Shown one piece after another: positions 1 to 64,000 of a stretch of DNA of 64,000 nucleotides. Made by a program: the position numbers and the translations under genes. The notes beneath the pieces were generated by a model. That model did not search any database. It was not told the origin of the DNA and saw nothing but the letters and a program-made list of their open reading frames with translations. The DNA lies in the NCBI RefSeq assembly GCF_964204645.1, contig NC_134026.1, forward strand, positions 22,462,650 through 22,526,649, given 5' to 3'. Every line of letters begins with the position of its first letter. Within the stretch, counting starts at the first letter, position 1. The stretch is from Tubulanus polymorphus (Eukaryota; Nemertea; Palaeonemertea; Tubulaniformes; Tubulanidae).

Positions 1-9062
<9,062 letters not shown>

Positions 9063-9065
<3 letters not shown>

Positions 9066-9819
9066 TCGGAAGACAATCTTTTATATAACTATTTACACTT
9101 TTCAAACATTTAATTTAAATGTATGTTACGTATTTAAATGTATGTTACGTATCTGAAATACTTGAAGTCATCACAAGACGAACTATTTTGCATCTGTGAT
9201 CCTTATATGGCTAAATGAATGGAACTAAAACCAATTCAAATGGAAGAACATTGATTTTTGTTGTCTCTCAATAATATTTTGATATACGAAATATATGAAA
9301 TGATTGCACTTGATCCCTTTTTACAAGCGACAAACAACACATGCTGAGAAGTGTTGGTCTCTTAATTTCTTGAAATTTACAACGTTATACCCTGTGACCC
9401 AGGTTTGAGTCTGAGACACTTCAGCCGTTTAATGCTGAAGAGTCATTTGAACAATTTATACATACGTATACATATTTCAAGGTCATGAAAGTGTGATTGT
9501 GCTCAAGTAAAGCATTCTTTTGAAACATAAGTTTCTAATGATGTTAGAAATAAGTCATCTCAGTAATAGAAATGTATCCACATATATAGCACTTTGACTT
9601 TTTTCATCCCGGTGTACTTATGAAGATCCATGTGAAATTAATAGCGGATTTGTGAAACCCATTGGATCCGCAAAGAACAAAAATATAAAATAATGTCCTA
9701 ATCTAACTGAACTGTAATGACATCAATAAAGCAAATATCAATATCTCAATGCAATTTTTGGCAGCACTTTCTGGAAAGACAAGATTTTCCGTCAAAGTTT
9801 TTTTTACGAACACCAGAAA
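9063..9819. other. Non-coding stretch 3' of NR2E1, probable 3' UTR in part
   Basis: No coding signal is seen. The NR2E1 stop codon is at 9820-9822 on the minus strand, so the 3' UTR should begin here. I did not find a convincing minus-strand AATAAA close to the stop. A tandem 18-bp duplication lies at about 9110-9150. Confidence 0.4.
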
Positions 9820-12800
9820 TTAGAACTCCGTTGATTTGAACATGTCGACTATAAGTCTTTCAATCGGTATGGACCCAATTGTTTTACGGAAAAATAATTC
9901 CTCGATCGTAGATGTCGAGATGGCACGCAAAGACGGAAGTAGCAACAGAAGTTTACCGAATCGGAATGGCTGAGTTGGGTACGCCGTTTGAATGTATTTG
10001 TTCAGGGTGATCTGAGCTTGATCTTGAAGACTCGCCACCGCTTGAATATCTCTTAAGTCTTTTAATTCCGTCGAACTGTTGTTTTGGAACACTAAATAAA
10101 ACAGAAAAAGAAAATGCATGTTAAAGATTGAATTCTTTCTATTCCGGTTCTTCATTTACTGAGAAAAGAAATTAGTAAAATACCTGTTTTGAGCAAAACG
10201 ATGCCTTTCAGACATGCGTATTCTGTCGGATCGACTTGCATTGCCTTGAATTTAGTTAGAACCTCTTGAAACAGCCTCATCTCGCTTATGATTTGTATTA
10301 CTTTATCGGATGAAGAATGTTCCTTCGTGATACCTGTTCATTGAAAATGTCAAATGTAATTCCAAAATATATTCAATAAAATATTGGTCAATATCTTCTA
10401 AAGGGATCTGTTAGCCTTACCTGCTGCATCTAAAAGTGGTGTTACTTCTATTGGCATCTGAAATTGTGCAGCACTTAAAACGAATAGTTCCCTCCATCCT
10501 TCTTCTAGAAGTAGAGTTTGATCTCGCAACGGTAAACCGACAAATGCCGGGATACTTTTGGTCCATTTGACGTTCATGAACAGCAATCTAGCCGCTGCCT
10601 CGCAAATCGCCTCGGGTCTCGTGTTGATGTAAGTGGACATAATTTCATGCGGATACTAGAAATAAGGCAAGATTCGAAATGATTATTCAACAATATTTTA
10701 AGACATAAACTTGATATTTTTTGTCAAATTTAAACATGAATAGAATTAATACAATTAATACCTATGTATATATTCTTACCTTTGGAGTAGGTTGGCATAT
10801 GGATGGGGGAGGGGGTGCTGCTGATATAACTGGAGATGGAACTGTGCCTATCAAAGGTGACGATGGCTCCGAGACAGGCGGTTGTAGTCTTTCCAGGCCC
10901 ATCAGTGTCGTCGATGGAAAGTACGGTGACCGGAACGGCGTGTTCGCTACAGACATCATTGACGACAGTTCGGTCTGTTCTTTGAGGTACATGGCTACTT
11001 GTCGACGTATGGTTGAGTTGCGGGGGCCTCTTTCGTGTTGTACGGCTGAAGGCAGAAAAGAGAATGCGACTGTGCGTGTTAGACGTAATACGATCACACG
11101 CGTTTGAAACTAATGTCATTATTATTACTTTACAGATTATTTTGTTTCGTGCAAAGTATCCAGCCTACAAGAAATACATTTCAGCGGGTAAATCACTGCC
11201 GCGGGATTTTTTCGCGGTATTTCGATATTGAGCATATGCGCTCTCAGCGGATGCGATGCTGGTTTATTCGAGCTAATTTGTTATTAAACGCAGTTTTGTC
11301 TTTTTTCACAGTTGATTTCTAGTCAGGATAGGCACGTTAACCCCCCTCTGGTCATGAATTATGCTCGTTCGTTCATAGTCACATGCTCGACGACTACTAA
11401 AGACACTCCGAGTGCCCAGAGCAACAATTATGTCCCCGGTGAACAGTGGCTGTCAAATACCCCATTTCTTGATACAAAAACCACCGAGACGCCATTGACT
11501 ATAACTGGCCCAGTATCGTCGTTGACTGGTAGCTGACTTTGTGAATTAGCTGAGCGTTTACAAATCGACTCTCAACACCTGCAGGGCTTTTACGTTAAAC
11601 GGCGACATTGACGAATCCATGGGGGACTATAGAGATAATACCGGAATAGCTTGTTAAAAATCTTTGAGTCACGATTTTTAGTGTTGAAGTAATGCGTTTT
11701 CAAATTCAGGTTTGATTATTGTCTGTTGCTGACAAAAACTCCAGCGCAGTGGGGGTAGTGTTGATTTTGTGATTAATTCGCCGAGGTACTGAATTTCGAC
11801 TCTTTTTATGTACCGTATCATTCAAGATGTGTGCCCACCCACCACCCAGAGTAATTACACTGTAAAGCCATCAAGTAACGTTTTAAATATTGCCGGCATT
11901 AAGAAATCAACAATGAAATGTCCTGCTTTTCAAAATGAATGTGAATTTTAGTGAATGGTTTCGCTAGGGGTGTCATTTCTTTTCACGAAAAATTGTAGGC
12001 CAACAATTTTGCCGCTATCCGAAGAGTAAGTAGCGTTCGGAATATCGCCGAGGCCCCGATCTATAAAACAGGTCAGGTGCAGATCTTATCGGTTGTGCTT
12101 TCTTTCTGTTGATGTGTGAAAAGTCGGACCAATAATTTAGATCAGCTTTCGTTTTGAAAAGCTGCAGTTAGATGTGGCAGGCGATAATCAAAATGAAATC
12201 TGGCAAAACCGTTTTGTCCCGATCAAAGGAACGATGGTTAGCGAGGGTCGATTCAAGCGATGTCCAATTCGAGCCAATTATGCCGCATATTATATTAAGA
12301 ATACGAGCCTAAGGGTAACTTAAGCGGTCTAATAACCGGCTCTTTGGGTGCTGACGTGCTGGATTAGAAGGGGTAGTGTCGATCTGGCGCGGCCCGACGG
12401 GTAATTGTACCCTATTCATGTTTTCGGTGTCTTTTTGTCACTAAGTCAGAAGCTCCATATGCATTTAGAACAACATCTGACACATCGCACAAACAAGACA
12501 CGCAGTTTTTTTGACGAGGTTCCTCGGCTCGGCAAGAGATCGAGTGTTGGGTTACTCCGTAATTTGCTAATTTACACTTTGCACGGCTATTATTCAAATG
12601 AGACGCGGATAGCTGTTATTTTTCAATAACGGCAAAACACAATCCGCGCCGAATCTCGACGACAGGCACGGGAACGAGGCAAAGCATAAATTAGCCATTT
12701 ACCAGTTGAAAAACGCGAGATTCGGCGCTTTTAGTAACTGGTGCAAGTACACATAATCAAAAGAAGAATACTCACCATCTTTATTCATTCCAGCCTCCAC

Positions 12801-15639
12801 ACATTTCGTCAGACGACACGCTCTGCATTGATTACGATGAGTTTTATCCACTAAACAAGTTCCTTGTCCGCGTGACTTGCAGACATACTGACGATTACGA
12901 CGAATAGATCGCTGAAAAACGAAACATAAGAGCATTTGTTTAACAGGGATTTTGGAAGAAATCTACTTTACAAAAAAAAAACTAATATACGAAATATATA
13001 AGGATTAAATAATCAAAATGTTTACCTTGAAGAAGCCAGCGCATCTGCAAAAAACAGAAATACAGCGGATTAGAGCGGGTAATATTGTCAGATGTGCGAC
13101 ACTTATTAAGAATTAAACCATCAATTACAATTAGTTTCCCTTTATTCAATGTTTATTCTACTTTAAAGACTCGATTGTGCGAGGTGGTGACAATTCAATA
13201 AACGCTTGAAAATTAATCCGATCACTTGCACCCCCGTATCAGTCGACTGGTCTCCGAGATGGTGATGTAACCAGCTCGCATCCAGTGATGCAATCATTAA
13301 TATCTTCATAAAGGATACTTTTGTCAACTAATATGAACTAAACACACTGGGCCAAGCAGATTAGACCGCGAGATGGTCAGTTTGGATGGCTTCTTCACCT
13401 ATTGTTTAGTTGGTGGGTATCGAATTTAACATGTGGGGGTGATTTTTAATCTAGTAACTTATTTATAGACTCAGGTTAGCAACGATTTTTTGCTATAGAG
13501 AGATTCAAGTAGCCTTTATATTGATATAAGATTTCTACATATGAATAGTATTATGTCGATTCAATTCAAGGAGATAAGGACAGAAATATCTAGAATTGAA
13601 AATTAACTACGTCATGCCAGGGACTCTAAACGAAGAATCCATGGTCATAGAAATATGATAATTATATTATATTATATATAATCTATTTACGAGTTATTAT
13701 GTTATGCTTACCCATCGCAAGCGTAGATTCCATAGTGTTTACCAGACGAATGATCCTGACAAACCTTGCATGGAATGTCAACCAATATTCGACCTGAAAT
13801 AAGACCGATAATATATAATCATGTATCCTGAATTGATATCTAAAATAGACGAATTCTCATTAAAATTCGTGTAAACAAACATATCGTAAACTTGTGAAAT
13901 AAACGATAGAATATACATCATGAATATGAATCATGAATATGATAATATGATACGATTTATTTTCTCCGCAAAGAAAATTATGATTAACAAAATATAGTCC
14001 ATAAGAGGTTTCGATAGTTGGATGTTTTTAATAACATAACATAGAAATAATGAAGAAAATGTGTATATCTAGTTTTATCTTGAATAGATATATTCCCGCA
14101 CAATTGAAAAAGATATTTTTTTGTGGTCGCTTTTTCAATGGAGAAAAAGATTTATTCGCCTCTGTAAATGCGACCGAAAGAAAAACCAATCGATCAATTG
14201 ATAAAAAACTGGCTTCTTGAAGTTAAATACTTTTCAGTCACGAATCTTAGAATGGAACATGTGCTCGACTGTGATAACGTATTATCTGTTCATGAAATTG
14301 ACATGATTTTTCTAAAGGTGCGCGAATAAAGAAATAGACGTCCAACATTGTTGCCATCCGAGAATGTAAATATTTCATTTCCCGTAAAAATGCCTTCTTT
14401 CAGCGACTACAACGGACGCTTCGGAATCTACGATCGAAGCTATAGGTCACGTAGTGCTAGAGCTGGTTTACAATTATCACATCCCTTTTTTGATAATAAT
14501 AATAAGATCGTTCGACTTCAAAAACATGTTTTTCTAAATCGCGCAGTTTTTGATGGGTTACTTGACTACTGAATGGCGAATCTATAAGTCAAACTCGATG
14601 GGAAAATAAACATCGCAATCTAAAACCGGCACAATGGCCGATAGGATTTTTCACACGTATATACATTTACTGATTTCAATTTTTGAGTGATATGTAGATT
14701 TCCATCAAGAATACATCATAACTTTTGTCTAAGAATGTTTCTCCAACCACATGATTATTTCGTCACAACGAGTCTCACTTTGACTCTCAAGTCCAAAATC
14801 GATTCGACATTTGAAATAATTGATGAAAAAATTCAAATCAATTGAAGAGTTGAACGCCTCTGCGAAAACCAGCACAGAATCTATTGTTTTGAATCAAGTT
14901 TTATGCCGTTATGTATTGAACATATTTGAGAAACATAAACGTCTACATTTATGTTTCTCGAATATGTTCATAATAAAAATATACATACTACACAGGCAAA
15001 CTACAGGCGAAATACTTGACTCTGTTTCGGCTGCATTAACTAGGAATATCTTGTTGACCTTTTACTGACGACAATAAAACCGAGCAATTTTGGACAAATT
15101 CCCTGATTTAGTTTTGGCTATACGTCATTACCGTTTAAAAGTCAACAATCCCTGATTATTCTTGTACGTTAGTTCGAGTTCTATTCAATGAGTTACATGA
15201 GTTTCGTTGCAAAAAGGACTCGGTGAACAGTTACCCAACATAACCTAGTCGAACGAAAGTCGTACGAAGATGTTTCAAAATTCCTTTCATAGTAAAATGA
15301 TTAGTTATCAAATAAAACGTTCTAATATCTGAAGTCCATCTTAGATCTTGTATATAATTCTGATATATTATCATAACAAGCTTTAATTCTATATTCAAAA
15401 TTTAGATGATAGAGACTTTTAAATGATAATCCACTGCAAAATGCTACATCGCAAGATAGAACCTTGTTTAAGTGTCAAATATTTTCTTAAAAAAACGGTT
15501 TCAGAATAGGAATTTTCTTTCCACACCGATTAGAAAATCGGTTTGTTGAAGAATTATAGTGGAAGTTTTTTCAAAGTTACTTACTTGAAGTTGGTGGTGA
15601 CAGTTTGTTCATATCGATTCTCTTTGAAACGTCCAACAT
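9820..15639 (-). CDS. NR2E1: Nuclear receptor NR2E1 (TLX/tailless orthologue)
   Basis: Orphan nuclear receptor and DNA-binding transcription factor; in this family it acts in brain and eye development and in neural progenitors. Eight coding exons join in frame to 404 residues: 15639-15585, 13793-13712, 13044-13026, 12911-12776, 11045-10780, 10655-10421, 10333-10184, 10091-9820. Human TLX is about 385. The DNA-binding domain spans about residues 24-95, with zinc ligands C27, C30, C44, C47, then C63, C71, C81, C84. Two features are diagnostic of TLX/tailless: the P-box reads CDGCAG, with Asp instead of the usual Glu, and the second finger has seven residues between its first two cysteines. [19 protein letters not shown] follows, as in TLX. 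The ligand-binding domain holds [34 protein letters not shown] and a C-terminal AF-2 region ending DMFKSTEF. An in-frame ATG at 15612 would give a start nine codons shorter. One oddity is Gln-Asp-His after the second cysteine, where Gly-Asp-Arg/Lys is usual. Confidence 0.96.
13026..13044 (-). other. NR2E1: 19-nt microexon of NR2E1
   Basis: This exon encodes only CAGFFK plus the end of the preceding Gly codon. It is bounded by ttttttgcag on its 5' side and gtaaac on its 3' side. Without it the P-box helix is lost and the frame shifts, so it must be included for a working receptor. Its phase matches the GG left over from the upstream exon and the first base of the downstream Arg codon. Confidence 0.9.
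14918..14969. repeat. Near-perfect 22-bp hairpin in NR2E1 intron 1
   Basis: gaacatatttgagaaacata pairs with tatgtttctcgaatatgttc across a short loop near 14940-14946, with a single mismatched position. It lies inside the first intron of NR2E1, so it would be transcribed as part of that pre-mRNA. The function is unknown; it could be a processed hairpin or a chance palindrome or small inverted repeat. Confidence 0.7.
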
Positions 15640-18600
15640 CAAAATGCAGTGAGATTTTTCAATTTGGTATACGTATTCCGAAGATGAATTAAAAAACGTT
15701 CTAATTCCACGAATTCTTAACGAGACCGCGACTGTCCCAGTCGAAGCCTGGTGCTATTGAAACGAAGTGTGAACTGAACAGGTCTTCATATAACCATACC
15801 CCGCGTGGCTTCATTTGGGTTTTGAAAGCCAACAGCTGATTGGTTATAGTTTCATAATGGAGGGAAAGGCCTCATATTAATTGACAGTGGCTTCTTTTGC
15901 TATTGTCATTGTGTTTGTTGTTCACATAGCTTTCTATTGAAATAGTTGTCAATTGTTCCCACCCCACCAACTAAAAGTAATCATATTTGAATGACTTGCT
16001 CTAATATATGGTCAGAGAAGCAGTCAAACGGGTTCCTGATTTATCGTTATATTTCGTGAGCATAATTTATGCCAGTTTTAAGAGCGAAGTCGTCGTCGGA
16101 AACAATTTCAAACAAACAATATATAAATTCATGACTTCATCATGGAAAACATTGCGGAAAACACTCACTAAATTACCTATTTTCAACAAATTAAGTGAAC
16201 GCTCGCTCATTCATATTTCCATTCTTAATGATACTAGATATTTGAATTTCGTTTATGTAATAAACATATCTTTGTGTCAATTTATTATGCAAAATAAACT
16301 ATAACTATAACTAATGAATTTCGTAAGTAATAGGCGTTTATTCATATTTACGATTGTATTAATTGGATGTTATGATTTCTAAAATTCATATTCGTAGCCC
16401 ATCCGACAACTCAGGCTCCATATACTGAATGTACATTATCAGGTAATAAAGTTCTACAAAAGATATTAATAGAAAAGTATCTAGAGACGAATTCAGCCCA
16501 CATTGGTGGTCGGCAAAACACACTTGGTCGACTTTCCTCTGCGACATAAAACACTGAAATTATGCCTAACTATATCAGATAAATCGATCTGTTTCCAATC
16601 GATAGAATTGACCCAAATGTTGTTCTAAGCCGATACAAGTAATCGTTTTTTAATGGTGACGATCGTAAGTGATCTCTATTTTAATCAGCTTAATATGCGG
16701 CCGCTTTTACCGAAAGAGGTGTACCGCCCGAGGTCGTGTCTGATCCCATAACAGCATGCGCACAATTGAGCCATTTAAAGTTACCAACTATCTGTGACAA
16801 AACTAAAAAACCCACAGCCAGATAGAATAACTTTTGAAACGTTTTGTGATATAGGCAACTTGTTAATACGCGAATCCGGCGCCATATGGATTAATAAAAA
16901 GGTCATTGAAAGATGTGAAATAGGGAAAAAACACATCCCTCGGCATTTCTCATTGGGGACCTATTCTGATTATTTCTGGTTCAGATGGCAAGGGCTTGAT
17001 TCGAGTTGGCTGGGAAAATATTTGTGATGCTAAAATGGCGTTATGACGTCAAATTCCTTGTCGTCAAGACATGATGGAAACGAGAATTTTTTCTCTATGA
17101 AATATGAATTATCGGTGGGTATATTCTAAAGACAAGTTGTTCAGGAATGCGCCGATGTAAAAGAATGATTGTTTCTACGCTCAAATTGGGCACAGAAAAA
17201 TTAGAAAACACATTAAGATTTCCTATGTTATACATGCGTATCGATTATCATATATTTGTATATACTAGGCGATCATAAATTCACTGAACCAGTCTCATCC
17301 TAGCTTTTAAATGAGGAGTTAATTGTAATGCAATGTCGAGTGTTTGGGCGGAAGTATTCGTTTGATGAACGAGGAGCTATTCGATGTCGGACCGTACGCT
17401 TCTCAAACATTAGCCACTTTCTCTTCGTGTATCTGCTATAGCAATAACTTCGTAACGCGAGATCGCTGCCGACACCGTCACATTTGCATGCGTCTACTTG
17501 ATCTTTGCTGCAAATAGCACGATTTCCTCTTATTTGGTCATTCCGCAGTGAAAAGATTACGTGTCAAACGCTTATTGCTTAGCATCGCCATAGAACTCAA
17601 ATCAGTTTGATTTTGAGTTCATTGGAACATCGCCGATTTTTTGTCGCCATCCGGGCCATTCTTATTGGTGGCCGATTCGGGTAATACTAAAAAAATGTCC
17701 TGCACGTTTGCATAAGCCCGTTTGTCGTTATTTTCTCGCTCGAGAATTACAAAAAATGGGCCCATGTAAAAAGTTGTTTTTTTGTGCCTCTATCTGTACA
17801 TATTTTTCTTTAGTATGGCCCGAATCAGTCACCATACATTCTGGTGCAAAAATCATTTTTCTATATGTTGTTCGATACAGAATGACAAGCAGAAAGTAAC
17901 AACGTTCCAATGAACATATTTATATACGTATTGTTCAAGTGCTGTTAAATCATAAAAGATACCAGCGTCTTATGACGTCATTTTGTCACTAAAGAAGTAT
18001 ATACAAAAAGTGTCGTTTAGAAATTGCTTCAGGCTCAGGACGACGGCACCTTTGATACATATCTCACGTTTTTGTTTTTCAAATGATTTCGAGAGAGATC
18101 CTCGGCGAAATATTCTAGTGGCACTTACAATTCAACGGTGGCATCTGCCTGGCAGACACAAACTGCAGGCCAATGAGAAATCCGATCGGCCTACGTACAA
18201 TGTACAAACTATAGACAACACTGTCAACCGTCGCTTGCAAAGTTAAAAAGTTTCCTTGCGTACTTGTCATATATAGGAAGTGGCAAATTTTACAAAATGA
18301 CTATCAAAATGTTCCCGTGAAGTTGCCGTTAAGAACACTCGAGTGTAACGCGGCCTAAAAACTAACATCGGCGACTAATAGAAAATGGTGTCAAGACGAC
18401 ACTGGCTTGAATAGGAAGTAGAATCTATAAAACAGCACTTTAGAGACTACATGAGTGATCTTAACCGGCTATGTGGCGCTACAGCTCTCTAGTTCTATCA
18501 AGTTTTATCTATTGTAATTTGAATTTCAAATACGAGAGTTAAGTAACACGACAACTCGAAAACTCCCAGGAATACACCGGTGAATAGATGAATATTTCAA

Positions 18601-18825
18601 GATCGTAACAATTTCTAGATTTATATGACCAAAGAAAAAAATGAGTCTCCATAAAAAAAATTTTAATATTCTACGCGAGATTTAGATTTTCATACGTAAA
18701 AAATCAAACCGAGGACGTGCCGTAATTTTAAAATCATCAATGATGCGTAACGATGCAGAAGTAACGGTGAAATTACGGGCATCCCCATCGCGGACCGAGC
18801 CCGGGCCTCGCACAAAGAAAGCAAG
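15640..18825. other. 5' flank of NR2E1, no gene seen
   Basis: Upstream sequence of the NR2E1 coding start; the promoter, 5' UTR and any enhancers would lie here. No second gene is supported on either strand. The open frames at about 16008-16304 and 17983-18246 have no recognisable motif and compositions expected of AT-rich non-coding DNA. Confidence 0.45.
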
Positions 18826-19335
18826 CCTCTCCCTCTCCCTCTCCCTCTCCCTCTCCCTCTCCCTCTCCCTCTCCCTCTCCCTCTCCCTCTCCCTCTCCCT
18901 CTCCCTCTCCCTCTCCCTCTCCCTCTCCCTCTCCCTCTCCCTCTCCCTCTCCCTCTCCCTCTCCCTCTCCCTCTCCCTCTCCCTCTCCCTCTCCCTCTCC
19001 CTCTCCCTCTCCCTCTCCCTCTCCCTCTCCCTCTCCCTCTCCCTCTCCCTCTCCCTCTCCCTCTCCCTCTCCCTCTCCCTCTCCCTCTCCCTCTCCCTCT
19101 CCCTCTCCCTCTCCCTCTCCCTCTCCCTCTCCCTCTCCCTCTCCCTCTCCCTCTCCCTCTCCCTCTCCCTCTCCCTCTCCCTCTCCCTCTCCCTCTCCCT
19201 CTCCCTCTCCCTCTCCCTCTCCCTCTCCCTCTCCCTCTCCCTCTCCCTCTCCCTCTCCCTCTCCCTCTCCCTCTCCCTCTCCCTCTCCCTCTCCCTCTCC
19301 CTCTCCCTCTCCCTCTCCCTCTCCCTCTCCCTCTC
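18826..19335. repeat. (CCCTCT)n perfect hexanucleotide array, about 85 copies
   Basis: 510 bp of uninterrupted period-6 repeat, pyrimidine-only on the plus strand and GGGAGA on the minus strand. The minus strand gives endless G3-N3-G3-N3 runs, the canonical G-quadruplex pattern. The mirror-symmetric purine/pyrimidine tract can also form triplex H-DNA. The Ser-Leu and Glu-Gly frames across it (18740-19561 plus, 18773-19357 minus) are artefacts of the repeat. It lies about 3.2 kb 5' of the NR2E1 start. Confidence 0.98.
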
Positions 19336-22300
19336 TAAAGTTCAAGTACTTTATCACCCTGGACAGCTTAGTTATAGGAATCTTTCCAACGAAATTACCC
19401 AGTCAAATCACGCGTTCCACATTTTCAACGCAATTGAGAACTGGTATTACATATTTAACGATTTTCGAAGACCTTTCGCTAAATTGTCAAGTGTCCACGG
19501 CATGGGAAAGACTAACAGACCCTGTAAAATCGATCAAGTGGTCTATATACATACCGTATAATTTTTGCGGCCTTCTTAAGTCACAAGAGTTCTCGGGTGC
19601 CTTGCTGAATATTACAAACTTTTTTTAATCTAGTTATTATGTCATATATAAACCCTATACCACTTACTAACACCTACATAGTTTCACTGTTTCTGAAAAA
19701 TGGGACAAATTTCCATTTCGTGATTTAAATTTTAATTTGATCGCCAATTACTGAATATATGTGTTGTGTGTAAAGCTTTATGGGATACCTTAAGATCATA
19801 GAGATTGCAGTTTTTAAATACTGACCTACCTGAGTAAGCGCAAGTAAAGCCACAATGAACACGATGCCATTTTACACGTATCTGTTTTTCGTGCAATATC
19901 AAAAGTTTTCGGGATAAAAGCGAACAGTTTTAAATATTTTTTTTTCAAGTAGATCCAAAAAGGAGGGACACCCACACGCCCTTCTATTATGCTTCCAACA
20001 TGAATGAAAAATTACGTTTCATTAGATTATCAAGAAAAATGTAATTGTCACACTAGAGTAGAATATGAAGTAGGGCATAATCATAACTGTTTGTCAAGGA
20101 TAAATGTAAGGGTGAGGCTCATGGGCTTGAAGTCTACACAATGTGAATAACGTTTTGATGTAGTGTTTTTGATTCTCTGACGCTGAAAGTGGTCTTCGTC
20201 ACCTGAACACACAGGATAAATAGCCATGGTTGAAAATGCTGGCTTGGTGGATTGGCGATAGTCAATTGTTTAAAGTGCTTATACCAAAATAAACATTTTA
20301 ATTTCATACCACCGCATTTCGGCCCTCCACGCCGGCCACTTCTTATGATCCTTGACACATTTTTTAGTCATCATAAAATGATTTTCACACACCACTGTTT
20401 GTATGATGTTCACTTTGTCGCTGTCTGTTTGTAGACCGAACGACAGGCCTGACAATTCAAAAGTGACTGGAATTTAGGAAAATTTCAAGAGTAAATTTCA
20501 ACAGGCAGATGCCGAGCCCGGTTTCTCGTTCTCTTTTTTGTAAAAACCTACCAGAACGAATACTTGACATTGGCCGCATTTTGAGGGTTTTATTAAGATG
20601 GGGATTCATCCAGAATTTGGGTCAAGATTTGATCTATATGGTCGTTCAGCTCCTGGCGTTGATTAAATCTTAGTTTTTGCGTATACAAACGAGAACGGGT
20701 AAACGATAATTATAGAAAAACAGCCCGTTTTGTAACGTTGATAAACACCGTAACGCCAACAGTTGTTGTATGGTATTGTTGGCCTTCGGGTATCGTCAAT
20801 AGTATCTAACGAGTGTGATGCAAGGGATGATAATAGGTCGGACCCAGTGGCGGAATATTATGTCGTGAATGTATCCGCAATCACTCGTAATCCCTTAAAC
20901 AGTCAATTTGTCATTTGATGATCGGATGAAATCATTGATGGCACGTGAGCATCAGGGGTTCTATTGAATTGATTGCGCAGCCAGGTGAAAGGAGCCAGAT
21001 CGCCAATGGTCAAGTAACCGCGTGGACAAGTGGATTCTTTTTTCTCTGCGTGTCCCCAAAGATAGATATTTTGGCAAGCAACGTTGATTATTCAATTATT
21101 GCGGAATTCGCGTAACAAGTAGCGATATCGACAAGAGCTCGCGTGCGGTTTCTTTTTGTTCGGCCAAAGATAGACGAATCGGTAGGCAACGTCTGTCACG
21201 CCATACGCTTATAATTAAATACAAACAGGCGAAAACTCATTCTAAATATCGCATAATATGATATGCGTAAAATAGCCAGTATTGCGCAACCGATTTGAAC
21301 ATTTTAACGCGGGTATGGAATTTCGTTGAATTTAGTCACACAACTTCAGATGTGAAGCTAAATGTCACGAGTTTGGCGATAAATGTTGACTTAAACCGCG
21401 CGTTACCAGGGAGAAATTTTGTCCGCATAAAGACGAATTTAGATTAGCACCAACTATCTTACCTATACAGCCCCTTGATAGTTCGAGGTATGGCGCGTTA
21501 CGTACCAAATTGTGTATATTTTATTTTTTATCAAACGCACAATGGAATGGTTTGTGGTTTTAACCCATGGATTTATCAAGAGGATTAGAAGGAAGCTTCA
21601 TCAAATCTATTTTGTCCATTTTCTGAAAATATATTTTGGGATATCCGTTGGAATATTGATCTGGTGGGTTAAGATGAGATAAGTGGGCTAGGAAAGGTTC
21701 GTTCACCTACGTAGTAATAACTGATTGGGTGATTCCGGAAACCAAATCATTTCAATCTTCTATACCCGCATCAAATAATAAAACAAATTATCTGAAAACG
21801 TTGTATTAAATTTACACATTGAATTGATCTCGGCAGGGATTTCGTATCTCAATCGTCCGAATAATTGCCTACACTATAGTTCTATTCATTGGAACATATT
21901 CAATCTATTCATTTACCATTCTGCTTCTCATCTGGGAAGATTTGAATTGTTTCGATTTGAAACTTAACGGCTTTCACCTATGATACTTATACTAGCAATC
22001 AGAGCAAGCTGGACTCATCAAGAATATATCTGTATAATGATCATATACTATCCTTAATTTGGCAAATTGGCGTTTCCCCCAAAGGTGAGACCTAGCAACT
22101 TGCATTTTCTCATACTAACAGCCGATTCCATACTGAGCGATACAAATGAGGAATACACATGAATTATGAAAATGACAATCCGATAAACATGATCCCTGAA
22201 GGCAAATCATTACGGATTTTTGCTGTCTTATTCATTTTGTGGCTGACCCAAGCGTGATTTCACTGACCGCCAGTCGCAGTTTTTAATCCTCACCACAAGA

Positions 22301-25300
22301 GAAATCGAGTCAATAGAATACTGTGAATGAATATAATCACACGGAACTGTTTAAGGTGTCGCGTAAGTGACAATTTGACGCCAAACAGTCCAATCGTGCA
22401 AGAACGGGATTGAAGCGTTCCAAATTAACGTTCCAATTAAACATTTCACTCGATTCAGTTCCGTATTTCGCACGATCTCATGAAATGGCATTATTGAACG
22501 ATAATAAGCTTTATACTTTCAGCACTGAGATTTTCGCGTTTATGAGATTTGCCTTGCGTGTGACTTTCGGGTGATCATCCAACGGTTGGTTCTTCCTACG
22601 TATGTGTCACAAACAATAAGCTTTAAAAAATGCACATAAGTGTATGCATAAGCGTATATTTGCTCTTTTTGGGGATTTTAACTAAACCATTTTTTTACTT
22701 TATTTATTGACCAACCTGCCTCATTAGATATAACTGAATTTCCCTGCGATGTCGACTATGAGACGAAGTTACGTGACTTACGTAGCTTAGTAATTTAAAT
22801 TCAACTGAGGCAGGAAAACTGCGGAAAACGCCGGAACAGATAGATCCCCTTATCGTTTAAAAGCTTGGCAAACATTCGACACTATGTACTTCCGGACTGC
22901 ACATCACTTCTCAATTTCTGATGTTGTCGTCGAGAAAAGACGAGTCTGGATTTTTTCTAACAGCTAATTCCAAGATTGATTATCAAGCCACTAAAGTTTA
23001 TCCGATATACTAAGTCGACACATTCTTACGTGCGTTTCCCGCTAAGATAAACATTTCATAAGTAATCCATGCCAAAAATTGGAAAGAATTGTTGAAAATA
23101 TAGATCAGTGAAGTGGCCAAAACTTGTAGTTATATTTGATTATAATTGTAAGTTTCGGAGTGGACAAGTTGTACCTGATTCGTAGCTTAATGCATTTATC
23201 CGTAATAAGTTATTACTTGAATTGGGAAATGGCTTTGGAATAGTCTGGCCCAAATTCCCCTTCAGTCATTTTATCTACTAATGCTTGGCCGTAAAACAAA
23301 AGAAACAAATTACATGTAGTTCAATTGAACCGATCCTACCACCCTGGTAAAACTAGGTGTACCGTGGAAAAATGTGCGTATGAAATCTTTACGTCGAATG
23401 ACGCCGCCACACCACACCAGGTGATGAAACTTAGTATATTTCATGAGTGCCACACGTGCTGGAACCCAGGATTATAATATACCATCAAATTATTAAAAAA
23501 CAGACGAAACAACCCCGCTGTTCCGAATTTCTATGGAAGGACAAAAAACTCTTCCTTTCACCGGCGACGATCTCTCCTGGACATTATTCTGCGCATCTTA
23601 TTCTAGCCATCGTCGACACGGTAAAGTTCGCGTGACAATGAGGTCAGAATGCGTCGAATAGGCGTATATGCGCCGCATTCAGTGACCAAGTATATAATCA
23701 GAATCGGAATCAGAATTATTTTGGATGTTTCTTTTTACATAATCAAATCTGAATCAAGAAATTGCAGCTGCTATCGAATAGTATACGCTAGTACTCCAGG
23801 AGTTTGGTTGCGTGACATTAAATTCTGCGCCGTCGACGTGACAATGAAAACCGTGGGTACACTACGACAGCCAGGACCTTGTGCCAGATCTTTCATGGGA
23901 ATACCATCGTAAAAGTCGGCGGTTTTTTCGAGCAGGACAATGGCCTTAAGCGCGGATTATGATGAACTGTGATTTCGAGTTTAGTGTACTCGTGAACTGT
24001 TATCCAATCCCGATGAAATTGTGCAAATGAACCCATGTCCGTAATTCGCCTTCTATACGAAGCGCAAGTACTGTATTGTTCATCGGTTAATTAACCGAAA
24101 AGGGAAATTTAAATTTGTGCGTATAGACGGTCGTATATCGGCGAGACCCGGGTATATCGTAATTAGGCTTTCGTTCTCGACGCATGAAGCGTTTCATTGT
24201 ATGATACGGGATATCTGGTGAACAGTTGGTCGACATTTGCCGACGTGTTAAACAAGGAATCATTCGATATCATAATTATCACTTTCTGGCGCGTTGGACT
24301 GGTCTTAATAAAAATTGTCAGAAGACATTAAGCGATGCGCTTGATTTTTGTGAGAACATTTCGCCCGAGTCATTGTCTACGGCCGGTTCAAAGTCGGGCT
24401 GAATTTCACGCTGATGTTTACCTATTAATTATCGCCGATTTTGGTCGACCGGGTGAATTTATAATTGCGCGGATATCGGGAGAAAGTCGTCAGCAGTTAT
24501 TTTGCGTTTAAACAACGTTAAGTCGTTCTGATCGTTATTCTATCATTTCCAAATCGAACTTTTGTGCGAAAATCTCAAATTGTAGTAGTCTTCGGTCGGT
24601 GAAACTCATGTTTCATTCAACGCATTAAAATCAGCTACAATACGAAAATGATTTGTATCGAAGTCCACAAGCTACAAATCTGCAGTAAATTCCTTACTTA
24701 ATGACCAATCAAAGGCCATTTTATTTCTAAAATCTCGTAACTTAGACTTGTTGTTTAAAGATCTGAGGACATTTTGAATTTATTATATGCCTATGTGGCC
24801 CCTCCGCATGCAAGTTTTTAGATGAGACATGTCATGTAAACAATGTAATACATTTCAAAACGGTTTTTGCTCGTATGCTCATTCTTATTTTGAGTTGGAA
24901 TTGTGGTATGAAGCCCTGTGCTATTTTTCCCACGTGTATGACCACGATGGGGCTCAAAACTTCAAATACCACCACGCGTGTTATCTCCAGGGCATTTCGG
25001 AGTTGATAACTTATTCCCTTTGTCGAACACGGTAGGGTGACTTTTATCCAATATTTTCAAAATATTTTCGATGATAGTTTATCGGAGCGATAATTCTAGA
25101 AAAAAGCGCATAAAATACGAACACAAAGAAGATTTCGATATCGTGATGGTACCCGTGGTTTGATCACACGTGAGTATCGCAGCAAGATACCGCACGCGAC
25201 TTGTAAATAATGATATATTCAGTATTAAACGTATCGCCCTAACGAATCGTTATAGATTTCTAAACTTGCAAGAATGAAGCTGACTTTCTCGATTCGATGA

Positions 25301-28300
25301 CCACACCTGGAATGGATACCGTGCTCTGGGTGGCTGGATCTTCGATTCAACAGGTTACGAATCGTTGTTGCAAATAGATATGACGCGTCGTTCTTTTTAG
25401 AATAACGTCGTCGTGTCAAAATAAATACCGAAATCTAACACCGCAGCTATTAATCATGACAATGCCAGACATAGCGAAAGTACGGGCTTCCTCTATTGCA
25501 GACATGAAATGCGATTATTGACTCGTTTATACCACGTTAATTAAGTTAAGAGCTCTTTTAAATGGCGCTCCGTGTTGGAATTTCGGCACTTATTTTGACA
25601 TCTTTAAAAGTCGGATAGAGTCAACATGTTTTTGTGCCGCCAAGTACTGTTGACTTTTATGCGATACATGGTTCTGGTTAATTTCTTGCCTCTATACGTG
25701 ACCTACAATTTGCCATTCAAACCTTTCCGAATATCCTCTTTCTTCTCGATCGACGAGAATATGTATATTGTGTCAGTCAATTAGCAATATTTCCAGAGAA
25801 AAGAAATGTTAGCTTTTCGTAGTTTCACTCTCGGTCACGACGTCACAACGCCGGCGTGTCTATTGCGTCGTGTCTAAAGATTTACGGTTTAACATAAGAT
25901 TAGTCACGTTTGCTCATCATTTTGGTATGCGATTGAACTTTTCCAACAGAAAATCTAAGTCGGTGGTGAATGGGGTATAACCCAGGGAGGTGACCGACGC
26001 CTTGGCATCGCGGTTTCGGAAACTAACGGCAGAATTTATCACCACTATTTTATTGTTAAGATTCCCGTTGGGCATTTAGATTTAGAGGCAATCCCAATAG
26101 CCGACATGAAGAGGAGCTGAAATCCCAGTGCTAAGTCTTTGCGGGTGAAAACGGGCGTTGTCATCTACTGAACCGTTTGCGCGGCGTCGTGGTGCCGCCT
26201 GTTTATCAAATCGGGTTATTGCGGTAAATAGGGGTAAACAATACCAATGGCCCAAGACCTGACAGGACAGGACAGGTGGGACCTCAGGTGACAGTTTGAT
26301 TCGCTAAAATGAAAATCGTTATGACTGAACCGATGATAGGCGATTAAAAGACATGATAGACGATGAGAACACAAAGAACATATCGTAGTGCTTTCTGAAT
26401 ATATTATTCAAAAACAGGCGGTGCAACCAGGATAATCTAAGCTCATCTTCATGTGTTCTTCAAACTTTTGAAACTTTTCCTGTTGAATTACAAACTCCCC
26501 TCTCCACCTCCTCTCCCCTTTTGAATTCATCAGAATGCGTCACTTATTTTATATCACATCACATAGCCACATTAATCAATCTATTTGTCGTTTGAACTAC
26601 TTTTTGTTCAGAAGAATATGCGCCTACACGTACGTATATTCCGCCGTGCTTCACGTGTGCGCGCCACAAGACTCGCTGCGATGTAATCTGTGCGTGTACT
26701 GATGAAAAGCGTGCCTCATGTGGTGGCCTTGTTAAAAGTTTTCCAGGAAACGGTTTTCCAGGAAACTGCATCTGATTCAACTGCCAGGGTTTGTAAATGA
26801 TTCACGGACCGGCCGTGAAAAGCAGTGAATTTAATAGAAGGGCAGTGAAATGGGGTGTTATTAAAACTATGCACTACTTAAACTAAGACCTATGCACTTA
26901 GAGGTGTAAGAACTATGCATGACTAAAACGAAGTCCGATGAGCTATTGCACTCATTAGAAATCATCACTAGGGGTGGTATCTGTGTATTCAACCACCTCT
27001 GCTTATTAGTGTAGGCAATACCAGATATAAACAAATGCATGTGAAACGTAAATTGGTCGGTTTTCTCTGGTGCATATAGTCTTTTTATTTAGTAGTGCTT
27101 CGTTTTAGTAACACTTGTTGCTTAACTCAACGAATGACAAATTTCAAAATCATATTTATTCTCATACAACAATTATACAAAATGCCAGGATTGCTCGAGG
27201 AATTATAATGTAAGCTCCTCAAACACGTGGACTTTCAAAAAACAATTAGTCCAACCACCATAGGCGTATAAACTATAAATGAGTGTTTTATACGCCCCTT
27301 GGTCCAAACATAGACTCTAAAACAAAAAAGTCTATTGCCCAACCATGGACTCAATTGTCAATGGCCCCCACACTAAAACCAGAGATAAACCTGGTCAAAT
27401 ACTCTGGAAAGCGTAGGATTAATCAATCTGATTTACATTCTTTACATCATTTTATTTTCACATATCAAATTATTAACGTTTAGCTTATTTTCTCAAATTT
27501 TAATAGCAATTTTATTTCTATTACTATGTATGAAATTGTACATGTACTAACTTTAAAATCACAAAAGTTACATGTAAGGTATTTGTAAGTCTTTATATAT
27601 GATACATTTCCACTACAGCTGATTCATACAATTTGCATCAATGGGAAAATAACAAAAATACACAAAGAGTTGTAAACTTTGATCCATAAAACACCGAAAA
27701 AAGGACTAGTCTGAAAGTCTAAGATTATGAATTTGACAATTCATGAGGTCAATATAACCGACACTTTGTTATATTTCATGAAATATGAATCTATCATTGT
27801 CAACTTTTCAAACGACATCGAGATTGAGGACATCTTAATTATCAAGAAAAAACATTAAACCTACAAATTCACTCACTCTGGAAAGCGTAAGCCTATTTGC
27901 GTAAGTAATCTTAATTATTACTAGAAAACTAAAAACATTGCCAAATTTTCCTCGTCTTTAAGAGATTTCTTCAAACATTATCAACTACTTTTTCACAAAT
28001 GTTACATTTGAAACAAAGCAGGGTCTGATTTAGGCACTAGTCCAATTGCCCGGGACAAGTATATTTTCATTAGGGCATGAAGGTTATCATAATCACTCAT
28101 CCACCAGGCTTGTGTAATTCTATGTCTCAAAGCTTTTATCCCACTCGATGCAAGGGATTATTGTGTCACAATCGGACTATTCATGTAGAGCAAGTTGATT
28201 TTTGAGGGGGCACGTGATATAACATATATGCTTGCCTCAAGGTCACTCTGGAACTCTTAGTATCAATTAATCATTACTTTCACTAGAAAACTAGAATTTT

Positions 28301-28595
28301 GCCAACTTTGCCTTGTCTTAAAGATTTCCAAACACCTTGACATTACATACTAAGTATTCTGACGTTTTTCCTGGCAGCTTCAACATAATTATACAATCGG
28401 TAACTAATCAATAACATCAATAACTTAAGTTTATAGCTGTTTTGAATTCTTTCTAAAAAGTAAAATGTATGTACCAGATTTTAGATAGTAAGTCTACCCA
28501 TGTATAACAAGTAAGTCTACCCATGTATAACAATAAACAGTCACAGCAGTGATTGAGCGCGGCTAGTTGAAAGGACGGGTCGATCTTTCATCACA
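19336..28595. other. Gene desert upstream of NR2E1
   Basis: No exon series or domain was found on either strand over about 9 kb. The left part (to about 26.3 kb) is less AT-rich, with scattered CG dinucleotides and GATA/TAAT-type homeodomain words. The right part is more AT-rich. A long intergenic tract beside a developmental transcription factor is a reasonable place for distal enhancers, but nothing in this single sequence identifies one. A 22-bp tandem duplication (taagtctacccatgtataac) sits near 28490-28535. Confidence 0.45.
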
Positions 28596-28711
28596 GTTAT
28601 TCAAAGCATTCTATCATATCAGTTATTTTTTTAAATGTTTTCGATTTAGTTAAGGTTTATGGTTATTTGTTTCGTTCATAATAACTGAGTAGATAGAATG
28701 CTTTGAATAAC
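28596..28711. repeat. Fold-back hairpin of about 116 bp
   Basis: gttattcaaagcattctatc at 28596-28615 is perfectly complementary to gatagaatgctttgaataac at 28692-28711. An inner pair (tcagttatt and aataactga) extends the stem on both sides of a loop of about 50 nt. It could be a tiny fold-back transposon or a transcribed long hairpin. Neither can be decided here. Confidence 0.75.
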
Positions 28712-29780
28712 ACCAGAAAAGATCTCGGGTTTCGCTATACTTAGGGAAGGTTGTTCGATAAATGAAGAACCTTGTTGATAAATATTTGAAAAAATGCCTT
28801 TTCATGTAAATAGAATATTAATTTGTTGTTTGTTTGTATGTTTGTTTGTATTGTTGTTTATTCTATTTATTATTTATTGGTTTTTTTTATTTTTTAGAAT
28901 TAATTTATGTACTTGTAGTTTGTAGTTTTGTATTATTAATACTCCTCTATTTACAACTGCAGGCATTTTTTCACTGTAAAGTTCTGGGCCCATTTTAAGA
29001 AAGCGCTACTGATTCTCTGCCACTCCTTAATAATCATTATACACCCAATTTGAAGCTAAGTGATTATTCATGAGAGCCATCTCGTGATATGGATTTACCC
29101 ATTACAATAAAAGAAGTTCAAACAGCTATAAAAAAATGTTAAAACGTTAAAAATTAGTCCTAGCTATAACTTTATGCCTTGTTATTCCTAGCTTTACCTC
29201 TCAAATGTAAATAATGGTCTCCTTTCAGATAAAGCTTTAGTTTTCAAGTACGTAGATATGATCATCAAACAGATTGATGGAGGCTTAAATCGAAATCTAC
29301 AATTCGTTTCAAATTTTTCAAATTGGTTACCTTCGAAAATATCAATGCCATCAAATTTGTACATCTACAATTCAGGAAATAGTTAATATTTGTACAACAC
29401 TGGTCTAATGTGATGTTCTGTTTCCTAACTATGTGATATCTGCACGGACAAATAGCCACAGTTGACTATGTTTAACTATGGTAAGTTGGAAGATTAAACT
29501 CACAATTCATGTTGAAACTATATCTCAGTTTAGGAGTTAACTCAACAGACCTACGAGTCAAAACTAGGCACTCAACACAACCATTTACCCCTAGTGACTA
29601 ACTTAACTTGACTTATCTATCAACCATGGATCGAAGACCAATATCTTGAATTAATGGAGCTTGGCTTTTATTAGACTCTCACATTGCATAAACATTATCA
29701 AATAGTTTCCTCGAAAACACTATATCATCCATCAGACTGGTTTGAAAAAGGCGATAAGCAAAAAATCAATACTTTACTAC
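28712..29780. other. AT-rich non-coding stretch
   Basis: Contains a TTTG-type simple repeat (tttgtttgtatgtttgtttg) near 28825-28855 and a T/A-rich block to about 28960. No coding exon is supported on either strand. Confidence 0.45.
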
Positions 29781-30005
29781 AGAAGTCCGCTATTGTTTTG
29801 GCCGCTCCTGGATTTCAGTGTTTATAACATGCACTATTATCTATGCTGCTCCTAATAAGATACACTATAGTCTTTGCTGCTTTTAAAACAGTGTTTATCC
29901 TGAATCAGTGTTTGAGATAATCCATAAGCTTTGTCGCTTGAATCAGTGTTTATAAGATTCACTATTGTCTCTGCTGCTCCTGATATTTAATGTTTTATAG
30001 AAATC
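29780..30005. repeat. Degenerate tandem repeat, unit about 55-60 bp
   Basis: Four or five diverged copies containing the words cactattgtctctgctgctc and cagtgtttataa (for example near 29790, 29840, 29865, 29935 and 29955). Copies differ in length and sequence, so this is an old tandem repeat. No reading frame runs through it. Confidence 0.6.
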
Positions 30006-30439
30006 AACCGCCGATTGTCGAATCCATCATTGAGTGATTAATCCAAAACTGGTTCCTCAACTTTTCATCTGGGCTTCTGCAGTTTTCATCAGCGAATGGG
30101 TCGATCAGTATTCATCTACTTGTGAGTGTCTTCTTCAGGCCAATTTTTCCGAGATGTAGTTTGGCTGAAACAAAGTGAAGAAAGCAAAACATTTCAGACA
30201 GATTTATCATAATTTACTTGTCATTTCAAATTACAAGCCACCCTGTTTTACACAAAGTAAAATTCATTGACGTCAATTGCTGATTTAAACCCCAATAATT
30301 AATTGCAGTAGTAGGACTAGTTCATCACTGTTTAAGACTAGTGAAGATAAAAGTTCAGCCATGTGGACCACCGGTAAATAGATGTTGATGATAGCCCACT
30401 TATGAAATGATATTCATATGAGGACTGAAATTTCTATAT

Positions 30440-32696
30440 ACAGGTAATTTCATGTATATCAACTTACCTTTAAAGATTGCTGGGTTAAGTTCTGGCCTTT
30501 TCTGTGCACGGTTCCAGTTTGTAGATTTTGGACGAGTAGTTGATCTCAAACTGGATTTTTCTCATAGTTGAAATTTAGCTGCAATGATTAAAAGTAGATA
30601 TCCTGTAATGACAAAATATTTCTTTTAGAATTTATCAAAATAATTTCACGTATATCAAGTTACCTTTAATGATTGCTTGGTTATCGGCGATTATCCTATA
30701 AGTTGGTTAGTTAGTTGGCCTATCTGTGCTCTGTTCCAGTTGGTCGATTTTGGACGAATAGTTGATCTCAAACTGGGTTTTTCCCATAACTGAAATTTAG
30801 CTGCAATGATTAAAAGAAGATATCCTGTAATGAAAAAATATTTCACTTAGAATTTATCGAAATAATTTCATGTATATCAACTTACCTTTAATGATTGCTT
30901 GGTTCGTAATCTGCGTGGTTCATCTTAAGTTGGTTTGTTGATAAATTGGATTCTAGTTGGCCTCATCTGTGCACTGTTCCAGTTGGTCGATTTTGGACGA
31001 GTAGTCGATGTCAAGCTGGGTTTTTTTTCTTATAGTTGAAATTTAGCTGCAATGATTAAAAGTTAAGATATCCTGTAATGACAAAATATTTCATTTACAA
31101 TTTATCGAAATAATTCCATGTATATCAAGTTACCTTTTATGATTGCTTGGTTATCGGCGATTATCCTATTAGTTGGTTAGTTAGTTGGCCTCATCTGTGC
31201 CCTGTTCCAGTTGGTCGATTTTGGACGAATAGTTGATCTCAAACTGGGTTTTTCCCATAACTGAAATTTAGCTGCAATGATTAAAAGAAGATATCCTGTA
31301 ATGAAAAAATATTTCACTTAGAATTTATCGAAATAATTTCATGTATATCAACTTACCTTTAATGATTGCTTGGTTCGTAATCTGCGTGGTTCATCTTAAG
31401 TTGGTTTGTTGATAAATTGGATTCTAGTTGGCCTCATCTGTGCACTGTTCCAGTTGGTCGATTTTGGACGAGTAGTCGATGTCAAGCTGGGTTTTTTTTC
31501 TTATAGTTGAAATTTAGCTGCAATGATTAAAAGTTAAGATATCCTGTAATGACAAAATATTTCATTTACAATTTATCGAAATAATTCCATGTATATCAAG
31601 TTACCTTTTATGATTGCTTGGTTATCGGCGATTATCCTATTAGTTGGTTAGTTAGTTGGCCTCATCTGTGCCCTGTTCCAGTTGGTCGATTTTGGACGAA
31701 TAGTTGATCTCAAACTGGGTTTTTCCCATAACTGAAATTTAGCTGCAATGATTAAAAGAAGATATCCTGTAATGAAAAAATATTTCACTTAGAATTTATC
31801 GAAATAATTTCATGTATATCAACTTACCTTTAATGATTGCTTGGTTCGTAATCTGCGTGGTTCATCTTAAGTTGGTTTGTTGATAAATTGGATTCTAGTT
31901 GGCCTCATCTGTGCACTGTTCCAGTTGGTCGATTTTGGACGAGTAGTCGATGTCAAGCTGGGTTTTTTTTCTTATAGTTGAAATTTAGCTGCAATGATTA
32001 AAAGTTAAGATATCCTGTAATGACAAAATATTTCATTTACAATTTATCGAAATAATTCCATGTATATCAAGTTACCTTTTATGATTGCTTGGTTATCGGC
32101 GATTATCCTATTAGTTGGTTAGTTAGTTGGCCTCATCTGTGCCCTGTTCCAGTTGGTCGATTTTGGACGAGTAGTTGATCTCAAGCTGGGTTTTTTCTTA
32201 TAGTTGAAATTTAGCTGCAATGATTAAAAGAAGATATCCTGTAATAAAAAATATTTCATTTAGAATTTATCGAAATAATTCCATGTATATCAAGTTACCT
32301 TTTATGATTGCTTGGTTATCGGCGATTATCCTATTAGTTGGTTAGTTAGTTGGCCTCATCTGTGCCCTGTTCCAGTTGGTCGATTTTGGACGAGTAGTTG
32401 ATCTCAAGCTGGGTTTATTTTTTATAGTTGAAATTTAGCTGCAATGATTAAAAGAAGATATCCGGTAATGAAAAAATATTTCATTTAGAATTTATCGAAA
32501 TAATTCCATGTATATCAAGTTACCTTTTATGATTGCTTGGTTATCGGCGATTATCCTATTAGTTGGTTAGTTAGTTGGCCTCATCTGTGCCCTGTTCCAG
32601 TTGGTCGATTTTGGACGAGTAGTTGATCTCAAGCTGGGTTTTTTCTTATAGTTGAAATTTAGCTGCAATGATTAAAAGAAGATATCCTGTAATAAA
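30440..32696 (-). repeat. Tandem array of exon-like units (A about 248 bp, B about 224 bp)
   Basis: Ten units lie head to tail. Landmarks (the cttacc or gttacc word on the plus strand) fall at 30463, 30659, 30881, 31129, 31352, 31600, 31823, 32071, 32294 and 32519. Units 30659 to 32071 alternate B-A-B-A-B-A-B with an exact dimer period of 470-471 bp; the last ones are B-B-B at 223-225 bp. Read on the minus strand, each unit holds a 3' splice site (cttttaatcattgcag then CTAAATTTC), a 139-161 nt exon-like segment, and a 5' splice site. The 5' site is AAAG|GTAAGTTG in A units and AAAG|GTAACTTG in B units. Spacers between segments are about 85 nt. Segment lengths (for example 32438-32299 = 140 nt, 31517-31357 = 161 nt) are not multiples of three, and all frames hit stops, so a coding role is unlikely. 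A spliced non-coding RNA or UTR exon family is possible. Confidence 0.85.
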
Positions 32697-33874
32697 CAAG
32701 AAAATTAATTTTAGAAAATTATTTGACGCCTGCGAAAAAAATGTAGAATTTCTGGGCTAAGCTAATGTGGAATTGCAAATTTGAAATCGAAGTTTTAAGA
32801 AATTTGGGGAATGATGAGATTTTGCGATTGGGTAGATGATACAGGTCTTCGACTCTAGTAGTGGTTTAAATTTTTTTATTGAAAATTCGTCAATAATTGA
32901 TCGCGAACTTGCGACCGACTTCATTTACTTATGCCTCTAAGCTGGTCTGCAACTTCATTGCCTCCATGGTTGAAGAAAGAGCTCTTCTGATGTCTGCTTC
33001 ATCATGACTTCGAGCATATCGTGTGGCCTAGCCAGCCGGCCCGGTCCCGGGCCACGGGTTTGGCTGTCACTCGATATCCTAGAGTCTTGAGTCTGGGTGG
33101 GTTGAAGTAGACATTGTCATTTAAAATAACATGCTTATGTTGTTCTGTATGAATTACCCGTGTGTCATGTATGTTGTATTAATTTATTTTAAAATTTGTA
33201 TTTATTGAATTGGGAATTTTATCCCGGAATTTCAATGTAATAAGGATCAATAAAGAATTGAATTGAATTGTCACCTAATACACATGCCATCAGAGGACGC
33301 GGAGCCGTATATGACAGCTATGCTATTATAAATTGCTAATCTCACGAAACCTGCATACTCCTAATATCAAACATATTTTCTAAAACGTTTGAATATTGAA
33401 ATTATATGTTTACACATTTTCATATTTACCGCTTGAAGCCGCTGATGAAATTCACGCCGGCCCTACACACATCGTAGATAGCTTCGTCATTCCACCGGCA
33501 TGCCAACGTTAGGGTCTGACTTTTATATCAGACTTCCAAATCGTGTATACATCCGCCATTTAACCGAATAATCCGATTTACTTATCATTTCTATTTATGC
33601 CTGCCGTTTCTGATATAATCATACATCCTTTACTATTACAATACGTCTTCTAATGATATTCAATGCAATATAACATTTCGACGTTCAAATATAGGTCATT
33701 ATATAATCACAGGAAGCCATTCTACATCTATGTCAATAATATTTTGCCAGATAGCTTGTTTGTGTACACATAGACCTGTGACGTTTTGCACATCGATTTA
33801 CGGCTGTCGTTTGTAAAATGACGCTGAATGGTTAACATTGTTTAGGTTTCATAATGGTAACGTTTTATAAGGCG
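32697..33874. mobile_element. 1.2-kb insertion interrupting the array, with LINE-like 3' tail
   Basis: The B-unit sequence breaks after cctgtaataaa and resumes at 33875 with aaatatttcatttagaattt, so the DNA between is an insertion or an unrelated spacer. Near 33180-33272 it ends a segment with an AATAAAG-type signal and an (aattg)n tail, as at the 3' end of a non-LTR retrotransposon. The two borders carry short complementary words (tttgacgcct near 32724, aggcgtcaaa near 33864), which may be a short terminal inverted repeat or chance. No reverse transcriptase frame remains. Confidence 0.5.
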
Positions 33875-34135
33875 TCAAAAAATATTTCATTTAGAATTTA
33901 TCGAAATAATTCCATGTATATCAAGTTACCTTTTATGATTGCTTGGTTATCGGCGATTATCCTATTAGTTGGTTAGTTAGTTGGCCTCATCTGTGCCCTG
34001 TTCCAGTTGGTCGATTTTGGACGAGTAGTTGATCTCAAGCTGGGTTTTTTCTTATAGTTGAAATTTAGCTGCAATGATTAAAAGAAGATATCCTGTAATG
34101 ACAAAATATTTCATTTAGAATTTATCATAATAATT
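33875..34135 (-). repeat. Detached B unit of the exon-like array
   Basis: Nearly identical to the B units at 32294 and 32519, including the minus-strand acceptor (tcattgcag|CTAAATTT) and donor (AAAAG|GTAACTTG). It was separated from the main array by the 1.2-kb insertion. A more diverged unit with the same donor layout lies at about 35225-35350. Confidence 0.8.
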
Positions 34136-34220
34136 TCCATAAATGATATACCTAGAATAGCCTACTCGGTTATATTTGTAACACCGAACAAATTATAAGC
34201 GAACATACGATACCTAGTCG

Positions 34221-34594
34221 TACGGAAGCCCCTAGGTGACATATGAGATAATTTTTTTCATAATTTCGACTTATTAAGTCGAATTTCGACTTAATAAGTC
34301 GAAATTCGACATGAAAATAAAACTCGAAATTCGACTTAATTAACACGAAATTCGACTTATTATGTCGAAATTCGACTTAATAAGTCGAATTTCGACATAA
34401 TAAGTCGAATTTCGACTTAATAAGTCGAATTTCGACTTAATAAGTTGAATTTCGACATAATAAGTCGAATTTCGTGTTAATTAAGTCGAATTTCGACTTT
34501 ATAAGTCGAAATTCGACATAACAAGTCGAATTTCGTGTTAAATAAATCGAAATTGTGAAAAAACTTTCTCGTATGTCACCTAGGGGCTTCCGTA
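34221..34594. mobile_element. MITE-like element with long TIRs and palindromic core
   Basis: The ends read tacggaagcccctaggtgac and its reverse complement, and the inverted repeat continues with few mismatches for about 47 bp into each side. Perfect TAGTCG copies flank it at 34215-34220 and 34595-34600, consistent with a 6-bp target duplication; a TA duplication inside TIRs two bases shorter is the alternative reading. The interior is a run of about 16-bp palindromic words (ttaagtcgaa, ttcgacttaa). It has no transposase, so it is a non-autonomous DNA transposon. The 94-codon frame at 34437-34721 is a by-product. Confidence 0.85.
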
Positions 34595-35224
34595 TAGTCG
34601 AATGAAATCGCTCGCCATTTTGTTTTGGGTTCCACATTGGGTTTTCCCAATGGGCTTTCCCAATTACATCAGAAATTCCCAGAATTTCCGGTTTATCCAA
34701 CAAACAGCCAATCACATTCAATGTAGCTCAGTTAATGAGGTTAACTCAGATAAATAGAAGCGAGAAAATTTAGGTGGTTTATAAAGTGAGGACCCTAGGT
34801 CGAAAAGTTCATCGAGATGAGTCGCACAAAAAACGGCAACACTTCTACGAAGGATTGAACTTTTATATACATGTATTTCAATTCCAAGTATGCAAATTCT
34901 CATACATGAAAACGTACCATTACTTGGTGCTAAAAAGCAGGGTTTTTACGTGTTTTTCAAGAATAAGTCCCCTATAAATAACTTTATCACTATGAAATTT
35001 TTGTGGGCTCGAGAACTCATTATAAGCCAAACAATGAAACCAAAAATCAACACTATTGGTTTAACAGCCAATGTTTGTGCCTTGTTGACACACCGGTACT
35101 CTATTCATTTTCAATGAAAACTGCTTCTCCAGACCATTTGCATAGGCAAACCTACGGTTCACCAAAAATCAACTCACATTTCAAGTTTGCTGGGTTCAGT
35201 ATCGGTTAAAATGTTCTAAGTTCG
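34595..35224. other. Non-coding spacer between MITE and diverged array unit
   Basis: Short open frames on both strands (for example 34774-34977 plus and 34718-34903 minus) show no motif and cannot be linked through splice sites. I see nothing else supportable. Confidence 0.4.
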
Positions 35225-35890
35225 TATCAAATATCAAATTACCTTTTATGATGGCTGGGTTCATTATCGGAGGATCTCCTAAGTTGGTTGGTTGAGTTTC
35301 ATCCAAATTGGCCCCTTCTGTGCACTGTTCTCTAATCGGCAGATCTTAGTTGATGAGCTCTCGTTTGACTTTTGAGTTGGTGTCCCTTACGATCGTGACA
35401 CACCTGCCAGGAGCGAAACAGGCGGGAATCGAAGTACAGATATGTGATCGTCGGTCGTGTGTGATCGTCGGTCGAATTTACATCATTTTTTTTCCGATAA
35501 TTTTACAATATTTAGTCTTTTTTTTTCATATAAGTAGTCCGAAAGTTTACAAGGATGAAGATAATTTTGTCTAATTTTTTTTTGGAAATCGAAGTACAGA
35601 TATAGTTGCGTGATCGTCAGTCGATTTTACTTAATCTTTTTTCAAAATCGAAGTACTTCTTGGTCTTCTTGGGTGACGTCGAAGCTGTAATTGAGTAAAA
35701 GAAAAACATTTTGTCACACATTTCCTCATCATTAATCCTAATTTATATGTGAATCAACTTAACTTTCAAGATTGCGGAGTTCACTATTCTTTTTCCGGCA
35801 TCTTCTGTAGTCGCCTTCTACCATCTTCTTCTTCAACTTCTTGGGAGTCCTGAAATGAAAAAAAAGAGAAGAGCGATGAAAACCTGGTAC
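35225..35890 (-). other. Diverged exon-like segments sharing array layout
   Basis: Three minus-strand segments with splice-like borders. (1) About 35400-35245 ends catcataaaag|gtaatttg, the same donor layout as the tandem array, with partly matching sequence (CAGTGCACAGA, CCAACCAACTTAG). (2) An acceptor cttttactcaattacag lies near 35688-35704, followed by ACCCAAGAAGACCAAGAAG. (3) An acceptor ttttttcatttcag lies near 35852-35865, followed by ACTCCCAAGAAGTTGAAGAAG, which can encode a Lys-rich stretch (TPKKLKKKM). Segments 2 and 3 resemble each other, so they look like paralogous exons. No continuous protein can be built. Confidence 0.4.
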
Positions 35891-36040
35891 GGAACAAAAC
35901 TAATGTTCGAAAGCTTTTCAGCTCTCCGTCGCCGGTCACATGCCGAGAACACCAGACAATGAGCCAGCCAGGAATATACTGCCCTCTACACGCCCTCACA
36001 CAGAACGCGAAAACCAGAATGACAACGCCTCACATTCCCC
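35888..36040 (+). pseudogene. Inverted copy of the PPxY-tail exon
   Basis: This plus-strand segment is a diverged inverted copy of the minus-strand exon at 36449-36604. Both translate to a shared core (ILPSTRPHTE, then E-N-Q, then D-x-A-S). Several codon differences between copies are synonymous (CAT/CAC, ACG/ACA), as expected if both were once translated. This copy lacks the PPPIY motif and continues into a different sequence. An acceptor-like tract (gaaagcttttcag) precedes it. No complete gene can be built, so I call it a broken or partial paralogue. Confidence 0.45.
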
Positions 36041-36154
36041 ATCTAACTGCAGGATGTACTGGGCGACGTCAGTAACTGACAAACCTGTAAGATTGCACGA
36101 AACAAAAATAGCGCAGTACAACCAGCTTGACCGGGTTGAGATTCAGGATCTCAA

Positions 36155-36370
36155 CTAGCACTCAAAAGCGTGACAAGAGACTTCATCCACTGACCGAGGT
36201 TGTCACAAGGACACAATGAAACTAGCACTCAAACTAGAAATCAAAGGGCGTGACAGTAGAATCATCCCTCAGTCGACTCAGAATACCAGAAACAAAGGGC
36301 GTGACAGTAGAATCATCCCTCATCCGAGCGGTCACAAGGACCAATGAATGCTAGTGGCGTGACAATCCAG
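36155..36370. repeat. Short tandem repeat, unit about 60 bp
   Basis: aaagggcgtgacagtagaat followed by catccctca occurs twice (near 36243 and 36295), with a third diverged copy starting near 36165 (aaagcgtgacaagagacttc). It lies between the two inverted copies of the PPxY-tail exon, in what would be the loop of that inverted repeat. Confidence 0.6.
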
Positions 36371-36429
36371 TATAACCACTCTATTTGTATCCCACGCAAT
36401 CCCACAGATATGCCCGTCATTGACATCAC

Positions 36430-36815
36430 TCAGCACACTTTGTAGATAGGTGGGGGCAGTGAGGCCTCGTCATCCTGGTTTTCGTGTTCCGTATGAGGGC
36501 GTGTAGAGGGCAGAATTTCCTGACCGACTCTTTGTCTGACATCCTCGACACATGATCGGCGAAGGAGAGCTGACACTTTCGGACATTAGTTTTGTTCCAG
36601 CAAACGTTGAAATTCGACAGAGAAATCGGCCCTGAAAAATAAAACGGGTTAATTGCTGAAAAATAGAACGGATTAATAAACACGGAACAGTACAGGACAG
36701 CACGGAGACGAACAGTAACACATAAAACATAAAGACGTCCTTCCTCAGGAAGCAGGAACATGAGCAGGAGCGGGAGCGCAGCGAAAATCGCCAGGAGGAG
36801 AATCCACGGTAGCAT
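36430..36815 (-). CDS. Small membrane protein with PPxY tail (partial model)
   Basis: An ATG at about 36814 opens MLPWILLLAIFAALPLLLMF, a strong hydrophobic segment that can act as signal anchor or signal peptide. Downstream on the same strand, after a pyrimidine-rich acceptor (ccgttttatttttcag, near 36632-36647), a frame ends ILPSTRPHTE...EASLPPPIYKVC followed by a stop at about 36430. PPPIY is a PPxY ligand for WW domains of NEDD4-type ubiquitin ligases, so a short single-pass protein with a cytosolic PPxY tail is a fair guess. The donor joining the two parts is not clear, and the hydrophobic exon may instead pair with other exons. The tail exon has an inverted, diverged copy at 35888-36040, which supports past coding function. 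Confidence 0.4.
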
Positions 36816-37084
36816 GTTCACAGTGTGAGTAAGCTGAGGTGAATGGCCTATGCTTGTGTACACCGTGGTCAGCCGGTGACGTATTCAATAGCGCGTATGA
36901 ATGATATCAACAACTCTGAAAATCCGCAATTGTGTCTCTATTGTTGAATGGATTTACATTGAGAGCTTATAGAAGTTGAATGAAAAGGTTCTACTGCCTG
37001 GTTGAATACACGCCAGTAGCCAGCTGAACAATATCGTGGAACTTTAATAAGGCCATAAAAATAAATTTCCAACCATGGATATAG

Positions 37085-37385
37085 TTAATCTTAAGTTACT
37101 ATAAAACAATAGTTTTAAATAGAGACCTCACACGGCAGCACGCGCCATTTTGCAGAGCTTCTCTAGACCGGTGGTGACAGGTCTGCATTATTAAACGGAT
37201 GAAATGAAGGAAAACTTTAATTTTTTTGGTCTCATTATAGTAATGAGTATAATATCAATTGCTTACCATACATAGATTAAATCTTAAGTTACTATAAAGC
37301 AATAATTTTGAATCGAGACCTCACACGGCAGCTCGCTCCATTTTGCAGAATTTCTCGCGACCTGTGGTGACAGGTCTGCATTAAA
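37085..37385. repeat. Duplicated segment of about 105 bp
   Basis: The block at about 37088-37192 (ttaatcttaagttactataa to gacaggtctgcatta) recurs at about 37278-37384 with roughly 85-90 percent identity by eye. Both copies include cctcacacggcagc and gtgacaggtctgcatta. Spacing between starts is about 190 bp. No reading frame is shared. Confidence 0.75.
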
Positions 37386-37719
37386 ACTGATATAAATAGA
37401 AAAAAAATTTCTTGCTTTAAAATTTGCTTTAAATTGATGAGTTGATTTAAAATCAGTCTGTATATTGCACTCGGCTCTTTAACATGTACATCATAAAAAC
37501 AATGAATATAAATAGTGAGACTTCAGGACAGTGAGGAGTGAATGAATTCAAATGAACTATTAGTCAGAACATTTTCCTTATCGTTATTGTTGAATCATTT
37601 TCGATATTCACGACGGATCAGAATATTCATTCAACTCAAAATGTTCTTCCATTCGTCTAGCACATGCCTAGATATTTCGCCGTTTCGTCAAATATTGTTG
37701 TGAGTTTGGGTTTTTTTCG

Positions 37720-37775
37720 AGACCTGACATGACAGGTAAGACCTGTCATGTCAGGTCTTGAGACCTGACATGACA
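37720..37775. promoter_or_regulatory. Perfect 18-bp palindrome plus third copy, upstream of a gene
   Basis: agacctgacatgacaggt, then aag, then the exact complement acctgtcatgtcaggtct (37741-37758), then a further direct copy tgagacctgacatgaca (37759-37775). It lies about 90 bp upstream of the ATG at 37867, so it is either in the promoter or in the 5' UTR of that gene. As DNA it is a cruciform or paired binding site; as RNA it is a very stable hairpin. The role is not known. Confidence 0.6.
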
Positions 37776-37866
37776 TATTCTGGAAACTCTGCAGACAGAC
37801 ATCATTCAAAATAGTTGATTGTCAACATACATTTCGTCCTCTGAAACTCCATCGATTGAATTCGAG

Positions 37867-39991
37867 ATGGGTACAACAGCAAGTAGCTCCGGTGCAGTTG
37901 GTGCACCAATAAATCCGAGGGTCGATTATGCTTATAATATGGAGAAAAAGACTGGAAAAGTAAATTCAATCAATTGCAAAAAAATTTCAACAGTCAACAG
38001 ACACCGTGAAATTTAGCTGCTGATAGCATCATTATTGACATCATCAGATTTAAGAAGAATCGATTCCTTAGTATTAGGCCAACCTATCTTCAAAATCAGT
38101 TCAATTGACCTTGATCCTTTCTGGTAAAAGTGCAGATCTGCACCTCTCCGCGTAAACGGTTCAATCAATTACATTAAATATCGTTTCAGATTGAAAATGT
38201 CATCAGCAATTCATACTATGTTGGTTAATTTTAATATATCTTCACTAGAAAGATTTAGCCTGGATACTGTCATTCAGTAGATTGCGTCAATCACGAGAGG
38301 TGCGGATCTGCACTTTTACCTCCTTTCTTAGTGTCTTAATGTTAGCCAATGGATATAAAAAATTCTGTGTGTCTATCATCAAAAAACTACCAATAAATAT
38401 GACTATGCCAATAGTGAATAGTTTTCAAGTTAAAACCTAAAAACATCTCTGCGGCCAGTGTTTCCTCCTACACAAAATCACTTACACTGGTCTGTTAAAG
38501 CTTTAAATCGGATGTTTCAATTAACGAAATTACATTCCAGACTACTATGATCGATACACCGGTGCTGATAAACCTACAACATGGAAGCATTCGTTACCGC
38601 GATATTGAAGAAAAAGATGAACCGCACTCATCTCGTCGACGAAGAGAAAGACCTCATGAAGGCCCCGATCGAGTTCAGAAGAAAGGTTACTTCTACCACG
38701 CTCATCTTGAGGACTTCAGTGAAAGTATGTTCGAGGTCTACTTATGTTGAAAATTTATAGGCCTAGTGGGATTATCACAATCCCTCATCTTATATAAAAA
38801 ATTCCAATATGAATATTTATATAATGAAAATCAATGATTTTGTACGATATAGGCCTCTATCAGATGAAAATAAATGTATTATATCATATTATATTATATA
38901 CACAGATCCAGTTGAAGTAGGTGTAGGTCCTTGAACTTTTTGGAAGAAAAATATGGTCAACAATTACTGCATTCAGGTTTACATATTTCTTGTAGTATTC
39001 CCTTTATTGATCTATTTTTACACTTTTTTAGATGCTGAACTGAATAAGGAAGCCGCATTCAAGTTTCGTTACGTTTGCCAAGGTCCAAGGTCTTCGAAAC
39101 AGAAGAAAGTTTACTATGTTTATGGTGTAGGTATGGATGCTATCGATCCCGGTATTATCAGGAAAGATGAAACGCCGAAAATAAAAAACTGTTTCTGGAA
39201 CGAAAATAAGAGGCAACCAACCCATGCGTATTTTAAGTTAGAATTACTGCCACAAGGTATGATATAAAATTCAAATAATTTCGTTTTGGATATAAAGCAA
39301 TGTTGAAAAAGCCAATTCAAATTTTAGGCACTTCTACAAGTACTGGGTAGATTTCAATTTTGATCATTTTCCAGAAGCGGAGTTAGAAATGGATACAGTT
39401 GAAGAATTAGAAAATGAGGCATTTTTGCATGATGCCCACGAAGCTTTAATGACTTATGAGTAAGTGGCTCTTTTTCGAATCCTGAAATTTCTGGCAATGG
39501 TCAGAATTTCGGTACTAAAATTTTTTGTTTTATTCGCAATTACGCTGATGCAAAATGTATTGCTTCTCTTGTTTTAGATTCAAGTTGACAGATACTGAAC
39601 GTGTTTCAATTTTGAAAGAACGGCTTAGTGTGAAAATCTTAAAACCGGTCAGTCAACTGCACCTTGCCCACGACAGTTCAGAATTAAGGTAAAGAATCAT
39701 GAATAAACTCCTAAATCTTTTCAGTTGGAGTTCAAAAATTTCAAAGCAGTATTCAATATAACAAGTATTAGATCCTGAATGGATTTCGATGTAAATTGAA
39801 TTACTGAAGATAAAAAGAATTAGTTTTTTGGTGAAACTGGCCATACAACACTGAATTCATCTAGATCTTATTCAGCATCTCTACTTAGCTTTTACCTTTT
39901 GTTTTCAAGGGATCAAGATGTAATTGGAGATCTTCGGAGAGATGAACAACGCAGCTTTAAAGTTTTCAGGGTTAACTTGACAGTAGCCTAG
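37867..39991 (+). CDS. Unrecognised 259-residue protein, predicted N-myristoylated
   Basis: Six exons join in frame: 37867-37959, 38541-38724, 39032-39256, 39375-39459, 39578-39688, 39910-39991. They sum to 780 nt and end at TAG, which strongly supports a real gene. I do not recognise the family. The N terminus MGTTASSS fits the N-myristoylation pattern (Gly2, Ser6). Residues about 55-70 are very basic (SSRRRRERPHEGPDRVQKKG). The middle is mixed alpha/beta in character (AAFKFRYVCQGP, VYYVYGVGMDAIDPG, HAYFKLELLPQ). An acidic stretch follows (MDTVEELENEAFLHD), then a helical region (FKLTDTERVSILKERLSVKI), and the C terminus is FRVNLTVA. The ATG is preferred because an N-terminal exon begins there with a good start context (gagATGG). 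The stretch upstream of it in the same exon is also open, back to a TTG, so an upstream start cannot be excluded. Confidence 0.72.
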
Positions 39992-42448
39992 GTTGTTCAT
40001 GACAAGTGCTATAAATGTATACTGTTTTGATAGGATAGGGTTTAAAGTTGCACTCGCATAGATGTTCAAATTTCAAGGAAATTTATTGTGAGTCAAATTG
40101 TTAAACAATCATTATCTTGAACCTAAAATGCAAAATTAACTAAAGTATTGTAAATTCTGTGCAATATAGTAGTTGTCTGCCGATTCAACTTTTTCTATAG
40201 TGATATTTATATATAATTTATTATTAAAATGTATTAATATAAATCCAGCAGGTCTGGTATTTTCTTTATACCCGGTAACTGTAAATTGTGATTTCTACAC
40301 TTTTACAAATGAATTAGTGAATATACATTAAAGGTTGTTTTTATCACGTGTTTTGTTGTATCAACGTGAAATAGGTGGTGTAATCTATCAAATCTATTCG
40401 TCATATAGGCCCACTACTATCTTACGGATAAGGTTCCGGATGATAGCTGTCCGTTCATAGGTTACAGAAACTAGAACTAATGACACATTATCCCAAATTA
40501 GATAAAAAAAGGTGCAGAACTGAGACATGACTCCTCGCAAATGGTGTGATAAACTAACGGAATGGATTACCTTATGAAACGGTAGAGGCACCAAAGCTGC
40601 TTCAAAACCTGAGTTACTCTAGTGGTCTAATCAAGACTAATGGAACTACATAGCCTGAAATTTGACTCCAGAAATGCACACTTTTGATAATCATCAAGAA
40701 CAATGAAGATGAAAGAAGCCTACCGTACGGAACTACTACTGCTACTAAAATCTTCTGTTCCCTGCTGCCTTGAGCTGTTGGGCATCATTCAGAAATCTAA
40801 TTAAGCAAATGAGAAGACTGGCACCTGAAGCAAGATAGACTCGAGAAAAGTACTACATGCTAGGATGACTTAAAATTTTTATTCCGCAAAAATACGTGTA
40901 CATATGTATCATTTTTGAAATGCAATTTTCAATTCTAACTATATTCAAAATATATATTACTTTATGCGACACTAAAAATGTAGCGTTTTAACTCACTTGA
41001 ATGCTACAATTCAAAGTTGCTCGAATTGAAGCAATGCAAGAGGATTAAACTGAAACATTTTTTTGAGAATAAAACATTACCAGTAGCTAAGAACATCCCA
41101 ATATTCTATATACACTAATACATTTACGAACACATGATACTTTTTGCCCATACCGAATATTCACCGAGTCACATTTACACAATGATTAATAATGTAAAAT
41201 ATTTTCTAGTTAATTTTCCTCTCTTTAGAATGAGAGATTTTCTTAAGTTAAACATAAAATGAGGACAGATGCCTCTACATTTATACATAAACAATAGCAT
41301 CCATTTTCATAAGATAAAACAAGTCATGAATACAAAACAAGCCTATATTGGTGGTTTTATGAAAGCATTTTTCCAAACGGAAGCATGGGACATATTAGCA
41401 GACACGGTACAATCAAAATTAGAGGTTTCATTGGAGTAATTTACATCCAGATTTAACTAGTGCTAGACCAAGCTATGCAGCTGGGTTGCTTGGACAGAGT
41501 TTCCAACTGAACAGCATACAATGCCATGGTTACCCAAATGAACAATAAGGCGCATAACCAAAAATAAAACAGTCAAAAAATTTCATTTTTCCATAATTTC
41601 CATTCCTAAATATCAAATACTACTGAAATGGAAGCACGAGTCTTCATACAAAAATAAATACCTGAAATACTGCACATTCAAGACAAAAAGATAAAGATGT
41701 ATTTGGATAAACTAAAGAATAATTCAATTATGAATTGTACTTTCATAAGTACCAGTAACTCATTCAATAAATAAACCAGTGGCTGACATGAAACGGGCAG
41801 CTAGATTACAATATGTAATTCTTTCGATGAGCAGCTTAAACTTAACTCATCTGAGTTCAAATATGTTTGTTTTAAAAATCATTCAGTTAGTGTTGTAACC
41901 TACAACTATGACATTTTTTTTCACTCTCAAGAATGTAAAATCTAGTCGGCACACAAAGTAGTTTGAACAATACTTTGGAAGGAAATAATTTGATTAATAA
42001 CTTGCCCACAACAATTGATATCACTTTTTACAGTTCTTTTACGACATTTGATTAATGAATACAAGCTGGATAAAACTAGGATAATATGGTATACTAGAAT
42101 CATATTTTCAACGCTCTTGCTGGTTTCCGTTTCCCAATCTCCTATGTCATTTTTCACACTGCTATGTTCGTGAGCCAGATTTCTTTACCATACATTACAT
42201 TATCTCTAATCAACAATTTTTCCATCTCAAGGGAGAAACACATTCTACATTTTCATACTAAAAAGTGCCTTTCAATGCAAATGGATTAAAGAGTGGTGAA
42301 GTAAACCCCTGATAAGTCTAAAATTAACCTTTATGTTATCAAAAATTACTTTCTACAATGGCTACTCTTCCATCCAATTCATAAGAGACAAACTAGACAT
42401 ACACTTCATTCAAACATCTTCAGCTAATTATCTAAGGTTGGAATTTCA
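39992..42448. other. Convergent 3' region between the 259-aa gene and HM13
   Basis: No coding exon is seen. The plus-strand gene ends at 39991 and HM13 ends at 42449 on the minus strand, so both 3' UTRs are expected here. A minus-strand AATAAA (tttatt on the plus strand) occurs near 40878 and could end a long HM13 3' UTR; this is only a candidate. Confidence 0.45.
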
Positions 42449-45400
42449 TTATTTTTCCTTCCTAGTGTCTTTCTTTTCTTCTTTGCTGGATGAATCTTTT
42501 TTGTCATCCTTCTTCTCATCAGCTGGTTCCTTTTCATCATGATCTTGATAACTGCAAAAGTGGCACAATAACACATTAATTACATCATCATTACACATAT
42601 CTTGCTATGTATCTTTGCTAAAGCCATGCATTTTCTTTTGCTCTTATACAGCTAACAGTTACCTAAACATGAGTTTAAGATCTCCTTTCACAGCAGCGAC
42701 TAAAATGGGCAGGCCAGTACAGGCAGGTACCAAGTACAATAACGCAGGCTGAAATTCAAGGAATATTGAATAAGACTTTCCCTTTTTATCCAAAACATTT
42801 CTCGGAAAACTGCCAATTTCACTTACCTGAGCATGTTTGAAAACATGCATCACGAGGATCGTAAATAGCAGACCCAGAATATAAGCGATGTATCCTGCGT
42901 AGAAATACGTACGACTGTTTCTCTTCAAACTGAAATTTCAATTTGATTATCATAAATAATGCTCACGATCGACCGTACGTCAAAAACCCCACAAAACTAA
43001 ATTCTGTCAACAGATTGATGGACGACAGACGAAAATTGAATGAACATAACAGACCTAATCATGTGTATTGTTCACATGTATCATAATGTCCATCAAATGA
43101 CATGATTTATCAATTCAAAAAATTATGACTAGCTGTGACGTCATGTGAGTAAGGTCTGTAGCCAGCTAGGGCCTCGGCCCAAGTGGGCTATAAAAAGCAA
43201 TCAAACCTACCTAACATCAAACCTAAGAAGTAACGCGATAAATATACCAGGAATAACAATATCTCCTAAGCCCAACATAGCGAAGTTGCTAGCGCCGAGT
43301 CCCTTTTCGAGAATATCTTGCGGGAATACCACTGTAATACAACACAAAATTATATAGCACTTCTAGTGTGAGAGCGCTGTAAGAGAAAGATTTTTTGCAT
43401 TCCAGGCAACTTACATTTGATTGGGGCCTCGAAGGACTTAGCAACAGTAACCATGACATTAGTTCCAAATACCTGCAAAAAAATATACATGCTTAATATA
43501 CATATGTTTAAGTAATCATTTCAGGAATGATTCCACTAATCAAATGACAATGTACATTAAAATATCAGTCACTTGTAATGGATAAAGCAGATCAGACAGA
43601 ATTAAATAATAAGCATAACTATGTTAAGGAGAAAGGGACAAAATATCTGCCGTTAAAAATATGATTCAAATGGCAGAAATTGATATGGGTTTGAAAACTT
43701 ACCCAAAATATATCATAAACAAACAGCCCTCCTAACAAAATGCAACCAGTGCTGACAGTATTGAGTTGTAGGAACTCTACGCCATTGATCGAGAATGCCA
43801 AACCGAACAAATTATTAGCAATCCAATGCTGAAATCAAAATTATACTCAGTGAAAGTGAAGAATGTTCATTTTATTAAATGAAAGAGGACAGTACCTTTT
43901 TAAACAAATACCAAACGCCAACGATTGAGCATAATGCTATACACACTATGTCTTGTCGGTCGAATTCGTAGTTCATGAGTTCTGAAATGAGATTGGTTTG
44001 TTTAGATTAAGAAACATCCGGTGGCTTATTTACAGAACCCAATTCCACAGTTGTGAGTTGTTACTGATAAGACTCAAGAGTCGAGTCAAAACTAGACTAT
44101 CACCATTCATCAAGTAAAAATTTCAATAGAACCAAATATCCCAACCCACAACTGTAGAATATTGGAACATGACGCACATGCACGTTAGGTTTTTTTTTCG
44201 ATTTCAATAAATGATCAATATACCTTCTTTGTCTTTTCCTTTCCCTTGAGTGAATAACAGATGATAAGGAGCATTTGGGAATGATGCCGGCATAAGTGCA
44301 TGCACAATAGGGCTACAAAATATAAACATCAGATTATACTTCATAAACTATGAGGACGAGCTCTGGGCTTAGTTAAAGTAGCGGTGAAGGATTTCAAGCA
44401 AAGGACCAGGAGGGGGCAGGTCCAGAGCTGCTTAAAACCGGTAGAAAATTGAAATAGTGATAATTAAGATTGCATTGTAACCATGGTATTTATGTGGTTG
44501 TTAACTTCAAGCAACTGACCTTAGGCTAAGCAATGTTCATTCTTCAGATTTTGGACCTGTCAAGCTCAGGGGGGCCTTGAAAGTTACGGTAACTTACCTC
44601 AGAATATGCGCCAGAGCCAGCACTCCAAGGAAAAAGAAGTAACCAGTGAGGAGATAATTGATGTATTCCTTACCAAATATCTAGCAATGGAAAAAAAACG
44701 CTATAAGAAGTATCAAACTGATATAGACCTAATACAGCCTAATGAAGGATTCCATTCAGGTTAAGATTTCTCTTTGGAAAAATATGAAAATGATAATACC
44801 TGGAAGATTAAGTACAATCCGAATAGGAATGCGCTAGCAATGATCGGAAACATTGCCGCATCTTTAGTGGTCATGGTTTCTGTGTCGGCAGTTGTACCAT
44901 TTTCCTATGTTAGAACAGAAAATAAATCAATGAGTGGCAATGCAAGTGTTGTGAAGAAAGCATTGAAGTCACTAAGATAATAGCTGTTCCCAAAATGGGA
45001 ACTTCGGGTCAGATATCAGTGTGAATTCTATTGAGGAGGAGAGTGGTGGTGTAAAGCATCTGCTTTTCATTAAAGTTGCAAATCACATGCACGGCCATGC
45101 ATCAAACATATGAAACATATGGCATACTCAAAACTGTATTGCCAAGCAAGTCACAATGCATTTGATTTGGCAAAAACATGATATCAATTTTGATTACAAC
45201 ACGATAACAATTATATCTGGATTCATTCAATCTTATCAATCATTAATAACAATTATAAAATGATGAAAATTCACTGTTGCAAGGCTAGATATAGTAAAAA
45301 TCTGAACAATTTAAACACAGACTAACCTTCTGTTCCTTATGGTGTCTTACAGAGCGGAATGCCCCGAAAAATATCGGCAGTAGAGCCATAACGATCAGAC

Positions 45401-45527
45401 TGCCGTATGCTACGATCATTCCTTCGGGTGTGGCTGGAATTTTGGCAGTGCCATTGCCCGCAGCGGTGGCATTTTCCGTATCATTCATCAGTGGAGCGAT
45501 AGGCACTGTCTCGTTCACCTCAGCCAT
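42449..45527 (-). CDS. HM13: Signal peptide peptidase (HM13/SPP), intramembrane aspartyl protease
   Basis: ER intramembrane protease that cleaves remnant signal peptides and some tail-anchored proteins. Eleven exons join to 386 residues: 45527-45327, 44904-44800, 44680-44598, 44312-44224, 43981-43896, 43828-43703, 43472-43415, 43331-43211, 42929-42827, 42748-42663, 42551-42449; human HM13 is 377. All three family signatures are present: YD at Y226-D227 (GGLFVYDIFWV), GLGD with D273 (FAMLGLGDIVIPG), and PAL at 325-327 (QPALLYLVPAC). The N terminus carries NxT/S sequons (NET, NAT, NGT) and then PEGMIVAYGSLIVMALLPIF, the first membrane helix. The C terminus is charged and ends RKEK, a weak form of the KKxx ER-retrieval signal seen as KKEK in human. 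The start context is good (aacATGG). It is divergently paired with the TIR-HEAT gene, whose ATG is 745 bp away. Confidence 0.97.
43140..43200. repeat. Fragment of dispersed gcccacttgggc-type repeat in an HM13 intron
   Basis: The intron stretch contains ctagggcctcggcccaagtgggctataaaaag, matching in character the terminal words of the repeat at 50560-51340 (cccacttggga...agcgggctattg). A short remnant of the same dispersed family is the likely explanation. Confidence 0.35.
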
Positions 45528-46271
45528 GTTGTTTAATGATGTGCCGGTTCCGTCAGTGACGTGTGTGACGTGTCTTTCCTAATCGAAATATCTCTTGGCC
45601 TATCATCAGGTTTTGTATTTATCATATGCAGCGGAGTAAAAAGATAGATATTTCTCACTGCTTCATGTTTGCTGAAAATAGAATAAATCAACGTCATTCA
45701 CACTCCATTCACATCTGAAATGCGATTAACGGAGCGCTCCCCTTTTCGGCAGCTTTATCCTAAAATATTGGAGTAGTCCTTTGACAAATCAAAAACTAGG
45801 AAGTAATACATATCTGCTAGTACCTGAGTAGGCTACTGCAGTAGTATCTGTCAAAAAATTTAGAAATTCCTAAAAAATCGACTTAATTTTCGCTAGGTAA
45901 TGATTTTACGATACTGTTTATTGATAGATCTATATAATCATTTTCATTTTAACTGAGTCGGTTTATCAGATATTTATTTGGAATTGTCGATTCAAAATTC
46001 CAAAAAGTGACTATCGTCAATCTCCATCCATCTAAATCAATCTCTACTCTGTCTCTCAGTAGTGTCAGTGAGAAGACATGTCATTGTCATAGGCCTACAC
46101 TACAGACATTTTGGGAAAAAGTTTATGGTGGCTAAATGGGTGGACAGCTTACTATAGCAATAACAAAAATGTGGCCTTTTCTGTTTTACTAGTCTAAAGA
46201 CTACTTGACCTGACTTATTTTAAGTCCTTTTTAATCTGTTCTTGGTTTCTTCTATTTTGCAGAAAATAAAA
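45528..46271. promoter_or_regulatory. Divergent promoter region of HM13 and TIR-HEAT gene
   Basis: The two ATGs face away from each other across 744 bp. A 3' splice site (ttctattttgcag) ends at 46262, only 9 bp before the TIR-HEAT ATG. That gene therefore has at least one upstream non-coding exon inside this interval, shortening the true intergenic space. I found no TATA box I would trust. A shared bidirectional promoter is an inference from geometry. Confidence 0.55.
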
Positions 46272-49200
46272 ATGGGTGGCCACCACTCCAGTTCAGCGGA
46301 TATATCAGACAGTCCGAAATCTGAGAAAAAACATAAGCACAGTACTAATGATTCCCCTGATAATGATGACTCGTCAACTGTTAAACAAGTGATGATCAGT
46401 TATAGCAGAAAAGATACTGAAGCGCTCAATATTCTCAGAAGTAATATTCAAATTTCATCATCACGTTGAAGATTATTGTCATTACTTTCGTATATAAAAC
46501 TAAATAAGGCTTTTAAATCTTCTGATTTTTGGTTAAGTGATATTTTAGTATATCAAAAAAACTTTTTTCTTACGGATTATAATCTTTCTTTCTAGATGCT
46601 CTTCAAAAATCTGGAATATCAACTTGGAGTGATGTAAATCAACTGAAAGCTGGCGATGACTTTTTATCTCGCATTGGTCAAGCTGTTATAGACTGTGAAG
46701 TACGCATACTCCCAGCTATTGATTATATCAGACCCCAAAAATTGCATTTTTCTCTTCCTATCGAATCTTAAGTACATAATGTAATATGAATAAAAGATTA
46801 ATGCTATAATGATAAAAAGACCTACACTCCAAATTAATTCAGTTATGATTTTGTATTACTCTCATCAGAAATTAACTAGGCCTACCAGTAAACTATTCCT
46901 GAAGAATTATGTCATTTCATTCCAGGTTTTCGTTTTCCTTGCGAGTCCATCGTCAATACAGTCGAAATTCTGTCAAGATGAACTCGCTTTGGCTTACATA
47001 TCAAAGAAAGCAATATTTCCGGTGGCGCTGTACCCAGCTGAAGAACTGTTTGATGTAATGGATACAGGAATGTAGGTTTAATAACTAGTATTTGAACTGA
47101 GTATGAGTTTAACCGGTAATGGGGTGGGTCTCAAATATCAGAAACCTTTTTACAGAACGGACCGTTTACTTTTGCGAGTTTTTGATTCTCGATCTCTGAT
47201 GCGTTTATTTTGTTATTCGCAGGCGATTGCAGCTTGCACGATTCGAGTGGAATTTCTTCCTCGACCCGTCGGAATACAAAGAGAAATTTGATCAGCTTTT
47301 GTTGTTGATTCAACAGGCTCTTGGAGACACTAAACAGGATGCAAATAATGGTATGGTAATATCTTATTCCAGATTCTGTGAAAAACACTTTTTCTTCATC
47401 ACATTGTGCTAACTTGGTCTTGAATATGAAATTCTGCATTAGTGGTCTTCTTGTTTGATATTTTACTGTTCCAATTATATACATTTATTGTTGTATGTGT
47501 GTGTAACACTTCTGCGTTGAATTCTTCATTTAAATGCAAAAACAAATCAGTTGATTTCGTAACTGATTCCATGGAAGAACTGGGACAAAGTGAGTATGTT
47601 TAGGTTCCCTGGTAGATCTGCTTTTGAGAAATTTTGGTTCGGATTGTTGTTGATTTAATTCTGGTGTATATTGATTTCAATTAGGACTATTAAGTTTCCC
47701 TTATGCATGGTCTTGTTATGCCAGATTGCATGACATGGGCTTGAATTTTCGAATATGATTGGTTTTAATTTAATTCCTCGGATCAGTTTAAGGACGAAAT
47801 TGAGGAAAATCTGAGCGATGATTGTGCTACGAGACCTAGCGTCTAAGCCTAAGTCATTTATTTGAATCAGAAATATGGTAGACTCCGCCCAATTCGGATC
47901 CGATCAACTTGGATGTTTGTTGAAATATTTATTGTGACACTATATATGAAATACATAACATCCAACTCGGATTTCACACAAAGCGGACACATTTTTACAG
48001 TCCTAAAACATCCGACTTGAGCGAAGTCTACTGTACTGTATTTCATCCGAGAATATGAATGCATGGAATTAATCTTCGGTGTTTATTGATAGTGATAGGA
48101 CCTGTGGACATTGCCGAAAAACGCAAGAGTGAGTAAACGATTAGATCAGTAGGACTTCATGTTATCAAACGCACCCACTAAATCTGGATCAGGGATATTG
48201 ATTTAATCCAGAAATCATTGATATCCCTTTTGTGTCTTACTGTATGTTGGTATGATACAATCTTTCGGTCTTTACCATATACGAAAGTATAACTGTGCAC
48301 CTTCCTCCCAAAAACTAACCATATTAATGTTCGTAGCGGGATTAAGTCCATTTTAGGTGAAGCCTACTGCATTTAGAAAATAAACTAATATGAAACTAAC
48401 CCTTTGCACCCCATACAATGAGTCCATGGTTTTTTGTTTCAATATTCTCTTAAAACCTATGTATTTATTTTGACCCGTTTTATATATGCAAATGCATCAT
48501 GGCAATGTAAGGGCTTTGCTTGCTTTGCATTTTACATTTGTGGCAGCGGTTTGAATTGATTCATAAAACTTATGGCATACTGGTACAACAATTGCTATAA
48601 TCTTTTATTTCTAGAATTGTTATTTTTCTCGGTTATGGTACATATACTGGATTCTGATCATTCTTTTTGAATTTAATAATGACTCGGGTGAAGTTATTAT
48701 ATGCTGAATCCTTGAACCATTAACATTCCAGTGTTGCAGCGTCAAGGGTCACGACCAGCACTCCGAGCAGATCCAATTCGAATGTCCTCATTACCTGGTG
48801 GTGACGTAAGTGCTGAAAACTCATTCCTGGCGACATTCTGGCAAAGAAATTTTGATGATGCTGAGCAAGTGCCTTGGTTTGAGTAAGTGATTGGCTTTCA
48901 GTTAACTCGGTTAGCTAATATACTTATTGCCCTGATTCTGTAATAAATCTTTGAATACTTTTGTAGATTTGTGAAGATTTTTTCGAATGAATACAAAGAT
49001 CAGATAGAGCACATCTTCCGGGCTGAAAAAGATAAAGTCTGGTTGGTTTCAATTCTGCACAGAGAGTTGAACGTGACCAGCAATACACTGAAAAAAAATA
49101 ATTTCGACAGTGAGTTAGATATATTTCGAATGTAACATTCCACTGTATTGAGCCCTTGCCCTTGACGACCTTAGTGATTATATATTCCTATGCACCTGAA

Positions 49201-50146
49201 TAACTAGGCTTTTGCGCCATTGTAGTCTCAGAAAGCATCCTGTGTAATTATTTGTGCAGGATTTTGCTCGACGGAAACTGGTGAATTTCGTCCATTTTGG
49301 TTGAAGGTTCAAGATCAAGCTGTCGAAAGTTACACTATCAGAGAGGTGTTCAATATGGAGTCCAGTGTGCGAGTGGATGCAATTGAGAACTTGGGTAAGT
49401 ATGTCCACACTAACAAACCTTTATCTGTTGAAAGTTTTTGAAACAATATAGATTATTGAATTTATAGTACTGACAGTGGCTGGATTGAATTATATTCATT
49501 TTCTTTATTCAGGCAAATATAAGAGTCCTGCTGTTATTGAAGCTCTAATCGATCTGCTCTCCGATGAGGATAACAACGTGCGGGCTGTAGCCGCTATATC
49601 TCTAGCTCGTACCGGCTGCCGTACATTACGAGTCCTCGAAGAACTGATGAAAACGCTCGACAGCAAAGATCGTCTGGTTCGCGAGAGTGGATGTTTGTCT
49701 CTGGGTCATTTACAGGTCGAGGATGCTGTGCCAAAACTCGTTCAACTCTGGTTAGTGATAAGCGATAGATCTATTCACATAATATAGGGAGAAACTAGCT
49801 TGAAATAGGCTCTAGGCATACTTCTTTACAAAATAACCCTATTCTGTAAGGAATTAGATGTTTACTAAATGTTAAAGTAGCAGTTTGGACAATACCTATA
49901 TACCGTAGTTAGATTATTTGAAATGAGTTTTAATACAATCATTTTTCAGATTTTGATTATTTCGATGGGCTTTTTAAATTTCATGAATTATACATTTTAT
50001 TTGATTTCAGGAGAAACGATTTCATTTCAAGTGTCCGTGAGGCGGCGTCAATTGCACTTGAACAAATTGGAGGTGAACAAGCGAATGAAGCCATTAGAAT
50101 GACTAAACTGCTCAGCGAAGAAATCCACATGCTAACAAAATCTTAG
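46272..50146 (+). CDS. TIR-HEAT repeat protein, predicted N-myristoylated
   Basis: Eleven exons join in frame to 472 residues: 46272-46440, 46596-46699, 46926-47071, 47223-47350, 47551-47589, 48099-48128, 48732-48882, 48967-49109, 49260-49394, 49513-49750, 50011-50146. Residues 1-37 are a polar Ser/Asp/Lys leader starting MGGHHSSS (myristoylation pattern Gly2, Ser6). A TIR domain covers about 38-175: VMISYSRKD (box 1), LQKSGISTWSDVNQLKAGDD, VFVFLASPSS, then SKFCQDELALAY with E110 at the place of the catalytic Glu of TIR NADases. About 205-335 is an unrecognised helical region (ATFWQRNF, QVPWFEFVKIFSNEY). HEAT repeats fill about 335-465 (IEALIDLLSDEDNNVRAVAA, LMKTLDSKDRLVRESGCLSL). This order is the reverse of SARM1 (ARM-SAM-TIR) and lacks SAM domains. 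The role is unproven: an NAD-cleaving enzyme or a signalling adaptor, probably at membranes. A candidate ATTAAA lies at 50295. The exons at 47551 (39 nt) and 48099 (30 nt, weak acceptor) are the least certain. Confidence 0.9.
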
Positions 50147-50560
50147 TTACCAGTAGATCTCACCGAAAATTATATGTAGACCCCGACTGTTCTTCTATAC
50201 GGATCATGGGATTCATGAACAGAGTTTCTGTGATATTTATTCTTTGCATTATACATGTAGTTTATAGGAAATGATGAAATTGTGCTTTAAATCCATTAAA
50301 CTAATACGAAATATGTGGATTTTAGGCTGAATGAATTATTATCCAATGATATATTTGAAGTTTGTTGCAACGGTCTGGGATTATGGGTGAAAAAAGGCTT
50401 TTACCATGGTAGATTTAGAAAATCATTCTGACCAAATTTGGGATGTGGTAATGAATTTACTTATAACCAGATTTACTTTCGACCAGTTATGCCCGACCAG
50501 TGGTGTTGGAACCGCAGCGACGAAAGCGGCGGCAATGATTTACTGAATGAACATTTTTAG
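50147..50560. other. 3' flank of the TIR-HEAT gene
   Basis: Probable 3' UTR with a candidate poly(A) signal ATTAAA at 50295-50300. No coding exon is seen. Confidence 0.5.
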
Positions 50561-51340
50561 CCCACTTGGGACTTTAGCCCCAGCGGGCTATTGCGTTCAC
50601 TTTTCGGCCATCCGTTTGTTCGTCCGTCCGTCATTCAGTCTACAGAACCCATTCGTAGGTGGGAAAAAGTTTTTCCACATTATATTGATACCTAAGCATA
50701 TTTTGTGACGACAATGAATTAGAAAGTTGAAGCTTATAACGTGTTCTATGATTGTGGTGAGTTTCAAGTTCATTGGTTTTTGTATATGGCCACCATGGGG
50801 CGTTGAATAATACAATATCTTAGTATTTTTATATAATATTTGTAACAATACATATTTTGTTACCACAATCAATTGCAAAGTTGTAGCTCATAACATTGTC
50901 TATGATTGTGGTGAGTTTTAAGCAAATTAGTTATTCTATATCGTCACCAGGGGGCTTGAATAGTAGAATAACCTAGTATTTCCTTATTATTTTGGTACCT
51001 AGGCATATTTTGTAACCATGATCAATTGCAAAATTGTAGTTCATGACATTTTCTATGATTGTGGGTGAGTTACAAGGTTATTGGGTTTTTTTAATATGGT
51101 CACCAGGGGGCGTTGAATAGTAGAATAACTTAGTATTTCCATATTAAATTGGTAACGAGGCATATTTTGTTATCACAATCAATTACAAAATCGTAGCTGC
51201 TGACATGTTCTATGATTGTGGAGTTTCAAGGTCATTGGTTTTTGTATATGGTCACCAGGGGGCGTTGAATATTGAAATTGTTAGATCGTTGAGCATTTGA
51301 AACCACTTCCCAAGTGGGCATGGTGTCCCTGGACCCCTAG
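50560..51340. repeat. Dispersed repeat holding four tandem about 154-bp units with CTCF-like motifs
   Basis: Left border cccacttgggactttagccc then agcgggctattgcg, with cgtccgtccgtc; right border caagtgggcatggtgtccct then ggacccc. Between them four diverged tandem units each run from atattttgt through tctatgattgtgg to a GC-rich word: ccaccatggggcg (50790), tcaccagggggct (50944), tcaccagggggcg (51100) and tcaccagggggcg (51252). Spacings are 154, 156 and 152 bp. The GC-rich word matches the CTCF core consensus (CCACCAGGGGGCGC) at most positions. The short complementary borders (cccacttggg and caagtgggc) suggest a non-autonomous mobile element whose core amplified in tandem. Confidence 0.75.
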
Positions 51341-53213
51341 TTTTCTTTGAATACTATGTTTTTGACAAATTGAAGTAAATTCGTCGCAACAATAAAACAG
51401 AACGTGTAAAAAATCAGCCATTGGCCACGGCAATCAAAAATTGCTTCCAACGCGCTTTCCAACGATCAACCATTTGCAGTTCACCAGTAAAATACAGTCA
51501 AATCCCACCTTATTTTGTTCACTTTAATCTTTTTTTACATGTTAGAGGCTATTATATCTCCTATTCCTATGTTCATCATGCTAACAACTATGTAATGGAG
51601 ATAATTTTCATGGATGACCTTTTCATCAACTTAGCTATATGAAAGATTTATAACGTCCGTCTTCGAAATAAACTGTTTAGTGTTTATTGACCCTGCTGTT
51701 TGTACCAAGTAAAATTTACATGCGTTAACATATTTTAGATGCAAAACATTTTAGGTACTAAATTTGTCAATTATCTAAAAATCTATTTACCGGTACTTAT
51801 ATATTTATTCACTACAGTAGAGTCCATTCAAGTACAGATCTGACATTAAACCGTTAAACAGAGATTTGTCGAAATATCTCTGATCCTGGAGTGTACGTTC
51901 TAACGATGTACTATGCAACTTTGGTATTGTCCTGAGTCAGAAGTTTTCAGTTCAGAAAAAGTAATTGCTTGAGTAGAGTCTTCTCTAGTTTGTTATGTTG
52001 AAAAATATAGTTTTTTATTTTATTTAAACTTGTAGTATGTTAGTGTGTCCAAAAAAAATGATAGTCAGTTATGGTTACTTGTCTATTTTGAACTACATGT
52101 AACTACATATATTAATCAATTAGTTAAAACCCTGCGACTGTACAGAGTACATGTGTAGCCACTTTCCAGAAAAAAATGACCTAATATTTAGAATAAAAAT
52201 GGTGTCATATTCAATCTCGTCAAAATTAGGAAAACCTTCAAGAGACATTGATGACTATTCATGATTCATGATAATTTCATAATTGACTACACGTACTTGG
52301 TTTCAAGATATGGTTTTCATTGGCATACAACACACTGTGCAGTCATGCATGCCGATATTGACCCATTTTCTGAGAAAATAAACATCCTATTTTATCTAAA
52401 CCACTCAAAATTGTAACTACATGTAATTTATTATTTTATCATTTGAAAACAGGTTAGTAACCAACTGAATTTTCTGAGACCCACTGTACTACCAGTTGTG
52501 TTGAGTTATAGCATGCATAATATATAGCAATGTTGGTTACATCTAGGATGCTGTATAAACTGGTTTGGTTGTGTATCGATTCTTTTGTCAATCCTATCTG
52601 CTTCAAGGGGAATATATGAGAATAAGTTGTATTTTAGTTTCATTCCAGTCTTGTATAGTATAGATAGCAATATACTTAGCTTTGTACATGTCTCTACTTT
52701 GTTTATCATACACATGTATATTCGTATGAAAACCCAACCTATTTTCTTTGTGTTTACTGCTTTTTGAGGACCAAATAGTTGAACACTATTGTCTCTGTTT
52801 TCAGATAACAGCAACTGTTTTCAGATAACGGCAACCTTGATGATTCTTTAAAAAAACAGTCTTAGGCTTACTAATAATTATTCACGAAATGAATTTATTC
52901 AAATGGATTCACAAAATAAATCAATTTCATATCTATACAATTCTAAATCCACAAATTAATCTGATTTTAAGAGTATGATAAATTTGTCTAAAACACTATT
53001 CAAAATGTCAACCAACCGACATTGAAATGCAATTCATCATACATGTAAACTAAACAAATCTCAATCCGGATGTGACCAATCAAATTAATCTGTTTAATAA
53101 AAACATGAGATTCAAAATCCGATGCCAAAACATTCGAATTTGGATTGAAATTGATCCGGATTAAGTAGATTTGACAGTTGTCCCCATAACATATTCGGCT
53201 GGGATTCGTTTAA
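51341..53213. other. Non-coding stretch between repeat and the 409-aa gene
   Basis: No exon is supported on either strand. A minus-strand AATAAA (plus-strand tttatt near 52893) could terminate the transcript of the gene to the right. The rest is AT-rich sequence without visible structure. Confidence 0.45.
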
Positions 53214-55174
53214 TTAACACATAGCTATGTACGGCTGAAGACGGAACAATAATTCGAGCAGGAACGAGCGATCCTCTTTCTTCAGCAGATCGAGCGGATG
53301 AGAATAGATCAGACGAGATCTGTAGGTTGGATTTAAAGGTTTCGCGGACATCACGTTAACCAGGTGTCGTTTTTCCATCAGTAATGTCGTTAGGCGAACC
53401 TATTCGAAAGAAGAATTTAAAATTAATACACGTATTCATAAACTCGCGAATTGCTGGACACTACTTCATTTTCAGATAGCATAGTAAAACTTAAATCAAG
53501 AATGTAATGGGAAATTCGACACTGTTTATTGCTGACCTTTGTGCCGTGAAGTACAAAGCCCATCATTATGTTTTGGTCGGGATTCGTGAAGCAAGAGAAT
53601 GGTAACTCGAGTAACAATTCGCCTGAATGTTGAGCTAACAGTTCTCTAGATATGGGCACATCGAAGTGGCTGAGACCGTGGGGAGTCTGTGCCATGGATG
53701 ACGAACTGATGAAGCTATCCCCAGCTCCGGACTCGTCTGGGGTACATTTAATGGACGATGTGTCGGCTTCAACGTTCGCATCCGAATCCCCTTCTTCATT
53801 CATATTAGCCACCTATATGATGTGAATATAAGAGTGAAGAATTTCTTCAACAATTAAATTTCTTTAGCAAAATAATAAGACCTAATTGCAGTTATTGTGA
53901 GAACCTCAGTTGGCCTGTGAATACCACCACAGCTCCATTATTTGGCCAATTCTGTGCAAGTCTTACCAAGTTTTTCCAACCTTACGCAAATATCACAGAT
54001 GTGTATACTTACGGTTGTGATAGCTGCTACAGTGAATTTCACATGGTTTCCATCATATTGTACGTATTTCTGGCTGTAACCTCGCATGCAAGGGGCTGAT
54101 CCGACGTCGTTTCCAAAGACCATCGCTTTTCTTTCAGTTTCATTTCCTGCCCTACGAAAAAGAGAGAAAAAACAATGGAGCATTTTTAATTCATGTCTTC
54201 ACTTTAGACAGAGAGGAAAATTTAAGTTCACACTTATACCTCAGAAATGAACTAACAATTCTAGTGAATTCTTTGAATAGACTAGCGCACACGGCACCGA
54301 TGTCCGTAGCCGATTTTCTGATTTCAAGAAATGTCTGAACTTCCCTCACGAAGTTTTTCATCAATTCGATTTTGCCCTTAAATCTGGAAAAGATTCAGAG
54401 AGATGCAAAACTGTTCTACGAATTTCAAGAAATAGACTGACTGCCGGTATTTTCTATGAAGCAAAAACTTCGTAATAATGAATTGACAAACTAAAAAGAC
54501 AAGAATTCACAATATTTTGAAGGACAACAAAATGTGCGTCCTGAGAGACGGTATAAATTCCTCACTGGACATTCAGACTGAAAAGAAACAATTCTTTGCC
54601 AGGGGCCGTAGACTACAAATCTTAGAGGGGTACCGTGCCCCTTTCGTTTCTGCTTGCACCCTTCTTAAGAATCTTGGCCTACATCGATTAGAAATTCCTT
54701 GTAGAATCCTTCTTCACTTGGAACTAACTGAATTTTGTTATAGGCCTTGTGAGTTTTTGTTAGAAACAGCAGGTCTTTAATGACACAAGACACAAACTTC
54801 GTTAACTCTTCGCTATCCTTTTCTTGAATCCTGACCAGTTCTTCAAGTTGCATTTGAAGCTTCTTCATAGCGTACGTCGACGTTTCGTTTTCGGCATCGA
54901 CGTTGAAATAAAGCCGTTTCATTATGAACCTGTGTTCGGCGCGTTCATCGGGTTGAATTTCAGCCACCTCGGCCATGTGTAGAACGTAGAACGCATCGTG
55001 CGGTCCTTCGGGTTCGATTTGCAGCGCTTCCCGGGCGCTGTCAGTCCATTCTCGCGTGTCCGACGGCAGCTCGGGCAGTTCAAGCTCGTTCGTTCGACTA
55101 CAGGGAAACGAACAAAACTCTTTTTCGCTTTGGATGAGACTCTGATCGCAACTCGTTGTAGTAGCGACATCCAT
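53214..55174 (-). CDS. Unrecognised 409-residue protein
   Basis: Five exons join in frame: 55174-54683, 54376-54240, 54151-54013, 53812-53537, 53399-53214. They sum to 1230 nt and end in TAA. I do not recognise the family. About residues 1-60 are acidic/Ser-rich (NELELPELPSDTREWTDSAR). About 85-165 look like charged amphipathic helices, possibly coiled coil (MKKLQMQLEELVRIQEKDSE). A second helical block follows (IELMKNFVREVQTFLEIRKS). A Ser/Asp-rich linker comes next (TSSIKCTPDESGAGDSFISS), then a hydrophobic, structured part (SGELLLELPFSCF, NIMMGFVLHGTKV), and a conserved-looking C terminus (PLDLLKKEDRSFLLELLFRL). No signal peptide or membrane helix is seen, so it is probably intracellular. 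The exon-2 acceptor (gatttaag|GGC at 54377) was chosen because it alone keeps phase; it is weaker than the ccag seven bases upstream. The ATG follows an in-frame GTG. Confidence 0.74.
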
Positions 55175-56340
55175 CACGACACGGTCTATTTGACGTGTTT
55201 GTAAAACACGTGCTTTTACTCCGGGCTTGGTTGAATTTACCGCGCGTAACAGGTGGCAGCACCAATATACAATATAAATACAAATAAACTATATTCGTCC
55301 GTAATTCATGTAACAATATCGGAATACGGGGCCACACGTCATTAGATCAATGAGAATTGAATATGAAAACTTGGTCTTCCTAGGACATGTGCCGGGCCGA
55401 CGTTAATACCCTTCCGACCCAGTCCCCACGACACAACTATCGGGCACAGTCAACAAAAAAAGTTTTTACGGTTTTTAAGGCACCGGGACACTGCGACTGG
55501 GCTCAAGAATTTACGTATCAGGCCTTGTGTACCAGCGCAGTAGAGTATGTCGTAGTCTTTAGTCAATGAATAGGAGATTAACGTACCGACAGTGTCACGG
55601 TACACCGTCAATTTTTATTGGGGTGGCCATTTAAAAATCGAAACCGTCTGTAAGATCATGTAAATCAGTAAAAACGTATTTCTAGTGGGGAATGATTTGA
55701 TTTCCGGAACACAAAAAAATCATCCGATGGGATGCAATTAATGCGAAGCGGACCCGTAGCACGGTAACGGGCCTGCATACGGTAACATCAGACACAAGGT
55801 TCTTGAGTCGAGAAGATACACAATATCCGTGTAAGATGAATAACGAGAAAATCCCACAATAGATTCAACCAAAAAAGAAAAGTTCTACAGTGAAATTGAT
55901 ATATTTCAGCAACGTTCGAAATACTATTAGCCATCATCAGGCGTTACTAAGGTTCGGATTGGTAGTTGGTATTTGGATGGCAACGCCCTTCAAAAAGCTG
56001 TATTAGCGCACTAATCATATTAGGCCACAGGGCCCACGTGGGAGCTTCCAAGATCAAAATATCATTAGCTATGTCTCCAGATGGGAATATGGCCGCGGTT
56101 ACCTAACAACAGCATGTCAAACGAAGATGATTTATAGTAGAATGGTACTATCGACTAACTGACGTGCATAATACGACTATATCAAAGGTTGACAACAATG
56201 TTGTATATAGTGCATAGTGATGTCTGTGTGTAATTAAATCACCACTCAATAGATCGAAGTATGCCCATATGACCAGTGGCCAGTTGCATACGCTCTGCGA
56301 ATAATGCATCCGAAAACACATATCTTGATACTCAATATGA
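55175..56340. other. Intergenic stretch between the 409-aa gene and the MAM-like gene
   Basis: Divergent 5' flanks of the two genes. No exon with a recognisable motif. The 60-codon frame at 55387-55569 has no support. The 5' exons of the MAM-like gene, including its signal peptide exon, should lie in or near this interval. Confidence 0.4.
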
Positions 56341-57981
56341 TTACATCTTTTTATGAAATAACATGTTCAAAATCGGGTGAGTAATAGTCCTTCGTTGATT
56401 AGTGTTAACTATTCGTGCTACAAGAAATATTGCACCTTTCTTCAAAATTCGGAATTTCTACGCAGTTTTTTCGTGTAAATTCCGAAATGGGACTCTTTGC
56501 GATGGTTGGCGGTTGATGTCTCCCGGTGCATCGATGTGGCAACTGTGGGAAGTAAGTTGGAGCAAACGAGTGATTTTAGGTGGAACTCCACCAATTCGAC
56601 ACGGTTAACATCGGCCGATTAATAGAAAACTTGTAGGAAACTCACAATTATCTGATCAAATAATATTTTGCCAATTCTGAAGGCAAGTTGTTGCCCGAAA
56701 GGAGAGGACCACGCAGTTTACAACTTAGACGCGTTGATTTCAAACAGAAAAAAATAAACCAGCACATTGTTCTAGATCGTCTGGTATAATCTAAACTGCT
56801 TGTTAAATATGATCTTATTTTAAGGACAAAGAGAATAACGGAGCCGCTGTGCTGTCAACTGGGGCCAGGAAATACTCCGGAACTATTGCATCGCCATATG
56901 TAATCGAAAATCTAGCCCATATGAAATGCGTATCGGTCAACTATTCCGTCAAGTACGAAAATAACAAGAAATACACAATAGAACTTAAAGCATATTTTAA
57001 AAGCGCTAAAGCCTCTGGACGCTCGGTAGCTGCCTTTTCCGAAGAAATCAAGGGCACCGGGTCATCGAATAAAAAATTGACGTGGAAAACCGTCAAAAAG
57101 AAACTTTCAACTGCTGATTTTTATAAGAATGTTTTAAAGGTAATCATTAGACACATTTGTATTGAATTATTTTATTGACAAAAAACAAATATGCTGAGAA
57201 TGAATGTACCTCCCATCAGATACCACGTTTGATGTTGAATAATGAAGTTCTGATATGCATATTATATATAAATAGATATATGTTTGATTAAATTTCTTGT
57301 ATATATCATAATCTAACAGAGACTGGAGTTAGATATTAATTGGACAAACCAGAAGCGAATTGGGCATTTCTTAGTATTCGAAATCAACGTATACAACCAA
57401 ACAGCACCATGTGATACCGAGAGTAAGTTGATAGTGATTTATTGTGGAATTCTATTTGATTTCACATCCTGACAGTACATCTTACTTTGTGTTTTATGAA
57501 CAGGAGACAATCGACCAGAAAACAATGCACCAATCTTTATTGGTAAGACATATCGAATTTTCTAACAGAAAAACCACTGAGATTTACGATCGAAATCGTT
57601 GTTAATGGTACGTGATATTTCTTTTTTTCGTACATAGGAATAGCGTTTGCCGTCACCGCCGTACTTTACATAGGGCGTCGAAAAATGAAGCGTCGTAATG
57701 GCGTGAGAGCGAACAACCCGGCACAACCACAGACCCCTAATCCAGCGCAGGTTGCAAGAACACTGCAGCCAACTTCGGGTGCACGGCGTCCAATCACTCA
57801 ATCACCCTCTATAGCTGTCATTCCTTGCTCCCTACAATCAGCAGCACCGCCTCCAGCGTACGAATCGTTAGATTTTCTTCCGAATACTGTCGCCGATTTG
57901 CTGCCAAATTATGAAGAAGTTATGCGCGCGATAGACGACAAAGATCTCCCTAAACAAACCACATGTACCGAACATAGATGA
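56341..57981 (+). CDS. MAM-like type I membrane protein with PPxY and LPxY tail motifs
   Basis: Exons at 56466-56551, 56825-57139, 57320-57422, 57504-57542 and 57638-57981 join in frame. A tentative first exon (ATG near 56338, donor tcgg|gtgagt) has matching phase but no clear signal peptide, so the 5' end is uncertain. The ectodomain fits a MAM fold: CKFRNGTLCDGW at the start, SPYVIENLAHMKCVSVNYSV in the middle, LELDINWTN and FLVFEINVYNQTAPC at the end. It carries N-glycosylation sequons (NGT, NYS, NWT, NQT). A short membrane helix follows (IGIAFAVTAVLYIG), then basic stop-transfer residues (RRKMKRR). The roughly 100-residue cytosolic tail is Pro-rich and holds PPPAYESL (PPxY) and LPNYEEV (LPxY), ligands for NEDD4-family WW domains, which suggests regulated ubiquitination and endocytosis. 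AATAAA at 58193 is a likely poly(A) signal. It is convergent with the SEA/mucin gene, whose stop is 240 bp away. Confidence 0.75.
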
Positions 57982-58220
57982 TGATAACACACGATCATCA
58001 AATCCCACCATGAAATATCGTGTAAAAACACACATTTTTGATACTATTTAAGTCTGTATATATAGTAACTTAGTTGTTGACGTTGAGTTTTCGATATGAT
58101 AAGCGCTTCATCGAGAGACCGTAAAATTACTAGTTTTATGCGTAAGCCAATCATTTTGCTCGTATCCCTTGGCGAATGGGTAATATTTGGCAAATAAACA
58201 GTGCGCGGGTTCTTATTCCT

Positions 58221-59110
58221 TCACATCAGGGCCGGACAGTTGTACAATCTTGCAGGTGCAAATTGGACGACCGTTGATTTGTACTTTCTTAATTGAATGG
58301 CCATAACATAAGGCGGGCAGCCGGTGTAAGTGTAAACACATTCGGCGACTTCATCGGCGAAACTATAACAAAAATACATAACAGAACATGTATTTAATCG
58401 GTATATTACACATCATTAAGATATCATGAAGTATCGTGATCTAAATATATCTACGTTAAGATAATTTCTATAGGGATTGCATATATTTAGTCATTTTCAA
58501 AATATCTAAGTATCGAGTGTATATAATATTCTTTGCACAAACAAGCTAGATAAAATCAGTATGACATGCGCTTATTTGTACGAAACTTACCCACAAAGGA
58601 TGGTCATGTCAGTGACGTCCATGTATTTTGGAATTTCGTTAAAATACCGAGAGCACGACCCAAACATCATTAGGTTAACGAAAAGAAATGCATTATTTAA
58701 ATATCCTTGGCAAACTGACATAGGTGGATAAACTTTCTCAACTGTTTTGGTCGTAGTAGGTTTGTTTCGCGTGGAAGTTGGTGAAATTTTTGTTTGTTCT
58801 GTAGTTTCTTTAGGAGTAACCACTGTGGACGAAGATATTGCTTTCGACGGTGAAATTGTTGTATCACGAGATGAAGGATGCATTTTCCGAGTACTCGAAT
58901 TATCTAAGTATCTAGTAATCGTTGAAATAAATGTATGGACTAATGGAGTTATCGAAGATCTTTTCATTTTTTCATGCGACGTTGTTGATTTCAGTTTATG
59001 TGAAAAGGTTGTGGGTTCAAATGATGATGTCATCTGTTTAACCGACATTAAAGGTACCGTAAACACAGACGCCGTTTGCTCTTTTGAAGGCCGAAGTGTG
59101 AAAGGTCTCG

Positions 59111-59168
<58 letters not shown>

Positions 59169-61769
59169 GGGAGACAAGGTTGACTTAGGTATACCGGTCG
59201 TTTTTCCACCAGTAGCTGTTTTCTCAGTTGTTGTAGCAATTTTTGTTGTTTGGAATGTTAATGATGGCTTTCTAGGTGGTATGGTAGCTGTGGAGGTTTT
59301 TCGATCCGAACCAGTTACCGAAAGAGTTGTATCAATATGTGTAACTTCTTTTACACTATTTGATATTGACGATTGTCCTAAACCATATGAAGTAGGCAAT
59401 GGTGAAAAGATAGTTTGCGTGTTGCTGGTGGATGTTGGCATATCTGAAGTACGCAGTGTATAAGAGGAGGTTGTAATCGTTTTAGTGACAGGTGATGGCG
59501 AAGAAGCGAATGCTGTAAGCATTTTGCTGCTGGAAGATGTCGGTCTATATGAAGTAGGCAATAGAGAAGATGTTTTCGGTCTACTTGTAGGTTTAGGCCT
59601 CTTGGATGTAGGTAATGGTAAAAAGGTGGTTTGTGTTTTACTGATAGGTGTTGGTATATCTGAAGTAGGCAATGACGGAAAGGTTGTTTGTTTGATCCTA
59701 CTGGTAAGTGTTGGTTGGTACGAAGATGGTGGCTTAGGTGTACCTGTACGTGATGTGTGCATCACCTTTGATGTAAACCTTACTGTAGATGATTTAGGCA
59801 CGCTTATCTTTATTGCTGATCTTGTGTTTCGCATTGTAGTCGTTTCATTCTGTGAAAAAGATGAACGCTTAGGAATGGTTGCGAATGACGTCTGTCGAGG
59901 TCTAAGTGAGCTGTAAGATATCCCAGTAAAGGTTTTGACTGTTGGGATTTTGGGACTGGATGTTTTGAATATCATTGAAGATTGCTGTGGAACCTTTGAG
60001 GTTAAAGAAGGACTTGTCAGTTTTGTTGGCTGTGAAGTTCTTTGTGGTGACAATTCTGTAATAACTGCCGAACGCCAAGAAAAACTTGATGATTCTTTTG
60101 TAGATATTTGACTTGGACTCAGTGAAAACTTCTCAGAGGCAGTTGACGAAACTTCTATTAATGCGGAGGTGGTTTGTGATTTCGGCTTCACGGATGAGGG
60201 TTGACTCTGGAACATTGTAGTGTGCATCGATGGTGATGCAGATGAACTGGGAGTATGTTTAGGCGAATTTGCAGTGCTGGGTAGTGGTGTGACAGTCGAT
60301 GTTGGAAAAGAGGATATTGCTTGATCAGAAGTTGATGTAGAGGAAAGCGTTTTAGTTGCCATATCAGATTTTGTCGTTAATATACCGGTAGTTCGCTCAG
60401 TTGACACTGGACGTATTGTTGAAGTGGTCGTCACTTGGCGTGATATCGGAAATGGTGTCGAAACAGAGGATGTCGAGACAATTTTAGGCGACTGTGTTTG
60501 AATAGTCGATCCCATCTGCGTTGAGGTCGTAGTATATGTTTTTGCACCAATATATGACTTATTTGTTGAAGGATTACTTTCTGTTGTGCTGCTCATCTGC
60601 GACGACCTTTCTACATTAATCACATCTATAACGAAGCCATATAAAACACTTAGAACCTTAGATTACGCGCTCAGACGTATGTCATTTGAACTTTCTATTA
60701 CCTATAATTTGAATATTAGTGATACTGTATCCCATGACGTCGTTTGAATTGGCCAATACTGACATGATGGCATCCGTATCTGATGGTCGTATATTTCTCA
60801 TAGCGCTTATCATAAATTCCACTTTAACACTGCCTTCGCTGAAAATGAAACATAAATGATTCACAAGCAATGCAGATGGAGCACTTGTGGCTGTCGTCGT
60901 ATTGATGCTTTTGATCGAAATGTTGCTACCTGAAGTTTACAATGCGTGACGAATGGTAAAAAGACGAAACGTTTTTCGATGCTCGGTAGATTCTGTCCAG
61001 CTGAAAATGATGCACGTGATTCCATCATTAATGTGTTCCTTGGTGAACACGATATGGAATTCGAAATCTAGGAATAAGCTTCGAAATGTATTTTGTCTCG
61101 TTGATAATTGACAAACAAATACAAAATGAATGTAGAACGTCAACCTTCTTACCCTAGTTTCTAGTGATTCGGCTAGATTTCGGAATTCCTCACTTTCATC
61201 GTTTTCAAGCGCTCGCGTAAATTTCATCTTTGAAATCGTAAATGCCAATTTGACGTACGCAAAACTGGGAGCGATGGAAGTTTGACCTGGAATAAAACAG
61301 TGTTTTGGTTCTTAGTAGACATATCAAGAGATGAATGGCACATTAATTCATTAACTATCGGCACATTTTGTCTTACGTAGAACAGGTGTTCTGGAAACAT
61401 TGGAAGAATTGCGACCACTAGGTTTCCACAGTGCTGTGGGTGATAATAACCAGAAAGTATATTCTATTATATAAACGTAAGAAAATTCACACTTATAAAA
61501 GATCGCAGTTTTTGTACCTAAAACCATAAATACTGTCATCAGTGCAATGAAAGTGATCATCGCTAACAAAGAAATAACCGCACATCGTCGCCTTCTAAGA
61601 CACGGGATTTCTTCTTGTTTTTCAACTAAATCAACTAACAATAATGAAAGACATAAGGCATCAAACAATTGACTTCTCTCATTTCATTCTTGTTATATTG
61701 TTAATAGTTAACTCATTACCGTCAGGGGAAGATCGTTCGTCGTCGTCTGATCGCCGAAAACTCGATAAT
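58221..61769 (-). CDS. SEA-domain mucin-like type II membrane protein (5' end open)
   Basis: Exons 61769-61720, 61625-61518, 61433-61377, 61286-61153, 61000-60930, 60838-60702, 60625-58591 and 58362-58221 join in frame to about 910 residues plus an unresolved N-terminal exon. A cytosolic N-terminal part (DDDERSSPDVEKQEEIPC) is followed by LRRRR and one membrane helix (CAVISLLAMITFIALMTVFM), giving type II topology. A SEA domain follows (FTRALENDESEEFRNLAESL, then RIVNFSEGSVKVEFMIS). GSVKV matches the GSVVV-type site where SEA domains cleave themselves. The 2-kb exon then encodes about 600 residues of Ser/Thr/Pro-rich mucin stalk, including a poly-Thr tract. The last about 90 residues form a module with six cysteines (VCQGY, GSC, LCG, ECV, GCPP, YNCP). 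It is probably a heavily O-glycosylated surface protein. The upstream frame at 61863-62057 may hold the start but does not join in phase. Confidence 0.8.
59108..59169 (-). repeat. (AAC)n trinucleotide repeat coding for poly-Thr
   Basis: About twenty uninterrupted GTT units on the plus strand, read as ACA (Thr) in the mucin stalk frame. Pure triplets without synonymous variation mean recent slippage. The length is probably polymorphic between individuals. In other frames it gives poly-Gln or poly-Val, which are not real products. Confidence 0.95.
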
Positions 61770-61862
61770 CTGCGAAAATTTATAATTGTGACCTCAAAAG
61801 AAAGAATAAAGTATTCATATAAAATTGATACTAGTTACTGGTTTGGTGGTTTGTTTACACAT

Positions 61863-62057
61863 TCAAGTACACTTTTTGTATGCTGAAAATAAAAGAATAT
61901 TTGGAATAAGAGAGTGATTTATGAGATTTTGTATTGAAGAAAATCGACACCATCCAACCGGGAAGTCTCTCAAACACACGGAGTTATATACTGGTCCATG
62001 ATCTTGCTCCGTGCTGGTGGGAACAATAGGCCGCACCGCTATCCAATTCACTGTCAT
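61863..62057 (-). other. Possible 5' exon region of the SEA/mucin gene
   Basis: A minus-strand open frame starts MTVNWIAVRPIVPTSTEQDH just upstream of the first placed mucin exon. Its visible donors leave the wrong phase for the exon starting at 61769, so it is either unrelated, or spliced through an exon I did not find. Confidence 0.25.
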
Positions 62058-62305
62058 GACTAGATCAATCGGATTGAGGAAGGACGATTTTTAACATGGC
62101 TAGACCGGTTTCTGGTTATTTCTAACATTAATAGACAAATCAGGTCGCCATTACCATGTACGCTATCGGTGCCCTACTGTATTATTATTATGAAATCGGT
62201 TTAGTCGAAATTCTGAATTTCGATTCTAATTTCAGCTGAATTCAGTTATCTTTTCCCACAATCCATACGTATTCATATCTAAAATATATTCCTACTATAT
62301 TCAAT

Positions 62306-63041
62306 ATGGATGATCATTTAGGAGAAAGTTGGTAAGTTACGCCGAATACTTATCTGATACCTCAGAAGGAGCGCCGAAGGACAGAGTAATATCTTTAAGT
62401 TCCATTTTCTGATTGACGCGAAACGGTCTCGAAAAATAAAATCCCGCATAAGCTTTTAAGTGCTATGTGGCGTTGACGAATAATGATCTACAACGACAGT
62501 ATGCAGTATATTTATAGTCTTCAATGATATTTATGTATTTCTGGAATACCCGTGGCAGTTCTTTTCACGAATGAATTATAAATGGTACCGATACTTTCCT
62601 TAGGACCTGTATATACTTTCATGGTTTCTATTCTAAACGCTGTAAACCGGCCTGTAAAACTACTACGTTTTTTCATTGCCATACGTTCTAATTCAAAATC
62701 TACGTACCTATATTTTTCTTGAATTCCATCGTAGTTTGCATAAAAAGGGGGCGTATGATAGTGACGTGGCAATTGGGCGACGAGCGATTAGAATGACCGG
62801 TAAAAATGGAATCTCGTTCCGCAAAAAAGAATTTGCCTTTTGGGCTATTGACTCTCGTCCAAAGGACTGCGCTCATCCGACGATCGATATGTTTTCAGGT
62901 GTCAGCAGTCGACCAATTCGAATTAATTTTGCAGCTGAACTAAACGGACGCTTGCGTGCGAACATGAGAGATTTATATTTCATCATCCAGACGAGAGAAA
63001 GCATCATGCAACTGAACACGTCAGTAATTGTCTCTCATTAA
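62306..63041 (+). other. Possible short gene or exon, unrecognised
   Basis: An ATG at about 62306 (MDDHLGES) runs into a donor-like gtaagt, and a frame ending at 63041 reads FRKKEFAFWAIDSRPKDC, then FAAELNGRLRANMRDLYFII. The composition is protein-like, but the two parts do not join in phase. A competing minus-strand frame at 62521-62772 (TPPFYANYDG, FTGRFTAFRIETMKVYTGP) overlaps part of it. At most one is likely to be real. Confidence 0.25.
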
Positions 63042-64000
63042 TTATTACGAAAATAAATTATTCTATCCATCGTGACTATGAAGTCTCGTCAACATTTTTA
63101 ACAATCAAATGACGACGTTATGTGATCTTGTTAAGCCTGGTTTCCACGGAAGCAAGCTGGAAACCGTTCATGAAAACCAGTTTTTAGGAAGGGACCGTCA
63201 TTGTCTTTCCTGAAGTAGGTAATTTTACCGTTTTTCTACCAATTTAGAGCAGCGGAATTGAAATTCCCTGGAATCCTTGGAACTTGGATTTGTATAGGCC
63301 CAGTGAACCAGGACGTAAACAATCTCGTGGCGATCTAAACAATCTTATTCAAACCCTGGTGGCGACAGAGTTTCTTGGTCAAAGGTTCATCTCTGGCCTC
63401 TCCACCGTTGGTAAAAAGAAACATCGAACCAGCTTATAATGCCCTGCGAGGCGCTTAGCGGGTTGAGGGTGTTTAAAAAACAATCTAGTGTCTTATTTGT
63501 ACCGTAATGTATACGACAATCGTATATGTATTTTCAAAACTCCAGTGAAACTCAACAACTGATCCTACGAAACAATAGATGCTGTATAACGTTTATTAGG
63601 CTTTGGCTATATAGAAGACTGGTATCATAACTTTAAGCCAGAGGCGAACTAAATTAATGTTTGATAATTGAGTTTATCGTCCTGAGTTAAAGTCTATAAA
63701 ACGCCTCTTTAAGTTAACATTATGACCAGTCTATGAAACCGGATCAACATGTCATAAAATGCTTATCTAACATAGTTTTGAAAGTTAATCAAAACTTCAC
63801 TAAGAAGACTTATATGGGTCGTCAAATTTCAGAGCAATTGCACTTTCCATTGGAATGATTCTACTTCAAGCTCTACATATCGAATCGATGTGATATTATC
63901 ATTTGTCCAAAGGAAATTCAAACATGGCACCATTGTCGAGTTACGTGTTGCCTGGAAACGTGGGACGCGCTGGAAGAGGTGGATGTAGCGTTGGTTGAGA
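63042..64000. other. Non-coding or unresolved right end
   Basis: No supported exon. Near 63924 an ATG opens a short frame (MAPLSSYVLPGNVGRAGRGG) that reaches a stop before the window edge; it could be a first exon of a gene beyond the window, but the evidence is too thin to call it. Confidence 0.35.

Follow-up and report, generated by a model that had tools for sequence, protein, structure and literature searches.

In SARM1, a TIR domain with its catalytic glutamate ends an ARM-SAM-SAM-TIR chain, and the stack of eight ARM repeats in the fly protein is described as having a groove at its centre that binds NMN and similar nucleotides (PMC8758145). Other intracellular proteins that join a TIR domain to an ARM-type fold are on record: besides three SARMs, 10 (text) or 11 (table) such genes are given for Aplysia (PMC9334734), an ARM-TIR is named in oyster (PMC4346834), and choanoflagellates are reported to combine TIR with Arm (PMC6040629). 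The families termed ecTIR-DC have been reported for invertebrates (PMC6321704, PMC6836662, PMC5549309), and family 6 is described as carrying ARM-like repeats, a Death domain and two TIRs (PMC6836662). A 2026 preprint describes eukaryote-only TIR clades that are uncharacterised, some of which are common in molluscs and cnidarians (PMC13142454).

The window analysed here, a stretch of 64,000 nucleotides from Tubulanus polymorphus, contains a gene, THP1, that has a paralogue, THP2, elsewhere in the genome. Judging from their sequences, we read the pair as belonging with the known invertebrate ARM/HEAT-TIR proteins, with which they share an intracellular TIR domain joined to an alpha-solenoid in an invertebrate genome. 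Unlike the described ARM-TIR and ecTIR-DC proteins, the THP proteins have the TIR domain first and HEAT_2/PBS-type repeats last, a middle region that matches no Pfam family above the cut-off and an MGxxxS start. Neither a TIR-then-HEAT protein nor the phrase TIR-HEAT was met in the ARM-TIR and ecTIR-DC literature searched, which does not imply absence from print. The ecTIR-DC families were reportedly defined by Gerdol et al. in 2017, and the THP architecture may already be catalogued among them.

Gene model and domain layout of THP1

The coding span of THP1 (46272-50146, + strand) consists of 11 exons, all joined in phase (Table 1). GT...AG borders are found at all ten introns, the GC content is 0.429 in exons vs 0.327 in introns, and the CDS of 1425 nt encodes a predicted product of 474 aa, which corrects the 472 residues counted in an earlier note on this DNA. 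The 11 in-phase exons proposed in that note are confirmed by the intron borders, the GC contrast and the paralogue. The exon chain is not a product of chance, because THP2 repeats both the domain order and five of the intron phases, and the model as a whole stands. The predicted mini-exons 5 and 6 may each be skipped without a change of frame; therefore, splice variants of THP1 lacking them are possible. An acceptor-like TTTTGCAG lies directly 5' of the predicted start codon, so that an extra 5' coding exon is conceivable and may be present upstream.

Table 1. Coding exons of THP1, in positions of the window
Feature	Position	Strand	Encoded part
Exon 1	46272..46440	+	N-terminal MGGHHSSS (MGxxxS pattern); basic stretch K16, K19, K20, K22; TIR beta-A VMISYSRKD
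Exon 2	46596..46699	+	TIR alpha-A to BB loop (SDVNQLKAGDDF), alpha-B
Exon 3	46926..47071	+	TIR beta-C; alpha-C with F106 and E110 (SKFCQDELALAY); beta-D
Exon 4	47223..47350	+	Remainder of TIR; TIR_2 match stops at residue 166
Mini-exon 5 (predicted)	47551..47589	+	Linker, 39 nt; skipping keeps frame
Mini-exon 6 (predicted)	48093..48128	+	Linker, 36 nt; skipping keeps frame
Exon 7	48732..48882	+	Middle region begins (FWQRNFDDAEQVPWFEF)
Exon 8	48967..49109	+	Middle region
Exon 9	49260..49394	+	Middle region ends; first HEAT helices
Exon 10	49513..49750	+	HEAT repeats
Exon 11	50011..50146	+	Final HEAT repeat; stop codon TAG, last base at 50146

The product comprises a TIR domain, a middle region and HEAT repeats at the C-terminal end. 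A TIR domain at residues 38-175 and C-terminal HEAT repeats had been noticed before, and Pfam bears out both, with TIR_2 at residues 40-166 (E 1.7e-18, 67.7 bits vs a cut-off of 28) and the best stretch of HEAT_2 at 339-408 (E 9.5e-19, 67.9 bits vs 27.7). The HEAT_PBS model (38.8 bits vs 20.9), as well as HEAT and HEAT_EZ, also exceeded their cut-offs, all of the HEAT models falling within about 339-449, while Pfam TIR (PF01582; 19.5 vs 21.3 bits) and Arm (15.7 vs 20.6 bits) stayed below theirs. No SAM domain was found by Pfam among matches up to E 1. The HEAT part is about 120-138 aa long, and most of the PDB entries that match the C-terminal part, within about 325-462, are designed proteins of the alphaRep HEAT type.

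The middle region spans about residues 208-336. In THP1 it matched no Pfam family above the cut-off, although DUF4550 (E 0.033) and PARG_cat_N (E 0.06) came nearest. For the corresponding piece of THP2, Pfam gave no match up to E 10. Searches of the PDB gave chance-level matches only (best E 0.52 with THP1 and 2.7 with the THP1/THP2 pair). A resemblance to the Cbl EF-hand domain was considered and dropped: shuffled sequences scored as high in 7 of 2000 cases for THP1 but in 886 of 2000 for THP2, the likeness was confined to a patch of about 24 residues, and the HHalign probability was 1.7.

The paralogue THP2 and the extent of the family

When the THP1 protein was searched against the genome, which comprises 268 Mb in 77 contigs, it revealed THP2, a full-length paralogue on the same chromosome (C2:2038451-2035995, minus strand). 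Its model has eight exons with GT/AG introns and encodes 486 aa in the same TIR-middle-HEAT order. Pfam assigns TIR_2 (57.4 bits) and HEAT_2 (62.1 bits) to it; Pfam TIR (PF01582) reaches 21.8 against a cut-off of 21.3, HEAT_PBS remains at 9.8, below 20.9, and no SAM domain was found by Pfam among matches up to E 10.

The two genes have intron phases in common at five sites, namely phase 1 within the TIR domain, phase 0 ahead of beta-C, phase 2 past beta-D, phase 1 ahead of the HEAT repeats and phase 2 at W|RND. The N-terminal part and the HEAT part of THP2 each contain one intron more than those of THP1, and the five introns that THP1 has between the end of the TIR domain and the HEAT repeats are missing from THP2; a single THP2 exon covers the TIR end, the whole middle region and the first HEAT helices. 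The presence of TIR and HEAT in one protein, as claimed for THP1, is thus repeated in THP2, and the objection that the two parts may belong to separate transcripts is countered by this uninterrupted exon, as far as DNA can do so.

THP1 and THP2 are identical at 149 of 437 aligned residues (34%), and the figures for the individual parts are to be read as a contrast between two sequences, not as a rate test: 8/32 in the N-terminus, 42/121 in the TIR domain, 7/39 in the linker, 30/107 in the middle region and 62/138 in the HEAT part, which is the best kept large region (30/45 within 403-447). The best kept block of the TIR domain is the alpha-C/beta-D core, with 17 of 21 residues identical, while the BB loop retains 2 of 13.

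The diverged second copy shows the family to be real, and we read it as one of two intracellular TIR-HEAT proteins, THP1 and THP2. Among the matches listed in a genome search with THP2, which recovered THP1 and a HEAT locus on C10, there was no third TIR-HEAT gene. The THP queries had weak matches to the ISYQW TIRs of C11 and C2 (E 9.8e-5 and 0.046), and the match of the THP2 query to the C11 ISYQW TIR was likewise weak (E 0.015). The C10 locus (C10:5597992-5601633) encodes HEAT repeats related to those of the THP proteins (38-52% identity) with a similar W|RND border. It was rejected as a family member, having no TIR or convincing middle-region match nearby: tblastn over C10:5588000-5615300, on the strand of the locus, gave no TIR match and a best E of 0.20 for the middle region. 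Scans with short exact peptides, which distant relatives could escape, yielded 17 pattern matches with THP1 and 67 with the pair in prokaryotes (genome_contigs), and 0 and 117, respectively, in viral_contigs; no relative was confirmed in either set.

The N-terminus and a possible role as a membrane adaptor

The N-termini of THP1 (MGGHHSSS) and THP2 (MGCAASGN) have G at position 2 and S at position 6 (MGGHHS and MGCAAS), and do not align past M and G. Both have the MGxxxS/T start, which we take to be the N-myristoylation consensus, and Cys3 of THP2 might be acylated as well. In THP2 the start is secured by a TAA that lies in frame three codons before the ATG, without an AG in the interval. Residues 1-25 contain four Lys in THP1 (K+R = 4) and one K+R, a Lys, in THP2. 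Both proteins combine a TIR domain with an ARM-type fold in the absence of an LRR match (Pfam), and 19-residue hydropathy gave no membrane helix (maximum 1.45 in THP1 and 1.23 in THP2). The THP proteins are probably attached to membranes, by way of the predicted myristoylation.

A TIR adaptor that has an N-terminal myristoylation signal and a polybasic region is TRAM (TICAM2), whose Gly2-to-Ala form is reported to be diffuse in yeast and to form no filaments (PMC8615643). The likeness is one of analogy only, with no homology claimed, and the THP TIR differs in lying off the TLR/IL1R-like side of the tree described below. TRAM is also not known to carry HEAT repeats.

We propose that THP1 and THP2 are membrane-tethered TIR-HEAT scaffolds or adaptors, not NAD sensors of the SARM1 type, and give this about an even chance of being correct. 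The N-terminal glycine would be myristoylated and hold the protein at a membrane; on the arrival of a signal, the TIR domain would self-assemble or join the TIRs of receptors or adaptors, and the conserved HEAT module, together with the middle region, would recruit partners. The proposal is favoured because no other large region is kept as well as the HEAT part, which would fit a surface that binds partners, because the SARM1 pocket residues, the Glu apart, are not preserved in both paralogues, and because a SARM1-type TIR is encoded separately in the same genome. It further draws on a paralogue that shares the domains and five intron phases, on the MGxxxS start of both proteins and on the lack of a membrane helix. 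It is weakened by the block around the Glu: no part of the TIR domain is better conserved, which could mean an active site. The tether in particular is weakened since the basic stretch is present in THP1 only, the N-termini diverge and myristoylation is predicted from a sequence pattern. Nor can binding to receptor TIRs be taken for granted, because the THP TIR matches models of bacterial defence TIRs and falls with SARM1, Cat1 and the ISYQW TIRs, not with the TLR/IL1R-like TIRs.

The TIR domain, its glutamate and the competing explanations

The assignment of E110 to the place of the catalytic Glu in TIR NADases holds: the residue is located in SKFCQDELALAY, aligns with the Glu of Cat1 and is kept in THP2, the one paralogue compared, within a well kept segment (SKFCQDELALAYISKKAIFPV in THP1 and SKVCQDELSLAYISNKQIFPV in THP2). 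The alpha-C Glu is given as present in >70% of all TIRs and in >90% of the TLR1/2/6/10 subgroup; its frequency, according to the same source, need not track reported activity, and TIRs for which no activity is known often carry it (PMC7075850). In the same genome, 30 of 37 TIR_2 hits were fetched, and 24 of these 30 reach alpha-C. The position is occupied by E in 16, V in 7 and D in 1 of the 24, counts that are not independent, the V rows being near-identical TLR-like frames. W is found at Glu-4 in 12/24, and W and E together in 5/24. An NADase is thus not identified by E110 alone, because the same Glu is present in 16 of these 24 other TIRs and in most TIRs overall.

Other marks of the SARM1 pocket are W71, named along with E75 as ligand-binding, and the BB motif E(R/K)LEAG, of which residues 1, 2 and 6 are stated to matter for SARM1 catalysis (PMC7075850, with its numbering). 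The place of the Trp, at Glu-4, is taken by F106 in THP1 and by V in THP2, so that an altered pocket is possible. In the BB loop THP1 has N-Q-L-K-A-G, in which only residue 6 is kept relative to SARM1, and THP2 is without such a motif. Of the pocket marks compared, the Glu alone is common to both THP proteins. The SARM1-type TIR of the same genome (62% identical to PDB SARM1 over 66 residues, the TIR part alone being examined) keeps these marks, with ERLTAG and with WVHK followed by E as the first residue of the next exon, according to our own joining.

The THP TIR also resembles those of bacterial defence proteins (SAVED-TIR, Thoeris ThsB/ThcB4, Cat1), as found with NCBIfam, PADLOC and the PDB. 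The SAVED-TIR and Thoeris systems use NAD-derived chemistry. The THP1 TIR matches the SAVED-TIR model among the bacterial family models (E 7.1e-13), the Thoeris ThcB4 model (E 8e-9; 34.8 bits vs a cut-off of 220) and that of Thoeris ThsB. When the TIR is compared with the PDB by itself, SARM1 and Cat1, a TIR protein associated with CRISPR, share the top score of 24.2 bits; with whole THP1 SARM1 comes first, and with the profile of the pair Cat1. The THP proteins differ from these defence proteins in having no full-length match, THP1 being covered in the TIR part alone. A tree of 13 rows, among them THP1, THP2, SARM1, three ISYQW TIRs, Cat1 and five TLR/IL1R-like TIRs, separates the THP pair, SARM1, the ISYQW TIRs and Cat1 from the TLR/IL1R-like TIRs (99/96) and joins THP1 to THP2 (84/89), with no resolution of their branching relative to SARM1. 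Together with the conserved block around E110, these matches and this grouping are what would be said for a TIR NADase or ADPR-cyclase nearer to the bacterial defence TIRs than to SARM1, restrained by the HEAT and middle regions. We regard such an enzyme as possible but doubtful: the Trp is replaced by F or V, the BB loop is barely kept and lacks the E-R/K pair of SARM1, and the Glu is frequent among TIRs for which no activity is known (PMC7075850; 16/24 here). Enzymatic activity of the pair is possible, with one conserved Glu as its support in the sequence.

The THP TIR might also act as a structural decoy or a negative regulator in competition with the TIRs of TLRs or MyD88, which would suit the missing pocket residues and the abundance of TLR-like TIR frames in this genome. 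This is unlikely, as the THP TIR falls outside the TLR/IL1R-like side of the tree, and conserved HEAT and middle regions would be needless in a decoy.

The earlier note had seen in THP1 a SARM1-like parts list, in which HEAT repeats may gate the TIR NADase from the opposite end. Much of its description stands: there is one protein, its order is reversed relative to SARM1 (TIR first and HEAT last by Pfam), SAM domains are unmatched by Pfam in both THP1 and THP2, and E110 is kept. The likeness to SARM1 consists of a TIR with a Glu at the catalytic place and an alpha-solenoid. The HEAT-gated SARM1-like enzyme is not supported, given the F or V for Trp, the lost BB residues and the small HEAT part. 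HEAT repeats that bind NAD or NMN to gate the TIR are very improbable, for although the same parts recur in opposite order, a few repeats of about 120-138 aa contrast with eight ARM repeats and a central groove (PMC8758145), the Arm model stays below its Pfam cut-off, and a SARM1-type TIR exists elsewhere in the genome. Between the two options of that note, an immune adaptor is likelier than a TIR enzyme. That the model fuses exons of two genes, for which the introns of 503 and 603 nt on either side of mini-exon 6, located between the exons of the TIR and those of the middle region, might speak, is scarcely credible when THP2 repeats the TIR, middle, HEAT order and bridges the TIR end to HEAT in one exon.

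Beyond the adaptor proposed above, a bolder reading, which we consider rather improbable, is a second animal TIR enzyme class beside SARM1: membrane-anchored, resembling bacterial defence TIRs, with an altered pocket, it would cleave or cyclise NAD and be switched by HEAT repeats whose partner would be an upstream sensor. With two paralogues, THP1 and THP2 represent a compact test case for TIR signalling by assembly vs NAD chemistry, and they could inform on the eukaryotic TIRs outside the well-studied groups, described as common in, e.g., molluscs and cnidarians (PMC13142454). The SARM1-type TIR of this genome lies on the chromosome of THP1, 184 kb downstream of it, a closeness that may be due to chance.

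Surroundings of the TIR-HEAT gene

A signal peptide peptidase gene, whose exons lie on the minus strand of the window, is arranged head-to-head with the TIR-HEAT gene. The segment C2:22505311-22506504 holds four of the nine Peptidase_A22B matches in the genome. The exon at 45.3-45.6 kb of the window, which we take to be the first of the peptidase gene, gave no match in a Pfam scan at E 0.01. The mucin-like open frame had no Pfam match at E 0.01. The SARM1-type TIR of the genome is located close to the TIR-HEAT gene, on the same chromosome (C2).

Features of the window and related loci elsewhere in the genome
Feature	Position	Strand	Remarks
Signal peptide peptidase gene exons	window 42662-43855 and 45285-45578	minus	Peptidase_A22B matches at C2:22505311-22506504; 45285-45578 is the putative first exon
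Tandem repeat	window 50668-51271		154 bp unit, 3.9 copies; a short way downstream of TIR-HEAT gene
Long CT/GA simple repeat	window about 18700-19340		several frames open
Open frame, mucin-like	window 58587-60662	minus	691 aa, Ser- and Thr-rich
SARM1-type TIR (L039)	C2:22697143 onwards		184 kb downstream of TIR-HEAT gene
HEAT repeat locus (L030)	C10:5597992-5601633		close relatives of TIR-HEAT gene's HEAT repeats
Non-receptor TIR with ISYQW motif	C11:7171860-7173216 and others (L040, L042, L043, L045)		

HEAT repeats on C10

The C10 HEAT locus has an exon border similar to W|RND, found in the HEAT part of the TIR-HEAT gene, and no TIR was found near it by tblastn on the locus strand across C10:5588000-5615300.

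Other TIR groups

In a family of near-identical TLR-like frames, represented by the TIR matches on C10, C7 and C8 and about 766-785 aa long in the rows read, the conserved TIR Glu is replaced by Val. The ISYQW-motif TIRs constitute a second kind of non-receptor TIR in the genome; several of them contain QMGGGD, and two copies adjoin each other on C11.
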